A stretch of DNA of 64,000 bases, from assembly GCF_014397025.1 (NCBI RefSeq), contig NZ_JACJUO010000001.1, forward strand, positions 1,660,501-1,724,500. Direction: 5' to 3'. Below are positions 1 to 64,000 of this stretch, one piece after another (positions within the stretch are counted from its first letter, which is position 1; the number at the start of each line of letters is the position of its first letter). The translations under genes and the position numbers were made by a program. The notes beneath the pieces were generated by a model. The model was not told the DNA's origin, ran no database searches, and saw only the letters and a program-made list of their open reading frames with translations. This DNA comes from Ochrobactrum sp. Marseille-Q0166. Lineage in GTDB: Bacteria > Pseudomonadota > Alphaproteobacteria > Rhizobiales > Rhizobiaceae.

Positions 1-820
1 AAGTGACGTTTTCCTCCGTCACTTCTTCGATCATTTCGCCACCGCCCTGAAACGGGCGCATCTTCTCAAGCATTTCCGCGCGACCATAAAGAACGCCAAT
101 ACCTGACGGACCATAGACCTTGTGTCCGGTAAAGACAAACCAGTCGCAGCCGAGATCTTGCACATCGACCGGCATGTGGACCGCGCTTTGGCTACCATCA
201 ACCAACACCGGAATACCGCGCGCATGCGCCAATTCTACGATCTTCTTGATGGGAGTGACCGTACCGAGCGCATTGGACATATGAGTGATTGCGACAAGCT
301 TCGTACGTTCGGTCAGACGCTTTTCGAATTCCTCGATATGGAACACGCCTTCATCATCAACCGGTGTGAAGACGAGCTTTGCGCCCTGCCGCTCGCGGAT
401 AAAGTGCCATGGTACGATGTTGGAATGATGCTCCATGATCGAAAGCAAGATTTCATCACCCTCGCCGATATTCGGCATGCCGTAACCGTAAGCGACCGTG
501 TTGATCGCTTCTGTCGCATTCTTGGTGAAGACGATTTCGCCAACAGATGCGGCATTCAAAAAGCGGCGGACAGTCTCGCGTGACTTTTCGTAAGCATCTG
601 TTGCAGCATTGGAAAGAAAATGCAGGCCGCGATGCACATTGGCATATTCATTCGCATAGGCATGCGTAATCGCATCAATGACGCTTTGCGGCTTTTGCGC
701 AGACGCGCCACTATCGAGATAGACCAGCGGCTTGCCATGAACCTGTCGTGACAGGATGGGAAAGTCTCTGCGGATCGCTTCGACATCATAAGCTGCTGCA
801 AGTTGATTCTTCTGATCCAT
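1..820 (-). CDS. sufS: SufS cysteine desulfurase, 3' end outside window
   Basis: PLP-dependent group II cysteine desulfurase that takes sulfur from cysteine for the SUF Fe-S scaffold. The visible 273 residues hold the N-terminal LDSGASAQKP segment, the EHHSN motif near 130-134 and the PLP-binding lysine near 234 in FTGHKVYGPSG. The active-site cysteine lies in the missing C-terminal part. The ATG at 820 follows an AGAAGGA ribosome site. The gene is last of the visible suf operon, behind sufD across a 63-base gap that contains a strong hairpin. Family identity is clear from sequence and context. Confidence 0.95.
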   Translation of the reverse strand, partial: MDQKNQLAAAYDVEAIRRDFPILSRQVHGKPLVYLDSGASAQKPQSVIDAITHAYANEYANVHRGLHFLSNAATDAYEKSRETVRRFLNAASVGEIVFTKNATEAINTVAYGYGMPNIGEGDEILLSIMEHHSNIVPWHFIRERQGAKLVFTPVDDEGVFHIEEFEKRLTERTKLVAITHMSNALGTVTPIKKIVELAHARGIPVLVDGSQSAVHMPVDVQDLGCDWFVFTGHKVYGPSGIGVLYGRAEMLEKMRPFQGGGEMIEEVTEENVT

Positions 821-846
821 GATCGTTCCTTCTACCATTGAGGCAG

Positions 847-880
847 AAAAGGCGGAGTGAAAAACTCACTCCGCCTTTTT
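847..880 (-). terminator. Perfect hairpin between sufD and sufS
   Basis: A 14-bp perfect inverted repeat (847-860 with 866-879) around a 5-base loop sits directly after the sufD stop and before sufS. Read on the minus strand it ends in a short T tract, so it could be a partial terminator, an mRNA-stabilising hairpin or a processing site. Both flanking genes are co-directional suf genes, so full termination would be surprising. Confidence 0.6.
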
Positions 881-883
881 TAA

Positions 884-2152
884 TCAAGCGTGAGCTGCAA
901 GCCAGTTCGAGAGTACTTCTTCCAGTGCCTCGACCAGAGTTTCGTTTTCCAACTCTTCAATAATCTCGGCAATGAAAGCCTTGATCAGCAGACCGCGGGC
1001 TTCGTTTTCAGGAATGCCGCGTGCCATCAGATAGAAGAGGTAGTCTTTCGAAAGTTCCGTAACCGTTGCACCGTGACCGCAAGCCACGTCATCCGCAAAG
1101 ATTTCCAGCTCCGGTTTCGCATCAAACTCACCGTCATCAGACAACAGCAGCGTGTTGCAGGCCATGCGAGCATCGGTCTTCTGGGCGATCTGTGCAACAC
1201 GGATCATACCCTGGAACACACCGCGCGCACGGTCCTTGACCACGTTGCGGATGATCTGGGTCGAACGTGTATTTTCCACCAGATGGGCCACCGTCATGGT
1301 TATGTCGGTGTGAGAATCATCTGACAGAAGATTGAGGCCGCGAAGCTCGAAATCCGAATCCTCTCCTGCGACAGTCAGATGCACTTCCTGACGAACCAGT
1401 TTGCCACCCGCATTGACGATGTAAAGCGTAAGCTTCGAACCGGCACCAATGGTTGCATTGAACTGGGCGAGCTGTGTTCCCTGACCAAAGTCACGCAGGA
1501 TAACCCATATGACATCAGCACCATCACCGACGCTTACATGGCTGACGGAGGTCGAGAGAGCATCGCCCTCGCCGCCATTTTGACGCTCGATGATCGTTGC
1601 TTTTGCATTCGCACCGATTTCGACTGGGAAGCGCGTATGGCCCTGCCCGGTCTTCTGGATATTCTGCAGCTCAAGCGGCGCCTCTAGTTCAACGCCATCA
1701 GCAATAGACAATGACCAGCCGTCGCTAACATAAGAAGCGTTGATCTGGCCGATCGTATCATCGGTTCCCCGAATGGTAAGCTGTGGGACGAGCGAACCAT
1801 CAGCAAGTGCATCACGCACCGCAGAGAGCGTCACGCCATCCGGCGCCTTGGCGTCAAGCGCTGCACCATTGCTGGCAGCAATGACCGTTGAGCCTGCTAG
1901 AAGTGCAGGAAGCGCATTGGTTCCAGCAGTCGGATTGAAATCTGGCACGGCTTTCAGCAGCGTGCGGAAATCTGTGTAGTGCCAGCTTTCGATGCGGCGC
2001 GACGGAAGACCTTGTACTTTAAGCTCTTCGAGCGCGTTGTCGCGTGCAATGACAACGTCGCCATTACCAGGCAGTTCGCCCATGCGGATCGCGAAGCCAT
2101 CAATCAGTGCACTTTCAGCTGGCGTCCTTGGTTTTGAGGTCTGGATGTTCAT
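884..2152 (-). CDS. sufD: SufD, Fe-S cluster assembly scaffold subunit
   Basis: Subunit of the cytosolic SufBCD complex that builds Fe-S clusters; SufD pairs with SufB and binds the SufC ATPase. The 422-residue product has the usual SufD length and a C-terminal SufBD beta-helix core, with the conserved stretch DDVACGHGATV and the final LFYLMARGIP segment shared with SufB. The ATG at 2152 has a GAGGAG ribosome site six bases upstream. It starts 10 bases after sufC, so the two are surely cotranscribed. Confidence 0.96.
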   Translation of the reverse strand: MNIQTSKPRTPAESALIDGFAIRMGELPGNGDVVIARDNALEELKVQGLPSRRIESWHYTDFRTLLKAVPDFNPTAGTNALPALLAGSTVIAASNGAALDAKAPDGVTLSAVRDALADGSLVPQLTIRGTDDTIGQINASYVSDGWSLSIADGVELEAPLELQNIQKTGQGHTRFPVEIGANAKATIIERQNGGEGDALSTSVSHVSVGDGADVIWVILRDFGQGTQLAQFNATIGAGSKLTLYIVNAGGKLVRQEVHLTVAGEDSDFELRGLNLLSDDSHTDITMTVAHLVENTRSTQIIRNVVKDRARGVFQGMIRVAQIAQKTDARMACNTLLLSDDGEFDAKPELEIFADDVACGHGATVTELSKDYLFYLMARGIPENEARGLLIKAFIAEIIEELENETLVEALEEVLSNWLAAHA

Positions 2153-2162
2153 AATCCGCTCC

Positions 2163-2918
2163 TCAGGCTACTTCGCCGATAATGTCGGCATAGCCATTTT
2201 CTTCAAGGTGGTTTGCCAGGGTCTTGTCACCAGACTTGATGACTTGTCCCTTGTAAAGAACATGAACACTATCCGGCACAATATAATCGAGCAGACGCTG
2301 ATAGTGGGTAATCACGATCACAGCGCGGTCGGGCGAACGCAGTGCATTCACGCCATCGGAAACAATCTTCAGCGCATCGATGTCGAGACCGGAATCGGTT
2401 TCGTCGAGGACGCAGAGGCTTGGCTCAAGAAGCTGCATCTGAAGAATTTCAGCGCGCTTTTTTTCGCCGCCTGAGAAGCCAACATTGAGCGGACGCTTCA
2501 GCATGTCCATGTCGATGTTGAGGCCGCCTGCTGCTTCTTTCACCCGCTTGATGAATTCAGGAATCTTCAGTTCCGCTTCGCCGCGCGCCTTGCGCTGGCT
2601 GTTCATCGCAACCTTCAGGAATTCCATCGTGGCAACGCCAGGGATTTCCATCGGATACTGGAACGCGAGGAAGATGCCCTTGGCGGCGCGTTCAGCCGGA
2701 TCGAGTTCGAGGATCGACTCGCCATTGTAAAGAATGTCGCCTTCAGTCACTTCATAATCATCGCGACCTGCAAGAATGTAGGACAGTGTCGACTTGCCCG
2801 AGCCGTTCGGGCCCATGATGGCGGCAACTTCGCCCTTGTTTACAGTCAGGTTCAGTCCACGGATGATTTCGGTATCCGTGTCAGCGATCTTTGCATGAAG
2901 GTTCTTGATCTCAAGCAT
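2163..2918 (-). CDS. sufC: SufC, Fe-S assembly ABC ATPase
   Basis: Soluble ABC-type ATPase that drives conformational change in SufBCD during cluster assembly; it is not a transporter. Visible motifs are Walker A GPNGSGKS near residues 37-44, the ABC signature FSGGEKKRAEI, Walker B LCVLDETDSGLD and the switch histidine in VITHYQRLL. Its 251 residues are typical for the family. It lies between sufB and sufD in the same orientation. Confidence 0.97.
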   Translation of the reverse strand: MLEIKNLHAKIADTDTEIIRGLNLTVNKGEVAAIMGPNGSGKSTLSYILAGRDDYEVTEGDILYNGESILELDPAERAAKGIFLAFQYPMEIPGVATMEFLKVAMNSQRKARGEAELKIPEFIKRVKEAAGGLNIDMDMLKRPLNVGFSGGEKKRAEILQMQLLEPSLCVLDETDSGLDIDALKIVSDGVNALRSPDRAVIVITHYQRLLDYIVPDSVHVLYKGQVIKSGDKTLANHLEENGYADIIGEVA

Positions 2919-3022
2919 GGGTATAACCTTGTCTCTCAGCGCAGCCTCAAAAAGAGCTGCTTATGCCAGTTAAAGGGCTGGCCAGAAAAATCGGATGCGG
3001 GAAGGCAATAAGGCGCGCCGGA

Positions 3023-4546
3023 TTAACCGACGCTGCCTTCAAGCGAAATACCAATGAGCTTCTGTGCCTCCACGGCGAATTCCATTGGCAGTTCCTGAAT
3101 AACTTCCTTCACAAAACCATTGACGATGAGCGCGATTGCCTCCTCTTCCGGAATGCCGCGCTGCATAACGTAGAACAGCTGGTCTTCGGAAATCTTGGAG
3201 GTGGTTGCCTCGTGCTCGAACTGTGCCGTTGCGTTTTTCGCCTCGATATACGGCACGGTATGCGCGCCGCAATCGTTGCCGATCAGGAGTGAGTCGCACT
3301 GGGTGAAGTTACGGGCATTGGTCGCCTTACGGTGAGCCGAAACTTGTCCGCGATAGGTATTATTGGAATTGCCTGCCGAAATACCCTTGGAGATGATGCG
3401 GCTCGACGTGTTCTTGCCGAGATGAATCATCTTGGTACCGCTGTCGATCTGCTGATAGCCATTGGAAACGGCGATCGAGTAGAACTCACCACGCGAATTG
3501 TCACCGCGCAGAATGCAAGAAGGGTATTTCCACGTTACCGCGGAACCGGTTTCCACCTGAGTCCACGAAATTTTGGAATTATCACCACGGCAATCGCCAC
3601 GCTTGGTAACGAAGTTGTAGATGCCACCCTTGCCGCTACTATCGCCCGGATACCAGTTCTGAACGGTCGAATACTTGATCTCGGCATTATCCAGCGCGAT
3701 CAGTTCAACAACTGCTGCGTGGAGCTGATTTTCGTCGCGCTGTGGGGCCGTGCAACCTTCAAGATAGGAGACATAAGCGCCTTCTTCCGCAATGATCAGC
3801 GTGCGTTCAAACTGGCCCGTATTCTTTTCATTGATACGGAAATAGGTCGAAAGCTCCATCGGGCAGCGAACGCCCTTTGGTACATAGACAAATGAACCAT
3901 CGGTGAAGACCGCAGAGTTCAGCGTCGCATAATAGTTGTCAGAAACCGGAACAACAGAAGCGAGATACTTCTGAACCAGTTCAGGATGCTCGCGAATCGC
4001 TTCCGAAATCGAGCAGAAAATCACGCCTGCCTTCGCAAGCTCTGCCTTAAAGGTCGTGACAACCGAAACACTGTCGAAAACGGCATCAACAGCCACGCGG
4101 CCCGATGCATAGACGTTGTCCGAAGGGTTGCCATCGATTTCGCTTGGATCACCCTGCTTGCGCACGCCAGCCAGGATTTCCTGCTCACGCAGGGGAATAC
4201 CAAGCTTTTCATATGTGCGGAGCAATTCCGGATCGACTTCATCGAGCGATTTCGGACCGGTCTGATTCTTCGGGGCTGCGTAATAATACGCATCCTGAAA
4301 ATCGATCTTTGGATAGTCCACGCGTGCCCATGTTGGCTCCTCCATGGTGAGCCAGCGTTCATAGGCCTTCAGACGCCACTCAAGCATCCATTCCGGCTCT
4401 TCTTTCTTAGCGGAAATGAAGCGAATGATATCTTCATTAAGACCCTTTGGGGCCTTCTCGGATTCGATTGTTGTCTCAAACCCGTACTTGTACTGGTCCA
4501 CGTCCAAGCCGCGAACCTGATCAATGGTCTCCTGCACTGCAGGCAT
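3023..4546 (-). CDS. sufB: SufB, Fe-S cluster assembly scaffold subunit
   Basis: Main scaffold subunit of SufBCD, on which nascent Fe-S clusters form. The 507-residue protein shows SufB hallmarks: [20 protein letters not shown], the [20 protein letters not shown] stretch with a conserved cysteine, and the C-terminal core ending [14 protein letters not shown]. The ATG at 4546 follows GGAGA. A probable Irr (ICE) box lies about 100 bases upstream in the 192-base gap after the upstream cysteine desulfurase gene, so sufB may also have its own iron-responsive promoter. Confidence 0.97.
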
Positions 4547-4646
4547 TGGCGTTCTCCATCCTCGTCGAATTCAAGGTTCGACAGTTGCAAACGTCAGGGC
4601 GATGATAGTCGCTATCTTCGCCACAATATAGTGTGCGTGACGCTTC

Positions 4647-4663
4647 TTTAAAACCCTTCTAAA
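4647..4663 (-). promoter_or_regulatory. Probable Irr-binding ICE box upstream of sufB
   Basis: The minus strand reads TTTAGAAGGGTTTTAAA, an almost perfect match to the rhizobial iron-control element TTTAGAA-N3-TTCTAAA bound by the haem-responsive regulator Irr. It lies about 100 bases upstream of the sufB ATG. Irr control of suf operons has been predicted in Rhizobiales. The motif match is seen; the binding is inferred. Confidence 0.6.
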
Positions 4664-4738
4664 CTCAATTTCAAGCCCGGCTTTAAATTTGCTGGTAAAA
4701 TTCAAGAATAATTTACGAGGTTAGGTCCGATTAGGCGT

Positions 4739-5905
4739 CTAACTGGCCTTTGAGCGCTCGTGACGGGCAACGATTTTGCGCAAAACGTCAAGGAACTGAT
4801 CGACAGATTCTATTGAAGCATTCGGTTCGAGCGAAACACGGATCGCGCCTGGCCCTTCCTCAAGGCCCATTGCAGCCAGTACATGACTTGGGCCGACTTT
4901 GCCCGATGAACAGGCTGATCCTGCCGACAATGCTATTCCGCCAAGGTCGAATGCGATTTGAACGGTTTCAGCCTTTTGTCCGTCCAGCGAGAAGAACGTC
5001 GTGTTCGGCAGACGATCAACGGATTTACCGTGGATCTTGGCACTGGGTGCAATCTCCATAAGACCGGCCTCGAGGCGATCTCGCGCTTCGAAAGACCAGC
5101 CATTGCCGTTCAGTCGAGTGGCCGCAACATCCGCAGCTGCACCGAAGCCCGCAATTAACGGTAGCGCTTCCGTGCCTGCACGATGACCCTTTTCCTGACC
5201 GCCACCACGGACCAGCGCTTTCGGCATCATCAGATCGGAAATAGCAATCACGGCACCGACGCCTTTGGGACCACCAATCTTATGTGAGGAGATTATGAGA
5301 TAATCGCCAGAACTATCTGAAATATCTAGCTTAAAACGGCCAGCCGCCTGCACCGCATCGACAACGAAGATGCCGCCCGCCGACTTAACAAGTGCTGCAA
5401 TCTCACGTGTAGGCTGGATCACGCCTGTTTCATTATTAGCGGCCTGGACCGCCACAAGCGGCAAGCCCGCGCTCTTGTCGTGCGCTTCCAGCTCCTGCTT
5501 GAGAGTGTCAAGACGCAGAATTCCATTTTCATCGACCGGAAGAACCGTGATGTTTTCTGGTGCAAACTGTCCACCTGCCAACATACAAGGGTGCTCGGTT
5601 GCACTGACATAAAGATGCGAAAGACGCACCGGCGAACGGCCCATCATATAGATGGGTGTCAGCAAGGTGGATGCGGCTTCGGTGGCACCAGATGTGAAAA
5701 AGACATGGTCAGGCTTAGCATTAACGAGTGCCGCGACACTACGGCGAGCCGATTCGACCAAAGCACGGGCAGCCCTGCCCTCGCGATGCACGGATGAAGG
5801 GTTGCCGGTAATGCCTAATGCCTCGATGACTGCATTGCGCGCTTCATCGAGCAAAGGCGCACTGGCATTAAAGTCCAGATAGAGCCTCTTGCCGCTTCCG
5901 ATCAC
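4739..5905 (-). CDS. NifS/IscS-type cysteine desulfurase heading the suf operon
   Basis: Class V aminotransferase-fold cysteine desulfurase, 388 residues. It has the N-terminal LYLDFNASAPL motif, PLP-binding lysine near 209 in SSHKIGGPKG, and the active-site loop SAGSACSSGKVGPSH with the persulfide cysteine. That loop and the overall length place it in the IscS/NifS group, unlike SufS later in the operon. The GTG start at 5905 is backed by AGGAGA eight bases upstream. Two distinct desulfurases flanking sufBCD is common in Rhizobiales. No IscR/Rrf2 regulator gene sits next to it here. Confidence 0.93.
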   Translation of the reverse strand: MIGSGKRLYLDFNASAPLLDEARNAVIEALGITGNPSSVHREGRAARALVESARRSVAALVNAKPDHVFFTSGATEAASTLLTPIYMMGRSPVRLSHLYVSATEHPCMLAGGQFAPENITVLPVDENGILRLDTLKQELEAHDKSAGLPLVAVQAANNETGVIQPTREIAALVKSAGGIFVVDAVQAAGRFKLDISDSSGDYLIISSHKIGGPKGVGAVIAISDLMMPKALVRGGGQEKGHRAGTEALPLIAGFGAAADVAATRLNGNGWSFEARDRLEAGLMEIAPSAKIHGKSVDRLPNTTFFSLDGQKAETVQIAFDLGGIALSAGSACSSGKVGPSHVLAAMGLEEGPGAIRVSLEPNASIESVDQFLDVLRKIVARHERSKAS

Positions 5906-6107
5906 CGATACTATCTCCTAAGCGAAGCCTTTAAGTGGCGATAGCGCAATTTTCTTGAATTTTCAGTCAGGAAAAGCCTATTAAGCCACATCAGGTACTG
6001 AACTGCGGTCCAGTCTATCGAAATTTCAAATTGGTTCTAGAAGCGGCACAAGCACACGTCAAGCTTGCCGCCCTGAAGCCGATCTTCCGATCACCAGCGG
6101 AGTACAC

Positions 6108-6782
6108 ATGCCAGAAGTCATTTTCAACGGCCCTGCCGGACGCCTTGAAGGTCGTTATCAGCCTTCACGGGAAAAGAACGCGCCTATCGCCCTGATCCTG
6201 CATCCGCACCCGCAGTTCGGTGGAACAATGAACAACAAGATCGTCTACGATCTGTTTTACATGTTCCAGCAGCGCGGTTTTACGACGCTTCGCTTCAACT
6301 TCCGCGGCATCGGTCGCAGTCAAGGCGAATTCGATCATGGTGCAGGTGAATTGTCGGATGCCGCAAGCGCGCTCGACTGGGTGCAGGCATTGCATCCGGA
6401 TTCAAAAAACTGCTGGGTTGCCGGTTATTCCTTTGGTTCATGGATCGGGATGCAGCTTTTGATGCGCCGCCCGGAAATCGAGGGCTTCATCTCGGTCGCA
6501 CCGCAGCCTAACATATACGACTTTGCGTTCCTTGCGCCTTGCCCGTCCTCTGGTCTGATCATTCATGGCGATCAGGATAAGGTCGCGCCTCCGAAAGATG
6601 TTCAGGTGCTTGTTGACAAGCTCAAGACACAAAAGGGTATCACGATTACCCAGAATACCATGCCGGGCGCGAACCACTTTTTCTCAGGTATGGGTGACCA
6701 GCTTATTGAAGAGTGTTCAGAATATCTGGAACGCCGTCTTGCTGGCGAGCTGGTTGAAATTCGCCAGAAGCGCCTGCGTTAG
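6108..6782 (+). CDS. Small alpha/beta hydrolase (COG2945-like)
   Basis: Predicted cytosolic alpha/beta-hydrolase of 224 residues; substrate unknown. It shows the oxyanion region HPHPQFGGTMNN, the RFNFRGIGRSQG strand and the nucleophile elbow GYSFGSW. A likely catalytic Asp lies in IIHGDQDKVAPP and a likely His in GANHFFSG, giving a complete Ser-Asp-His triad. It is divergent from the suf operon and followed by a strong terminator. The family is clear; specific function cannot be assigned. Confidence 0.85.
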   Translation: MPEVIFNGPAGRLEGRYQPSREKNAPIALILHPHPQFGGTMNNKIVYDLFYMFQQRGFTTLRFNFRGIGRSQGEFDHGAGELSDAASALDWVQALHPDSKNCWVAGYSFGSWIGMQLLMRRPEIEGFISVAPQPNIYDFAFLAPCPSSGLIIHGDQDKVAPPKDVQVLVDKLKTQKGITITQNTMPGANHFFSGMGDQLIEECSEYLERRLAGELVEIRQKRLR

Positions 6783-6797
6783 AATGTGATCTTATGC

Positions 6798-6830
6798 AAG
6801 CCCGGTGAGCATAATCACCGGGCTTTTATT
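6798..6830 (+). terminator. Rho-independent terminator after the hydrolase gene
   Basis: An 11-bp stem (6798-6808 with 6815-6825) with a 6-base loop, followed by TTTTATTTT. It abuts the stop of convergent anmK. Confidence 0.85.
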
Positions 6831-7953
6831 TTGTTGGAAGCGCCAAAACACCGCCAGAAACAGGTTGATCGCAGCCAGTCGTTGTCGGATAGGTGAGCGG
6901 TAGCCCGCGCATTGAGCGCACAGCCAGATAGGCCCATGCTTCTGCTTCCATGGCATCGCCATCAAACCCAGCAATATCAGCATCCAGCACGCGTGCACCC
7001 TCCCGTTCTGCAAGCGCACTCAGTTCAGCCATGATTGCTGCATTCTTACGACCACCACCACTGACGATATAAGTGCGAGGCCTCGATGGCAGATGTGAAG
7101 CCGAACGAAGAATGGCGGCGGCACTGACATAGGCAAGCGTACGCGCCCCTGTCGCCAAATTTGCCTCATCTTTTTCAGGAACGACAAAGTCGCTCCGGTC
7201 CAAAGAACGACGGTAATTCCCTTTAAAAAACGCGTGATCGAGATATTTTAAAGCCAAAACTTCATCCACCGCGCCGCTCATCGCCGTGATGCCCCCCGGA
7301 TCAAAGCTTCCCTGTTCATGCAATTCCATCCACTGATCGATGAGCATATTGCCCGGCCCACTGTCATAGGCCATCAGCGCACCACCCTCACCGACATAGG
7401 TCAAGTTGGATATGCCTCCGATATTGACAAAGACGACGGGCCCTTCGAGACCGAACGGAAGATTAGCGGCCAAAGCTGCGTGATATGCAGGAATCAGTGG
7501 CGCGCCCTCGCCACCGTGCCGCATATCTTCCGCACGCATATCATAAATAACCGCTATGCCTGTCTCTGCAGCTAAGAGTGCACCATCGCCGATCTGCACT
7601 GTCAACGCTTCGCTTGGGCGATGAAGGACGGTTTGACCGTGAAAGCCAATTACGTCGATTTCATCCGGCTTCAAAGAATGCGCATAAAGAAAATCCTGAA
7701 CTGCTATCGCATGCAAAAGCGTCTGATCATGTTCAAGCTGTTTAAGAATGCCTGGACGTTCATTACGCTTGTTGATGCTGCGTGCATCAACAAGGGCCGC
7801 TTTGAGGCGTGAACGAAATCCATCAGAATAACTCACGGCCGCAGAAGCACCGCGCTCAACATAGTTCTCGCCATCAGTGATAATCAGCGCAATATCGATA
7901 CCGTCCATTGAAGTGCCGCTCATTAGCCCTATTGCGCGTTTCAGATCGGACAT
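6826..7953 (-). CDS. anmK: Anhydro-N-acetylmuramic acid kinase
   Basis: AnmK phosphorylates and opens 1,6-anhydro-MurNAc to MurNAc-6-phosphate in cell-wall recycling. The 375-residue protein starts with the diagnostic [12 protein letters not shown] motif (about residues 10-21). It also has [23 protein letters not shown] and the [10 protein letters not shown] segment of the ASKHA-fold kinases. It is divergent from tyrS. The same window carries nagZ, whose product feeds this recycling route. Confidence 0.95.
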
Positions 7954-8008
7954 ACCGGACTTTCCTTGTTATTTTTGCGTGAATAATGCTAAAGGCAAAA
8001 TATCATAA

Positions 8009-8032
8009 GACAGTAAGGACTTACTTACTGTC
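8009..8032. repeat. 9-bp inverted repeat in the anmK-tyrS divergent region
   Basis: GACAGTAAG (8009-8017) and CTTACTGTC (8024-8032) are perfectly inverted around six bases. They lie in the 114-base region between divergent anmK and tyrS, 36 bases before the tyrS ATG. It could be a regulator operator or a tyrS leader hairpin; it has no T tract. Confidence 0.5.
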
Positions 8033-8067
8033 CGAGTTAATAACGCCTAACCAGTCAGGAAAAGGGC

Positions 8068-9321
8068 ATGTCCGGTTTTAAATCCGATTTTCTTCGCACG
8101 CTTTCCGAGCGCGGCTTTATACATCAAATGTCTGATGAAAGCGGCCTTGATGAATTGTTGGCCAAGGAAACCGTGACGGCCTATATTGGCTTTGATCCAA
8201 CAGCACCAAGCCTCCATGCTGGCGGTTTGATTCAGATTATGATGATGCACTGGCTTCAGCAAACCGGCCATCGCGCGATAGCTCTTATGGGCGGCGGCAC
8301 AGGCATGGTTGGCGATCCGTCCTTTAAAGACGAAGCACGCAAGCTGATGACCGAAGACACAATTGCCGAAAACATTGCTGGTATCAAACGCGTTTTTGCA
8401 AATTACCTCACCTTTGGTGATGGCCCAAAAGATGCCATGATAGTCAACAATGCCGATTGGCTGCGTAACATAAACTATCTCGAATTTCTGCGCGATGTCG
8501 GCCGTCATTTCTCGGTCAACCGTATGCTGTCGTTTGATTCGGTTAAAACACGTCTTGATCGTGAGCAATCGCTTTCGTTCCTCGAATTCAACTATATGAT
8601 CCTGCAAGCCTATGACTTTGTTGAACTCAACAAGCGCTATGGCGTGCGCCTGCAAATGGGTGGCTCGGATCAGTGGGGCAATATTATCAACGGTATCGAT
8701 CTCGGTCACCGTATGGGTACGCCACAGCTTTATGCTCTTACCTCGCCTTTGCTGACCACAGCTTCCGGCCAGAAGATGGGCAAGTCACTCGGCGGCGCGA
8801 TCTGGCTTAATGCCGACATGCTCAGTGCCTATGATTTCTGGCAGTACTGGCGCAACACGGAAGATGCCGACGTAGAGCGCTTCCTGAAGCTCTACACGAC
8901 GTTGCCAATGGATGAGATTGCGAAACTCTCAGCCCTCGATGGCTCGGAAATCAACGAAGCAAAAAAGATTCTCGCAACCGAGATCACCGCTATCCTGCAT
9001 GGCCGCGCTGCGGCTGAAGAAGCTGCAGAAACCGCACGCAAGACATTTGAGGACGGCGAGTTGTCCCAGAACCTTCCAACTGTCGGCGTGCACAAAGCGA
9101 CACTGAATGATGGCATTGGCGTATTGGCGCTAATGGTACTTGCAGAACTCTGCGCAACCAATGGCGAAGCACGCCGTCATGTTGAAGGTGGTGCAGTTCG
9201 TATCAATGATGAGATTGTGACCGACCCACGCTTGTCCATCAATGCAACAGCTCTCAACGAGCAAGGCGTCATCAAAGTTTCGCTCGGCAAGAAGCGCCAC
9301 GTGCTGATCCGCCCAGCGTAA
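8068..9321 (+). CDS. tyrS: Tyrosyl-tRNA synthetase
   Basis: Class I aminoacyl-tRNA synthetase that charges tRNA-Tyr. Its 417 residues include the HIGH-equivalent HAGG at 50-53 after GFDPTAPSL, the tyrosine-pocket segment [10 protein letters not shown], and KMSKS-equivalent KMGKS near 235. A C-terminal S4 RNA-binding domain contains [12 protein letters not shown]. An AGGAAAAGGG ribosome site precedes the ATG. Confidence 0.97.
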
Positions 9322-9344
9322 TGTGATAACTATGGAAATGAATT

Positions 9345-9373
9345 AGCCCGGCTTAATAAGCCGGGCTTTTTTC
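9345..9373 (+). terminator. Rho-independent terminator of tyrS
   Basis: A 10-bp GC-rich stem (9345-9354 with 9358-9367), loop of three, then a run of six T and later more T. It is placed just before the stop of the convergent AsmA-like gene. Confidence 0.9.
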
Positions 9374-9382
9374 GTTTTTTAA

Positions 9383-12300
9383 TCAGAATTCGAAGATCGA
9401 ACGGAAAATACCGGGTGCGATGATCGAAATTGGGTTCACGATCACCTGTGGCGCTTTGGCGGTGCCTTCAAGTTTGAACGTGATACCCAAAAGACCGCGA
9501 TCACGTCCATTGCCCAACAGGGCTCCGAAGATCGGCACCTCACCAAAAATACGGTTTACTCCATAGGCAGGCATGAAAGTGCCGGTAATCGACATATTGC
9601 CACGCCCATCATAGAGCGTGCCCTGAAATGTCGTCCCGACTGACGGGCCGCGCACGACAGCTCTCGAAAGCTTGAGATAATCGCTTCCTTTTTCGATCAG
9701 CGAAAAGCCACGCTCTACATCAACCCGCGACACATCAATATCGCGCTTCACTGCCTGATTGAGGCTGTTACCGCCACTAGAGGGTGAACTGGAGACGATT
9801 GTGGCCAGACGAGGCTCATTGATAATCGAGAAATTACGTGCATCAATCTGACCAGTGAGCGGGCCGTTGCCCTGCCCTGCAAGGCCAACTGTAATCTTGC
9901 CACCGCGCATTTTGTCATAGAAGTCAAAGAACCGCAGAGTGGCACCGGCATCATTCGACTGCAAGGAAACAGACCGTGCATCGCCCTGATCATTATTTGT
10001 CGCTGCAAAAGCCTGACCAGAAGCGGTCGTCGCATTGACCGACACGCCGGATAGTTTGTTTCCGGCGCTTTCATAAGAAACCGCCAGATTGTTCAGTTTC
10101 TCGTCGTTAAAGCCGATGACTTCATCGATCTGCGCGCTGACCACGACCCGTGAGCTTTTGCCGCGCGAGCCTTCGCTCTTTTTACCGAGGTCAGAAATCT
10201 GTTTGATGATAGAGCGCGCATCAAATTGTTTGCCACGAATATTCACGCGGTAACCGCCCTGACTTTTCGTCGCTTTGATGCTCATCTGATCAGAGCGTGT
10301 GAGACGCAAATCGCTGAAATCAGCGGACTGCAGATCGCCACCAGAAATGACCAGATTGCCTTTCGCGCCAAAAGCATCGCCCGTCAGGACCAGATTCTGA
10401 ATATCGATTCTGCCATCGTCGTTCTTGCTTCTGACCAAATCAAACGTGGCTGTGGCGGGAACACCTGCTCCTTTGCGCCAGCCGAGCCATGGCAGGCTGA
10501 TCTGGGTTTTATTGAGATCAGCAGATACATGCCGCTTATCGCCATTTTCCATACCCAGATCGACAGAGATTGGCCCTGAGAACAAATCTTTCAGACCGGG
10601 CAGAATTTTGTCGCGTGACGCATCGTCGAGTAGGAGCTTAATTTTCTGGTCCCGCTTAACCGGCCCGGAACGGTCAACGGGTTCCGTCATAGAAATGGTC
10701 GCAGGCACGCCATCCAGCTTGGCATTGGCAGTTATGATTGCCGATTTCTGATCAACCTTGATGCTGCCATCCGCATCACTGACTTTCGAGCCACCGACAA
10801 GCTTCGATAGGGCCAGATTTTTAAAACCTATATCGGCATCCCAAGTCAGTGTTCCGGGCGGCGCACCCTTTGAAACCGCAAAGCCGACTTTGACACGTGC
10901 ATCGACATCGCCTGTTGCATCTTCCGGCAGAAACGGAACATTTTTCAGAACATCAATCGGCTTCTTGCCTGCAATTTCCGCAATTGCAGCAGCGCTGCCC
11001 GTAACCCGCAAATCAAGATCTGCAATCACCGGTCGCTGAGGTCCCCATGGGATGATCAGCGTTCCATCAGAAACCGACGCCTGCCGGTTATCGGGCGTAT
11101 AAGAGGTGCCGCTTGCCAGCTTGATTGTCGTATGAGCGCCACGAACCGAAATATTCCCCGTCACATCGCGGACAGGCGGCAGTTCGCCGACAACATCAAA
11201 ACGTGTTCCTGTGACATTAAAATCGGCTTTAATTTCGTCCCCGGTCAGAGGCGGCGGAAGTCCCGGCCCATTAAACCGTCCGGCAGCGAGCGACACTTCG
11301 ATGCGGCTGTCTTTCAGCGTTCCGCCGAACAGATTTTTCAGAACCCATTCACGCGCACCATCTGCCACATCAATCGGCCACAAATGCTTCGCATCTGCCA
11401 CGGGCATTTCCGGTATCCTGAGTATGAAAATCATCTCAGGCGAACCGTGCCCAAACGCCATGCTGCCCTGACCATAAAGCTCGCCGGTCGCGGTGCTCAC
11501 ATCAAGATCGGAAAACTGGATACGCTGCTGTTTTGCAAGGAAGCGTCCTGCAATTTTTACACCGAAAATGACTTCAGGATCAGTCGATTCAGCCGGAAGA
11601 CTGGTTGCGGAACTTGTCACGATTTCAAATCGATAGGACGGACTATCGACGTTATTATCTGCCTCCGGTTCCGGGCCTATCGCCCCATTAAACTCGGCCT
11701 TCATGCCGCCCAGTTGGAGACGGGACGGTTTCACTTCAATTTTGCCGCTGCCAACTGAATGCTCAAGGCGAAGCAAGGCTTGTCCGCGCAGATCATCAAC
11801 GCGGCCAAGTTCCATATCGATTTCATTGACTGCCAGTTCCGCAGAAATCCGCTCCGGCGTATCACCGCTCGCAGATCTGCCTGATAGGGACAGGTTTGCG
11901 CTGCCTTTAAAATCAAAATGGGCAGGATTGACGCGATTGCCGTCAATTACAGGCGCAACCTCTTCCGGCGAGCCAAGTTCAACAGGAAGATTGCTTACCG
12001 TAATGGCAAATGCATCAAGTTCATTCTCATTGCCTTTGCGGTCTATCGACCCTTCGATATTGACGACCTCGCCCTGCCATAAGGCGCTTCCCAGAACGGA
12101 AATCTTTCCGTGATCTTCTGAAAAACGTAAGTTCTGAACTTCCACGCTTTGCAGCTTATCGCCGGTCTTAAAACGGATAGTCGTATTCGACATTGCGATA
12201 GCTTGCGTATTCTGGTCGCGCAGAAGCTCCAGATTGCGGCGCATTGCCGAAAAAAGCTCTCCTGAAAGCGCATCGAAATTGATGTAACCTTTGTCGTCAT

Positions 12301-12820
12301 AAGGCAGCGACTTCCAGAATCCAGCGCCTTTCTGTTCCGGCAAATCGAATGCAGCGCCATCAATCTCCAGTTCAGCAAGGCGAATGTCTCCGGTCAGCAA
12401 TGGCAGCGGAGCAAGGCCCAGCCGAACGGACTTTACATTCTCGATGAAAATTCCGTGCTGCGGATCAGAAATAGACACATCACGCGCTTCGAGGGCCACA
12501 TGGCTGTTCTTATCGAGTGAAAGCCCGGCGCTGCCAATCGATGCAGAAGCCTGATCACCCAGAACATTGTTCAGGGTCTTCTGTGCTTCGTCGCGCAGCA
12601 AATCACTGTTGATGCCACCACGCAGAATGATAAATCCAGCGCCGCCAATCAGTACAAGCACGATGCAAAGTGACAGGAATGCATGAGAGCACCACCAAAC
12701 GAATGAACGTCTGCGGCGCGCAACAAAAGGCACAGAATCATCTTCGCCGTCACTGGTCAGACGGTCGATTCTTTCCATCTCGCGCTTCGTGAAGCGGATC
12801 TTGTGCTGCTTATCTGTCAA
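9383..12820 (-). CDS. Giant AsmA/YhdP-like inner-membrane-anchored protein (DUF3971)
   Basis: A 1145-residue envelope protein of the AsmA-like group, whose members form long bridges for lipid transport or outer-membrane homeostasis. A charged cytoplasmic N-terminus is followed by one transmembrane helix (about 43-66, FLSLCIVLVLIGGAGFIIL). The rest is a long periplasmic beta-rich region; the C-terminal part resembles the AsmA-like C-terminal domain, ending GTAKAPQVIVNPISIIAPG. The start is a TTG at 12820 with a weak ribosome site, so the exact start is uncertain. It stands alone. The role is inferred from family resemblance. Confidence 0.85.
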   Translation of the reverse strand: MTDKQHKIRFTKREMERIDRLTSDGEDDSVPFVARRRRSFVWWCSHAFLSLCIVLVLIGGAGFIILRGGINSDLLRDEAQKTLNNVLGDQASASIGSAGLSLDKNSHVALEARDVSISDPQHGIFIENVKSVRLGLAPLPLLTGDIRLAELEIDGAAFDLPEQKGAGFWKSLPYDDKGYINFDALSGELFSAMRRNLELLRDQNTQAIAMSNTTIRFKTGDKLQSVEVQNLRFSEDHGKISVLGSALWQGEVVNIEGSIDRKGNENELDAFAITVSNLPVELGSPEEVAPVIDGNRVNPAHFDFKGSANLSLSGRSASGDTPERISAELAVNEIDMELGRVDDLRGQALLRLEHSVGSGKIEVKPSRLQLGGMKAEFNGAIGPEPEADNNVDSPSYRFEIVTSSATSLPAESTDPEVIFGVKIAGRFLAKQQRIQFSDLDVSTATGELYGQGSMAFGHGSPEMIFILRIPEMPVADAKHLWPIDVADGAREWVLKNLFGGTLKDSRIEVSLAAGRFNGPGLPPPLTGDEIKADFNVTGTRFDVVGELPPVRDVTGNISVRGAHTTIKLASGTSYTPDNRQASVSDGTLIIPWGPQRPVIADLDLRVTGSAAAIAEIAGKKPIDVLKNVPFLPEDATGDVDARVKVGFAVSKGAPPGTLTWDADIGFKNLALSKLVGGSKVSDADGSIKVDQKSAIITANAKLDGVPATISMTEPVDRSGPVKRDQKIKLLLDDASRDKILPGLKDLFSGPISVDLGMENGDKRHVSADLNKTQISLPWLGWRKGAGVPATATFDLVRSKNDDGRIDIQNLVLTGDAFGAKGNLVISGGDLQSADFSDLRLTRSDQMSIKATKSQGGYRVNIRGKQFDARSIIKQISDLGKKSEGSRGKSSRVVVSAQIDEVIGFNDEKLNNLAVSYESAGNKLSGVSVNATTASGQAFAATNNDQGDARSVSLQSNDAGATLRFFDFYDKMRGGKITVGLAGQGNGPLTGQIDARNFSIINEPRLATIVSSSPSSGGNSLNQAVKRDIDVSRVDVERGFSLIEKGSDYLKLSRAVVRGPSVGTTFQGTLYDGRGNMSITGTFMPAYGVNRIFGEVPIFGALLGNGRDRGLLGITFKLEGTAKAPQVIVNPISIIAPGIFRSIFEF

Positions 12821-13013
12821 TATTCCAGCCGAACACCTGAATGCTGTTTTCAGAAAACCTCATGAAGAATTTCATGATGTCCCTGTAACCTACTGATCTA
12901 TAGTCTCTCAGAGCTGTTTCAATGCAAGAATAATCACTTGCCAAAACACCCCGTAAATAAATGCCAAATCACCCGGCCTCGCCCGAATAGTTGCACAAGG
13001 CGGACCCGAATGC

Positions 13014-13115
13014 GATAGAGCGTACTGCATTAATCCTATAACAGCGCTCGCTCTATCTTTTTGTTTTTGCGTATGTCGTTATCGGAAAACCGGTTTCCAC
13101 TTTTCCGCGACATGC
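13014..13115. repeat. Rhizobial palindromic intergenic repeat (RIME-like)
   Basis: Two nested inverted repeats: GATAGAGCG (13014-13022) with CGCTCTATC (13049-13057), then GTATGTCG (13071-13078) with CGACATGC (13108-13115) around AAACCGGTTT. The AAACCGGTTTCCACTTTTCC core is familiar from dispersed intergenic elements of Rhizobium, Brucella and Ochrobactrum. It fills most of the 353-base gap upstream of bcp; the rest of that gap (12821-13013) shows no gene. Confidence 0.65.
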
Positions 13116-13173
13116 AATAGCTTTGAGTGTAACAGTCCGTTTGGACCTATATCTACAAAAGAAAGGCCTAGAT

Positions 13174-13638
13174 ATGGCTCGTCCCCAAATTGGAGATCAA
13201 GCACCGGATTTTTCATTGCCTTCCGATAATGGAGTAATCTCATTGTCGTCACTCAAAGGTTCGCCGGTCGTCGTTTACTTCTACCCAAAAGATGACACAT
13301 CCGGCTGCACCAAGGAGGCAATTGCGTTTTCCCAGCTAAAGCCGGAGTTCGACAAGATCGGTACACGCATTATAGGTCTTTCGCCTGATAGCGCCGAAAA
13401 ACATGCTAAATTTCGTAAAAAACATGATCTGACAGTCGAGCTGGCGGCAGATGAAGACCGATCGACGTTGGAAGCTTATGGCGTCTGGGTGGAAAAGAGC
13501 ATGTATGGCCGTAAATACATGGGTGTTGAACGAACCACATTTCTGATTGATGCCGATGGACGTGTGGCGCATATCTGGGAAAAGGTGAAGGTCGCCGGTC
13601 ATCCTGAAGCCGTTCTTGAAGCAGCTCGCGCGCTTTAA
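13174..13638 (+). CDS. bcp: Bcp-type thiol peroxidase (peroxiredoxin)
   Basis: Peroxiredoxin of the Bcp/PrxQ group, reducing peroxides with thioredoxin. The fold is complete in 154 residues: GDQAPDFSLPSDNG, then FYPKDDTSGCTKEA with peroxidatic Cys45. There is no cysteine five residues later, so it is the variant lacking the usual nearby resolving Cys. The ATG at 13174 (MARPQIGDQ) is preferred over an upstream in-frame start because AGAAAGG lies just upstream and homologues begin there. A weak 7-bp hairpin follows at 13670-13688. Confidence 0.93.
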   Translation: MARPQIGDQAPDFSLPSDNGVISLSSLKGSPVVVYFYPKDDTSGCTKEAIAFSQLKPEFDKIGTRIIGLSPDSAEKHAKFRKKHDLTVELAADEDRSTLEAYGVWVEKSMYGRKYMGVERTTFLIDADGRVAHIWEKVKVAGHPEAVLEAARAL

Positions 13639-13741
13639 ACCGGCGAATATGTAGATTGAACTGATTACAAAAGCTTCAGATAAGCTTTGTTAACCATGAT
13701 AAAATTCTGTTGATTCGATTGGTAAAAGCAAAGCAACCTGC

Positions 13742-14065
13742 ATGTTCAGAATTCGGTCTAAAATCGTTGGATTTGGTACGGCGTGTGTCGGCCTTTGCTT
13801 TGGCGCTGGCATTTCTATGATCACATATAACGGCCAGTCAGAAAGGCTACCGAACGACAGACTTGCGTCACTGACAAAAGGTTCGGCAGTGATGCAGCCG
13901 TTGCCCGCAATACCATCTGAGCCGATGCCAAAAATCTCTTCTCAGCAAGAGCTGATTATTCCTGATAACGCGCCCAATGTTCATGGCATTGATCCGATCA
14001 TCACCGGGCCACGCGCTTATAAACCCAGAGCAGAGATCAGGAGTACTGCTTCAAAAGGTTCCTGA
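13742..14065 (+). CDS. Small exported protein of unknown function
   Basis: A 107-residue open frame with a basic start, a hydrophobic stretch (about 8-28) that could be a signal peptide or anchor, and then a proline-rich low-complexity tail ending in IRSTASKGS. No domain is recognised. A clear terminator follows 37 bases after the stop, which supports it being a real transcribed gene. Nothing shows its function. Confidence 0.55.
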   Translation: MFRIRSKIVGFGTACVGLCFGAGISMITYNGQSERLPNDRLASLTKGSAVMQPLPAIPSEPMPKISSQQELIIPDNAPNVHGIDPIITGPRAYKPRAEIRSTASKGS

Positions 14066-14101
14066 TGCCAAATATCCCTTCGTGATCAAATCAAAACATA
14101 A

Positions 14102-14127
14102 AAAACCCGGCCATAAGCCGGGTTTTC
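14102..14127 (+). terminator. Rho-independent terminator
   Basis: A 10-bp stem (14102-14111 with 14117-14126), loop of five, with A-rich and T-rich flanks. It ends the bcp/small-protein side before the convergent prfB. Confidence 0.8.
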
Positions 14128-14169
14128 TGCTTTCTTATCGGGACAATCAAAGCGCCGATCTGGATATTT

Positions 14170-14220
14170 TTCGACGCACATCTTGTTTCGAAAACCGTTC
14201 CACACTTTTCGGGATGCGCC
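14170..14220. repeat. Partial copy of the rhizobial palindromic repeat
   Basis: Contains CGAAAACCGTTCCACACTTT followed by TCGGGATGCGCC, a diverged version of the AAACCGGTTTCCACTTTTCC core seen at 13082-13107. It touches the prfB stop codon. Confidence 0.5.
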
Positions 14221-15349
14221 CTAATCGATGTCTTCGATTGCTTCGCCGCCGCCCTGAATGCGATGCGCGAGCGCAGCTTCCATAAATGGTGTTACCGCGC
14301 CATCAAGCACTTCCTGCGGATTGGTACTTTCAACACCTGTGCGAAGGTCCTTTATGAGCTGGTAAGGCTGAAGGACATACGAGCGGATCTGGTGACCCCA
14401 GCCAATATCAGTCTTGCTGGCATTGGCGGCATCAGTCGCTTCTTCACGTTTTTTCAGCTCTTCCTCGTAAAGACGTGCGCGCAACATCGACCATGCCTTC
14501 TCGCGGTTCTTATGCTGCGAACGCTCGGCCTGACACTGCACAACAATTCCCGATGCAATATGCGTAATGCGCACGGCCGAGTCCGTCGTATTGACGTGCT
14601 GACCACCAGCACCTGATGCACGATATGTATCGATGCGAACATCGGCCTCTGTCACCTGCACATCGATATTGTCATCAATGACCGGATAAACCCAAATACT
14701 GGCGAACGATGTGTGACGACGGGCGTTCGAATCGTAAGGCGAAATACGAACCAGACGGTGCACACCGGATTCAGTTTTCGCCATACCGTAGGAGTTATGG
14801 CCCTTGATGAGGATCGTCGCAGACTTGATGCCTGCTTCTTCGCCGTAATGCACTTCCATCACGTCGACCTTACGTCCACTGCGTTCAGCCCAGCGTGTGT
14901 ACATACGCAGAAGCATAGACGCCCAGTCCTGACTTTCCGTGCCGCCAGCGCCAGCATGAACTTCAAGATAGGTATCATTGGCATCCGCTTCACCCGAAAG
15001 CAGCATATCGATCTGTCGCCGATCGACTTCCTGCTTGAGTTCACGAATAGTGTTTTCGGCATCAGCTATAATCGACGTATCGTCCTCTTCTTCGCCCATG
15101 GCGATGAGTTCGATGCTGTCATTCAACGTCTGTTTGAGCGAATTAATGCCATTGATGCTATCTTCCAGCTGCTGGCGCTCACGCATCAGCTTCTGGGCTT
15201 CCTGTGCATCATTCCAAAGGGTCGGATCTTCCGCCCTCTGGTTCAGATAGCCCAGGCGTTTGATTGCCTGATCCCAGTCAAAGATGCCTCCTCAGCAGGC
15301 TTATGGCCTGCTGGATTTCGTCAACCAGCGTCTCGATTTCCGCGCGCAT
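14221..15349 (-). CDS. prfB: Peptide chain release factor 2, programmed +1 frameshift
   Basis: RF2 recognises UGA and UAA and releases finished proteins. The gene is split over two frames. A 23-codon leader (ATG at 15349) runs to an in-frame TGA at 15280-15278, and a +1 shift at CTT-T lets reading continue as GAC TGG GAT CAG. An AGGAGG site sits just upstream of CTTTGAC, exactly as in the known RF2 autoregulatory site. The product is about 375 residues, with the catalytic GGQ in ASGAGGQHVNTTDSAV. A conventional unshifted start (ATG at 15186) would remove the N-terminal domain. Confidence 0.95.
15277..15292 (-). other. RF2 programmed frameshift site
   Basis: On the minus strand the sequence is AGGAGG, three bases, then CTT TGA C. 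The Shine-Dalgarno-like AGGAGG, slippery CTT and in-frame TGA are the three parts of the RF2 frameshift signal. Low RF2 slows termination at TGA and favours the shift. Confidence 0.92.
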
Positions 15350-15498
15350 GGGCAAATCGTTCCTTCAATAAGTCTGCAATATGTGGAGAAAATACAAGCT
15401 CATGAGAGCTGACCTCACACCTGAAGCCGAACCAGCATAAAGCTGTTCAAGCGCCGCGGACCATAATTAGCCCGTGGCGCAGTGTAAAGAGGTGCAAA

Positions 15499-17964
15499 TC
15501 AGTAAAGTCCACCAGAACCTGAATTGATAGCACGCGTGGCTTGAGGCGACTGTGGCTGAACGGGCGAGCCTTCACGGTACTGATCCATACCAATGACCGA
15601 ATAAGTATCAGATGGTCCGGTACCCGGTTTAAACGCTTCAATGATGAGGTTTGGATCGCCTTGATTGGTGCGCATACCCGTTTTCCGGTTAATCGCGATC
15701 AGGGTCATGCCTTCCGGCACCCGGAAATCTACCTTCGGCGTTCCAGCCAAAGCATGGGTCATGAAATCCTTGAACACCGGAGCGGCCAGTCCGCTACCCG
15801 TACCGCCACGACCAAGAGGTGTTGGTGTGTCATAGCCCATGAAAACGCCGACAACCAAATCTGGCGTAAAACCAACGAACCAAGCATCTTTTTCGTCGTT
15901 TGTCGTCCCGGTCTTGCCAGCAAGAGGCCGATCAAGGCTTTTCAAAATCTGTGCTGTACCGCGCTGAACCACGCCTTCCATCATCGATGTGATCTGATAA
16001 GCAGTCATTGGATCAAGAACCTGATCACGGTTATCGATCAAAGTTGGCTCTTCCTGACCGGACCATTGCTGAGCGTTACAGCCTTCACACTGGCGCCCAT
16101 CGTGTTTGAATACGGTCTTTCCATAGCGGTCCTGAATACGGTCGATCATCGATGGCGTAATGCTCTGCCCGCCATTTGCTATGACGGAATAAGCAGTAAC
16201 CATACGCAAAACGGTTGTTTCGCCTGCACCAAGAGACATCGACAAAACAGGCAACATCTTGTCGTACACACCGAAACGCTCAGCATATTCCGCAACAGTC
16301 TTCATGCCCATATCCTGTGCGAGACGCACAGTCATAAGGTTACGCGACTGTTCAATACCATAGCGCAATGTCGAAGGGCCGGAGAACTTGCCGGAATAGT
16401 TTTTCGGAGCCCATACGCCAAGCGCGCCCCCCTGATTGACCTCTAACGGACCATCAAGAACGACGGATGCCGGCGTATAGCCATTATCCAGGGCTGCCGC
16501 GTAAACGAATGGCTTAAACGATGATCCAGGCTGGCGATAAGCTTGCGTGGCACGGTTAAATTCCGATTGTCCGTACGAAAAGCCACCGACCATTGCGAGG
16601 ACACGCCCGGTATGGGGATCCATAGCAACCATTGCACCCTGCAATTTCGGCGGCTGCTGCAAGCGGAAACGCGATTCACCTTCACCAACTTTGGAAACAT
16701 AGACAATATCGCCGGTCTTCAGGACCCCTTCTGGCGACCTTGCGCTGCCACGTTTACCGTCAATATTGGTGACACGCATCGCCCATTTCATATCGTCAGC
16801 AGCAATAAAGGCACGATCTCGCGCTTTTCCGCGCGAACCGGATCCATCAATTGACGGCTGCAAGCCGATATCTGCGCCCGCGGCTGAAACATTGAGAACC
16901 ACGGCAAGCTGCCATTCCGGAACGTCTTCAAAAGCCTGCAGATCACCGAAAGCTGTGCCCCAATCGCTGCCGATTTCCGCGTGCTTTAAAGGGCCACGCC
17001 AGCCGCGCGCTTCATCATAGCGGAGCATGGCTGACTGCAAGGCTTTACGGGCTTCCACCTGTAAGGCTGGATTAAGTGTCGTTCTGACGGACAAGCCGCC
17101 CTCGTAAAGAGCATCGACACCATATTTCTGGATAATCTGGCGACGCACTTCTTCACTGAAATATTCGGAAGCGAACAAATAATGGGTGGCTGTGCGGGTT
17201 TTAACGCCGAGCGGCTGCTTCTTAGCTTCATCAGCCTCCTGAGCCGTTATGTAACCGTTCTCAGCCATGCGATCGATTACCCAGTTGCGGCGTTCAATCG
17301 CGCGGTCCGGGTAACGGAATGGATGATAGTTGTTTGGTCCTTTTGGCAAAGCAGCCAAATAAGCGGCATCGGCAATACTGAGCTCACCGACACTCTTGTC
17401 AAAATAGGTTAGCGCAGCACTCGCGATACCGTATGAACCAAGGCCGAAGAAAATTTCATTGAGGTAAAGCTCAAGAATGCGATCCTTGGAATACGCCTGC
17501 TCGATCCGCATCGCGAGAATTGCTTCTTTGATCTTGCGATCATAGGTCTGGTTCGAAGAAAGAAGAAAGTTTTTGGCAACCTGCTGGGTAATCGTTGAGG
17601 CACCAACCGGGCGTCGACCGGATCCTGCGTTTTTAATATTCGTAACAACAGCGCGAGCAAGACCGCCGAAATCGAGACCATGATGCTCATAAAAGGTCTT
17701 GTCTTCGGCAGAGATAAATGCAGCCTTTACCCGATTTGGCACGGCCTGAATTGGCAAATACATGCGGCGTTCGCGCGCATATTCCGACATCAGACTACCA
17801 TCCGATGCATGAACACGCGTCATGACTGGCGGCTCGTACTTGGCGAGCACTTCATAATCGGGCAGATCTTTCGTAACACTGCTGATGTATACAGCAACAC
17901 CACCGGCAACGATCAGTGCCAGAACAGTTCCAATCCCGAAGAAATATCCGATAAGCCTTACCAT
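15499..17964 (-). CDS. mrcA: Penicillin-binding protein 1A, bifunctional
   Basis: Inner-membrane peptidoglycan glycosyltransferase and transpeptidase, 821 residues. It has an N-terminal membrane anchor (about 4-27) and a GT51 domain with catalytic Glu in ISAEDKTFYEHHGLD, plus STITQQVAKN and the KIKEAILA helix. An OB-like insert follows. The transpeptidase shows SSFK (nucleophile Ser), SRN and KTGT motifs. The ATG at 17964 is the only sensible start. It lies downstream of a cell-wall amidase gene in the same direction. Confidence 0.96.
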   Translation of the reverse strand: MVRLIGYFFGIGTVLALIVAGGVAVYISSVTKDLPDYEVLAKYEPPVMTRVHASDGSLMSEYARERRMYLPIQAVPNRVKAAFISAEDKTFYEHHGLDFGGLARAVVTNIKNAGSGRRPVGASTITQQVAKNFLLSSNQTYDRKIKEAILAMRIEQAYSKDRILELYLNEIFFGLGSYGIASAALTYFDKSVGELSIADAAYLAALPKGPNNYHPFRYPDRAIERRNWVIDRMAENGYITAQEADEAKKQPLGVKTRTATHYLFASEYFSEEVRRQIIQKYGVDALYEGGLSVRTTLNPALQVEARKALQSAMLRYDEARGWRGPLKHAEIGSDWGTAFGDLQAFEDVPEWQLAVVLNVSAAGADIGLQPSIDGSGSRGKARDRAFIAADDMKWAMRVTNIDGKRGSARSPEGVLKTGDIVYVSKVGEGESRFRLQQPPKLQGAMVAMDPHTGRVLAMVGGFSYGQSEFNRATQAYRQPGSSFKPFVYAAALDNGYTPASVVLDGPLEVNQGGALGVWAPKNYSGKFSGPSTLRYGIEQSRNLMTVRLAQDMGMKTVAEYAERFGVYDKMLPVLSMSLGAGETTVLRMVTAYSVIANGGQSITPSMIDRIQDRYGKTVFKHDGRQCEGCNAQQWSGQEEPTLIDNRDQVLDPMTAYQITSMMEGVVQRGTAQILKSLDRPLAGKTGTTNDEKDAWFVGFTPDLVVGVFMGYDTPTPLGRGGTGSGLAAPVFKDFMTHALAGTPKVDFRVPEGMTLIAINRKTGMRTNQGDPNLIIEAFKPGTGPSDTYSVIGMDQYREGSPVQPQSPQATRAINSGSGGLY

Positions 17965-18216
17965 GTATCCGGAATCCCGCCTTCAGATCATTCGAAAAAA
18001 TAGAGAATGACCAACAATAATGCTCGTTAATCAGTGCCATGCGGCGATAGCTGGTTTAGTGACCACCAATTGCGTCAAAGACAAGATGGCTTATGCGTTT
18101 TTACCAATTTAAAGCCCTATTAAAGGCATGCGGACCTTAAAAATGCACAAAACTGTTGCACGCATACATCGTATAAGCTGGGATAGATATCAATCCCCGC
18201 TAAACATTACATTATT

Positions 18217-19500
18217 TTAACCCCGCGACAAAGCATCCGGGTGTTTCTGCATTTCAAATGCTTTTATCGCGGTTGCGATACGATCAGCCAGCTTGCGACG
18301 CCATTGAGGGTTGCTGATAAGCTTCTCATCTTCGGCATTGGATAGATAACCGATTTCGATGAGTACAGATGGCACATCCGGCGCCCGCAATACCTGAAAA
18401 CCCGCAAAACGGTGAGGATTGTTGATGAGATTAACCTGCCCCTGAAGCGAACTAATGACTTTTTCGGCAAAACTGAGTGAAAATGTATGAGTCTCTCGCC
18501 TTGTCAGATCGAGCAATATATCCGCAACTTCCGGAAGCTCTTCGGGAGCAGCCCCACCAATGCTGTCCGACTTATTTTCTCGCTCTGCCATGGCGCGTGC
18601 GACGGAATCTGAGGCCTTATCAGATATTGTATAGACAGTCGCGCCGCGAATATCACCCTGGTTGATGGTATCTGCGTGGATAGAAATGAAGAGGTCAGCC
18701 GAATATTGGCGCGCAAGGCGTACGCGCTCAGACAACCTCAAAAATTTGTCGTCATCCCGCGTCATCAAAACCTTGATGTTACTTTCTTTCATCAACCGAT
18801 CTCGCAACTCCTGTCCGAAAGCGAGGGTCAGATCTTTCTCTTTGATGCCGCTCAGACTTTCAGCACCACTATCTATGCCGCCATGTCCGGGATCAATCAT
18901 AACGATGAATGGACGCCCCTTCTCCTTGTCTGGCAGGACCGATGCAGCTTTTATTCCAGCATGTTGCCCTGTTGATCCAGTAACATCATTTGAAGCAGCA
19001 AGCTTTTTGCTAAATTGCTGCTCCGAAGTGGCAACCATGTCGGCAACAAGACGGTAGCCCGATGTCGTTTCATTCTTTATGACTTGAACGCTCTCCAAAT
19101 CAAATGGACCGCGCATCGTCAAAATGAGGCGGGAGCGGTTTTTACCGACCAGACCATAGCGTACTCGCGAAACAATTCCCCTCGCCGCCAAGCTATTTTC
19201 GTCGAACCCAAAGCGTGTTTCGGGAAGATCGAAAACCAAACGATGAGGATTGCCCAAAAGAAGCGTTGAGAATTTCGGCTCCTGATCGAACATAATGACA
19301 ACGCGCATACGCAGATCGTCCCCCGCCATACGATAGGTCAGAGCGGATAACGGAGCGTTATCGGCAGCCGTTGCTGGGCCAACATAAAAAAACGCCGAAC
19401 ATAACATCACCAAGAGCACACATAAATTTCGTGCGTTCAATTTGTTTCGGGCAATTTTTTGAAAGCTCATACAATGCATAGGTGTTCGCAATCTGGACAT
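18217..19500 (-). CDS. amiC: N-acetylmuramoyl-L-alanine amidase, AmiC type
   Basis: Periplasmic zinc amidase that cuts septal peptidoglycan. Order: a signal-type hydrophobic segment (about 25-45), an AMIN domain (about 50-160) and an Amidase_3 domain (about 195-415). Zinc-site features are DPGHGGIDSG and LFISIHADT, with conserved Glu in the final VLIEIGYLSN. The first Met at 19500 gives a long leader; ATG codons at 19479 or 19470 are equally possible starts. It precedes mrcA on the same strand and is divergent from rne. Confidence 0.92.
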   Translation of the reverse strand: MSRLRTPMHCMSFQKIARNKLNARNLCVLLVMLCSAFFYVGPATAADNAPLSALTYRMAGDDLRMRVVIMFDQEPKFSTLLLGNPHRLVFDLPETRFGFDENSLAARGIVSRVRYGLVGKNRSRLILTMRGPFDLESVQVIKNETTSGYRLVADMVATSEQQFSKKLAASNDVTGSTGQHAGIKAASVLPDKEKGRPFIVMIDPGHGGIDSGAESLSGIKEKDLTLAFGQELRDRLMKESNIKVLMTRDDDKFLRLSERVRLARQYSADLFISIHADTINQGDIRGATVYTISDKASDSVARAMAERENKSDSIGGAAPEELPEVADILLDLTRRETHTFSLSFAEKVISSLQGQVNLINNPHRFAGFQVLRAPDVPSVLIEIGYLSNAEDEKLISNPQWRRKLADRIATAIKAFEMQKHPDALSRG

Positions 19501-20177
19501 TATGAATTAATCGAAGACCAGGCGTTCAGGCCAAAACTTATGTGCGCGCGCATTCGATAAATAAAACCGTATCGAATTATGGTTAACAAAGGTTTCAAAC
19601 TCCCCTTTTGGGCGGCACAGACTATCCTTCAATTATTCTATAGCCACCTTTCGGCAAAATTACGATGAAGGTGTCAACTGATATTCATACTTGTCATAGC
19701 TCGAACGACGCCATAAAAGCTAAACTAGGCTTTGGAATAGCTGTCAGAATCGTTTGCCGGTTTTCTAAACGGATCGAGACGAAAGATAGCTAAAACAGTG
19801 ATGTATTGTATTCACTTCCCATTAGCCCGCACAGAATTCAACGGAATACGGCACCCCCGCCGCCTCCGTTTTTTAATCGGCCGACGGCGCATGGATACGC
19901 GCTGTCGCCAGTGCTCTGAAAAGAGCAAAGAGGTCGGCCCGGCTTTTTCGGGCCATATATGAGGTCGTTTCGAACGGAACAGCTATGGGTCTAGCAAGAC
20001 TGACCATCGCAAGCCTGAAGACCGTGATCGCCAGTTGGCCATCGCGCGCAGAAACAGCAGCTTTTGTTCCGACGAACCCATTATCATCCGGCAGATGCTC
20101 CCCAGCCAGGACGACAGCCTTCAGGGTTTCGTCCGGCGCACGCGGCTTGCGTCTTAGTGCCGGCAGGAAAGACAGTT
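19501..20177 (+). other. Long gene-free rne leader / amiC-rne divergent region
   Basis: About 680 bases without a supported gene. It must hold the amiC and rne promoters. The part closest to rne contains a GGCCCG...CGGGCC hairpin (19936-19954) with a T-rich loop. RNase E is known in other bacteria to bind and cut its own long leader, so a leader-based feedback is plausible here. In-frame starts upstream of 20178 give no conserved protein. Confidence 0.5.
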
Positions 20178-22973
20178 ATGTCCAACAAAATGCTTATCGA
20201 TGCCTCTCACCCGGAGGAGACGCGCGTTATCGTAACGCGCGGGAACAAAATTGAAGAATTCGACTTTGAGTCGGAACATAAGAAACAGCTAAAGGGTAAC
20301 ATATATCTCGCACGCGTCACGCGTGTTGAGCCATCCCTTCAGGCTGCATTCGTGGAATATGGCGGCAATCGTCATGGTTTCCTCGCATTTTCTGAAATTC
20401 ATCCTGATTATTATCAGATTCCTGTTGCTGATCGGCTTGCACTGCTTGAAGCAGAAGCAAAGGCAGCGCGCGCAGCAGACGACGAAGAAGACGAGCCGAA
20501 GGCAAAGAACAACGACCGTTCACGCCGTCATCGCCGTCGTGGACGTCGTGATGATCAGAATGCGAACGTTGCTAAAAACGGAGTGCCAGCTGCGGAGCCA
20601 GTCGGTCCGGCTTTTGCAGATTACATTGCTGGCACGCCGGCTATCGCCTTGATGAAACTGGCCGGTGATGTTGTTTCAGAAGGCGTTGAATCAAGCGACA
20701 ATGATGATGATGACGAGAACGATGTCGAAAATGAAGAAGACATCGTTGAATCGGTTGGTTCGGAAGATGCGATGGAAGAACTTCCTTCGCACGGGCGGAC
20801 CAACCGTCGTCAGTACAACATTCAGGAAGTCATCAAGCGTCGCCAAATCATTCTGGTTCAGGTGGTCAAGGAAGAGCGCGGCAATAAGGGCGCAGCTCTC
20901 ACTACCTACCTTTCGCTTGCTGGTCGTTATTCCGTTCTGATGCCAAACACGGCTCGGGGTGGTGGTATCTCGCGCAAGATCACTAATCCGCAGGATCGCA
21001 AGCGTTTAAAGGAAATTGTCAAGGAACTTGAAGTGCCGCAGGGCATGGGCGTGATCCTTCGCACCGCCGGTGCAAATCGCACCAAAGCGGATATAAAGCG
21101 AGATTACGAATATTTGATGCGTATGTGGGAAAATGTTCGCACATTGACCCTGCAATCAACGGCACCCTCGCTCGTTTACGAAGAAGGCAGTCTGATCAAA
21201 CGATCGATCCGTGATCTTTACAACAAGGAAATCACCGAGATTCTCGTTGCTGGTGAGACCGGCTATCGTGAAGCAAAAGACTTCATGCGCATGCTGATGC
21301 CGACCCATGCAAAAGTCGTTCAGCCTTATCGTGAGCAGGTTCCGGTTTTCACACGTTATGGTCTGGAAGCGCAGCTTGATCGCATGCTGCTTCCGCAGGT
21401 CACACTGAAGTCGGGTGGATACCTCATTATCAACCAGACAGAAGCCCTAGTTGCCATTGACGTAAATTCCGGTCGTTCGACGCGTGAACATTCGATTGAA
21501 GACACGGCGCTTCAGACCAATCTGGAAGCTGCAGAAGAAGTCGCACGCCAGCTGCGCTTGCGCGATCTTGCCGGTTTGATCGTTGTTGATTTCATCGACA
21601 TGGAAGAAAAGCGCAACAATCGCGCAGTCGAAAAGAAGATGAAGGACTGCCTGAAAGACGACCGCGCGCGTATTCAGGTTGGCCGTATTTCGCATTTCGG
21701 TCTTCTGGAAATGTCACGTCAGCGTATTCGGGCATCAGTGCTCGAAAGCACGATGCAGGTTTGTCAGCATTGCGGTGGTACGGGACATGTGCGCTCTGAC
21801 TCCTCGATGGCACTCCATATTATTCGTGGCATTGAAGACTATCTTCTGCGCCATTCGGGCTATGACATTACTGTACGCACTCCGGTTGCATCGGCGCTTT
21901 ATGTTTTGAATCACAAGCGCGAACTACTTGCTGATCTTGAGGGCCGCTTCGGTGCTTCAATCAGCATTGACGCAGACGACAGTGTTGGTCATCAGCATTT
22001 TGTCATCGACAAAGGTGCGCCATCCACGCGTCCGATTACGATCCATCCTGCGGCACCTATCGTCTATGAAGACGATCTGAACGACCCGGATATCCCGATG
22101 GACGAGGATGAGGCCGAAGAAGAAGTCAGAGACGAAGTATCTACCCGCGAAGAAAATAGCGAAGATGGTGATCGCAAGCGCCGCAAACGCCGTCGTCGTC
22201 GCGGTGGCCGTGATCGTGAAGGCGGTGAGCAGGCAGCACAAACAGATTCCGCATCAGAATCATCAGACGAAGATGACGAGGAAGATGCAAATCCGCATGG
22301 CAAAAGCGCGCTGAGCGAAGAGGATCGCCGTAAGAAGCGCCGCCGCGGTCGCCGTGGAGGACGCAAAAACCGTCGTGAAGATGATATTCATGCACGGAAA
22401 GTTCCAGCCCCTGAATTCGTCGGCTACACGCCAGTGATTCCAGTACCTGCGGAAGAATCGCCCGCTGAAGTCTCATCAGAAATCACTGTCAGTGAGGCTG
22501 TGGCTGTGGCTGTTGAAATAGCCGCTGTTGAAGCGCCAGTGGCCACTGAACCAGTTGTTGTTGAAGAAGACCAAAAGCCTGCAAAGCCAGCGCGCAAACC
22601 GCGTGGCCGCAAAGCTGCAAAAACTGAAGAAGCCGCGAGTGAAGATGTTGTCGTAGCTGATCCGGCAGAAGAGCCAGCCAAGCCTGCTCGAAAGCCACGT
22701 GGACGCAAAAAAGTTGTTGAAGATGAAGCAGCAGCAGAAGCCGCCGTCCCCGCAGTGGAAGCGGAAGTTGCAAAGCCGAAGCGTCGCACCCGCAAAGTTG
22801 CAGCAAAGGCAGAAGCTGAGAACCTTGCCGCTGAGTCCGAATTAGCACCTGCCGCTGAGCCTCAAAAGGCTGCAGAACCTGAAAAGGTAGCTGAGCCAGT
22901 GGTTACGTCCAGCGAAACTGAGGAGCAGAAACCAAAACGCGGCGGCTGGTGGCAGAAAAAGGGATTTTTCTAA
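20178..22973 (+). CDS. rne: Ribonuclease E
   Basis: Essential endoribonuclease and degradosome scaffold, 931 residues from ATG 20178 (GGAAAG upstream; MSNKMLIDASHPEET is the family N-terminus). The S1 RNA-binding domain (about 38-290) is interrupted by a long charged insertion rich in Arg and Asp/Glu. Catalytic-core aspartates lie in VAIDVNSGRST (near 427) and LIVVDFIDM (near 470); the zinc-link CQHCGGTG follows near 530. The disordered C-terminal half has basic blocks, repeated KPARKPRGRK units and a GGWWQKKGFF end, as in alphaproteobacterial enzymes. Confidence 0.96.
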   Translation: MSNKMLIDASHPEETRVIVTRGNKIEEFDFESEHKKQLKGNIYLARVTRVEPSLQAAFVEYGGNRHGFLAFSEIHPDYYQIPVADRLALLEAEAKAARAADDEEDEPKAKNNDRSRRHRRRGRRDDQNANVAKNGVPAAEPVGPAFADYIAGTPAIALMKLAGDVVSEGVESSDNDDDDENDVENEEDIVESVGSEDAMEELPSHGRTNRRQYNIQEVIKRRQIILVQVVKEERGNKGAALTTYLSLAGRYSVLMPNTARGGGISRKITNPQDRKRLKEIVKELEVPQGMGVILRTAGANRTKADIKRDYEYLMRMWENVRTLTLQSTAPSLVYEEGSLIKRSIRDLYNKEITEILVAGETGYREAKDFMRMLMPTHAKVVQPYREQVPVFTRYGLEAQLDRMLLPQVTLKSGGYLIINQTEALVAIDVNSGRSTREHSIEDTALQTNLEAAEEVARQLRLRDLAGLIVVDFIDMEEKRNNRAVEKKMKDCLKDDRARIQVGRISHFGLLEMSRQRIRASVLESTMQVCQHCGGTGHVRSDSSMALHIIRGIEDYLLRHSGYDITVRTPVASALYVLNHKRELLADLEGRFGASISIDADDSVGHQHFVIDKGAPSTRPITIHPAAPIVYEDDLNDPDIPMDEDEAEEEVRDEVSTREENSEDGDRKRRKRRRRRGGRDREGGEQAAQTDSASESSDEDDEEDANPHGKSALSEEDRRKKRRRGRRGGRKNRREDDIHARKVPAPEFVGYTPVIPVPAEESPAEVSSEITVSEAVAVAVEIAAVEAPVATEPVVVEEDQKPAKPARKPRGRKAAKTEEAASEDVVVADPAEEPAKPARKPRGRKKVVEDEAAAEAAVPAVEAEVAKPKRRTRKVAAKAEAENLAAESELAPAAEPQKAAEPEKVAEPVVTSSETEEQKPKRGGWWQKKGFF

Positions 22974-23001
22974 GTCTTGACGCTTTAAGCATTCAATAAA
23001 A

Positions 23002-23034
23002 AAAACCGGCGGAAATGCCGGTTTTCTTTTTGTT
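23002..23034 (+). terminator. Rho-independent terminator of rne
   Basis: A 9-bp stem (23002-23010 with 23017-23025), loop of six, with a T-rich tail. It lies 28 bases after the rne stop. Confidence 0.88.
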
Positions 23035-23192
23035 TCTTGAATTTTAAAGCGCTGGTCTGACGGGATCGGCGCTCTAATTTTTCGTTTTATGGCGCATCAT
23101 TTTCTGATGGTAGCGGGATCAGGATCAGAAATCAGTCCCGCGAACTCATCTCCCCGCGTAGGCGTTTCATCCCTTCGGGAAGCCCTCCAATT

Positions 23193-24356
23193 TCAGGCTT
23201 TTTGCTGCGGAAGCCATCCTTCGAGCCGCCGTACCACTTCTTCCATGTCTTCAGAACTGCCTGCATAGGAAAAACGCATCGTACGGTGGCCATCGATAGG
23301 ATCAAAATCCCGACCGGGAGTTGCTGCAATATTTGTTTCAGCAATCATACGACGCGCAAATTCCATGCTGTCATTGGTGAAGCGCGAAACATCGCAATAG
23401 GCGTAGAATGCGCCATCCATAGGAGCGGCAAGATTTAACCCCATGGGTGGCAGATGATCGAGCAAGATTTTACGGTTCTGTCGATAACGATCCTTGACGC
23501 GCTCAAGCTCAACGGTGGCATTGAACGCTTCGATTGCTGCGCGTTGTGACAGTTCTGGCGCAGAAATGTAAAGGCTTTGACCAAGACACTCGATCGCGCG
23601 GACGTCCGCATCCGGCAGCACCATCCAGCCGATGCGCCAGCCAGTCATGCAGTAATATTTCGAAAATGAATTGATGATCGTAACATCGTTCGAAATTTGC
23701 AAAGCCGTGACGTCTTCTGCTTCATAAGATAGACGATGGTAGATTTCATCCGAAATGACGCGGATACCCAGCCCGTGCGCGGTCTCAATAATCGCTTTGA
23801 GCTCGGTCTTGTCGATAACAGCACCCGTCGGGTTGGCAGGGCTCGCAAAGAGAACGCCCTTTAAAGGTTTCTCCGCATGGGCGGCAGCAAGGGCTTCAGC
23901 AGTCAGCGCACCGGACGCCCCGCTATCATTGGCGATTTCCACCACTTCAAGACCAAGCGTGGTCAGAATATTACGATAAGCCGGATAACCTGGGCGAGTA
24001 ATTGCAACACGATCACCGGGATCGAAATAGACTAGAAAAGCGAGGTTGAATGCAGCCGACGAGCCTGTCGTAATAGCAATGCGTTCAGGAGAAACAGATA
24101 CGCCGTAACTATCTGCATAGTGCTGGGCGATTGCTTCACGCAATTCGATGAGGCCAAGCGCATCAGTATAACCGATACGGCCATCTTTCAGGGCACGCTC
24201 AGCTGCCTCCCGCACGATTTGCGGCGCCGGGTCTGCCGGTTGCCCTACTGCCATCGAAATAATCGGGTGGCCCGCTGCACGTCTACGGTTGGCTTCCGCC
24301 AGAACATCCATGGCGTGAAACGGTTCGACCGCACTACGGTTTGAAAGAATATTCAA
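23193..24356 (-). CDS. PLP-dependent class I/II aminotransferase
   Basis: Fold-type I aminotransferase of 387 residues; amino-acid substrate not determined. It has VGQPADPAPQIV, the ANPTG motif in FASPANPTGAVID, the Schiff-base lysine in INSFSKYYCMTGWRIGWM and the C-terminal arginine in TMRFSYAGS. The start is taken as TTG at 24356 because GGGAGG lies five bases upstream and homologues begin near NILSNRSAV. Longer in-frame starts have no ribosome site. It is convergent with rne. Confidence 0.88.
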   Translation of the reverse strand: MNILSNRSAVEPFHAMDVLAEANRRRAAGHPIISMAVGQPADPAPQIVREAAERALKDGRIGYTDALGLIELREAIAQHYADSYGVSVSPERIAITTGSSAAFNLAFLVYFDPGDRVAITRPGYPAYRNILTTLGLEVVEIANDSGASGALTAEALAAAHAEKPLKGVLFASPANPTGAVIDKTELKAIIETAHGLGIRVISDEIYHRLSYEAEDVTALQISNDVTIINSFSKYYCMTGWRIGWMVLPDADVRAIECLGQSLYISAPELSQRAAIEAFNATVELERVKDRYRQNRKILLDHLPPMGLNLAAPMDGAFYAYCDVSRFTNDSMEFARRMIAETNIAATPGRDFDPIDGHRTMRFSYAGSSEDMEEVVRRLEGWLPQQKA

Positions 24357-24530
24357 CTGAGCCTCCCAAAAGCACGAAATGCTATAAAGCACCCTCGCCC
24401 TACAATCGCCGGATTGGTAAAGCAACAGCGGCTTCAGTAAAAAGAGTAATCAAGTTTCCTGTAAGCTTCGTTGATCGATGATCTCTATCGATGAAATGCC
24501 AGGCAGGTTATAAGATTCGGGTTACTCTGT

Positions 24531-25970
24531 TTGAGCAGGATGCGGGGCACCATGGGAAGCATGACTGTAACTTTGCCGACCAAAGCGTTTTCTTTCCATA
24601 GCCTGATGCGTCGTTCCGTCGTCGCTTTTTCGGCGCTTGCCGTGGCTGTTACAGGGATACTTCCCGCAAAGGCCCAGTCGCGTGGCGGTGGCGTGCCAAT
24701 CGTACGCGATGCGGAAATTGAAGCCCTTGTCTCTGATTATGCTGCCCCCATCCTCCGAGCTGCAAAACTTGGCGGGCGCGGCGTAAGTGTCATTCTCGTC
24801 AATTCCCAGAGCTTCAACGCCTTTGTTGATGGACGCCGCATTTTCATCAATACGGGCGCAATCATGCAGTCAGAAACACCCAATGAAATTATTGGCGTGA
24901 TTGCGCATGAAGCCGGCCACATTGCCGGTGGCCATCAGGACCGATTGCGTGAGCAGTTAAGTCGTGCCCGGACTATGGCGGTTATCGGTATGCTGTTGGG
25001 CGTTGGTGCCGGTGTTGCAGGTGCTGCATCTGGCAGCAGTGCGGCAGCAGGTGCTGGCGGCGGCATTGCCATGGGTAGTTCTGAAATGGCGATGCGCAAT
25101 CTGCTGAGTTATCAACGCACCGAAGAAATCACCGCCGATCGTCTGGCTGTGAATTATCTCAATGCCACAGGCCAATCCACAAAAGGCATGCTCGATACAT
25201 TCCAGCGTTTTGCGACAGCACTTTCGCTTTCTGGTACCCAGATTGATCAATATCGCATTAGCCATCCATTGCCACGTGAACGTATAGCCAATCTGGAAGA
25301 GCTCGCGAAGAAGAGCCCCAATTATAATAAAACGGATTCTGCCGCCCTCCAACTCAGACATGATATGGCGCGCGCTAAAATCGCTGCTTATTCCTCTAAT
25401 AATATGGGCGCATTGCAGAGGATGTTCCGATCCAACCCCGGCGGCCTGCCAGCACGTTATGGCAATGCAATCACCACCTATTTGAATGGTTCGGCACGTT
25501 CTGCAATTCCAAAGTTCGAGGCACTTATTAAAGAACAACCGAAGAACCCCTATTTTCATGAAATGATGGGAGAAGTTCTCATCAAAGCCAATGATGCACA
25601 GGGGGCCGCCAAAGCCTTTCAGCGTGCCGTTTCATTGGATACGCGCAAGTCTCCGCTGCTACGTATGAGCTATGGACGCGCTCTTATGCTTACCGGCACG
25701 AAAACCAATATGCCTGACGCTATCAAGGAGCTGAAGGCAGGAATCGCAGCCGATCCAGAGTTTCCGGGAGGATATGGCTATCTTGCGCAGGCGTATGGCC
25801 AATCTGGTGACATGGCACGCGCTGATCTTGCCACAGCCGACATGAACTATTATTCCGGCAACCTGCAGCAAGCTCAGATATTTGCCATTCGTGCGCAAAA
25901 GCAGATGAAACGGGGAACACCCGACTGGCTGCGTGCGCAGGATATAATCAACGCCAAAGCTAAAAAGTAA
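24531..25970 (+). CDS. M48 family metalloprotease with TPRs (BepA-like)
   Basis: Periplasmic zinc protease like BepA, which handles outer-membrane protein quality. It has a signal peptide ending near AKAQS, an M48 domain with HEAGH and a second glutamate ligand in EEITADRLAV, then a glycine/alanine-rich membrane-like stretch (about 150-180). C-terminal tetratricopeptide-like repeats run over about 300-460. Start is ambiguous among TTG 24531 and ATG 24540, 24552 and 24561; the outermost is given. It is followed by a thiol oxidoreductase gene 50 bases downstream. Confidence 0.9.
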   Translation: MSRMRGTMGSMTVTLPTKAFSFHSLMRRSVVAFSALAVAVTGILPAKAQSRGGGVPIVRDAEIEALVSDYAAPILRAAKLGGRGVSVILVNSQSFNAFVDGRRIFINTGAIMQSETPNEIIGVIAHEAGHIAGGHQDRLREQLSRARTMAVIGMLLGVGAGVAGAASGSSAAAGAGGGIAMGSSEMAMRNLLSYQRTEEITADRLAVNYLNATGQSTKGMLDTFQRFATALSLSGTQIDQYRISHPLPRERIANLEELAKKSPNYNKTDSAALQLRHDMARAKIAAYSSNNMGALQRMFRSNPGGLPARYGNAITTYLNGSARSAIPKFEALIKEQPKNPYFHEMMGEVLIKANDAQGAAKAFQRAVSLDTRKSPLLRMSYGRALMLTGTKTNMPDAIKELKAGIAADPEFPGGYGYLAQAYGQSGDMARADLATADMNYYSGNLQQAQIFAIRAQKQMKRGTPDWLRAQDIINAKAKK

Positions 25971-26020
25971 GTCGCTTAACAGGCCTCTCAAGCCGCGTAT
26001 TAAGTGAGATTTCAGAACGT

Positions 26021-26848
26021 ATGAAAGTGATCAGTATGAAAAATGTCATTCTTGGTTCCATCGGAGGCGCCATCGTCGGAGCAGCTGCACTCGCACTCGG
26101 CTATTATGCAGGCACCGCACATCAGCCAGCGTCTGTAGCCCCCGTCGTCGCTCCCGTCGAAACGACCGCAGCGCCGCAATTGAACCAGCAGGCCGTAGAG
26201 GCCATCGTTCGCAACTATCTGCTGCAAAACCCGGAAATCATGGTTGAAGTGCAGACGGCACTCGAAACCAAACAGGCAGAAGCCGCACAGGAACAGGTGA
26301 AACAAGTTCTAGCTTCAAATCAGGGTCTTCTCTTTAATCCGGCACATGATGCGGTTTTCGGCAACCCAAATGGTGACGTTACTGTTTATGAGTTTTTTGA
26401 TTACAATTGCGGATATTGCAAACGCGCCCTGCCCGATATGGAAGCGATCCTCAAAAACGATAAAAATGTCCGCTTCGTCATGAAGGAATTCCCAATCCTC
26501 GGACCAGATTCCATGCGCGCACATGTCGTCGCACAGGCTTTCAAAGCCCTCTTGCCTGAGAAATATGCCGAGTTTCATGAAGTCCTTCTGGGCGCACAGG
26601 AACGCGCAACAGAAGCTTCAGCAATTGCTGACGCGGTGAAGCTAGGGGCGGATGAAGCAACGCTGCGTGAGAAGATGAAGGATCCGGCAATCACCAATGC
26701 TTTTCAGGAAAACTATCAGCTTGCCCAAAAGCTCAATATTACTGGAACACCGTCTTATATCATTGGAAATGAGCTCGTACCCGGTGCAATTGGTGCCGAA
26801 GGTTTGATCGAAAGAATCGCTGCGGCCCGAACTGCCAAGAAAAGTTGA
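26021..26848 (+). CDS. DsbA-family thiol:disulfide oxidoreductase, membrane-anchored
   Basis: Thioredoxin-fold protein of 275 residues with an N-terminal hydrophobic helix (about 8-30), so it acts in the periplasm. The active site is CGYC (Cys130 and Cys133) in FFDYNCGYCKRALP, and the cis-proline lies in ITGTPSYIIG. Its architecture, with an N-terminal helical extension before the thioredoxin domain, is like the DsbA/Com1 or ScsC group. It probably forms an operon with the upstream M48 protease gene. The second ATG at 26036 could be the start. Confidence 0.9.
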   Translation: MKVISMKNVILGSIGGAIVGAAALALGYYAGTAHQPASVAPVVAPVETTAAPQLNQQAVEAIVRNYLLQNPEIMVEVQTALETKQAEAAQEQVKQVLASNQGLLFNPAHDAVFGNPNGDVTVYEFFDYNCGYCKRALPDMEAILKNDKNVRFVMKEFPILGPDSMRAHVVAQAFKALLPEKYAEFHEVLLGAQERATEASAIADAVKLGADEATLREKMKDPAITNAFQENYQLAQKLNITGTPSYIIGNELVPGAIGAEGLIERIAAARTAKKS

Positions 26849-26992
26849 GTTGATTGAGATTACACCCGGTTGATTTTCCTACATGGCGTAATCAATCGTT
26901 CAATACTAACAAGCGGCTATTTTTGCCACAAATTGCGTTCATTCCACAAAGAATAGCGGGAAAAACGCTGTGGTTGAACATTCACATTGATT

Positions 26993-27024
26993 TAGAGGGT
27001 TTCGACTTGCGTCTAAGCCCTCTA
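26993..27024 (+). repeat. Inverted repeat upstream of aroQ
   Basis: TAGAGGGTTT (26993-27002) pairs with AAGCCCTCTA (27015-27024) with one G-T pair around 12 bases. It lies 55 bases upstream of aroQ. No T tract follows, so it may be a leader hairpin or an operator rather than a terminator. No gene is seen in 26849-27078. Confidence 0.4.
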
Positions 27025-27078
27025 TATGGAATGCGAAGTGTAATCGAAATTTTGTAATAGGCCCGTAATCCATAACGG

Positions 27079-27546
27079 ATGAACATGGTAAAAACGGTTT
27101 TTGTTCTGAACGGCCCCAATCTCAATTTTCTTGGGAAGCGTGAGCCGGGTATCTACGGTGTGGCAACGCTCGATGATATCGAAGCGAGCTGCAAGCGTGA
27201 ATCTGAACAATTGGGCCTTGCTGTCGATTTTCGGCAAACGAATTATGAAGGTGATCTGGTCAGCTGGATTCAGGAAGCAGGCGACAAAAATGCCTATGTC
27301 CTGATCAATCCAGCAGCATACAGCCACACTTCGGTTGCTATTCACGATGCCATTCGCTCGGCCAAGGTTACGGTCGTGGAAGTGCATTTGTCGAATATTC
27401 ATGCGCGTGAAGCTTTCCGGCATCACTCCTATGTCTCCGCAGTCGCCAAAGGCGTCATCTGCGGCTTTGGCGCGGAAGGATACCTGCTCGGCCTGCGCGC
27501 ACTCGCGGCAATTGCCAAAGAAGAAGAAAACAACGGGCAAGCGTAA
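27079..27546 (+). CDS. aroQ: Type II 3-dehydroquinate dehydratase
   Basis: Converts 3-dehydroquinate to 3-dehydroshikimate in the shikimate pathway. The 155-residue product is the typical type II size. It shows [18 protein letters not shown] with the catalytic tyrosine, the [11 protein letters not shown] segment, [11 protein letters not shown] and the [10 protein letters not shown] loop. A second start ATG lies two codons in (27085). It heads an aroQ-accB-accC cluster, with accB 11 bases behind. Confidence 0.96.
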
Positions 27547-27557
27547 AGGGGCCTGAT

Positions 27558-28022
27558 ATGTCCAGCAAAAACTCCGTCATCGACAAAGAAACAATCCGCG
27601 ATCTCGCGAACATTCTCAATGAAACCGACTTGACCGACATTGAAGTCGAACATGGTGAACTGCGTATCCGCGTTTCGCGCAATGTAACTGTTCAGGCTGC
27701 GGCTACCGTCATGCAGGCAGCACCCGTTGCCGCCGCTGCACCTGTCGCTACTGCTGTTGCTGCAGAGCCGACCAAAGCGGAACTCAGCAAGAATGCGGTT
27801 CCTTCACCAATGGTCGGGACGGCGTATCTCGCGCCCGCTCCTGGTGCACGCAACTTCATCGAAGTGGGAACACAGGTCAAAGAAGGCCAGACGCTTCTGA
27901 TCATCGAAGCTATGAAGACGATGAACCAAATCGCGGCTCCACGTGCCGGCACGGTCAAGGCTATTCTGGTTGAAGATGCAACACCTGTTGAATTCGGCGA
28001 ACCGCTTGTCGTCATCGAGTAA
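27558..28022 (+). CDS. accB: Biotin carboxyl carrier protein of acetyl-CoA carboxylase
   Basis: Carries biotin between the carboxylase and transferase halves of acetyl-CoA carboxylase in fatty-acid synthesis. It has a short N-terminal helix domain, an Ala/Pro linker (about 50-75) and a C-terminal biotinyl domain with biotin lysine near 120 in EAMKTMNQI. The second residue after Lys is Met in the usual pattern. AGGGG precedes the ATG. Confidence 0.96.
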
Positions 28023-28079
28023 GATGACCATCAGGTCAGAAGAGTTTCAGCTTATTCAATGAACGGGCAGCAAAGCGCA

Positions 28080-29438
28080 ATGTTTCAAAAGATACTCATA
28101 GCCAATCGTGGCGAAATCGCTCTTCGTGTGCTCAGGGCTTGTAAAGAACTGGGCATCAAGACGGTGGCAGTTCATTCCACGGCAGATGCCGATGCGATGC
28201 ACGTCCGCCTTGCGGATGAAAGCGTGTGCATCGGACCGCCTCCATCACGTGACAGCTATCTGAATATTCATCAAATCGTTGCTGCTTGCGAAATCACTGG
28301 TGCGGATGCAATTCATCCGGGCTACGGTTTCCTTTCCGAAAATGCCAAGTTTGCTGAAATTCTTGAAGCACACGGCATTACCTTTATCGGACCAACTTCT
28401 TCGCATATCCGTATCATGGGCGACAAGATTGAAGCCAAGCGCACCGCAAAGCGCCTTGGCATTCCAGTCGTTCCCGGTTCGGATGGCGGCGTCACTGACG
28501 AAGGTGAAGCCAAGCGCATCGCAAAAGAAATCGGCTATCCGGTTATCATCAAGGCATCCGCTGGTGGTGGTGGTCGCGGCATGAAGGTAGCCCGCACCGA
28601 AGACGATCTTGCTGTAGCCCTCGCAACGGCACGTACTGAAGCGGGTGCAGCATTTGGAGATGATGCCGTCTATATCGAGAAGTATCTCGAAAAGCCGCGT
28701 CATATCGAAGTGCAGGTCATGGGCGATGGTGCAGGCAATGCAATCCATCTTGGTGAACGCGACTGTTCCTTGCAGCGTCGTCACCAGAAGGTGTGGGAAG
28801 AAGCCAACTCGCCAGCGCTCAATGCTGAAGCACGCGACAAGATCGGCATGATCTGCGCCAATGCTGTGGCAGACATGGGCTATCGTGGTGCGGGCACGAT
28901 CGAATTCCTGTATGAGAACGGCGAGTTCTATTTCATCGAAATGAACACACGTCTTCAGGTGGAGCATCCAGTTACGGAAGCAATCACCGGCATCGATCTC
29001 GTTCATGAGCAGATTCGCGTCGCCGCTGGCCTCGGCCTTTCGGTCAAGCAGAGTGAGGTGCGCTTCCATGGCCATGCCATTGAATGCCGCATCAATGCTG
29101 AAGACCCACGCAACTTCACACCTTCACCGGGTCTCATCACCCATTACCATACGCCGGGCGGTCTTGGTATCCGCGTGGATTCGGGCGTCTATTCAGGCTA
29201 CCGCATCCCGCCATACTATGACAGCCTCATCGGCAAGCTCATCGTCCATGGCCGCAACCGCGTTGAATGCATGATGCGTCTGCGTCGTGCACTCGATGAA
29301 TTTGTGGTTGATGGTGTGAAAACGACCCTGCCCCTGTTCCAGGACCTGATTTCCAATCAGGACATCGCCAATGGCGATTACGACATCCATTGGTTGGAAA
29401 AGTATCTGGCCAAACAGTCTGAAACGTCAGGTGCATAA
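28080..29438 (+). CDS. accC: Biotin carboxylase subunit of acetyl-CoA carboxylase
   Basis: ATP-dependent carboxylation of the biotin on AccB. The product of 452 residues has the N-terminal [17 protein letters not shown], the ATP-grasp glycine loop [25 protein letters not shown] and the catalytic [14 protein letters not shown]. The C-terminal domain is complete. Start at 28080 is chosen because homologues begin at this Met; an upstream in-frame ATG at 28059 is possible. It is translated next to accB. Confidence 0.96.
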
Positions 29439-29443
29439 ATAAA

Positions 29444-30058
29444 GTGACCGCAGGAGCCTCCCCGGACGACTATTCAATCGAACCGGAGTTGCTCCTGCGC
29501 GCCTATGCCACCGGGGTTTTTCCGATGGCAGAAGAAGCAGACGATCCGGAAATTTTCTGGGTCCGTCCTGAAAAGCGCGGCATCATCCCGCTTGATGGCT
29601 TTCACATCCCGAAAAGCCTGCAAAAAACCATCCGACAAGCGATTTTTGAAATCCGGCTCGATACTGACTTCGAGGGCATCATCGACGGCTGCGCAAGCGG
29701 CACCGGCGAACGTGCACGCACATGGATCAATAGGCCAATACGTGAAGCCTATCGGAAGCTTTTTGAAGCGGGTCATTGCCACACAGTTGAAGCATGGCAT
29801 GACGACAAGCTTGTCGGCGGGCTTTATGGCGTTACGCTCGGACGCGCCTTCTTTGGCGAGAGCATGTTCACACGCAAGCGCGATGCGTCAAAAGTCTGCC
29901 TCGCCTATTTGGTCGATCATCTCAAACGGCAGGGATTCGTGCTGCTGGATACACAGTTTACGACAGCGCATCTCGAGCGCTTCGGCGCAATCGAAGTCAA
30001 GCGCAAGAAATATGAAGGGCTTCTCGAAGAGGCACTTCAGGGCAATGCCAATTTTTGA
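29444..30058 (+). CDS. aat: Leucyl/phenylalanyl-tRNA-protein transferase
   Basis: N-end rule enzyme that adds Leu or Phe to proteins with N-terminal Lys or Arg, marking them for ClpAP. Its 204 residues include [47 protein letters not shown] and [16 protein letters not shown] motifs of the family. The start is GTG at 29444, five bases after accC. It converges on the next gene with only nine bases between stops and no visible hairpin. Confidence 0.95.
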
Positions 30059-30067
30059 TTTATAAAA

Positions 30068-30541
30068 TTACTGACGTTTATCCGGCGCAGGCACATCAGA
30101 TGTCTGCTTACAGTTTTTCAACCACACGTCATAAATCGGATGTTCCACGGCATTGAGACCGGGGCTGTCAGCAAACATCCACCCCGTAAAGATGCGGCGA
30201 ATTTTACGATCAAGCGTGATTTCATCAACTTCAACGAAACCATCCGTGCGTGGTGCTTCGTTATCAGTGCGCGAGTAGCAAACTTTTGGCGTTACCTGAA
30301 GCGCACCAAATTGCACAGTCTCATTTATGTAAACGTCAAAGCTGGTAATGCGTCCGGTAATCTTGTCGAGGCCGGAAAACTCTGCGATGGGGTTAGAAAT
30401 ACGCTCAGCATAAGCTGCATTGAAACCAATAGAACCAGTTAATACCGTCAGCAAAGCCACTTTCGTTGCCTGCCTAAGCCAGCTTTTACCGTTTATAGTT
30501 GTAACGGGAGAAAACTTCTTCAAAACGGATATCCGTATCAA
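30068..30541 (-). CDS. Exported DUF2155 protein
   Basis: Alphaproteobacterial DUF2155 family protein of unknown function, about 157 residues. A hydrophobic segment ending AAYAERIS looks like a signal peptide, and the mature part contains ITSFDVYINETVQFGALQV and TGWMFADSPGLNAVEHPIYDVW, typical of the family. There is no ATG in the frame; the TTG at 30541 is the outermost start and has no good ribosome site, so the real start may be a few codons inside. Likely periplasmic. Confidence 0.85.
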   Translation of the reverse strand: MIRISVLKKFSPVTTINGKSWLRQATKVALLTVLTGSIGFNAAYAERISNPIAEFSGLDKITGRITSFDVYINETVQFGALQVTPKVCYSRTDNEAPRTDGFVEVDEITLDRKIRRIFTGWMFADSPGLNAVEHPIYDVWLKNCKQTSDVPAPDKRQ

Positions 30542-30679
30542 TCTGGTTAATTAATAGCGCCGGAATAATTCCTACGGACCAAATGTGACGATTCGTTGCC
30601 CTGTCGCAAGCAACAATGACCGACCATCATTCGGAGAATAGATATATCCTCAGGCCTTTTACGCCAACCGAGCTTCATG

Positions 30680-30711
30680 AAAAAAAACGGCATGAACATT
30701 CATGCCGTTTT
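30680..30711 (-). terminator. Strong terminator after the NDUFA12 gene
   Basis: A 12-bp stem (30684-30695 with 30700-30711) with a 4-base loop. On the minus strand it ends in eight T bases. Confidence 0.9.
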
Positions 30712-30720
30712 CCTTCAAAA

Positions 30721-31131
30721 TTAGCTGCCCGGTGTCCAGGCATCGTATTCGCCCGTTACGCGTGGGCGTTCCGCAGGTGTCGTACCCGGAATGGCAATAG
30801 CACCTTTAGGACGGTAGGCCAGCGGCGAACCTGTCAGATTTTGCAAATGCGGCTTCTGCCAGTCGCGCGGCTTGTAGTCTTCCTTGCTTGGCGGTGTATC
30901 AACACGGTGGTGTATCCAGCCATGCCAACCCGGAGGAATAGCACTTGCTTCCGCATAGCCATTGAAAATGACCCAGCGGCGCGTACGACCTTCAGAGTCC
31001 TTACCACCCTGATAGTAGATATTGCCGAACTCATCTTCGCCAACCCGTTCGCCTTTGCGCCAGGTGTGAAGGCGGGTGCCGAGTGTCTGGCCATTCCACC
31101 AGGTGAAGACTTGCGTAAGAAATTTCTTCAT
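30721..31131 (-). CDS. NDUFA12-family NADH:ubiquinone oxidoreductase subunit
   Basis: Homologue of the mitochondrial complex I accessory subunit NDUFA12 (B17.2), found in alphaproteobacteria as an accessory subunit of NDH-1. The 136-residue protein contains the signature ERVGEDEFGNIYY, RRWVIFNGYAEASAIPPGWHGWIHHR and DTPPSKEDYKP. There are no membrane helices; it is peripheral. A strong terminator ends it. It sits apart from the main nuo operon, as is usual in Rhizobiales. Confidence 0.93.
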   Translation of the reverse strand: MKKFLTQVFTWWNGQTLGTRLHTWRKGERVGEDEFGNIYYQGGKDSEGRTRRWVIFNGYAEASAIPPGWHGWIHHRVDTPPSKEDYKPRDWQKPHLQNLTGSPLAYRPKGAIAIPGTTPAERPRVTGEYDAWTPGS

Positions 31132-31301
31132 GACCTATCCAGATCCGTAATTGCCACAGGCAGATCAACTGCCGGGTTTTGATGCTTATGGCCCTATCAA
31201 AGGCCCAAGGCAAGGGGCAAGTTGCCGCTGTCACAAGAGTATGAAGCGCATCACGAAAAGTGTAAAACAGCTTACAGACACGAAGCGCTCAAGCATTAAA
31301 T

Positions 31302-31805
31302 CTACATAGACCAGCCTTCGAGAGACTTTTCCATAATGAGCACTGGTTCCTTGCAATCGGAATCGCCCCAATCTTCACTTCGACCCACGCGAGCATAGCC
31401 TTTGCGCTCATAAAAGCGCACCGACTTTTCATTGCGTTCTATAACTTCGAGCCGCAGCGTGTTCACGCCGGGAAAAGCCATTTCGACTTCTGCCAAAAGC
31501 ATTGTGCCGATGCCCTGCACCTGCGATTCAGGGCGCACATAAAGCTGGTGAAGCGAGGCCTTGCCCTCTCCGGTCTGGCTTGCAAAAGCCATACCGTCGA
31601 TACCGCCCTCACCGTTGTCTGCAACGATAAACTCAGAATATGGCTTCTTCAGATTGGCTTTCAGAGCCGCAACCGAATGCCATTTACCAGTGACGGCATT
31701 CACTGTTTCCCGACCTAGAATATCGTCAAAAGTCGCGTGCCAAGTCGAGACCAGCAATTCATGCACGGCCTTCAAATCGGCCTCGCTGGCGCTGCGAACC
31801 CACAT
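31302..31805 (-). CDS. GNAT-family N-acetyltransferase
   Basis: Acetyl-CoA-dependent acetyltransferase fold of 167 residues; substrate unknown. The acetyl-CoA loop is VQGIGTMLL after LYVRPESQ, and the C-terminal NEKSVRFYERKGYARVGR is the typical GNAT end. Its ATG overlaps the gatB stop by one base (TAATG), so it is translationally coupled to gatB. That may only reflect operon compaction. Confidence 0.88.
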   Translation of the reverse strand: MWVRSASEADLKAVHELLVSTWHATFDDILGRETVNAVTGKWHSVAALKANLKKPYSEFIVADNGEGGIDGMAFASQTGEGKASLHQLYVRPESQVQGIGTMLLAEVEMAFPGVNTLRLEVIERNEKSVRFYERKGYARVGRSEDWGDSDCKEPVLIMEKSLEGWSM

Positions 31806-33307
31806 TATTCTTCAATCCCGAGCTTGGACTTAACCAGATCATTGACGGCCTGCGGGTTAGCCTTGCCGCCCGTCGCCTTCATCACCTGACCAACGAACCA
31901 GCCTGCCATGCTTGGCTTGGCCTTGGCCTGTTCAACCTTGTCCGGGTTGGCGCTAATAATATCGTCAACGGCCTTTTCGATTGCACCCGTGTCAGTGACC
32001 TGCTTCATACCGCGTTCTTCAACGAGGCTTTTCGGATCGCCACCTTCATTCCAGACGATTTCAAACAGTTCCTTGGCGATCTTGCCAGAAATTGTACCGT
32101 CCTTGATCAGATCAATGATCGCGCCAAGCTGCGCGGGCGAAACAGGCGATGTTTCAATATCCTTGCCGGTCTTGTTAAGCGCACCAAGAAGATCATTAAT
32201 AACCCAGTTTGCCGCCAGCTTGCCGTCACGGCCATCAGAAACTGCTTCGTAATAATCGGCGATCGCCTTTTCCGAAACGAGAATCGAAGCGTCATAGACG
32301 GAAATGCCGAGCTTTTCGACAAGACGGTCTTTCTTGACGTCTGGCAGCTCCGGCAGATCAGCAGCCAGCGCATCGACAAATGCCTGATCGAATTCGAGCG
32401 GCAGAAGGTCGGGATCCGGGAAATAGCGATAGTCATGCGCTTCTTCTTTGGAGCGCATTGAACGAGTTTCACCCTTCACCGGATCAAACAGACGGGTTTC
32501 CTGATCAATGGAGCCACCGTCTTCCAGAATGGCGATCTGGCGACGCGCTTCATATTCAATCGCCTGACCAACAAAGCGAATCGAGTTGACGTTCTTGATC
32601 TCGCAGCGTGTGCCGAATTCACCACCGGGGCGGCGGACAGAAACATTCACGTCGGCGCGCATCGAGCCTTCATCCATGTTGCCGTCACAAGTTCCGAGAT
32701 AGCGAACAATCGTGCGCAGCTTGGTCAGATAAGCGCGTGCTTCATCCGACGAACGCAGGTCTGGCTTGGAAACAATTTCCATCAGCGCCACACCGGAGCG
32801 GTTGAGATCGACATAGGACATCGTTGGATGCTGGTCGTGCAGCGATTTGCCCGCATCCTGCTCCAGATGCAAACGCTCAATACCGATCTCCACGTCTTCG
32901 AACTGGCCCTTATTGTCGGGGCCGACAGAGATCATGATCTTGCCTTCGCCAACAATCGGCTGCTTGAACTGGGAAATCTGATAGCCCTGTGGCAAATCGG
33001 GATAGAAATAGTTTTTCCGGTCAAAAACCGATTTCAGATTGATCTGTGCATTCAGGCCAATACCGGTGCGAACAGCCTGCTTGACACATTCAAGATTGAT
33101 CACGGGCAACATGCCCGGCATCGCGGCATCCACAAGGGAGACGTTCGCATTCGGATCGGCGCCAAAGGATGTAGATGCACCAGAGAACAGCTTCGATTCG
33201 GAGGTGACCTGCGCGTGGACTTCCATGCCAATGACGACTTCCCAATCGCCAGTGGCGCCAGAAATGAAGCGTTTCGGTTCTGGGGTGCGCGTATCAATAA
33301 GGGTCAT
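31805..33307 (-). CDS. gatB: Aspartyl/glutamyl-tRNA amidotransferase subunit B
   Basis: GatB binds mischarged Glu-tRNA-Gln (and Asp-tRNA-Asn) and, with GatAC, converts it to the correct aminoacyl-tRNA. The roughly 500-residue protein shows [40 protein letters not shown] and the C-terminal YqeY-like tail domain ending [10 protein letters not shown]. The ATG at 33307 is preferred to an in-frame TTG four codons upstream. Its presence suggests indirect Gln-tRNA synthesis. Confidence 0.95.
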
Positions 33308-33416
33308 GCTGGCTCGCAAATATTCGGATTGAGCTAAAAACTGATTGCTTACTGGCTAGAGCAAAGCCCCTTGGGATGCAAGCTTTTCAGCTGGTCAATT
33401 GCATGTGGTGAAACAG

Positions 33417-33439
33417 AAAAGGCCGCGCAATGCGCGGCC
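33417..33439 (-). terminator. Terminator of the trigger factor gene
   Basis: An 8-bp all-GC stem (33421-33428 with 33432-33439) and a 3-base loop, followed on the minus strand by TTTTCTGTTT. Confidence 0.85.
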
Positions 33440-33466
33440 AATCCCGTATTCAATAAAGAGGAGAAA

Positions 33467-34897
33467 TTAAGCCTCGTCGGACTTTTCTTCTGTCTTCTTC
33501 TTAGGAGCGGCCTTCTTCTTGGCAGCAGCCTTCTTGGCTGGCTTTGCTTCCGAAGCTGCATCTTCGTCTTCTGCGGTCAGCTCTTCCTTCGAGACCTTCT
33601 TATCGGTCACGTTGATGTTCGCCAGCAGATGGTCAACGACCTTCTCTTCGAAGATAGGTGCGCGGAGGTTTGCAACTGCATCCGGCGTCTTACGCAGGAA
33701 TTCGTAGATTTCCTTTTCCTGACCCGGGTAGCGGCGTACCTGATCAAAAACCGCACGCTGCAGTTCTTCTTCGGTAACTTCTACACCAGCCTTTTCGCCG
33801 ATTTCGGAGAGAACCAGACCGAGGCGAACACGACGTTCAGCAAGCTTGCGATATTCTTCACGAGCGGCTTCTTCAGTGGTTTCTTCGTCTTCAAACGTGC
33901 GGCCAGCCTGCTGCAGGTCGAAGTTGATCTGCTGCCAGATGTTGTTGAATTCAGCTTCAACCAGCTTTTCAGGTGTTTCGAAAGCGTAATCACCATCGAG
34001 CGCGTCGAGAATCTGACGCTTAACCTTCTGACGCGTGATCTGGCCGTACTGACTTTCGATCTGTTCGCGAACAACCTGACGCAGACGCTCAAGCGACTCG
34101 ATGCCGAGCTTCTTGGCGGTTTCATCGTCGAGAACGAGTTCACCAGCCTTTTCGACGCCCTTAACGGTGATGTCAAAGGTTGCATCCTTGCCTGCAAGAT
34201 GCGCTGCACCATATTCTGCAGGGAAAGTTACGTTGATAACCTTCTCATCGCCGGCCTTGAGGCCAACGAGCTGTTCTTCAAAGCCGGGAATGAACTGGCC
34301 CGAACCGAGAACAAGCTGCGCATCGGTGTCAGCGCCGCCTTCAAAAGGTTCGCCATCAACCTTACCGAGATAGTCGATCGTGACACGATCTTCATTTTCG
34401 GCCTTACCCTTCTTGGCTTCAAAGGTACGGGTCGAAGCTGCAACGCGCTTGACCTGTTCGTCAACTTCTTCGTCCGAGATGTCTACGACTTCACGGGTCA
34501 CAGTGATCTTCGAGAAATCCTTGACTTCAATCTTTGGCAGAACTTCATAGGTCAGCGAGAAAACGAAATCGGCCTTGCCGTCCAGAACCTTTTCAGCTTC
34601 TTTTTCGTCTTCAGACATCGAAACGACTGGCTGCGTTGCCGATTTTTCGTTGCGGTCAGCAAGAATAGAGCGTGACGAATCATTCAGGATTTCGTTCACG
34701 ATCTCAGCCATGAAGGACTTGCCATAGGTCTTGCGCAGGTGTGCTGTTGGCACCTTGCCTGGACGGAAGCCATTGATCTTGGCGCGACCACGTGCAGTTT
34801 CGAGCCGCTCGGAGAGCTTTGCTTCGAGATCTCCTGCCGGAACCACGACTTTAATCTCGCGCTTCAGCCCTTCATTAAGCGTTTCGGTAACCTGCAT
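33467..34897 (-). CDS. tig: Trigger factor, ribosome-associated chaperone
   Basis: Ribosome-bound chaperone and peptidyl-prolyl isomerase of 476 residues. The N-terminal ribosome-binding domain has the signature [17 protein letters not shown]. The FKBP-like domain (about 150-240) includes [20 protein letters not shown] helical C-terminal chaperone region ends in a Lys/Ala-rich tail. The ATG at 34897 is preferred over an upstream TTG because AAGG lies eight bases before it. A tRNA-Leu gene lies 88 bases upstream on the same strand. Confidence 0.96.
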
Positions 34898-34985
34898 GTT
34901 CAAACCTTCACTTCTTTGTCATTGTCCCGCCGTTACCGGCGCTTATGCCTCGTCGCGGGAGAGAAATTCTTTGCCTTAAGGCAGT

Positions 34986-35068
34986 TGGTGCGGATAGAGG
35001 GACTCGAACCCCCACGGTCTCCCGCCAGAACCTAAATCTGGTGCGTCTACCAATTTCGCCATATCCGC
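34986..35068 (-). tRNA. tRNA-Leu (anticodon UAG)
   Basis: On the minus strand, acceptor arm GCGGATA pairs with TATCCGC and a genome-encoded ACCA end follows. The anticodon stem CCAGA/TCTGG encloses TTTAGGT, giving anticodon TAG (reads CUN Leu codons). A variable arm GGCGGGAGACC and T-arm GGGGGTTCGAGTCCCTC are present. The long variable arm fits a class II Leu tRNA. Confidence 0.96.
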
Positions 35069-35295
35069 CTCTGAACCGAAGTGCATTCAACCGAACGCAC
35101 CAAATTCGCCTCAGATATTGAACCGCCTCTCGAAAGCGCGCGTCTCTATATCACTCAATTTTCCCGGTTCAAAGGAAAAAAGCCGATTTGCTGGCATTGA
35201 TTTTCAAGCCGGTTCAAACCGAAGCGCTTTCGTGCTTTCCGCCCCTATATAGCGATCTTATCGCCTTAGCCAAGCCTTTTTAGAATAAAGCCGGA

Positions 35296-35868
35296 TTAAT
35301 AGAGCGGCTCCTCGTAAAGTTGCCTGCCTTTATCGCGTAAAGCTTTGATAACAGCGGTGCCTGCATCATCAACGGCGATCACAGCGGTAATCTGCAAATC
35401 ACGCTGACCATCTTCGATTACCCGCCCCTCGCCCTCCGGAACATAATAGCGCTCGATACCGTAACGCACATTGAGCGTCGCATCGGGATCGTCGGGAATC
35501 TTGTAGTTCGATTCTCCGCGAATCTGCACTTCATCCTCAGGGAGATCTGTAAAAGACATGAAAGATGCTCGCGAGATATGCCAGATGCCATCAGGTCCAG
35601 ACTTCAGTGCAACATAAACAGTCCGCGAAGAATCAACGGGCGTACCTTTGATGATTTTGCGATCAATCGACGTTATGTCATAGCCGAGGATCACATAATC
35701 CCCACGCATCAAGTCGCGAGGATCGACAGGTTTGGTCTGGAGAACAACTTCATGACCGGACCGCAATATCGAGGCGCGCTGCTCAATGCTTGCATAGAGA
35801 ATACCGCTCTGAAGCAAAGCTGCGACCACAGCGCCAGCATAGAGCCACTTAGCCTTGATCAAGCTCAT
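35296..35868 (-). CDS. GDYXXLXY-domain membrane protein
   Basis: A 190-residue protein with an N-terminal hydrophobic helix (about 8-27) and the family-naming motif GDYVILGYDI near residues 55-64. Members are usually encoded beside a DUF2157 integral membrane protein, as here. Function unknown. Its ATG overlaps the stop of the DUF2157 gene by four bases, showing translational coupling. Confidence 0.88.
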   Translation of the reverse strand: MSLIKAKWLYAGAVVAALLQSGILYASIEQRASILRSGHEVVLQTKPVDPRDLMRGDYVILGYDITSIDRKIIKGTPVDSSRTVYVALKSGPDGIWHISRASFMSFTDLPEDEVQIRGESNYKIPDDPDATLNVRYGIERYYVPEGEGRVIEDGQRDLQITAVIAVDDAGTAVIKALRDKGRQLYEEPLY

Positions 35869-36989
35869 GGCTGCACCTCCGTTTCCCGCTTCCGTCCGAA
35901 ACGGCTTTCCATACGCCGCACGAAGGTAGCCAGGAGAAGAACCAATATGCCAGCGGTCAGGAAAAAGCCCGAAGTACCGATCATCGAGCCAACGGTTGAA
36001 AAAGCGAGATAAAGCACTTCTAAAGAAAATGCGGCATATGCAATCGAACGCAAGCTGCCATTATCCCGCCCACATACGGCAAGCGAACCAATCGATAACG
36101 CCAATATGAGAATCCCATAGACGACATCCTGCGTGATATTCTTATCAAAGATGGTCGAAAGCATCTTGTCGACCTGAAGAATGCCAAGCGCCATTAGGGC
36201 CAACAACAAGCCATAAGAAGCGAGCGGATGCGCGAAACGTGTGAGCCGCTGAAGTGCGTCATGCGCGAAAGCATCAATAAGCATGAAGCCAATACCGACA
36301 ACCAACATCAAACCGAGAATCAAACGGCTTTCATTTTCTGAATAAAGAAGCGCAGCCCAGCCGAGTACAAACAGACACAATATATGTGCAGCGTGACGCG
36401 ATTGCGTGAAGCGCGCTGCGAGCGCACCAGCAAGGACCAGCAATGGACCGATCCAGCGATAGGTCATTTCACCGTAATTGTTATCGAAAGCGTAGGTCGA
36501 GAGATAGAAGCAAGCCACCCCTGCACCAAAGGCAGTCAGCGCGGATGAACGCAGCAGGAAGGCAGACGCGAATACACCGACAGCCCAAACAACCGCCGCC
36601 GAATGCACATCGCCCGACATATGATACATTTGGCCTATAAGCGCGATACCAGCACCAAATGAAGATGCAGCAATTATATAGAGAGCCTGCGGCAGGATGG
36701 TATCGCCACGTATCTGTCGCCATGCGCCACCGATATAGCAAACCCAGATCAATATGAAGACAAGACCGATACGCATGATGCGCGGCATGTCCTGCCAGTT
36801 TGCCGCCACAAGCATGATGACCGCAGCGCCGAGCAGCAGCCCGCCTAATGTTGCAAGAACCGAGCCGAGACTGAACCGGGGGCCACGTTTTTCAAGATCG
36901 GCATTCAACCGGGAAGCTGTGTCTGCATCTATAAGACCGTCATGCTGCCAGCGTGCGATCATGCGCTCTACTGAAATTGAAAACGACAA
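35865..36989 (-). CDS. DUF2157 polytopic membrane protein
   Basis: Integral membrane protein of about 374 residues. A short soluble start (WQHDGLIDADTASRL, the DUF2157 domain) is followed by about ten or more hydrophobic helices. The start is taken as TTG at 36989, five bases after GGGAG; longer in-frame starts have no ribosome site. It is followed in operon by the GDYXXLXY partner. No enzymatic motif is seen, and the function of the pair is unknown. Confidence 0.85.
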   Translation of the reverse strand: MSFSISVERMIARWQHDGLIDADTASRLNADLEKRGPRFSLGSVLATLGGLLLGAAVIMLVAANWQDMPRIMRIGLVFILIWVCYIGGAWRQIRGDTILPQALYIIAASSFGAGIALIGQMYHMSGDVHSAAVVWAVGVFASAFLLRSSALTAFGAGVACFYLSTYAFDNNYGEMTYRWIGPLLVLAGALAARFTQSRHAAHILCLFVLGWAALLYSENESRLILGLMLVVGIGFMLIDAFAHDALQRLTRFAHPLASYGLLLALMALGILQVDKMLSTIFDKNITQDVVYGILILALSIGSLAVCGRDNGSLRSIAYAAFSLEVLYLAFSTVGSMIGTSGFFLTAGILVLLLATFVRRMESRFGRKRETEVQP

Positions 36990-37259
36990 AACAACTCCCG
37001 AAGAATCTATGCGTTGAAGCCGTGAGGCACTAAGCGGCTGAGAACATATAGGAAACTCACCAGCCGGCAAACAAATACCTTCTGTCGCTTTACGGCAATT
37101 TTGTGCCTGACCAGTCTAATCGATTTAGCTCGTCGTGCGGAACCCGCAAAGCAGCTATGCAATCTTGGGTCTGCAAGTAGCGAAAACAATGAGTTATATC
37201 ATGAGCAACAAAACGAGATGAATTGAACCACAGTTCCTCAAAGATGAAGGAATAAAACG

Positions 37260-37406
37260 ATGAACCTGCTTCGCTCATACAACAACTGGCGCCGTTACCG
37301 CGATACTGTCAACGAGCTTAACCAGCTCTCGACTCGCGAACTTAACGATCTTGGCATTTCCCGCGCAGACATTCCGTTTGTCGCACGTCAGTCCAAGGGA
37401 CGCTAA
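37260..37406 (+). CDS. DUF1127 micro-protein (CcaF1-like)
   Basis: A 48-residue basic protein with the DUF1127 core: NWRRYRDTVNEL, then LSTRELNDLGISRADIPFVAR. An AAGGA ribosome site lies eight bases upstream. In Rhodobacter a DUF1127 protein (CcaF1) is encoded at the head of a transcript that also yields four CCUCCUCCC small RNAs, and CcaF1 is reported to be an RNA-binding protein. Four such hairpins follow here immediately. I infer the same organisation. Related proteins occur widely in alphaproteobacteria, often several per genome. Confidence 0.93.
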   Translation: MNLLRSYNNWRRYRDTVNELNQLSTRELNDLGISRADIPFVARQSKGR

Positions 37407-37423
37407 TCAGATTTGACTTTGCT

Positions 37424-37451
37424 GGGCCTGAATCCTCCTCCCATCAGGTCC
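37424..37451 (+). ncRNA. CcsR-like hairpin 1
   Basis: Stem GGGCCTGA with TCAGGTCC (one G-T pair) around a 12-base loop containing CCTCCTCCC (37434-37442). It begins 18 bases after the DUF1127 stop. Confidence 0.8.
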
Positions 37452-37457
37452 GGTTTG

Positions 37458-37489
37458 TCGCAAAGCGCTCCTCCTCCCATGCTTTGCGA
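37458..37489 (+). ncRNA. CcsR-like hairpin 2
   Basis: Stem TCGCAAAGC with GCTTTGCGA, nine perfect pairs, around a 14-base loop containing CCTCCTCCC (37470-37478). Confidence 0.82.
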
Positions 37490-37494
37490 TACCA

Positions 37495-37526
37495 AGACCG
37501 GTCTCTCCTCCTCCCAATTCCGGTCT
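37495..37526 (+). ncRNA. CcsR-like hairpin 3
   Basis: Stem AGACCGG with CCGGTCT, seven perfect pairs, around an 18-base loop containing CCTCCTCCC (37507-37515). Confidence 0.82.
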
Positions 37527-37532
37527 GACAAT

Positions 37533-37582
37533 AATGGCATCCGTCGCACCTCCTCCCGCGCCGGATGCCATTTGTTTTTGTG
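37533..37582 (+). ncRNA. CcsR-like hairpin 4, doubling as terminator
   Basis: Stem AATGGCATCCG with CGGATGCCATT, eleven perfect pairs, around an 18-base loop containing CCTCCTCCC (37549-37557). It is followed by TTTGTTTTTGT, so it can terminate the whole DUF1127-CcsR transcript before trmFO. Confidence 0.82.
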
Positions 37583-37650
37583 GTATAGGTTCTCTGCTCT
37601 GATGCGCTTCGCCCATTGAAGGCGACATTCAAAGGAGGTAAGGGATTGCC

Positions 37651-39057
37651 ATGTCAAAAGATACCAACCTCTCCCCCGTACATGTCGTAGGCGGCGGCCT
37701 TGCAGGCTCCGAAGCCGCGTGGCAAATCGCGCAGGCTGGCGTGCCTGTAATTTTGCATGAAATGCGCCCGGTCCGCGGCACAGACGCACATAAGACAGAG
37801 CAGCTGGCAGAGCTGGTCTGCTCGAATTCTTTCCGCTCAGACGACGCCGAGACAAATGCCGTCGGCGTACTCCATGCCGAAATGCGCCTTGCAGGTTCGC
37901 TGATCATGGCCTGTGCCGACGCACATCAGGTTCCAGCCGGTGGTGCACTCGCGGTCGATCGCGAAGGCTTTTCGCAGGCAGTGACTGCGAAACTAGAAGC
38001 GCACCCGCTGATTACGATTGAGCGCGAAGAAGTCACCGGCCTCCCACCCGAAGACTGGGGTACGACAATTGTTGCTACCGGCCCACTGACTGCGCCGACG
38101 CTTGCAGAAGCGATTCAGGCACAAACAGGTGCTGATGCACTCGCTTTCTTTGATGCCATTGCGCCGATCATCCATTTTGATTCGATCAATATGGATGTGT
38201 GCTGGTTCCAGTCGCGCTACGACAAGGTTGGACCCGGAGGCACTGGCAAGGACTACATCAACTGCCCCATGGACAAGGAGCAGTATGAGGCTTTCGTTGC
38301 TGCCCTTATCGAAGGTGACACGACCGATTTCAAGGAATGGGAAGGGACGCCCTATTTCGATGGCTGTCTGCCGATCGAAGTCATGGCCGAGCGCGGCCCG
38401 GAAACCTTGCGTCATGGTCCAATGAAGCCAATGGGCCTCACCAACGAACATAATCCGACGGTCAAACCTTATGCAGTGGTGCAGCTTCGTCAGGACAATG
38501 CGCTGGGCACACTTTACAACATGGTCGGTTTCCAGACGAAGCTGAAATACGGCTCACAGACCGGCATCTTCAAGATGATCCCCGGCCTTGAAAATGCGGA
38601 ATTTGCGCGTCTTGGCGGTCTGCACCGCAACACCTATCTCAATTCGCCAGTGCTTCTCGATAACGTTCTGCGGTTGAAATCTCGTCAAAACCTGCGCTTC
38701 GCCGGCCAAATTACCGGCTGTGAAGGTTACGTCGAATCATCGGCCATCGGCCTTCTCGCTGGCCGTTTCACTGCCGCTGAAAGACTCGGCAAGACACCAG
38801 TTGCACCACCTCAGACCACTGCTTTTGGCGCCCTGCTCGGCCATATCACTGGTGGTCACATCGTTGCCGACGACGATGAACCGGGCAAACGCTCGTTCCA
38901 ACCCATGAACGTCAATTTCGGCCTGTTCCCACCAATCGACGTACCAAAACCGGAAGGCAAGCGTCTGCGCGGCAAGGAAAAGACGATTGCAAAAAAGCGG
39001 GCCTTGTCTGCACGCGCACTCGCAGATTTCCAGGAGTGGCTCGGTAACAACGTATAA
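37651..39057 (+). CDS. trmFO: tRNA (uracil-5-)-methyltransferase TrmFO
   Basis: Folate/FAD-dependent enzyme that makes 5-methyluridine at tRNA position 54 using methylene-tetrahydrofolate. The N-terminal FAD-binding [19 protein letters not shown] and the TrmFO signature [31 protein letters not shown] (given in part: CSNSFRSDD) are clear. The 468 residues match the family length. An AAAGGAGGT ribosome site at 37631-37639 is unusually complete but 12 bases from the ATG. Confidence 0.96.
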
Positions 39058-39082
39058 GTTTCGAAAGAAATTTATATTTTAA

Positions 39083-39135
39083 TTCAAAAAGATAAGGCGG
39101 CTTTCTTATTCAGGAAAACCGCCTTAACTGTTTTA
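39083..39135. terminator. Bidirectional terminator between trmFO and the phytoene-synthase-like gene
   Basis: An 8-bp stem TAAGGCGG (39093-39100) with CCGCCTTA (39119-39126), extended inward after one mismatch. T tracts lie on both strands (TTTT on plus; TTTTT on minus). It serves both convergent genes. Confidence 0.8.
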
Positions 39136-39966
39136 AAAATTAGCTCTAAACATCAGCCATTGTTTACGTATGGCCGACAGGTCAGCGACCTGATCGGCAG
39201 CTTTGCTGCCAAGCCGTTCAACAGAGCTAAGATAGGCTGGAACAAGTGCCAGCGGCAAAAATACCGGGCTAAGGCTTTTGGGTAAATCCTTCTTGGCCCT
39301 ATCAAAGATCGCCAGATGTTCACGCGCAAGGGCTGTCATCACACTGATAACGCGCCCATGAGCGGACTTGTCTTCGTTGCCAATGAAGGCGTCGCGCGTC
39401 ACGCCAACCGCCTGCAGCATATCGGCAGGCACATAAAGCTGTCCGCGGCGACGATGGATCGGCATAAGGCGCAAGAGGCCAGTCACCGCCTGTGCAACGC
39501 CGGCATGACCGACCGTATCTGTATGGGCCTGCGCCGCATCACGATCTAGAATGAAACCGGCAAGCTGGATAAGTGCCGATGCAGTTTCCCCACAATAGCC
39601 TTCCAGATCGTTCCGGCTTGGCATGGGATCGTCATAGAGGTCGAAAATGCGGGCATCGCAATAATTATCGAAAGCCACGCGTGGCAAATCATATTTGGTG
39701 ATGGTGTCGATCAGCGCTGCAGCAACTGGATGTGCGTCCGCGCTGCCGCGCTCCTCACCGTTAATGAGATCGCGCCACCATTGAAGACGGACTTCACCGG
39801 GTAATGGCTCGTGTACAAGATCGCGAATCCGGGCGATCTCTGCGTTGAACGCATAAAGTGCAGCAAGCGCGCCACGTTTTTCCTCCGGCGCATAAAGCAC
39901 CGACAGATAACGATCCCGGTCGGCTTCGCGCAGAAGCGCCAGACAATGTGCCTCATTCTCGTTCAT
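39133..39966 (-). CDS. Phytoene/squalene synthase-fold protein, active-site residues lost (NDUFAF6-like)
   Basis: A 277-residue all-helical protein of the squalene/phytoene synthase fold, with YAFNAEIARIRD, EVRLQWWRDLI and GYCGETASALIQLAG. The two Asp-rich motifs that bind prenyl-diphosphate metals are not present: the first site reads AFNAEIARIRD and the second reads LRLMPIHRRRGQLYVP. This pattern resembles the complex I assembly factor NDUFAF6 more than a terpene enzyme. There are no carotenoid or hopanoid genes nearby. Function in complex I biogenesis is inferred. Confidence 0.8.
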   Translation of the reverse strand: MNENEAHCLALLREADRDRYLSVLYAPEEKRGALAALYAFNAEIARIRDLVHEPLPGEVRLQWWRDLINGEERGSADAHPVAAALIDTITKYDLPRVAFDNYCDARIFDLYDDPMPSRNDLEGYCGETASALIQLAGFILDRDAAQAHTDTVGHAGVAQAVTGLLRLMPIHRRRGQLYVPADMLQAVGVTRDAFIGNEDKSAHGRVISVMTALAREHLAIFDRAKKDLPKSLSPVFLPLALVPAYLSSVERLGSKAADQVADLSAIRKQWLMFRANF

Positions 39967-39971
39967 GGAAA

Positions 39972-40361
39972 TCAGTCTACCGCAATCAGCGCCGCTGCAA
40001 CTGCACGATCTTCCGCGAGCAGTACATTATATGTGCGCACGGCAGCGCCCGTGCTCATCGGATCAGACGAAATACGATGTTCGCGCAGCATAGCGCGCAC
40101 ATCTTCCGGTATACGGCGAAGATCCATTCCTGTACCGACCAGAAGAATTTCGATGTCAGTAGCCTGTTCAAGAATAGCGCCAAGATCCTGGCGTGAGAGG
40201 ATCGGTGGCGTATGTGGCTCCCAGCCGTGGATGCCGGATGGCAGACACAGGATAGAACCCTTATGCGACATATCGGCGAAGCGAAATCCGCCATTGCCAT
40301 ATGCATCAATGGGTGCTCGGCCCGGGAAATGGGCCTCACGAATTTCTATACCTTTTGCCAT
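39972..40361 (-). CDS. Mth938-like domain protein
   Basis: A 129-residue soluble protein of the Mth938-like (DUF498) family, related to mitochondrial NDUFAF3, a complex I assembly factor. It contains ADMSHKGSILCLPSGIHGWEP and ILLVGTGMDLRRIPEDVRAMLR. The ATG at 40361 lies one base after the secDF stop, so the two are coupled; the longer in-frame start would sit inside secDF. Its neighbour downstream is the NDUFAF6-like gene, five bases away, so the two complex I assembly-like genes form a pair behind secDF. Confidence 0.85.
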   Translation of the reverse strand: MAKGIEIREAHFPGRAPIDAYGNGGFRFADMSHKGSILCLPSGIHGWEPHTPPILSRQDLGAILEQATDIEILLVGTGMDLRRIPEDVRAMLREHRISSDPMSTGAAVRTYNVLLAEDRAVAAALIAVD

Positions 40362-40362
40362 T

Positions 40363-42642
40363 TTAGTTTTCCAGATTGAGCGACTGTGCAAGATCATCGC
40401 CCATTGCATCGTCACCATCCGCAGCACGCGGCTTGAGGCCGAATTGTACGAGCAGAGGCGCTGCAATAAAGATCGAGGAATAGGTTGCCACTATGATGCC
40501 CACACTCAACGCAAGTGCGAACATGCGGATATCTGCACCACCAAACATATAGAGCGGAATGTGCGCAATGAAAGTCACAAAGGCCGTCGGCAATGTGCGC
40601 GACAAGGTCTGATTGATGGAGGCGTCAATAATTGCAGGCAAAGGCGCACTGCTATAGCGCTTCAGGTTTTCACGCACGCGGTCATAAATCACGATGGTAT
40701 CGTTCAGCGAGTAGCCGATGATCGTCAGAACCGCTGCAACACTCCAGAGATTGAACTCCATGCGGAACACAATGAAGACACCCGCCAGAATGATAACGTC
40801 ATGGAGCGTCGAAAGAACTGCACCGAGAGCCAGTTGCCAGCGGAACCTGATCCAGACATAGACAAAGATGCCGGCAAGAGACAGGAACAGCGCCATAAGC
40901 CCGGCCTGAGAAAGCTGCTCAGAAACGGTAGGCCCAACCACTTCGACACGCTGGAACGAATAATCCTGCTCGAACTCACCGCGCAGTTTCACTGCTACTG
41001 TCTGTTCGGCATCGTCACCCACTTCCTGGCTGCCAATCAGCACGAGTGCTGAGCGTGGGGAGCTAACCGGCAGCACACGCGCACTGTCGATATTAAGCTC
41101 ACTCATGCGCTCTTCAATATCAGGAAGATTCGCATCGCCGCTCCGCGCCTGCAACTCGACCATAGAGCCGCCGCGGAAATCAATTCCGTAGTTGATGCCA
41201 ATATTTACAAACAGCGCAACAACGATTGCAGAAGCGAGAATAGAAATGGCGAGCGTCACAAATTGAAGACGCATGAACGGAATATGTGTCACCGTCGGAA
41301 CGAGCTTCAAACGACGCTTGGGAATTTCTTTTGGCTTGGCGGTACGCACCCACTGAGCGATGAGCAAACGCGTAAAAGTAAGCGTCGTGAAAAGTGTTGT
41401 CAGAATGCCGATTGTTACAGTCAGAGCAAAGCCATGGACGGGTCCCGATCCCATAAGGAACAGAACGAGGGCAGCAATCATCGTCGTAAGATTGGCATCA
41501 ACAATGGTCGAAAGTGCGCGATAAAAACCCGATTCCATCGCCTGAACAACAGAATAACCTTTGCGGCGATCCTCGCGTACACGCTCGTAAATCAGAATAT
41601 TGGCGTCGACAGCCATGCCAATGATCAGCACGATACCGGCCACACTTGCCAACGAAATCGACGCTCCTATCAGTGACATGATTGCCACCAGAATAATGAC
41701 ATTCACAACGAGTGCGACCATGGCGATCACGCCAAGCACACCGTAAGACAGGATCATAAACAGGCCGACAAGCAGTACTGCAAGAACGGCCGCGGATACC
41801 GCAGCACTTGCATAATCATCGCCGAGAGCTGACGCGATTGTGCGTTCCTCCAGAACCGAAACGGCCTTAGGCAGTGCACCGGATCGCAGAACTACAGACA
41901 TGTTGTTTGCTGCCTGCAGATCGAAAGCCCCGGAAATCTGCAATTCATCCGTATCAAGAGGCTCATCGACTACCGGTGCTGAAACCACCTGATTGTCTAC
42001 GACAATTGCAAAAGTCTTATCCGTTATCTGAGCAGTTGCAGCTGCAAGGGCACGGCGTCCTTTTTCATCCAATGTCAAAGTGATGACGGGCTCGTTGTCA
42101 TCTTCGGCAAGCGTCGCTTTTGCATCAACGACATCTTCACCCGTGAAGATCGGATCTTTTTTCACGAGATAACCGACGGGTGGATCATCAGAGGAATAAA
42201 TAATAGAACTATCCGTTGGCGAAGCGCCGCCACGAATAACATCATCGGGCGATATGCTATCATCAACAGCGTGAAACGAAAGCTGACCGCGGATACTCAG
42301 AATGTCTTTTAAAAGCTGAGCATCATAAAGGCCGGGCACTTCGACGCGGATACGGTTACGGCCATCCTCTTCCACGATTGGATTGCCATAACCAAGCTCT
42401 TCCAAACGCTGCCGCATGATTTCTTTTGTGCGATCAACGTCTCCTCTCCCGGCATTTTGCACCTGAAGAACGAGGCGCGATCCGCCTGAAAGGTCAAGCC
42501 CCAGCGCGACCTGCTTGGTTGGTAGAAATCCGGGCAGATTTGCCAGAGTTTCACGCGAGAAAAAATTAGGCGAAGCGATGATGAAGCTGGCGATAATCGC
42601 CAACCAGATCAGAGCCGATTTCCAACGTGAAAAATAAAGCAT
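40363..42642 (-). CDS. secDF: Fused SecD-SecF protein-export membrane protein
   Basis: Proton-driven auxiliary subunit of the Sec translocon, fused SecD and SecF in one 759-residue chain. The SecD half begins with a membrane helix and [18 protein letters not shown], then the periplasmic P1 region. The middle has [17 protein letters not shown]. The SecF half begins [15 protein letters not shown] and has [17 protein letters not shown]. About twelve membrane helices are visible. It follows yajC on the same strand, 156 bases downstream. Confidence 0.96.
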
Positions 42643-42749
42643 CGGTCAGCAATTCCGTTTCGGCTTAGGGAGAGCTTTCGGGAGCGCAATCAAACAACTC
42701 ACCGGTTTGTAAATGAGCCAATATAAAATCACAGCTCACCACAATAATG

Positions 42750-42787
42750 AGCAGGCCCCGGTTAGAGAATCCTTACCGGGGCCTGCT
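42750..42787 (-). terminator. Strong hairpin between yajC and secDF
   Basis: A perfect 13-bp stem (42750-42762 with 42775-42787) with a 12-base loop. The T tract after it on the minus strand is poor, so it may attenuate or stabilise yajC mRNA rather than stop transcription fully. Confidence 0.6.
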
Positions 42788-42798
42788 CTTTACAAAAA

Positions 42799-43140
42799 TT
42801 ACTTATTCTTGTTGTCCGCGACTGGTTCGCCCTTAACACGCACTTCTGAAAGAGCGCTGCGCAAAACGCGGATCTTAACGCCTTCAGCGATTTCGACGTC
42901 GAGTTCACCATCGTCGTGAACCTTCTGGACCTTACCGACAATGCCGCCACCCGTTACAACCGTGTCGCCGCGACGTACTGCTGAGAGCATTTCCTGACGT
43001 TTCTTCATCTGTGTGCGCTGTGGACGGATGATGAGAAAATACATGATTACGAAGATCAGGACGAATGGCAGAATGCTCATGAGCATATCTGGTCCAGCGG
43101 CGCCGCCGGAAGCTTGTGCAAAAGCTGGTGTTACGAACAT
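42799..43140 (-). CDS. yajC: YajC, Sec translocon accessory subunit
   Basis: A 113-residue inner-membrane protein associated with SecDF. An N-terminal APAFAQ-like segment is followed by one membrane helix (about 20-38, SILPFVLIFVIMYFLIIRPQ) and the family motif RPQRTQMKKRQEMLSAVRRGDTV in a basic cytosolic domain. The ATG at 43140 has GAGGAG upstream; the longer in-frame start is not supported. Confidence 0.95.
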   Translation of the reverse strand: MFVTPAFAQASGGAAGPDMLMSILPFVLIFVIMYFLIIRPQRTQMKKRQEMLSAVRRGDTVVTGGGIVGKVQKVHDDGELDVEIAEGVKIRVLRSALSEVRVKGEPVADNKNK

Positions 43141-43300
43141 TAGGTACTCCTCTGGAAGTCTCAAAGACAAATTCTTAATGGCATTACAATGGTTAGTGCG
43201 CCAATTGCAACTGACGATGGCTTTACTCAGTCAAGGTCTAACACTTTTCCTGAATGCTGTGGCATGTTAAGCCCTGAACCTCATCATCTGAGGGCATGGA

Positions 43301-44164
43301 ATGACGACCGAAAATATACTCAGCCAGAAACTCGACCGCCTGATTGCGGCTTTGGAGCGTATCGCACCACCACAGCCAGCGGTGCCAGACCTTGAAACGG
43401 CGGATTGTTTTGTCTGGGCACCCGAACGTCTGACTCTGGATCCAGTCAAGCGCGTCAATCGGGTAGACATAGCGCTCATACGTGGTGTGGACCTGGTCCG
43501 TGACCAGCTGGTCGATAATACCCGCCGCTTTGCAAAAGGATATCCAGCCAATAATGTGCTGCTCTGGGGCGCACGCGGCATGGGCAAGTCATCGCTCGTC
43601 AAAGCAGCGCAAGCCACCGTCAATGCCGAGCAGACTGACAAGCCTCCCCTCAAACTTGTCGAAATTCACCGGGAGGATATCGATAGTCTCCCTGCCCTGA
43701 TGAATATCATCAAGGAAGCACCCTATCGCTTTATTCTCTTCTGCGATGACTTATCGTTCGATCACGACGACACATCCTATAAGTCGCTGAAAGCAGCACT
43801 TGAAGGTGGTGTTGAAGGCAGACCGGATAACGTCATTTTCTATGCGACATCCAATCGCCGCCATCTCATGCCGCGCGACATGATTGATAATGAACGCTCC
43901 ACCGCAGTCAATCCCTCGGAAGCGATTGAAGAAAAGGTTTCGCTCTCTGATCGCTTCGGTCTGTGGCTCGGTTTCCATAAGTGCAGTCAGGATGACTATC
44001 TCGCGATGGTCGACGGCTATGCGGCGCATTACAAGCTGGATTATGATCCGCAGAAGATGCATGCAGAAGCACTCACCTGGTCCACCACGCGCGGAAACCG
44101 CTCAGGCCGTGTTGCCTGGCAATATATCCAGGATCTCGCCGGCCGCCTTGGCAGAGCTATTTAA
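43301..44164 (+). CDS. DUF815-family ATP-binding protein
   Basis: AAA-like P-loop ATPase of 287 residues in the DUF815 family; cellular role unknown. Walker A is GARGMGKSS (about 90-98), Walker B-like FILFCDDLSFD, and sensor-like NVIFYATSNRRHLMPRDM with a conserved arginine pair. It lies divergent from yajC with 160 bases between starts, and a bidirectional hairpin follows it. Confidence 0.9.
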   Translation: MTTENILSQKLDRLIAALERIAPPQPAVPDLETADCFVWAPERLTLDPVKRVNRVDIALIRGVDLVRDQLVDNTRRFAKGYPANNVLLWGARGMGKSSLVKAAQATVNAEQTDKPPLKLVEIHREDIDSLPALMNIIKEAPYRFILFCDDLSFDHDDTSYKSLKAALEGGVEGRPDNVIFYATSNRRHLMPRDMIDNERSTAVNPSEAIEEKVSLSDRFGLWLGFHKCSQDDYLAMVDGYAAHYKLDYDPQKMHAEALTWSTTRGNRSGRVAWQYIQDLAGRLGRAI

Positions 44165-44183
44165 GGTAAAAGCAGACAAAGAA

Positions 44184-44212
44184 AAAGGCGGGTAAAAGCC
44201 CGCCTTTGTTGT
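44184..44212. terminator. Bidirectional terminator between DUF815 and LysM/M23 genes
   Basis: A 9-bp stem (44184-44192 with 44199-44207) with a 6-base loop. T-rich tails follow on both strands, so it serves both convergent genes. Confidence 0.82.
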
Positions 44213-44231
44213 TCATTAGATTTAATTCCGA

Positions 44232-45446
44232 TCACGATTCCAGATACTTGGAAGGATTGACCGGCGAAGAGTTCTTGCGCACTTCAAAATGCAGCTTCGG
44301 CGACTTCGCATTGCCGCTCATGCCCGACTTGGCGATGTCCTCACCACGACGAACCTTCTGACCGCGCTGCACGAGAATCTGGCTGTTATGGCCGTAAACC
44401 GTAACCAGGCCATTGTCGTGGCGGATCAAAACAGTCTGGCCGAATTCTTTCAGACCGTCACCTGCATAGATAACGACACCGTTTTCTGCCGCCTTAACCG
44501 CCGTGCCTTCCGGCACCATAATGTCGATACCATCATTAACCGCAGTTCCGTCGCGCTGACCGAAACTTGTCAGAACGCGACCGCGAACCGGCCAGCGCAT
44601 CTGCGAAATTCCTGTCGAAGACGGTGCTGCCGACTGATCTTTCTCAGCATCTTCAATCACCTTATTGCTCGCCTGCGGCGGCGTGTAAGGCTTGACGTTC
44701 GACGCTTCATTCGGCGCTACGGATGCCGTCTGTACGGGTGCTGCAGCCGCTGGCTTCACTGGCTGTGGCGAAACCGCTGCGACCTGTGTCGCAGCACCGG
44801 CAGCAGATGGAATAACCAAATTCTGACCAACGCGGATCGCACCGTTTGTCAGACCATTTGCCTGCTTGAGCTGCTCAACCGGTACACTGTGCTTCTGCGC
44901 AATGGAAAAAAGAGAATCACCAGACTTAACCGTATAACCGCCGCCCGCTGCCGCAGTCTGTGCGGCAGCTACAGGTGGCACGACGTGACCGGCTGCTGGA
45001 ATCGGTTTGCCGTTCGCTGTTGCCGGCAACTGACCCAGCACCTTTTCTTTCGCGCCTGTGGCAGCATTGTTTGCAGCACCGGCAGCACTCGCAACCTGCG
45101 TTCCCGCATTGTTTACACGGTTAACAACTTCGTTCTTTGTCTGATACACCTGATTCTGTGCTTGGGTTGCTGCAGCAGCAACTGGAGCCGACGAAACCGG
45201 CGGCAGGCTGTTGCGCTGCACTGTCCCGCTGGAAACAGGCGGAGCAGATGCGACTGGTGCAGATGCGTAAACACCACTCGCTGGTTGCTGCTGCACCACT
45301 CGCTGATTAGAGGTGGACCCCGTAAAAATACCATCGGTGAAGCGCATTGTATCGGCGCTGCACCCTGCACCAAATCCGGCAATCAGAACGATCGCTGCAT
45401 TCCGCAGGAGACGTTCGGACGTATGCTGCAATATTGGAAAACGCAT
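44232..45446 (-). CDS. LysM/M23 lipoprotein, NlpD/EnvC-like amidase activator
   Basis: Lipoprotein with a lipobox near residues 18-24 (IAGFGAGC), a low-complexity Ala/Pro/Gln region and a LysM domain (GGGYTVKSGDSLFSIAQKHS). A C-terminal M23/LytM domain follows. In M23 zinc enzymes the first ligand motif is HxGxD; here it reads NDGIDI, while the later YGH and LHFEVR histidines remain. The lost ligand suggests a non-enzymatic activator of amidases such as AmiC in this window. The ATG at 45446 is the likely start; 45461 and 45485 are alternatives. Confidence 0.88.
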   Translation of the reverse strand: MRFPILQHTSERLLRNAAIVLIAGFGAGCSADTMRFTDGIFTGSTSNQRVVQQQPASGVYASAPVASAPPVSSGTVQRNSLPPVSSAPVAAAATQAQNQVYQTKNEVVNRVNNAGTQVASAAGAANNAATGAKEKVLGQLPATANGKPIPAAGHVVPPVAAAQTAAAGGGYTVKSGDSLFSIAQKHSVPVEQLKQANGLTNGAIRVGQNLVIPSAAGAATQVAAVSPQPVKPAAAAPVQTASVAPNEASNVKPYTPPQASNKVIEDAEKDQSAAPSSTGISQMRWPVRGRVLTSFGQRDGTAVNDGIDIMVPEGTAVKAAENGVVIYAGDGLKEFGQTVLIRHDNGLVTVYGHNSQILVQRGQKVRRGEDIAKSGMSGNAKSPKLHFEVRKNSSPVNPSKYLES

Positions 45447-45627
45447 GTTCAACTCGCCCATACTCTGAAACTCACTTGGACTCATTAAAACGTGTTAATG
45501 TTACTCGCTGGTTAAGAACCCGGATATTTCCGAAAATTTATTCACCAATTAAATACCATAAGCTCAAACATCTGCTCAATTTACAGCAGTTTAGTACCTT
45601 ACCTCCTTAAAGTGCGGACGATGAGCC

Positions 45628-46296
45628 TCACAAAACGGAGGAGATACCTTCGATAAATGGCTGATAGCGAACAGGCATAATGTCTTGCTGTTCGAAGCGG
45701 CTCCCGACTTTCGCGATGCGCGTCATCATCTGCACGCCATCCCCCGGCCCTACGGGCGCGACCAGAACACCGTGTGTTGCAAGAAGCTCTACGAAATGGC
45801 GTGGGATATCTTCACAAGCGAGCCAGATCACGATGCGATCAAATGGTCCGCCCGGCATACCATGGCGACCATCTGTATGCTTTACCATGATATTTTCGCG
45901 TTTGAGCGTCACGAACTGCTGCAATGCACGGTCGCAAAGCTTGCGGTATCGCTCCACCGTTGTTACGCGGCCAGATAACATCGACATGACCGCTGCGGTA
46001 AAGCCCGAACCTGTGCCGATCTCGAGAACACGATGACCAGATTCGAGATCAAGCGCGGAAATTACGCGCGCCTGATCATCGATACCTTCAATATATTCTC
46101 CACAATCAAGTGGCGCGGTCCGCTGGCTGAAAGCAAGATGCGCCCACGCAGATCCCATAAAGCTCTGGCGCGGGGTCGCTTCTATTGCACCAAAGAGGCG
46201 GGCATCATTGATGCCTCGCGCTCTCATACGCATTACGAAGGATACAAATCCTTCCCTGTCCGAAAGCTGCGGGCGTTCAGACACAGCCTGTTTCAT
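45628..46296 (-). CDS. pcm: Protein-L-isoaspartate O-methyltransferase
   Basis: SAM-dependent methyltransferase that starts repair of isoaspartyl residues. The 222-residue protein has [14 protein letters not shown], the SAM-binding [16 protein letters not shown] and the conserved [16 protein letters not shown]. The ATG overlaps the surE stop (ATGA). The surE-pcm pair is common among proteobacteria and both act on stress damage. Confidence 0.94.
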
Positions 46297-47060
46297 GCTT
46301 CGACCCCAAGTGCCTTGCCAAGATCAGCACGCACCTTCTGCGCGGTCAGGTCGAGCTGAAGCGGTGTTACAGAAATAAAGTCATCCTTGATCGCAGCGAC
46401 ATCACTGTCTGCGGCAACTTCTGCCTTCATACGACCGAACTGAAGCCAGAAGTAAGGGAAGCCGCGGCCGTCGCGACGCTCATCGAGACGCGCATCATGG
46501 CTAAGTTTACCCTGAGCTGTCACGCGTGTTCCTTTGACGTCATCGGGCGCACAATTGGGGAAATTCACGTTGAGCAAGACGCCCTCCGGCCAACCCGCCT
46601 CAATCAGCTTTTTGATCAATTCGGGCGCGTGTGTCTCGGCGGTTTCCCAAGGCAGGACACGGCGACCGTCGTCGTAATCATATTCCTGCGAGAGTGCGAT
46701 TGCCTTTACACCCAGAAGCGTGCCTTCCATCGCACCGGCAACCGTGCCGGAATAAGTGACGTCATCCGCCATATTCGCACCGGAATTGACGCCAGACAAA
46801 ATCAGGTCTGGCGCCCCTGGAAGGACATGACGCACACCCATGATAACACAATCGGTCGGTGTGCCACGCAGTGCAAAATGACGATCGTCAATCTGGCGCA
46901 AACGAAGAGGCTCTGACAGCGTCAGAGAATGTGCAAGGCCACTCTGATCTGTCTCAGGAGCAACCACCCATACATCGTCTGAGAGCTTTCGTGCGATGCG
47001 CTCCAGAACTGCGAGGCCTTCGGCGTGGATACCATCATCGTTCGTCAGCAAAATACGCAC
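46293..47060 (-). CDS. surE: 5'/3'-nucleotidase SurE
   Basis: Metal-dependent survival-protein nucleotidase, 255 residues. The N-terminal metal site [16 protein letters not shown] (with the NDDG acidic pair) and [28 protein letters not shown] (in part: [11 protein letters not shown]) are diagnostic. The start is GTG at 47060 with AGGAG seven bases upstream. It lies between serS and pcm in one minus-strand operon. Confidence 0.95.
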
Positions 47061-47094
47061 GTCATCACTCCTTCATTCAGGTCATAAGATTTAA

Positions 47095-48378
47095 TTACGC
47101 TGCTTTTTCAATGCGCGTAAGACCGCCCATGTATGACTGCAATACTTCAGGAATATGAATGCTGCCGTCTTCCTGCTGATAATTTTCCATAACAGCGATT
47201 AAAGCTCTGCCAACGGCCACACCCGAACCATTGAGCGTGTGAACAAAGCGCGTTGCTTTTTCAGTTTCGGGACGATAGCGCGCATTCATGCGGCGCCCCT
47301 GGAAGTCACCGCAAACCGAGCAGCTCGAAATTTCGCGATAAGCATTCTGACCCGGCATCCACACTTCGATGTCATAGGTCTTCTGCGCGCCAAAGCCCAT
47401 ATCGCCGGTGCAGAGCACCACAGTACGGAACGGCAGACCAAGACGCTTCAAAACTTCTTCTGCACAAGCCGTCATACGTTCATGTTCCGCAGCAGAACTG
47501 TCGGCATCGGTAATCGACACCATTTCCACCTTGAGGAACTGGTGCTGGCGCAACATGCCGCGTGTATCGCGACCGGCAGAACCAGCTTCCGAACGGAAGC
47601 AAGGGGTCAATGCCGTGTAGCGCTGTGGCAATGTTTTCGCGTCAACAATTTCGTCTGCAACCAGATTGGTCAATGGTACTTCCGCGGTTGGAATCAGCCA
47701 GCGGCCATCCGTTGTGCGGAAAAGATCCTCTGTAAACTTTGGTAATTGACCGGTGCCATAAACCGCTTCGTCACGCACCATCAATGGCGGCATCGTTTCC
47801 ATATAACCATGCTCTGTGGTGTGCAAATCAAGCATGAATTGACCCAACGCGCGTTCGAGACGGGCAAGCGGTCCTTTGAGAACTGTAAAGCGCGAACCGG
47901 CGATTTTAGCAGCGCGCTCAAAATCCATAAACCCGAGTGCTTCGCCAAGCTCATAATGTTCTTTTGGCGTGAACGAGAAATTTCGTTGATTACCGACACG
48001 GCGGATCTCAACATTATCAGCTTCATCTTCACCAAGCGGCACATCGTCGGCTGGAATGTTTGGCAGTTTCGAAAGCGCGTCGTTAAGTTCCTTGATCAGG
48101 CAACGTTCGGTTTCTTCCGCTTCTGTCAAAAAGGCTTTCAGCTCACCAACTTCGGCCCTCAACTTTTCAGCGGTTGCCGCGTCTTTTTCGGCCATGGCTT
48201 TGCCGATTTCCTTGGATGCCGCATTGCGCCGTTCCTGTGCAGCCTGAACCTTGCCGACATGTTCACGGCGCTTTTCATCCAGCGCGATCAGTTCGGACGC
48301 GTGCGGCGGAGTTCCACGCTTGGCAAGCGCATTATCCAAAGCTTCAGGGTTTTCGCGAATCCATTTGATGTCGAGCAT
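47095..48378 (-). CDS. serS: Seryl-tRNA synthetase
   Basis: Class II synthetase that charges tRNA-Ser and tRNA-Sec, 427 residues. The N-terminal [18 protein letters not shown] is followed by a long antiparallel coiled coil (about 30-105). Class II motifs include [21 protein letters not shown] and the C-terminal [17 protein letters not shown]. The ATG at 48378 gives the standard length; a longer reading adds 22 residues without support. Confidence 0.97.
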
Positions 48379-48411
48379 GGGAAAAGCCGTTTCGTGTAAT
48401 TTAACAAGAAG

Positions 48412-48435
48412 AGAGGCTGCTATCACGCAGCCTCT
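48412..48435 (-). terminator. Hairpin between tatC and serS
   Basis: A 9-bp stem (48412-48420 with 48427-48435) with a 6-base loop, followed on the minus strand by TTCTTG. A weak tail makes it a moderate terminator at best. Confidence 0.55.
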
Positions 48436-48453
48436 GTTTAGCATCAGTCCAGA

Positions 48454-49278
48454 TCAGGAAGTCGGGGCAGTGTCGTCAGCGTCGGCCTCATCCTTCGCCT
48501 CACGTCTCTGCTTTTCTATCATTCGGGCCAATATGATGGAAATCTCGTAAAGAAGGATCGTTGGTATAGCAAGACCGATCTGGCTTGCAGGGTCCGGCGG
48601 CGTGAGCACCGCAGCCACCACAAAGGCAATAACAATCGCATATTTACGCTTGTCTCTCAGTCCTTCTGAGGTCAGTAAGCCGGCCCTTGTCAGGAGACTT
48701 GTAATAACCGGCAACTGGAACACCAGACCAAACGCAAAAATAAGCGTCATAATGAGGCTGAGATATTCAGACACTTTCGGCAAAAGCGAAATCTGAACTT
48801 CTCCATTTCCGCCGGTCTGCTGCATCGCCAGGAAGAACCACATAACCATCGGCGTGAAGAAGAAATAGACGAGTGCTCCTCCGATGAGGAACAGAATTGG
48901 CGAAGCGATGAGAAAAGGCAAAAATGCCATGCGCTCATGCTTATAAAGGCCTGGCGCTACAAACTTGTAAATCTGTGCCGCGATAATGGGGAATGCCAGA
49001 ACCACGCCGCCAAACATGGCGACCTTCACCTGAGTAAAGAAAAACTCCTGTGGCGCAGTATAGATCAATTCAGCCTTCGAACGGTCCATTCCGGCCCAGT
49101 CAATCGCCCACTGATAAGGAACGACCAGTAGATTGAACAGGTGCTTTGCGAAGGCAAAACAGAAAACAAATGCGATAAAAAACGCCAAAATCGCCCAAAT
49201 CAGGCGACGACGCAGTTCAATCAGATGTTCGAGCAGCGGAGCGGCGCTCTGCTCAATTTCAGCCTCATCCGGTTTCAA
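48454..49278 (-). CDS. tatC: TatC, Sec-independent translocase subunit
   Basis: Six-helix receptor of the twin-arginine translocase, 274 residues. The N-terminal PLLEHLIELRRRL, the FVAPGLYKHER region and the FGLVFQLPV helix match the family. The start is TTG at 49278, overlapping the tatB stop (TTGA) with GGAAG upstream; no ATG is nearby, and the sequence EAEIEQSAAPLLEHL continues the family N-terminus from it. Confidence 0.95.
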   Translation of the reverse strand: MKPDEAEIEQSAAPLLEHLIELRRRLIWAILAFFIAFVFCFAFAKHLFNLLVVPYQWAIDWAGMDRSKAELIYTAPQEFFFTQVKVAMFGGVVLAFPIIAAQIYKFVAPGLYKHERMAFLPFLIASPILFLIGGALVYFFFTPMVMWFFLAMQQTGGNGEVQISLLPKVSEYLSLIMTLIFAFGLVFQLPVITSLLTRAGLLTSEGLRDKRKYAIVIAFVVAAVLTPPDPASQIGLAIPTILLYEISIILARMIEKQRREAKDEADADDTAPTS

Positions 49279-49961
49279 GCTTTGCTTCCTGTCTTTTCAG
49301 TCGTCTTTTTGGTCGTCTTTTTAGCGGGAGCAGCAAGCTTTTCCGGGCTGGTCGCCGGTTTGGCTTTTGCCACAGCGGGTTTCTTTACAGCCGCGACCTT
49401 AGCCGGTTTGGGGGCAGTTGGCCTTGCAACATCATCAGATATAGCAGCCGTTGCCTTTGGCTTCGCTTTCGTCGTTTTCGCTTTAATCGACTTGGCTGTG
49501 ACAAGCTCATCTGCTGGCGCAAGGGGTGCGGGCTTCTTGCGCGGTGCTTTCGGCTTGGCAACAGGCTTTTCGACCGGAGTTTCAACAGGAACCGTTGCAC
49601 TGTTTGGCTCAACGGGTGTCGTTACTTCCGCAAACTTTGCAGGCTCAGCCGGAGACATTGATGTCGTCGACTGAAGACCCGCCCGAATTTCTTCGCCTGC
49701 ACTGCGAATCGGATCAAAAACCTGTGTCAGCTTTGAGCGCGGGTCGAGCTTACGCGCCTCATCGACAATGTTCTTCACATCCTCAAGTTCGGCTTCCTTC
49801 AAAGCTTCATTGAACTGATGTCGAAACTCGTTGGCCGTACTGCGCATGCGCGCCGTCGCTTTGCCGAAAGCCCTGAGCATCTTCGGCAAATCCTTGGGCC
49901 CAACCACCACGATCATAACGATCGCGATAATCAGCAGTTCAGACCAACCGATATCAAACAT
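49275..49961 (-). CDS. tatB: TatB, Sec-independent translocase subunit
   Basis: Receptor-partner of TatC. An N-terminal membrane helix and hinge (MFDIGWSELLIIAIVMIVVVGPKDLPKML) is shown by SELLIIAIVMIVVVGPKDLP. An amphipathic helix follows, then a long Lys/Pro/Ala-rich tail, which makes it 228 residues, longer than many TatB proteins but usual for Rhizobiales. It overlaps tatC by four bases. Confidence 0.94.
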   Translation of the reverse strand: MFDIGWSELLIIAIVMIVVVGPKDLPKMLRAFGKATARMRSTANEFRHQFNEALKEAELEDVKNIVDEARKLDPRSKLTQVFDPIRSAGEEIRAGLQSTTSMSPAEPAKFAEVTTPVEPNSATVPVETPVEKPVAKPKAPRKKPAPLAPADELVTAKSIKAKTTKAKPKATAAISDDVARPTAPKPAKVAAVKKPAVAKAKPATSPEKLAAPAKKTTKKTTEKTGSKA

Positions 49962-50116
49962 ATTGATACTCCGCGCTTCTGGCGCGCGCCCCGTCTCTCG
50001 GCGGAAAACCGCAATTCAAATCACAAATATGCCGCTTTTCAAGGCGGGTTTTGCGATCAATTCGTTGTTCTTGCACATGCTGCGCACACCATTGTACGCA
50101 GCCCATCAAGATCACA

Positions 50117-50350
50117 TCAGGACTTTGTCGTCTTCTTGACATCCTTGATGGTATCATCAGCACGCGCATCAATTGTTCGTGCATCAGCTTTGGCATCTTC
50201 CTTCGCAGCATCTTCTTCAGACATGCCCTGCTTGAAGTTCTTGATGCCCTTGGCAACGTCCCCCATCAGTTCCGGAATTTTGCCACGGCCGAAAAGAAGC
50301 AGCACAACTGCAAGAACGATCAGCCAGTGCCAGATAGAAAAGCTACCCAT
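50117..50350 (-). CDS. tatA: TatA, Sec-independent translocase pore subunit
   Basis: Small pore-forming subunit, 77 residues from ATG 50350. [20 protein letters not shown] is the membrane helix, followed by [17 protein letters not shown], the amphipathic helix, and an acidic/basic tail. AGAGGA lies upstream. It precedes tatB by 155 bases and lies downstream of scpB, so the tatABC genes are in order. Confidence 0.95.
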
Positions 50351-50490
50351 TTTATTCCTCTCAATGCCGTGATCCACGGCGTATTTCTGTATTGCTGATT
50401 ACGATTTAAGCGTTTTCAACAAATCTTTCAAACAGAAGTGTGACCGTGAACGAAGATACACCAATTTTATTTGTCATATGTTGTTTCAGA

Positions 50491-51204
50491 TCAATCTCCG
50501 CGCGGCGCAAGCAATCCCAACCCTTCGAGATCGATGTCTTCCAGCGGATCTTCATCCGCAGTTAATTCATCTGGATCGACATTGGGAACCGGAATCGAAA
50601 ACCCATTGGGAATGCGTGCAGATAACAACCCTGCCCCGCGCAACTCTTCCAGACCCGGCAAATCACGGATCTCCGACAAACCAAACTGATCAAGAAATGC
50701 GTCGCTTGTGCCATAGGTTACTGGACGGCCCGGCGTCCGCCGGCGGCCACGCAGCTTTATCCAGCCTGTTTCCATAAGGACGTCGAGCGTGCCTTTGGAT
50801 GTTTCCACACCTCGAATATCTTCAAGTTCTGCGCGTGTCACCGGCTGATGATAAGCAATGATTGCAAGCACCTCCATCGCTGCACGCGACAATTTGCGCT
50901 GCTGCACCGTCTCACGGCTCAAAAGAAACCCGAGATCGGGGGCCGTGCGGAATGCCCATGCTGCGCCGACTTTCACCAGATTGACACCCCTGGTCTCGTA
51001 AATTCTTTTCAGATGATCGAGTGTAGCTGTCAAATCCGCATCACCTGGGAGGCGTTCTGATAAAGCACGCTCTGTGACAGGCTCCGCGGAGGCAAAGAGT
51101 ATCGCCTCAACCACCCGACTGATTTCTGCGAGCGTCATTGAAGATTCCACGGCCTCAATCTTAGCATCATGCTCATCATCCATCGTGATTTCCGCCTCAG
51201 ACAT
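50491..51204 (-). CDS. scpB: ScpB, segregation and condensation protein
   Basis: Kleisin-associated winged-helix protein that works with ScpA and SMC in chromosome segregation. The 237-residue product has MTLAEISRVVEAILFASAEPV, LSRAAMEVLAIIAYHQPVTRAEL and the GRPVTYGTSDAFLDQFGL signature. The ATG at 51204 lies inside the last codons of scpA (ATGTCTGA), so translation is coupled. Confidence 0.95.
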   Translation of the reverse strand: MSEAEITMDDEHDAKIEAVESSMTLAEISRVVEAILFASAEPVTERALSERLPGDADLTATLDHLKRIYETRGVNLVKVGAAWAFRTAPDLGFLLSRETVQQRKLSRAAMEVLAIIAYHQPVTRAELEDIRGVETSKGTLDVLMETGWIKLRGRRRTPGRPVTYGTSDAFLDQFGLSEIRDLPGLEELRGAGLLSARIPNGFSIPVPNVDPDELTADEDPLEDIDLEGLGLLAPRGD

Positions 51205-52048
51205 CACCGTCCTCATCCAGTTCATTCAATTGAGCCTGAGCACGCATATAAATAGGCTCGAAAGCCGCATTCTGCCTCAGCTCCAGCTTACCCTCACGCA
51301 CAAGTTCAAGACTTGCGGCAAACGAGCTCGCAAGGGCTGATGCGCGTTCCTGTGGTGTCAATGCATAATTGATCAGAAACCGGTCCAACGAAATCCAGTC
51401 TTCACTTACTCCCATCAACCTTACAAGCGCACTACGTGCTTCTTTCAAAGACCATACTGCTCGTTTTTCGATCTGAACATGGGTCACACTCTGACGCTGA
51501 CGCTGGGATGCATAAGCCGTTAACAGTTCATAGAGCGTAGCGGAAAACTGGCTTGAGCGATCCACGACCACCAATTCCGGCATGCCACGGGCGAATACAT
51601 CACGCCCCAATCGCTTGCGATTTACCAGATTGGCCGCAGCGTCACGCATGGCTTCAAGGCGTTTCAGGCGGAATTGCAGCGTGGCAAGCAGTTCTTCGCC
51701 AGTGGCCTCGTCATCGCCCTTCTGTTTTGGGATCAGAAGTTTTGACTTGAGATAAGCCAACCATGCAGCCATGACGAGATAATCAGCCGCCAGTTCAAGC
51801 TTCAGAGCCTGTGCCTGCTCCACAAACGCCAGATATTGCTCGGCGAGAGCCAAAACAGATATCCGTGAGAGATCCACACGCTGATTACGGGCGAGATGCA
51901 ACAGCAAATCCAGCGGACCTTCAAAACCCTGCACGTCGATGAGCAGTGATGGTTCACCGTCATCACGCTCAGATTCCTCTTGCCAAAGAGCATCCATCGG
52001 TACATTGGCACCGTCTTTGCTACTTGTATTGGTTTCAGATCCAGCCAA
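51197..52048 (-). CDS. scpA: ScpA, segregation and condensation kleisin
   Basis: Kleisin subunit that bridges SMC heads. The 283-residue protein has FEGPLDLLLHLARNQRVDLSRIS (in part: GPLDLLLHLARNQ) at the N-terminal SMC-neck end, then ADYLVMAAWLAYLKSKLLIP, and a C-terminal winged helix. It is preceded by nagZ on the same strand, 79 bases upstream, and followed by overlapping scpB. Confidence 0.95.
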   Translation of the reverse strand: MAGSETNTSSKDGANVPMDALWQEESERDDGEPSLLIDVQGFEGPLDLLLHLARNQRVDLSRISVLALAEQYLAFVEQAQALKLELAADYLVMAAWLAYLKSKLLIPKQKGDDEATGEELLATLQFRLKRLEAMRDAAANLVNRKRLGRDVFARGMPELVVVDRSSQFSATLYELLTAYASQRQRQSVTHVQIEKRAVWSLKEARSALVRLMGVSEDWISLDRFLINYALTPQERASALASSFAASLELVREGKLELRQNAAFEPIYMRAQAQLNELDEDGDV

Positions 52049-52127
52049 CCGCTTGTCCCGTCAATCAATCGGCCAGTGCGTCAATCTCGCCAGGCCTTTA
52101 AGGACATCTTATCCGAAGAATCGCCTC

Positions 52128-53147
52128 TTAAGCGATCAATTCAAACATTTCTCCAAATTCTTCACGCAATTCTGCTTCTTCTGACAAATCAGGCTCACCT
52201 GCATAAACTTCGGCCAGTTCAGCACGTTCGAGCGATTGTCCATCCAGAATTGGAACTCGCGCGGCAACTTTCTTGAGTTCATCCATGACGCCAGCGCAAT
52301 AAAGAACAATATCGCAGCCCGCATTGATGATACCTTCGGCAATATCGCCGAGATCGCCTGAAAGCGCCTTCATTGAAATATCATCACTGATGATCAGCCC
52401 GTCAAACTGAATAATATCGCGAATGACAGTATTGATCACCGTTGGTGAAAGCGTTGACGGATTCTTCGGATCAAGGCTGTCGAAGATTACATGCGCAGTC
52501 ATGGCCATCGGCAAATCATTCAAAGCTTTGAATGGAACGAAATCATGTGAAACGAGCTCGCTTAGTGGAACACCAACACGCGCCAGCTCTTTATGTGTAT
52601 CGCTGAATGCTCTACCATGTCCCGGCATATGCTTGATAACCGGTAATACGCCACCTGCAAGCAAGCCTTCCGCCGCGGCCCGCCCCATTACTGCTACTTC
52701 TTGAGGGTTCTTGGAATAGGCGCGTGCTCCAATCACATCATGTGCGCCTTCAATCGGCACGTCGAGAACAGGCAAGCAATCAGCATTTACGCCAACTTTG
52801 AGAAGGTCGAATGCATGAAGGCGTGCATGAAGCCATGCGGCGCGAAGGCCTGCTTCCGGATCGCGATGGTAAATGGAACCAATTTCAGCGGCAGCAGGGT
52901 AATTGGGAACCAATGGCGGGCGAAGACGCTGAACGCGACCACCTTCCTGATCAATAAATATCGGAGTCTGAGGCCTGTCGGTGACGTCTCGCAATTGTTC
53001 GGTCAAATCGGCCACTTGCTGAAGGCTTTCGACATTCCGTGCAAAAAGGATAAAGCCCCAGGGCTTTTCATTGCGGAAGAAGGCTATCTCATCCGGCGTA
53101 AGCTTCGTACCGGCCACACCTGCAATCCATGCCTTGCATTCGCTCAT
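52128..53147 (-). CDS. nagZ: Beta-N-acetylhexosaminidase NagZ
   Basis: GH3 enzyme that removes GlcNAc from muropeptides in cell-wall recycling, 339 residues. It has DQEGGRVQRLRPP and the catalytic His/Asp loop KHMPGHGRAFSDTH, plus the nucleophile Asp in FDGLIISDDISMKAL. The ATG at 53147 (MSECKAWIAGVAG) has AAGGA upstream; a longer reading is not supported. Its anhydro-MurNAc product is the substrate of AnmK in this window. Confidence 0.94.
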   Translation of the reverse strand: MSECKAWIAGVAGTKLTPDEIAFFRNEKPWGFILFARNVESLQQVADLTEQLRDVTDRPQTPIFIDQEGGRVQRLRPPLVPNYPAAAEIGSIYHRDPEAGLRAAWLHARLHAFDLLKVGVNADCLPVLDVPIEGAHDVIGARAYSKNPQEVAVMGRAAAEGLLAGGVLPVIKHMPGHGRAFSDTHKELARVGVPLSELVSHDFVPFKALNDLPMAMTAHVIFDSLDPKNPSTLSPTVINTVIRDIIQFDGLIISDDISMKALSGDLGDIAEGIINAGCDIVLYCAGVMDELKKVAARVPILDGQSLERAELAEVYAGEPDLSEEAELREEFGEMFELIA

Positions 53148-53226
53148 GCGATATTCCTTCGATCCATTTGAGCTCAAATCAGTGACTATGCCTTATCCGA
53201 AAAACAATTCACTTGGTAGTCTGATG

Positions 53227-53251
53227 CAAAAAGGGCGGCCAATGCCGCCCT
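53227..53251 (-). terminator. Terminator after the SPOR gene
   Basis: An 8-bp stem (53232-53239 with 53244-53251) with a 4-base loop, followed on the minus strand by five T bases. Confidence 0.82.
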
Positions 53252-53276
53252 CTTCAAATAGGCCAATCCAAGCAAC

Positions 53277-56213
53277 TTATTGCGTTACAAAGCAGCTGCC
53301 GCCCGCCGTCTTGAAACGACCGCAAAGAGCATTGGCTTCTTCTTTCGAGCCAGCCTGAACACGAACGCGGTAATAAGTGCCCTTGTTTGGAATATCAGCC
53401 CGCTTGATATCGACCGCACGACCGCCGATTACGCTTCCATAACGCTGAGCCATATTGGCATAAGACTTCTGAGCCAGTTCGGCAGATGGCTGCGAAGCAA
53501 TCTGAATGAAATAGCCCCCACCTGCAGCCGATGCGACCTGAGGTGCAGCGACAGCCGCCTGAGCAGGTGCCTGTGTACGCTGTGGAACATTGCCAACAAT
53601 TGTCGTTGGCTGTTCAGCTGGTCTCGAAGGAACAACAGGCGCGCGGACAGGTGTTACAGGAGTCTGTGTTACCGGCTGAGTGGCCGGCGTATTGGCAACA
53701 GGTTGCTTTAGCTCACCGCCAGCAGCAAGTGCTGCAATTTCATCTGTTTCTGCTGGCGGCGCAATCGGCGCATCATTATTCGCAGATGCGACGGGCGCTG
53801 TCTGTTGGGGTGCCGTCTGAGCCGGTTGCTGCGCCTGAACGATCGAACCGTCCGGACGCACAATCATCGTTTCCACCTCGCGTGGCTGGATCAAAGGTGA
53901 GTCTTGTCCGGATTGAGATGGCGTTGTACCGGCCAGATTTGGCTCAGGGCTATCATCCGTACCCACTTCATTGTCCTGCGCGCCCAGATCAACAGGTTCT
54001 TCACCTGCTGAAATAAGCGACTTCTGTTCTGGATTGTTGGGCAACGTACCTGCAACCCGATCGTAAACTGCCTTGTCCTGATTAGGAACAGTTGCACCGC
54101 CCGGATTTTCGGGCTGCATCTTTATTGGTTGATTGTCTGCGCGAATCACGACGGGTTCCCCCGATCCGCTACCACCAAGGAAATGATAACCAATGCCACC
54201 GATGAGAACGGCCAGACCCGCGACACTTGCAAGGATCAGGCCACGACGCCCGCGAACAGGGCGATTGCGATAGGCTTCAGCAGCAACACCAAGATCGTCT
54301 TCTGGCTGCATGCCGGCACGCGTGCCAAATTCGCCGCCTTCCATGGTTTGCGCACCTTGCGCTGCCCAATGATTATAAAAATCATCGCTACTACCGGAAG
54401 TTTTCTGAGGCGCTGTCGACTGCACTGTTGGATTGGCGCGCCCGTAGGCAACCGTTGCTGCCGCTGCGCCGAGGCCAAGTGCCGCTCCGGTCGCTACACC
54501 ACCATTCGGCAAATAAGACGATGCGCTTTCACGGAAAATATCTTCAAAAGCCTTGTCGGCTTCGCTCTGCACCTCAGCCTTGGAAGTCGATTCTTCAACG
54601 TCAATGGTGCTGAAGACTTCAGCGAATTCGGCTTCCAGATCATTCAGCGATGCGTTTGAATCGTCATCACCATAACTGACTTCAGGCAAATCAAGCGAGT
54701 GGGTTTGTTCAACCTTACCTTCAGCGACACTCAAAGTTTCAATTTCAGGCGCAGGAGCTGCGAAAGCCGAACGCTGGTCTGCGTAATTGCCAAAAGTTGG
54801 CGCTGATGGACGCTGCTCTTCGTCGCTATAGGTCGCGTGAGCATAGGCTGGCTGGCTAACAGACTCTTCTTCCGCTTCAGCTTCCAGATCGAAGTCCTCA
54901 TCCGTAAAGAAGACGTCTTCGGTAAATGTTGCTGCTGCTTCTGCGGTTACGGCAGAAGCCGACTCCCCTGATGGCTCAAATCCGAAGTCATCATCGCCGA
55001 ACGAAATTTCTTCCAGCCCCGAAAGATCATCGTCAGTGGACTCTGCGACTGCAGGCACAACATCTGTGTCATCTGCGAGTGAAAAATCATCACCAAAGGA
55101 GAAATCATCCTCGAATTCAGACTGTTCTGATTCGTATTCCGCGGCCTGCGGTACTGACTCAGGAGATAATGCCCCCGTCGTTGCGGCACCGGCAGCAAAA
55201 TTGCTCAGCGTATAATGCGGGTGAGCCGGAGCATCTTGTTGAGACGATGTTTCAGAATGATCGCCCGCCTGCACATAGCTCATTGGAGACTCTACCGGCG
55301 CATAAGCCTGCGGTTCTTCCGACGAAAAATCGTCGAATGCTGGCTCAGCATAGGCAGGCCCTTCCACGACATCAGCATCGAAATGAGAGCCATAGTTTGC
55401 ATACTGTTGTGGCTCGCCCTGCGGAACGGATCGATAATCTGGTTCGGGTTCCGACACAGTCTGAGGCTCATCACCGAACAACAAGCTTTCCAGTTCGTCC
55501 TCAAGAGAAAGCGCATGATGCGCAGGTTCTATCGACTGAGAAGGCTCAAACGTTGTTGCTGATGGGATTTCCCATTGGTTGACATCCAGACTGTCGGCCG
55601 ATTCATTTGCCGGATATCTGGCAGTTTCTCCCGTATATGGATCAGAAAAAGCCGTTTCAGATGCCTGATATTCGGACACTGGGAAGCTCGAATGGCTCTG
55701 CTCGGAAGCTGCAACACTTGCGTTTGCCGCATACACATCCGGGTGAATATCTTCGTAAGCTGTACGCGCTTCGGAATAATCGTTGTAGTCGAACTGCGGC
55801 ACGGGTTCCGCGCGGTCTGCTTCTACAAATTCGAAAGATTGCGCAGAAACGGCTGGTTCATTTGAATCCAATTGAAAATCGAATTCTTCTTCAAGGGCAG
55901 AAGCCAGATTGTCTTCATTCAAGACAGGCTCTTCATTCTGATAAGAATTCGTCGAAAATGGAACCGTGTATTGTTGCGGTTCAGCTTCATTGCCAAAATC
56001 ACCCAGCAACTCACGCTCAAGATCAAACGATAGTTCACTATCACCAGAATCAAAATTTGGCTCAGACCTGAAGTCGCCGCGATAATCGTTCTGGGGAATG
56101 TTGGTATCAGCAGACGCGCCGAAGTCCATGATCCTTGATAGTTCCATCAGCGGATCATCTTCGTGCAGCGGACGATCGCCGTAATTACGGGAATTAGCAC
56201 TGCTGTCCGTCAT
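53277..56213 (-). CDS. Large acidic SPOR-domain membrane protein
   Basis: A 978-residue protein with an unusual layout. A long acidic, Glu/Asp/Ser/Pro-rich, low-complexity cytoplasmic half (about 1-640) precedes one membrane helix (about 658-680, GLILASVAGLAVLIGGIGYHF). A Pro/Gln/Ala-rich periplasmic linker follows, and a C-terminal SPOR domain (about 900-978) contains GGGYFIQIASQPSAELAQKSY. SPOR binds denuded septal peptidoglycan. It is followed by nagZ and preceded by argS. A cell-division role is inferred. Confidence 0.88.
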   Translation of the reverse strand: MTDSSANSRNYGDRPLHEDDPLMELSRIMDFGASADTNIPQNDYRGDFRSEPNFDSGDSELSFDLERELLGDFGNEAEPQQYTVPFSTNSYQNEEPVLNEDNLASALEEEFDFQLDSNEPAVSAQSFEFVEADRAEPVPQFDYNDYSEARTAYEDIHPDVYAANASVAASEQSHSSFPVSEYQASETAFSDPYTGETARYPANESADSLDVNQWEIPSATTFEPSQSIEPAHHALSLEDELESLLFGDEPQTVSEPEPDYRSVPQGEPQQYANYGSHFDADVVEGPAYAEPAFDDFSSEEPQAYAPVESPMSYVQAGDHSETSSQQDAPAHPHYTLSNFAAGAATTGALSPESVPQAAEYESEQSEFEDDFSFGDDFSLADDTDVVPAVAESTDDDLSGLEEISFGDDDFGFEPSGESASAVTAEAAATFTEDVFFTDEDFDLEAEAEEESVSQPAYAHATYSDEEQRPSAPTFGNYADQRSAFAAPAPEIETLSVAEGKVEQTHSLDLPEVSYGDDDSNASLNDLEAEFAEVFSTIDVEESTSKAEVQSEADKAFEDIFRESASSYLPNGGVATGAALGLGAAAATVAYGRANPTVQSTAPQKTSGSSDDFYNHWAAQGAQTMEGGEFGTRAGMQPEDDLGVAAEAYRNRPVRGRRGLILASVAGLAVLIGGIGYHFLGGSGSGEPVVIRADNQPIKMQPENPGGATVPNQDKAVYDRVAGTLPNNPEQKSLISAGEEPVDLGAQDNEVGTDDSPEPNLAGTTPSQSGQDSPLIQPREVETMIVRPDGSIVQAQQPAQTAPQQTAPVASANNDAPIAPPAETDEIAALAAGGELKQPVANTPATQPVTQTPVTPVRAPVVPSRPAEQPTTIVGNVPQRTQAPAQAAVAAPQVASAAGGGYFIQIASQPSAELAQKSYANMAQRYGSVIGGRAVDIKRADIPNKGTYYRVRVQAGSKEEANALCGRFKTAGGSCFVTQ

Positions 56214-56415
56214 GGTGTGTTCCTAACTCAAACCCTGGACGTCGTAAGACGTTTCAATACATCACATTTTAGCGAGGCAATGTGGGCAAAAGTTGACGGA
56301 AGTTACCTGCGCCTTATGGAAGGTCGACAACTTACCATGCCGTCGATCTTCCATCTTTTCGACTTATCATCACCCACTCAACACTGACGTTGAACTTGCG
56401 AGTGATCAATTCGTC

Positions 56416-58173
56416 TTAGCGCATTTCCGTTGGAGCATCCGCACCGATAATCGTCAAACCAGAAGTAAGAACATCGGAAACGACCTGCACCAGCCCTAGC
56501 CTTGCTAGAGACAATTCTGGATCGTTAACCTTAATAAAACGTAAGTCTGGGTTTTCTGTACCCTTATTCCATTGCGAATGCAGCGCGCTGGCAAGGTCAT
56601 AAAGGTAAAAAGCAAGGCGATGTGGCTCTTGATGGCTCGCAGCAGATTCGATCAGACGTGGATATTCCGCAAGCTTGCGGATGAGCGCGATTTCGCTCTC
56701 ATCAGTTAGCTTGTGAAGATGTGCGCCCAGTGAAACACGGTCCAGATCACTCAGGCCCAGCTGATCAACTGCCTGACGGAAGACAGAGTGGCAGCGTGCG
56801 GAAGCATATTGCACGTAGAAGACCGGATTGTCTTTCGACTGCTCTGTTACCTTTGCAAAATCGAAATCGAGCGGCGCATCGTTCTTCCGGTAAAGCATCA
56901 TGAAACGGACAGGATCACGACCCACTTCATCGACCACATCGCGCAGCGTGATGAACTCGCCCGAACGTTTCGACATACGGACCGGTTCGCCGTCGCGGAA
57001 CAGCTTGACCAACTGGCAAAGCAACACAGTCAGCTTTGCTTTGCCGTCGGAAACCGCGCGCGCTACAGCTTCAAGGCGCTTGACGTAGCCGCCATGATCT
57101 GCGCCTAGCACATAGATCATCTCATTGAAACCACGGTCATATTTGTCTTTGAAATAGGCGACATCGGCAGCAAAATAGGTGAAAGAACCGTCCGATTTCA
57201 TCAGCGGACGATCGATATCGTCCCCTACTTCCGTCGACCGGAACAAGGTCTGCTCGCGATCTTCCCACTCTTCAGGCAGTTGGCCCTTTGGTGGTGGAAG
57301 TTTGCCCTTATAGACATGGCCTTTGAGTGTCAGGTCGTTGATTGCGGCCCGGATCGCGCGTGCATGGTCTGCATGCAGTGTGCGTTCAGAATAGAATACG
57401 TCATGATGAACATTGAGTGCCTCAAGATCAGCACGAATCATCGCCATCATCGCGTTGATAGTGCGCTCCTTGACGAGCACAAGCGCTTCTTCGTCCGGCA
57501 TTTCCAGAAGCGTCTTGCCAAACTCTTTGGCGAGCGCCTCCCCAACCGGCACCAGATAATCGCCCGGATAAAGGCCCGCAGGAATTTCACCGATGTTTTC
57601 GCCCAGCGCTTCGCGATAACGCAACATCGCAGAACTGGCGAGTACATCAATCTGTGCGCCCGCATCATTGATGTAGTATTCTTTGGTGACGTCAAAGCCT
57701 GCAAATTTCAGCAAATTTGCAAGAACGTCGCCCACAACAGCACCGCGACAATGGCCAACATGCATCGGGCCGGTCGGATTCGCTGAAACATATTCGACAT
57801 TGACCTTGGTGCCATTGCCCAACTTCGAGCGACCAAAATCAGTCGCTTCATTGAGCATCCCCTGCAGCTCACGCTGCCAGTAAGCATCTTTCAGGCGCAG
57901 ATTGATAAAGCCGGGGCCCGCGACATCAACCGTTGCAACGTCAGCATCAGCCTTCAGCGCATCGGCAATAGCAGCTGCAAGCTCACGGGGATTCTGACCA
58001 ACAGCCTTGGAAAGCACCATTGCGGCATTGGTTGCAATATCACCATGCGATGCGTCGCGCGGTGGTTCTACGCTGATACGCGACAAATCGAGATCGCCGC
58101 CATCTTTCGTTTTCAGATCAATATCTTGCAACGTTTTTTTGATACGTGCGTCGAAATCTGCAAAGATATTCAT
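56416..58173 (-). CDS. argS: Arginyl-tRNA synthetase
   Basis: Class I synthetase for tRNA-Arg, 585 residues. It has the N-terminal additional domain (about 1-100), the HIGH-equivalent HVGH in [18 protein letters not shown], and the KMSKS-like [11 protein letters not shown]-terminal DALR-type anticodon domain contains [17 protein letters not shown]. It precedes the SPOR gene by 202 bases. Confidence 0.97.
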
Positions 58174-58292
58174 GGTCCGTCCTGTCAGGCGTCCGTCCGG
58201 CTGAAGTTGTGCATTCCGGCCTTAGCTCTTCAAAAAAATATCAGCAGCACCAACGCATTTCAGCATCGGCACCTGCTTCGTTACGCCCCCGA

Positions 58293-59519
58293 TTAAGCTA
58301 AATCGGGTGTGTGGTCAAACAATCGTCGGTGTTCGCGCATGGCATAATTGTCAGTCATGCCTGCCAGATAATCGGCAACGCGGCGTGCGCGGCCTGCGTC
58401 ATCAAGCGTTTCCATGCCTGATTGCCACTCGGCAGGCATGATCGACGGCTTTTCAAATGAAATATCAAACAGGTCTTGAACGATTTTATCGGCAGCATGC
58501 CTGCGAACCACAACACTGTCGTGAAAGTAGAGGTTCTTGAACAAAAAGCGTTTCAGAACTTTTTCTTCATCCCGCATTTCATCCGAGAAGCTCACGAGCG
58601 CGCGTGGCTGCGAATGGACCTCTTCAACGCTTCGTGGATTTGCGCTCGTGATACGGCGCTGGGATTCCGCAATCACGTCCTCAACCATGATCGTGATCTG
58701 CCGACGCACCAGTTCATGTCCGGTACGTACGGCATCAAGAGCAGGATAACGCGCTCTGACGATATCAAGCAACCGTTTGGTCAGCGGCACTGCGTCAAGC
58801 GCCCCAAGTGTCAACAGACCAGAACGCAGACCATCATCGATATCATGGGCATTATAAGCTATATCATCGGCGATTGCTGCGCATTGCGCCTCAAGACTTG
58901 CAAAGCGCGACAGTTCGAGATCATAGCGCTCATTGAAATCAAGAATGGGTTGTGGAACAGGCCCATCGTTATGAGACGCAAATTGACCAAGTAGCGGTCC
59001 ATTGTGCTTAACCAGCCCTTCGAGCGTTTCCCATGAGAGGTTCAGACCGTCAAAATCAGCATAGCGATGCTCAAGCTTTGTTACGATGCGCAGAGACTGC
59101 GCATTATGATCAAAGCCGCCGTAAGGTTGCATCCGCTCATTGAGCGCATCTTCGCCAGTATGGCCGAACGGCGTGTGGCCAAAATCATGAACAAGGGCAA
59201 CAGCTTCGGCCAGATCCTCATCGAGCCGCAGGGCACGCGCTAGCGCACGCGCAATCTGCGCCACTTCGATCGTGTGGGTTAGACGGGTGCGGTAATGATC
59301 GCCCTCATGTGCGATAAAAACCTGTGTCTTATGCTTAAGACGACGAAAAGCGGTGGAATGAATAATTCTATCGCGATCCCGCTGAAAGGGTGTGCGTGTT
59401 GCGCTTTCCGGCTCTGATACCAACCGCCCACGGCTCAAGGTCGGATTGCAGGCATAGGGCGCCCGTTCGCGATAGCCGAAGCCAATTCCTTCAAGTTGCC
59501 CTATTCCTTCAGCAGACAT
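58293..59519 (-). CDS. dgt: Deoxyguanosinetriphosphate triphosphohydrolase-like protein
   Basis: HD-domain dNTP triphosphohydrolase, 408 residues. Metal-binding HD residues are in [15 protein letters not shown] and [20 protein letters not shown], with a further Asp in [15 protein letters not shown]. The N-terminal [30 protein letters not shown] (in part: [11 protein letters not shown]) is the dGTPase signature. GAGGAAT precedes ATG 59519. It is divergent from erpA, and argS lies downstream. Confidence 0.94.
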
Positions 59520-59684
59520 TGCGATGCATTCCTCACTGTAATATGATTACGCAAATCTCGTGCGGACATTGACTTCCGCACGTTGCGTTCATAGCTATCA
59601 GCTAAACATGAAGGCAAGTATGCGTTTGTCGTAAATCTGGACAATTCCAACTCGGCACTCGCAATTGCAAGCGGAACAAGGCAG

Positions 59685-60011
59685 ATGACAGGCATTACCG
59701 TTTCTGAATCCGCAGCCAGGCGGATTGCAAAAATTATCGGTTCCGAACCGGGAAAGACAGCGCTTCGCGTTTCGGTCGAAGGCGGCGGCTGTTCCGGCTT
59801 CTCTTACAAATACGATCTCGTAGATGACCAATCCGACGATGACATCGTGATTGAAAAGCTCGGTGCCAGGGTGCTGATCGATTCAATTTCTGTGCCGTAT
59901 ATGGACGGATCGGAAATCGACTTTGTTGACGATCTGATGGGTCAATCCTTCCAGATACGCAACCCGAACGCCACGGCATCATGCGGTTGCGGCACAAGCT
60001 TCGCGATCTGA
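59685..60011 (+). CDS. erpA: ErpA/HesB-type Fe-S cluster insertion protein
   Basis: A-type carrier that delivers Fe-S clusters to apo-proteins. The 108-residue protein has GGGCSGFSYKYDL and the C-terminal CGCGTSFAI, giving the three cluster-binding cysteines of the family. A FVDDLMGQSFQIRNPNA stretch precedes them. It links functionally to the suf genes at the other end of the window. The ATG is preceded by AAGGCAG. Confidence 0.95.
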   Translation: MTGITVSESAARRIAKIIGSEPGKTALRVSVEGGGCSGFSYKYDLVDDQSDDDIVIEKLGARVLIDSISVPYMDGSEIDFVDDLMGQSFQIRNPNATASCGCGTSFAI

Positions 60012-60032
60012 TAAAGGGAAACTGGTTGAATA

Positions 60033-60067
60033 AGCCGGCTCCAGTTGGACTGGAGCCGGCTTTTTTT
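60033..60067 (+). terminator. Rho-independent terminator of erpA
   Basis: A 12-bp stem (60033-60044 with 60050-60061) with a 5-base loop and seven T bases. It ends just before the convergent TerB-family stop. Confidence 0.92.
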
Positions 60068-60068
60068 A

Positions 60069-60773
60069 TCAGGCTTTAACAGAAGAGACCGTCGCGTCGA
60101 TGTGATCGACCAGCGCATCCGGCAGGCCAAGACGCCCAGCCAGCATATCGAGATAACCGCGCTCTGCGCGGCTGTCCGGATCAATGGTCAGGCGCGATGC
60201 TGTGTAAAGCTCAACCTTTTGTTCTTCGGTTTTTGCGGCTGCGACAAGCGCATCAATATCTATCGGGTCAGCCAATTCTTTCTCAAAAAATGCTTCGGCC
60301 TCATTATCGAGACCCGAAATCTGAACCTTCTCCATGATGCGCGCACGTTCCGCGTCATCAATATGGCCGTCTGCCTTGGCAGCTGCAATCATCGCCTGAA
60401 TGAGTGTAAGCGCGAAAGAGTTGCTCATTGCGGGAGATTGCGGATGAAAAGGAGAATCGGCTGGCGGCGGAAGCAATTCCGGCTCTTTTGCTGTGGGCTG
60501 TTCTGCCGCCTGCGGCGACTGGCCGGATTTATAATTCTTATAGGCGAGATAACCAAGGCCGGCGATTGCAGCGATACCGCCAGCGGTCGCTACATTACCG
60601 GCAAGCTTGCGTCCGGTTTTTGTGCCTAAAATTGCAGCCGCTATTGCCCCCGTAGCCAAAGGGTTTTTCTTCGCGAGATCGGTGGCCTGCCCTGCTTTGT
60701 CACGAACGCTTCCTGACATGCCCGGAATTTGCGATCCCAGAAACTGATCGAGAAGCTTTTTGGCGTCGAACAT
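60069..60773 (-). CDS. TerB/DUF533-family protein
   Basis: A 234-residue protein with a short N-terminal helical part, a Gly/Ala-rich hydrophobic segment (about 40-75) likely to be membrane-associated, and a C-terminal TerB-like helical domain. That domain includes FALTLIQAMIAAAKADGHIDDAERARIM, seen as AAAKADGHIDDAERARI. The ATG at 60773 (MFDAKKLLDQFLG) has AGGAGA upstream; a longer reading is not credible. The function is unknown, and the 'tellurite resistance' name reflects only fold similarity. Confidence 0.88.
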   Translation of the reverse strand: MFDAKKLLDQFLGSQIPGMSGSVRDKAGQATDLAKKNPLATGAIAAAILGTKTGRKLAGNVATAGGIAAIAGLGYLAYKNYKSGQSPQAAEQPTAKEPELLPPPADSPFHPQSPAMSNSFALTLIQAMIAAAKADGHIDDAERARIMEKVQISGLDNEAEAFFEKELADPIDIDALVAAAKTEEQKVELYTASRLTIDPDSRAERGYLDMLAGRLGLPDALVDHIDATVSSVKA

Positions 60774-60927
60774 ACATATCTCCTGTTTGGCTACGATTTT
60801 ATGGAGATAGGAATGGGACAGCGGCAATACAAATCCCGAGCAAAGAAAACTGAGCATGGCTGCAATTTCTGTGGTGGAGAGTGGGCAGCGCTTGCCCTCG
60901 CCTCGTCTTCCGCCTAATCATTTGTAC

Positions 60928-61710
60928 ATGAAAATCGCGACATGGAACATTAATGGCGTCAAGGCGCGTATCGAAAACCTTCAGCATTGGTTGAAGGAAT
61001 CGTCGCCTGACATCGCTTGCCTTCAGGAAATCAAGTCAGTGGACGATCAGTTCCCACGGCTCGAGATCGAAGCACTCGGCTATCACGTCGAAACGCATGG
61101 CCAAAAAGGGTTTAACGGCGTCGCGATCCTCTCGAAAAAATCTCCTGAGGAAGTCAATCGCGGCCTTCCCGGCGATGATGACGATGAACAAGCTCGTTTT
61201 ATCGAAGCCGTTTTTTCGACGGATAGTGGCGTTTTGCGCGTCGTGTCACTTTATCTGCCAAATGGCAATCCAATTGATACGGAGAAGTTTCCGTACAAGC
61301 TTTCTTGGATGCAGCGCCTCGAAGTGTGGGCAAAAAGCAGACTTGCATTGGAAGAGCCGCTTGTTCTTGCAGGTGACTACAATGTTATTCCCGAACCCTA
61401 TGATGCGAAAAATCCGCAACAATGGCTGGGCGACGCGCTGTTTCAGCCCCAATCACGTCAAGCATTCCGCCGATTGGAAAATCTGGGCTTCACCGAGGCA
61501 GTCAGGGCTGCAACGGATGATGAAGGTGTTTATACATTCTGGGATTATCAGGCCGGTGCCTGGCAGAAAAACAACGGTATCCGCATCGATCATCTGATGC
61601 TGTCGCCGGAAGCTGCCAACCACTTTGTTTCAACTGACATCGAAAAGCATGTCAGAGCATGGGAAAAGCCGTCAGACCATGTGCCTGTCATGGTAACACT
61701 ATCCGTCTGA
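60928..61710 (+). CDS. xthA: Exodeoxyribonuclease III
   Basis: AP endonuclease and 3'-5' exonuclease in base-excision repair, 260 residues from MKIATWNINGVKARI. Metal- and phosphate-binding motifs are CLQEIKSVDDQFP (catalytic Glu), LAGDYNVIPEPYDAKN and the final SDHVPVMVTL. The start is ATG 60928, the family N-terminus; a longer in-frame reading upstream is a shadow. Confidence 0.96.
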   Translation: MKIATWNINGVKARIENLQHWLKESSPDIACLQEIKSVDDQFPRLEIEALGYHVETHGQKGFNGVAILSKKSPEEVNRGLPGDDDDEQARFIEAVFSTDSGVLRVVSLYLPNGNPIDTEKFPYKLSWMQRLEVWAKSRLALEEPLVLAGDYNVIPEPYDAKNPQQWLGDALFQPQSRQAFRRLENLGFTEAVRAATDDEGVYTFWDYQAGAWQKNNGIRIDHLMLSPEAANHFVSTDIEKHVRAWEKPSDHVPVMVTLSV

Positions 61711-61732
61711 TCATCAGGCGGATTTAAAAAAA

Positions 61733-62524
61733 TCAGAAATCGCCCTTGGCAGCCATATTGCTGGAAAGTGCAACTGCGTTGCGGCGATCAGCTTCACCGG
61801 CAATCGAAAACGCCTGTTCCTGCATATCGCGTATCCAAGCGCAATCCTCTGTCGGGCAACGCTCAAAGGCTGCGGTCAGCAGCGCAAGGCCACGGACGGT
61901 TTTGCCAGCCTGGAAAAGCATATTGCCCAGCATGGCTTGCGCACTGGCATTTCCCTTCTTGGCGGAAAGCTGGAACCAACGTGCAGCCTGCATGGGATTA
62001 GGCTCTCCGCCCTCTCCATCAAGAAGCATCTTGCCAAGCTCGAACTGCGCTGCAGGATCGCCAAAATTCGACGCAGCCTGCACATAGAGGTTACGCGCAA
62101 ACTTGGGATTGGATTTAACCGGAGAGCCAGGAATGCCGCTCTTCACATAACCGGCAAGTGCAACGAGTGCATCAGCGACATAAGGTTCGTTCTCAGAGCC
62201 CGGTTCAGCTCCATCACGGACAATCTTTTCGAAAATCTGATAGGCTTCGTAGTCATTCTCAGTCACGCCATCGCCATCGGCATACATGCGTGCGAGCTTC
62301 CACTTGGCACCCTGATGACCCCGATCAGCAGCATAACGCAGCGCCTTGATGGCCTCATCCTTATGACCGCTCTTATAAGCAGAAAAACCAAACTTGAAGA
62401 GTTCAAACGGGCTGCGCGATTTCTCGGAGTCATCGTTCAAATCAAAGGCAGAGGCGCTGTTGCAGACAATGGCTAAGCCAAGTGCCGCAGCGATGAGGGG
62501 ATATGAAAAACTGCGGACACGCAT
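61733..62524 (-). CDS. exoR: ExoR-type periplasmic Sel1-repeat regulator
   Basis: Periplasmic repressor of the ExoS/ChvI two-component system in Rhizobiales (BvrS/BvrR in Brucella), controlling envelope and virulence genes. A signal peptide ends near SASAFDL, and Sel1-type repeats cover the mature protein (GFSAYKSGHKDEAIKALRYAADRG, seen as GFSAYKSGHKDEA; YADGDGVTENDYEAY; MLLDGEGG). The terminal EDCAWIRDMQEQAFSIAGEADRRNAVA closely matches what I recall of Sinorhizobium ExoR. About 263 residues from ATG 62524. Confidence 0.9.
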   Translation of the reverse strand: MRVRSFSYPLIAAALGLAIVCNSASAFDLNDDSEKSRSPFELFKFGFSAYKSGHKDEAIKALRYAADRGHQGAKWKLARMYADGDGVTENDYEAYQIFEKIVRDGAEPGSENEPYVADALVALAGYVKSGIPGSPVKSNPKFARNLYVQAASNFGDPAAQFELGKMLLDGEGGEPNPMQAARWFQLSAKKGNASAQAMLGNMLFQAGKTVRGLALLTAAFERCPTEDCAWIRDMQEQAFSIAGEADRRNAVALSSNMAAKGDF

Positions 62525-62527
62525 CAC

Positions 62528-62984
62528 AACGCTGGTCTTTCACAATTATCGGAAGTTAATGGCATAAGTGGCATCGTGCATTGAATTTTAGTCAACACTG
62601 AGACGCGATTTTGGCGGAAAAAAGCTGCGCCACCAAGACCTGCCGATGTTGAAGATACGACGGCATCACTGCGTCGAGAAAACGGATCGTTGCCAAGCAA
62701 TGCGTCTTTCTTCATTTCAACCTGCTCAATGGGAACTTAATCGCCCCAAAAGTGTTTATCAGCTTTTTGCCTTCCCTATCCGGTGACGAGTCTTTGTGGC
62801 GGGAAGTGGGCAAAATAGATCCCCCAATCCTATAGCCTAAAGCAATGATAGAGACTGTTGCTAAATCAACACAAAATAAAATGTTGTGAGCTTCATTTGA
62901 TGAGCAAAGCGTGCTTCCAAATGTGATAGCTTTCCCAAAGCGTGATCATGGGCCGTGTTTAGAATTCAAGACGAGGACAAGAAA
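62528..62984. other. Gene-free region between exoR and the thermonuclease gene
   Basis: About 457 bases between divergent genes. It must contain both promoters. I see no supported open frame or terminator. The only sizeable frame (62524-62715, minus) begins without a ribosome site, runs through the exoR leader and has no family features. Confidence 0.4.
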
Positions 62985-63665
62985 ATGGCCCGCAGGCGGC
63001 GCGATTATAAGCGTTCCTACGCATCAAAAAGGCGAAAGAATACACGAAATATCCGTAGTATCCTTTTGACTTTGCTAATATTTTTAGCACTCATAGTCAT
63101 CATCATCTCGCTGCCGGAAAATCGACAACAAGGAGATACCCTGACTGGCCCCGTTTATGTCATTGACGGTGACACGGTTGTTTTGAACAAGGTTCATATT
63201 CGCCTGGCAGGAATAGACGCACCGGAAATGCAGCAGAGTTGCCAAGTTGATCACCGTGATTACTTTTGCGGCAAAGATGCCCGAAAAGCTTTGCTTGGCG
63301 AGATCAATGGCAGAACGATTCGATGTGAAACGCTGGGGCTCGACAAATATGAACGCACTTTGGGGACATGTTATCTTAACGAGACAAACCTCAATCAGTG
63401 GATGGTTGAACAGGGCTGGGCCGTTTCATACGGCGGTTATCACGAAGAGGAAGCTATCGCTCGTCGGGACAAACGCGGGATATGGGCAGGTCGCTTTGAA
63501 ACACCGCGTCGTTGGCGAGAAGACCATCAGAAGCCGGATACGGAACCAGAATCCGGGCATCACGCGGGATCATCCGATATAATCAGCGACATGATTTATT
63601 ACATCAAGAACCATATTATGGATCTGCTGAATGCAATCAGGTCGGGAGCTTTGCCGAAACAATGA
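62985..63665 (+). CDS. Membrane-anchored thermonuclease-family (SNase-like) protein
   Basis: A 226-residue protein with an Arg/Lys-rich cytoplasmic start (MARRRRDYKRSYASKRRKN, first 19 residues), one membrane helix (about 27-43) and a staphylococcal-nuclease-like domain. Active-site features are VIDGDTVVL, HIRLAGIDAPEM and LDKYERTLG, which keep the Asp, Glu and Arg pattern. The ATG at 62985 has GAGGA upstream. Its stop overlaps the next gene's ATG (ATGA), so the two are coupled. Substrate unknown. Confidence 0.9.
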   Translation: MARRRRDYKRSYASKRRKNTRNIRSILLTLLIFLALIVIIISLPENRQQGDTLTGPVYVIDGDTVVLNKVHIRLAGIDAPEMQQSCQVDHRDYFCGKDARKALLGEINGRTIRCETLGLDKYERTLGTCYLNETNLNQWMVEQGWAVSYGGYHEEEAIARRDKRGIWAGRFETPRRWREDHQKPDTEPESGHHAGSSDIISDMIYYIKNHIMDLLNAIRSGALPKQ

Positions 63666-64000
63666 AAAATATTCACGCGTTGAGGCAGTCTATACAGACA
63701 TGCCGCATTTGTCGCGATATGCCTCTGTTCCTACCGCCTTTGCCACATGAACCCAATCCGGTCTGTATAATTTCAAATACTCCACGCATCGCCATATGTG
63801 GGCAAGCACCCGGGATTCGCGTTCATAATACATCCCTGCCATTTAACGACCCTTCCGGTGATCGCCTGCGACATTGGCTCGGCACTACACGCGAAGAATT
63901 TTATGATCCTGCGCTTTTCGCGATCGTACCGATGGGGTTTTGCTTTCCCGGTTATGACAAGCATGGCGGCGATCTTCCTCCGCGCCGCGAATGTCGGCAA
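63662..64000 (+). CDS. Uracil-DNA-glycosylase-family protein, 3' end outside window
   Basis: First 113 codons of a uracil-DNA-glycosylase-superfamily protein, cut by the window end at a codon boundary. ICGQAPGIRVHNTSLPFNDPSGDRLRHWLG carries the family GQAPG motif, and the start (CRICRDMP) has a CxxC pair near residues 14-17. Translation is coupled to the thermonuclease gene by an ATGA overlap. Catalytic C-terminal residues cannot be checked here. Confidence 0.85.
   Translation, partial: MKNIHALRQSIQTCRICRDMPLFLPPLPHEPNPVCIISNTPRIAICGQAPGIRVHNTSLPFNDPSGDRLRHWLGTTREEFYDPALFAIVPMGFCFPGYDKHGGDLPPRRECRQ

What the first reader, a model, noticed from the sequence alone, without database searches (positions are those of the whole stretch)
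37260..37582. DUF1127 gene followed by four tandem CCTCCTCCC hairpins: CcsR/cuckoo sRNA cluster
Four hairpins with different stems but the same CCTCCTCCC loop follow a DUF1127 gene at 36-42 base spacing, and the fourth doubles as a terminator. The loop is complementary to Shine-Dalgarno sequences. In Rhodobacter the same layout yields stress-induced CcsR RNAs that tune C1 metabolism. The copies are tighter here than I would expect for separately processed RNAs, so they may act as one multi-loop RNA, a sponge for SD-containing messages. Compensated stem divergence implies selection for structure.
Basis: partly seen in the sequence, partly recalled or inferred. Interest (0 to 1): 0.82.

Follow-up and report, generated by a model that had tools for sequence, protein, structure and literature searches.

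The report
DUF1127 operon with anti-Shine-Dalgarno RNA array
A tiny protein gene is followed by four RNA hairpins that can block ribosome-binding sites of other messages; this is a known family of regulatory RNA, and its likely switch here is a host-interaction regulator called VtlR/LsrB.

Summary
Four hairpins with CCTCCTCCC loops (37434, 37470, 37507, 37549) follow a 48-aa DUF1127 gene (37260-37406) and precede trmFO. The fold is far from chance (z -7.5), the tandem motif is absent from a reversed-pattern control, and 28 aligned arrays show changes on both sides in 18 of 44 stem pairs (0 of 500 shuffles). It is a member of a known kind: a cuckoo RNA locus of the DUF1127-linked ("CIN1") layout. 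Hairpins 2-4 pass Rfam's alpha-r14 (NfeR1) model (83.1 bits, cut-off 58.8); CcsR1 fails (28.3, cut-off 65.3), so CcsR is kin, not the family. The spacing is normal for alpha-r14, one three-hairpin RNA. VtlR's strongest reported targets in this genus are DUF1127 genes, so some of those transcripts probably also carry anti-Shine-Dalgarno RNAs. Best model: VtlR-driven DUF1127 mRNA whose 3' UTR gives a multi-loop RNA that represses mRNAs. Transcript, processing, binding and targets are untested.

The parts
37147..37161 (+). VtlR/LsrB-type box CAAAGCAGCTATGCA
   Evidence: 13 of 15 to the published box CAATGCAGCCATGCA (box from PMC12595884); fits A-N3-CA-N3-ATGC in 30 of 30 genus loci and the 11-mer GCAGCTATGCA is invariant there. 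Binding not tested.
37194..37199 (+). putative -10 element TTATAT
   Evidence: read from the sequence; invariant in the genus alignment; with its -35 no better than random to the NfeR1-type consensus, no sigma70 consensus match
37260..37406 (+). DUF1127 small protein gene, 48 aa
   Evidence: PF06568 E 1.9e-17; best-scoring of six DUF1127 matches in the genome
37421..37454 (+). hairpin 1, loop motif 37434-37442
   Evidence: fold; 8 of 11 pairs with changes on both sides in the aligned arrays
37453..37573 (+). alpha-r14-type RNA (hairpins 2-4)
   Evidence: Rfam RF02344, 83.1 bits, cut-off 58.8
37456..37491 (+). hairpin 2, loop motif 37470-37478
   Evidence: fold; 6 of 12 pairs with changes on both sides
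37495..37526 (+). hairpin 3, loop motif 37507-37515
   Evidence: fold; 100% of cells paired, 1 of 7 pairs with changes on both sides
37534..37579 (+). hairpin 4, loop motif 37549-37557, with T-rich tail 37572-37579: probable intrinsic terminator
   Evidence: fold; 10 of 14 pairs invariant, 3 with changes on both sides; tail read
37651..39057 (+). trmFO, conserved neighbour (not part of the RNA)
   Evidence: PF01134 E 8.4e-98; the locus was found beside it in named relatives

Best explanation
A cuckoo RNA (alpha-r14 type) locus of the DUF1127-linked kind. Transcription starts near 37206 under a VtlR/LsrB-type LysR regulator, reads the DUF1127 gene and runs through four hairpins, the last of which ends it. 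RNase cleavage, or simply the stable 3' end, leaves an RNA of about 120-170 nt with three or four exposed CCUCCUCCC loops. Each loop pairs with Shine-Dalgarno regions of the GGGAGGA type and blocks translation, with transport genes such as ABC solute-binding proteins as likely targets. Shown here by sequence: structure, covariation, family match, lack of a separate promoter signal, conserved box and operon layout. Inferred: the transcript and its start, cleavage, VtlR binding, repression and targets.
For: Alpha-r14 match over cut-off. Covariation that 0 of 500 shuffles reach. Only 14 bases lie between the DUF1127 stop and hairpin 1, and no promoter-like match in gene or spacer is better than random stretches. 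Box in 30 of 30 fetched genus loci, starting -111 to -117 from the start codon, and at 10 or more of 12 bases in 24 of 26 DUF1127-array loci against 116 of 2600 shuffles. In this genome three of six DUF1127 genes have the box (13, 12 and 14 of 15; the others at most 10), which matches the three VtlR-activated DUF1127 genes reported for Brucella (PMC12595884 passages). A LysR gene directly after trxB, with an AbcR-like RNA about 1.4 kb on, fits VtlR by synteny. NfeR1 has the same three loops, represses ntrB through them and is activated by LsrB (PMC10746234 passages). TGGGAGGA before ATG occurs 32 times against 2 for the reversed pattern; 9 of 26 resulting ORFs are ABC transporter parts.
Against: No RNA data here. 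The third boxed DUF1127 gene (L142) has no array, so box and array do not always go together; in Rhizobiaceae-type loci the box form TGCACAAATGCA sits before a DUF1127 gene with no array behind it. The 12-base box wording was chosen after seeing these loci and the loci are related; the published 15-mer at 11 or more of 15 is found before 19 of 98 DUF1127 frames against 80 of 1600 random stretches. The 12-base box at 10 or more also stands before 4 of 24 DUF1127 genes without an array, against 108 of 2400 shuffles. The ABC-transporter excess over a control Shine-Dalgarno (2 of 16) is not significant, p 0.11. Five of the 35 same-genus loci were not read.
Confidence: 0.72

Rival explanations
1. 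A true CcsR operon: RpoH-driven heat/oxidative stress transcript cut by RNase E into separate RNAs that tune C1 metabolism, with the DUF1127 protein helping maturation as CcaF1 does.
For: Same layout of DUF1127 then motif hairpins; weak CcsR1 hit (28.3 bits); CcaF1 with CcsR is the studied precedent (PMC10253847, PMC8307010 passages).
Against: CcsR1 cut-off missed (65.3 needed) while the alpha-r14 cut-off is met; a VtlR/LsrB-type box is conserved upstream; four hairpins within 151 bases look like one RNA, while the Rhodobacter relative RS0680a is described with two stem loops (PMC3927594, section 2.7). No RpoH model was scanned.
Confidence: 0.12
2. The hairpins only stabilise and end the DUF1127 mRNA (3' UTR structure) and have no trans role.
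For: They start 14 bases after the stop codon and hairpin 4 looks like a terminator.
Against: The loops mostly stay CCTCCTCCC while the stems change, which plain stabilisers would not need; the same loops form array genes without DUF1127 in this genome (L001, L003).
Confidence: 0.1
3. A sponge: the array binds Shine-Dalgarno regions or other RNAs broadly and titrates them rather than repressing set targets.
For: Four identical seeds in one RNA; CCUCC pairs with the core of most Shine-Dalgarno sequences (general knowledge).
Against: For NfeR1 the three loops are redundant seeds that repress particular mRNAs (PMC10746234); a sponge would need very high copy number, not tested.
Confidence: 0.1
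4. A cis element for trmFO: read-through transcripts let a loop mask the trmFO Shine-Dalgarno AGGAGG.
For: trmFO has AAAGGAGG upstream, complementary to the loops.
Against: Relatives L176 and L177 keep the array but have no AGGAGG before trmFO (only these two were looked at); a probable terminator lies between.
Confidence: 0.03

Closest known systems
alpha-r14 family / NfeR1 (Rfam RF02344)
   Same: Three hairpins with CCUCCUCCC loops, variable stems, hairpin spacing, about 120 nt; model cut-off met.
   Different: Here a fourth hairpin precedes them and the array lies in the 3' UTR of a DUF1127 gene without a promoter signal of its own; NfeR1 has its own sigma70 promoter under LsrB and NtrC (PMC10746234 passages).
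SmelA075/SmelA099 family and cuckoo RNAs (Reinkensmeier 2011; Reinkensmeier and Giegerich 2015)
   Same: Three or four hairpins per RNA with the same loop, several copies per genome (PMC3927594, section 2.7 read).
   Different: No basic difference seen; this is a Brucella-genus member. The 2015 paper was not held.
CIN1 locus and ccaF1-CcsR1-4 of Rhodobacter sphaeroides (Rfam RF02791)
   Same: DUF1127 gene directly followed by motif hairpins and a terminator.
   Different: CcsR1 model not met; VtlR/LsrB-type box upstream instead of a reported RpoHI/HII promoter; one compact array.
VtlR-activated DUF1127 genes (BAB1_0914, BAB2_0512, BAB2_0574; Atu1667)
   Same: Small DUF1127 gene with the VtlR box; three boxed genes in this genome. 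Which of them is the orthologue of which was not tested.
   Different: The passages read speak of small proteins, or of Atu1667 as a putative sRNA, not of a hairpin array behind the gene.
AbcR RNAs
   Same: VtlR/LsrB control of an AbcR RNA and a CUCCCA seed in print (PMC9751625, PMC7486931 passages); two AbcR-like loci here carry CCTCCTCCC.
   Different: Free-standing genes, one such loop, other fold.

Membership tests
alpha-r14 (RF02344) | Covariance model score over the curated cut-off | tested here: met
   83.1 bits, cut-off 58.8
alpha-r14 (RF02344) | Three hairpins each with CCUCCUCCC unpaired | tested here: met
   Hairpins 2-4; covariation
alpha-r14 (RF02344) | Trans repression through the loops | not testable with these tools
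   Known for NfeR1 (PMC10746234)
NfeR1-type free-standing gene | Own sigma70 promoter CTTAGAC-N17-CTATAT before the array | tested here: not met
   Best 8 of 13 in gene and spacer; 403 of 500 random stretches of the window reach 8 or more
CIN1 / DUF1127-linked cuckoo locus | Short DUF1127 gene with CcsR-like motif hairpins beside it | tested here: met
   43 of 80 named trmFO loci have an array of at least two exact loops and all 43 also have DUF1127. Definition taken from one sentence in PMC10253847.
CcsR (RF02791) | CcsR1 covariance model over cut-off | tested here: not met
   28.3 bits, cut-off 65.3
CcsR (RF02791) | RpoHI/RpoHII promoter | not tested
   No RpoH model was scanned; a VtlR/LsrB-type box is present
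CcsR (RF02791) | RNase E/CcaF1-dependent processing to separate RNAs | not testable with these tools
   No RNA data
VtlR/LsrB regulon | VtlR box upstream | tested here: met
   13 of 15; A-N3-CA-N3-ATGC in 30 of 30 genus loci
VtlR/LsrB regulon | VtlR gene present in the genome | tested here: met
   By synteny and Pfam only: LysR gene directly after trxB; no VtlR sequence was compared
VtlR/LsrB regulon | VtlR binding and activation | not testable with these tools
   Reported for Atu1667 and its Brucella orthologues (PMC7486931 passages)

The most novel reading that the evidence does not exclude
In Brucellaceae and neighbouring families the DUF1127 genes that VtlR/LsrB activates most strongly are, at least in part, host transcripts of anti-Shine-Dalgarno RNA arrays. 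VtlR would then run one RNA programme, AbcR plus cuckoo arrays with a shared CUCCUCCC seed, and effects put down to the small proteins may come from their 3' UTRs. The same RNA-plus-DUF1127 cassette would be under RpoH control in Rhodobacter and under LysR control in Rhizobiales, at a locus beside trmFO.
Probability: 0.45. Interest if true: 0.6.

Novelty: new member of a known kind. Interest (0 to 1): 0.42.

Why it matters
The RNA family and its DUF1127 link are known. What this adds is a likely regulator and a way to test a puzzle. [quoted passage not shown] If some of those genes carry anti-Shine-Dalgarno arrays in their 3' UTR, protein and RNA effects have to be told apart. The locus also lies beside trmFO in many Rhizobiales genera, in two gene orders, so the growth of a multi-seed RNA can be traced.

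Tried and rejected
Dispersed-repeat origin: rejected, the 9-mer is no commoner than its reverse and 12 of 18 sites lie in four arrays. Own promoter for the array: no signal above random. Cis control of trmFO: Shine-Dalgarno not kept in L176 and L177. Target class: the ABC-transporter excess after TGGGAGGA is only a trend (9 of 26 against 2 of 16, p 0.11; solute-binding proteins 7 of 26 against 1 of 16, p 0.10). Full nine-base complement before ATG: 3 hits, two of them the arrays' own reverse strand. One search used a wrong start estimate and was replaced. (no output) and 36 were false starts for the DUF1127 frames; one search replaced them. The 11-mer GCAGCYATGCA has 15 sites in the genome (reversed pattern 4); 2 are before the DUF1127-array genes; the other 13 were not examined gene by gene, and Rfam found among their loci only one tRNA.

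Papers: section 2.7 and passages of PMC3927594; outline and passages of PMC12218461; passages only of PMC10746234, PMC12595884, PMC7486931, PMC11975290, PMC12501420, PMC10253847, PMC9751625, PMC7143759, PMC8307010. Reinkensmeier and Giegerich 2015 and Gruetzner 2021 were not held. Eisfeld 2021, on a LysR regulator and many sRNAs of Agrobacterium, was seen only in a reference list and may hold part of the regulator link. The searches in whose listings and passages I saw no statement of a VtlR-driven cuckoo array were made; they cover open PMC papers only.

Full report
1. Observation. The sequence is as described. A 48-aa ORF (37260-37406) matches DUF1127 (PF06568, E 1.9e-17). Four CCTCCTCCC motifs stand at 37434, 37470, 37507 and 37549 and nowhere else in the window. 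RNA folding puts each in the loop of its own hairpin; the fold is 7.5 standard deviations better than shuffles. The 9-mer by itself is not enriched in the genome (18 sites, 18 for the reversed pattern), but tandem pairs are found 8 times, in four arrays, and 0 times for the reversed pattern.

2. Selection on structure. In 35 of 35 same-genus genomes part or all of 37100-37660 matches. The 30 loci that were fetched all hold a 48-aa DUF1127 gene and motif hairpins; by exact CTCCTCCC, 21 have four loops, 7 have three and 2 have two. For the alignment 28 of these 30 were used: L163 is identical to L162 over the array and L150 differs from L149 by one base, so both were left out; I set the ends of four rows (L160, L166, L174, L175) by hand to reach all hairpins. 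The four stems give 94.7% paired cells, 18 of 44 pairs with changes on both sides and 79 such cells; no shuffle of 500 reaches any of the five measures, and slid structures fall to 28-39% paired. Hairpins 1 and 2 carry most covariation (8 of 11 and 6 of 12 pairs); hairpin 4, the probable terminator, is nearly fixed (10 of 14 pairs never vary). As the tool warns, related rows and a structure taken from one row favour such results; the double changes are the stronger evidence.

3. Family. Rfam's alpha-r14 model scores 83.1 bits (cut-off 58.8) over 37453-37573, hairpins 2-4. CcsR1 scores 28.3 (cut-off 65.3). PMC3927594 section 2.7 describes Rhizobiales RNAs with three or four hairpins, the same loop and variable stems. 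The genome has four matches above cut-off and one weak one: the window, a second DUF1127-linked array on C2 (L004), two without DUF1127 beside them (L001, L003), and L005. Of 121 genomes sampled in the family 116 have a match and 108 one above cut-off.

4. Neighbourhood and history. Of 80 named trmFO loci, the best 80 of 590, 66 have a DUF1127 gene upstream on the same strand, 43 an array of at least two exact loops, and all 43 of these also DUF1127; in 26 the array starts within 150 bases of a DUF1127 stop. Two gene orders appear. In the 26 (Brucella, Phyllobacterium, Mesorhizobium, Aurantimonas, Roseibium and others) it is DUF1127 (one or two), then array (one or more units), then trmFO, not always directly. 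In 16 loci that I sorted by eye, most of them Rhizobiaceae, arrays come first, then DUF1127 genes, then trmFO. Loops with a changed motif are not counted and a few loci have short flanks (L024 has 136 bases), so these are lower bounds.

5. Regulator. The published VtlR box is CAATGCAGCCATGCA (PMC12595884), or GCAT-N3-TG-N3-T on the other strand (PMC7486931). The window has CAAAGCAGCTATGCA at 37147-37161, 13 of 15. Of six DUF1127 genes in this genome three have the box (13, 12 and 14 of 15), the other three at most 10. This agrees with the three VtlR-activated DUF1127 genes of Brucella and a fourth without the box (PMC12595884). All 30 genus loci keep A-N3-CA-N3-ATGC, and a 15-base stretch covering it is the best conserved one upstream of the gene. 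Across families TGCWGCYATGCA, at 10 or more of 12, is found before 24 of 26 DUF1127-array genes against 116 of 2600 shuffles, and at 11 or more before 14 of 26 against 9 of 2600; in DUF1127 loci without an array 4 of 24 reach 10 against 108 of 2400 shuffles. In the 16 loci of the other order a variant, TGCACAAATGCA, stands before the last DUF1127 gene, 11 or more of 12 in 12 of 16 against 4 of 1600. Both wordings were chosen after seeing loci, and the loci are related; the fairer test is the published 15-mer, 11 or more in 19 of 98 DUF1127 frames against 80 of 1600 random stretches. A 301-aa LysR gene follows trxB directly, with an AbcR-like RNA (under the suhB cut-off) about 1.4 kb further, close to what is printed for vtlR. 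No promoter signal for the array alone exceeds random.

6. Mechanism. For NfeR1, three redundant loops block translation of ntrB and others, and LsrB activates it (PMC10746234 passages). By analogy the window's RNA should repress mRNAs whose Shine-Dalgarno reads GGGAGGA. TGGGAGGA 3-11 bases before ATG occurs 32 times against 2 for the reversed pattern. Thirty of the 32 became loci; they give 26 distinct ORFs of at least 40 aa (three loci give none, two give the same), of which 7 are solute-binding proteins and 2 other ABC parts. A control Shine-Dalgarno, AAGGAGGA, gives 16 ORFs from 23 loci with 2 ABC parts; the difference is not significant (p 0.11). Two AbcR-like loci also carry CCTCCTCCC, so 14 of 18 sites in the genome lie in such RNAs.

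7. Verdict. A well-supported new member of a known kind: a DUF1127-linked cuckoo array of alpha-r14 type. The added content is the likely VtlR/LsrB control and the consequence that some DUF1127 targets of VtlR are also RNA genes. The third boxed DUF1127 gene has no array, transcript and binding are untested, and a subscription paper on a LysR regulator and sRNAs of Agrobacterium could not be read; these limit the claim.

Noticed in passing
L004/L140 (G000:C2:1432219-1432560): Second DUF1127-array operon: two CCTCCTCCC hairpins plus a terminator-like hairpin with loop GTCCTCCCAC, VtlR box 12 of 15, and a possible own promoter CTTAAAC-N18-CTAGGT (10 of 13; 3 of 500 random stretches reach 10).
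   Followed up: partly
L232 and L233 (G000:C2:1426352-1426455 and C1:1127489-1127593): Two AbcR-like RNAs, below the suhB cut-off, carry the same CCTCCTCCC loop; the C1 one has CAGCTATGCA upstream and lies near trxB and a LysR gene.
   Followed up: partly
L005:1501-1619 (G000:C2:338925-339043): A single hairpin with loop ACTCCTCCCA lies right behind what looks like a sugar-binding-protein gene (not searched) and scores weakly as alpha-r14 (32.6 bits); possibly a one-unit cuckoo hairpin between operon genes.
   Followed up: no
L142 (G000:C1:2224862-2224972, minus strand): Third DUF1127 gene with the best VtlR box (14 of 15) but no array behind it; an alpha-r14 gene (L003) lies about 2.6 kb downstream on the same strand.
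   Followed up: no
L026, L028, L031, L088: Arrays upstream of trmFO have grown in units: three triplets in Mesorhizobium jarvisii and Pseudaminobacter, five doublets in an Aurantimonas, nine loops in a row in a Pleomorphomonas.
   Followed up: no
window 34989-35068: tRNA gene on the minus strand (Rfam).
   Followed up: no
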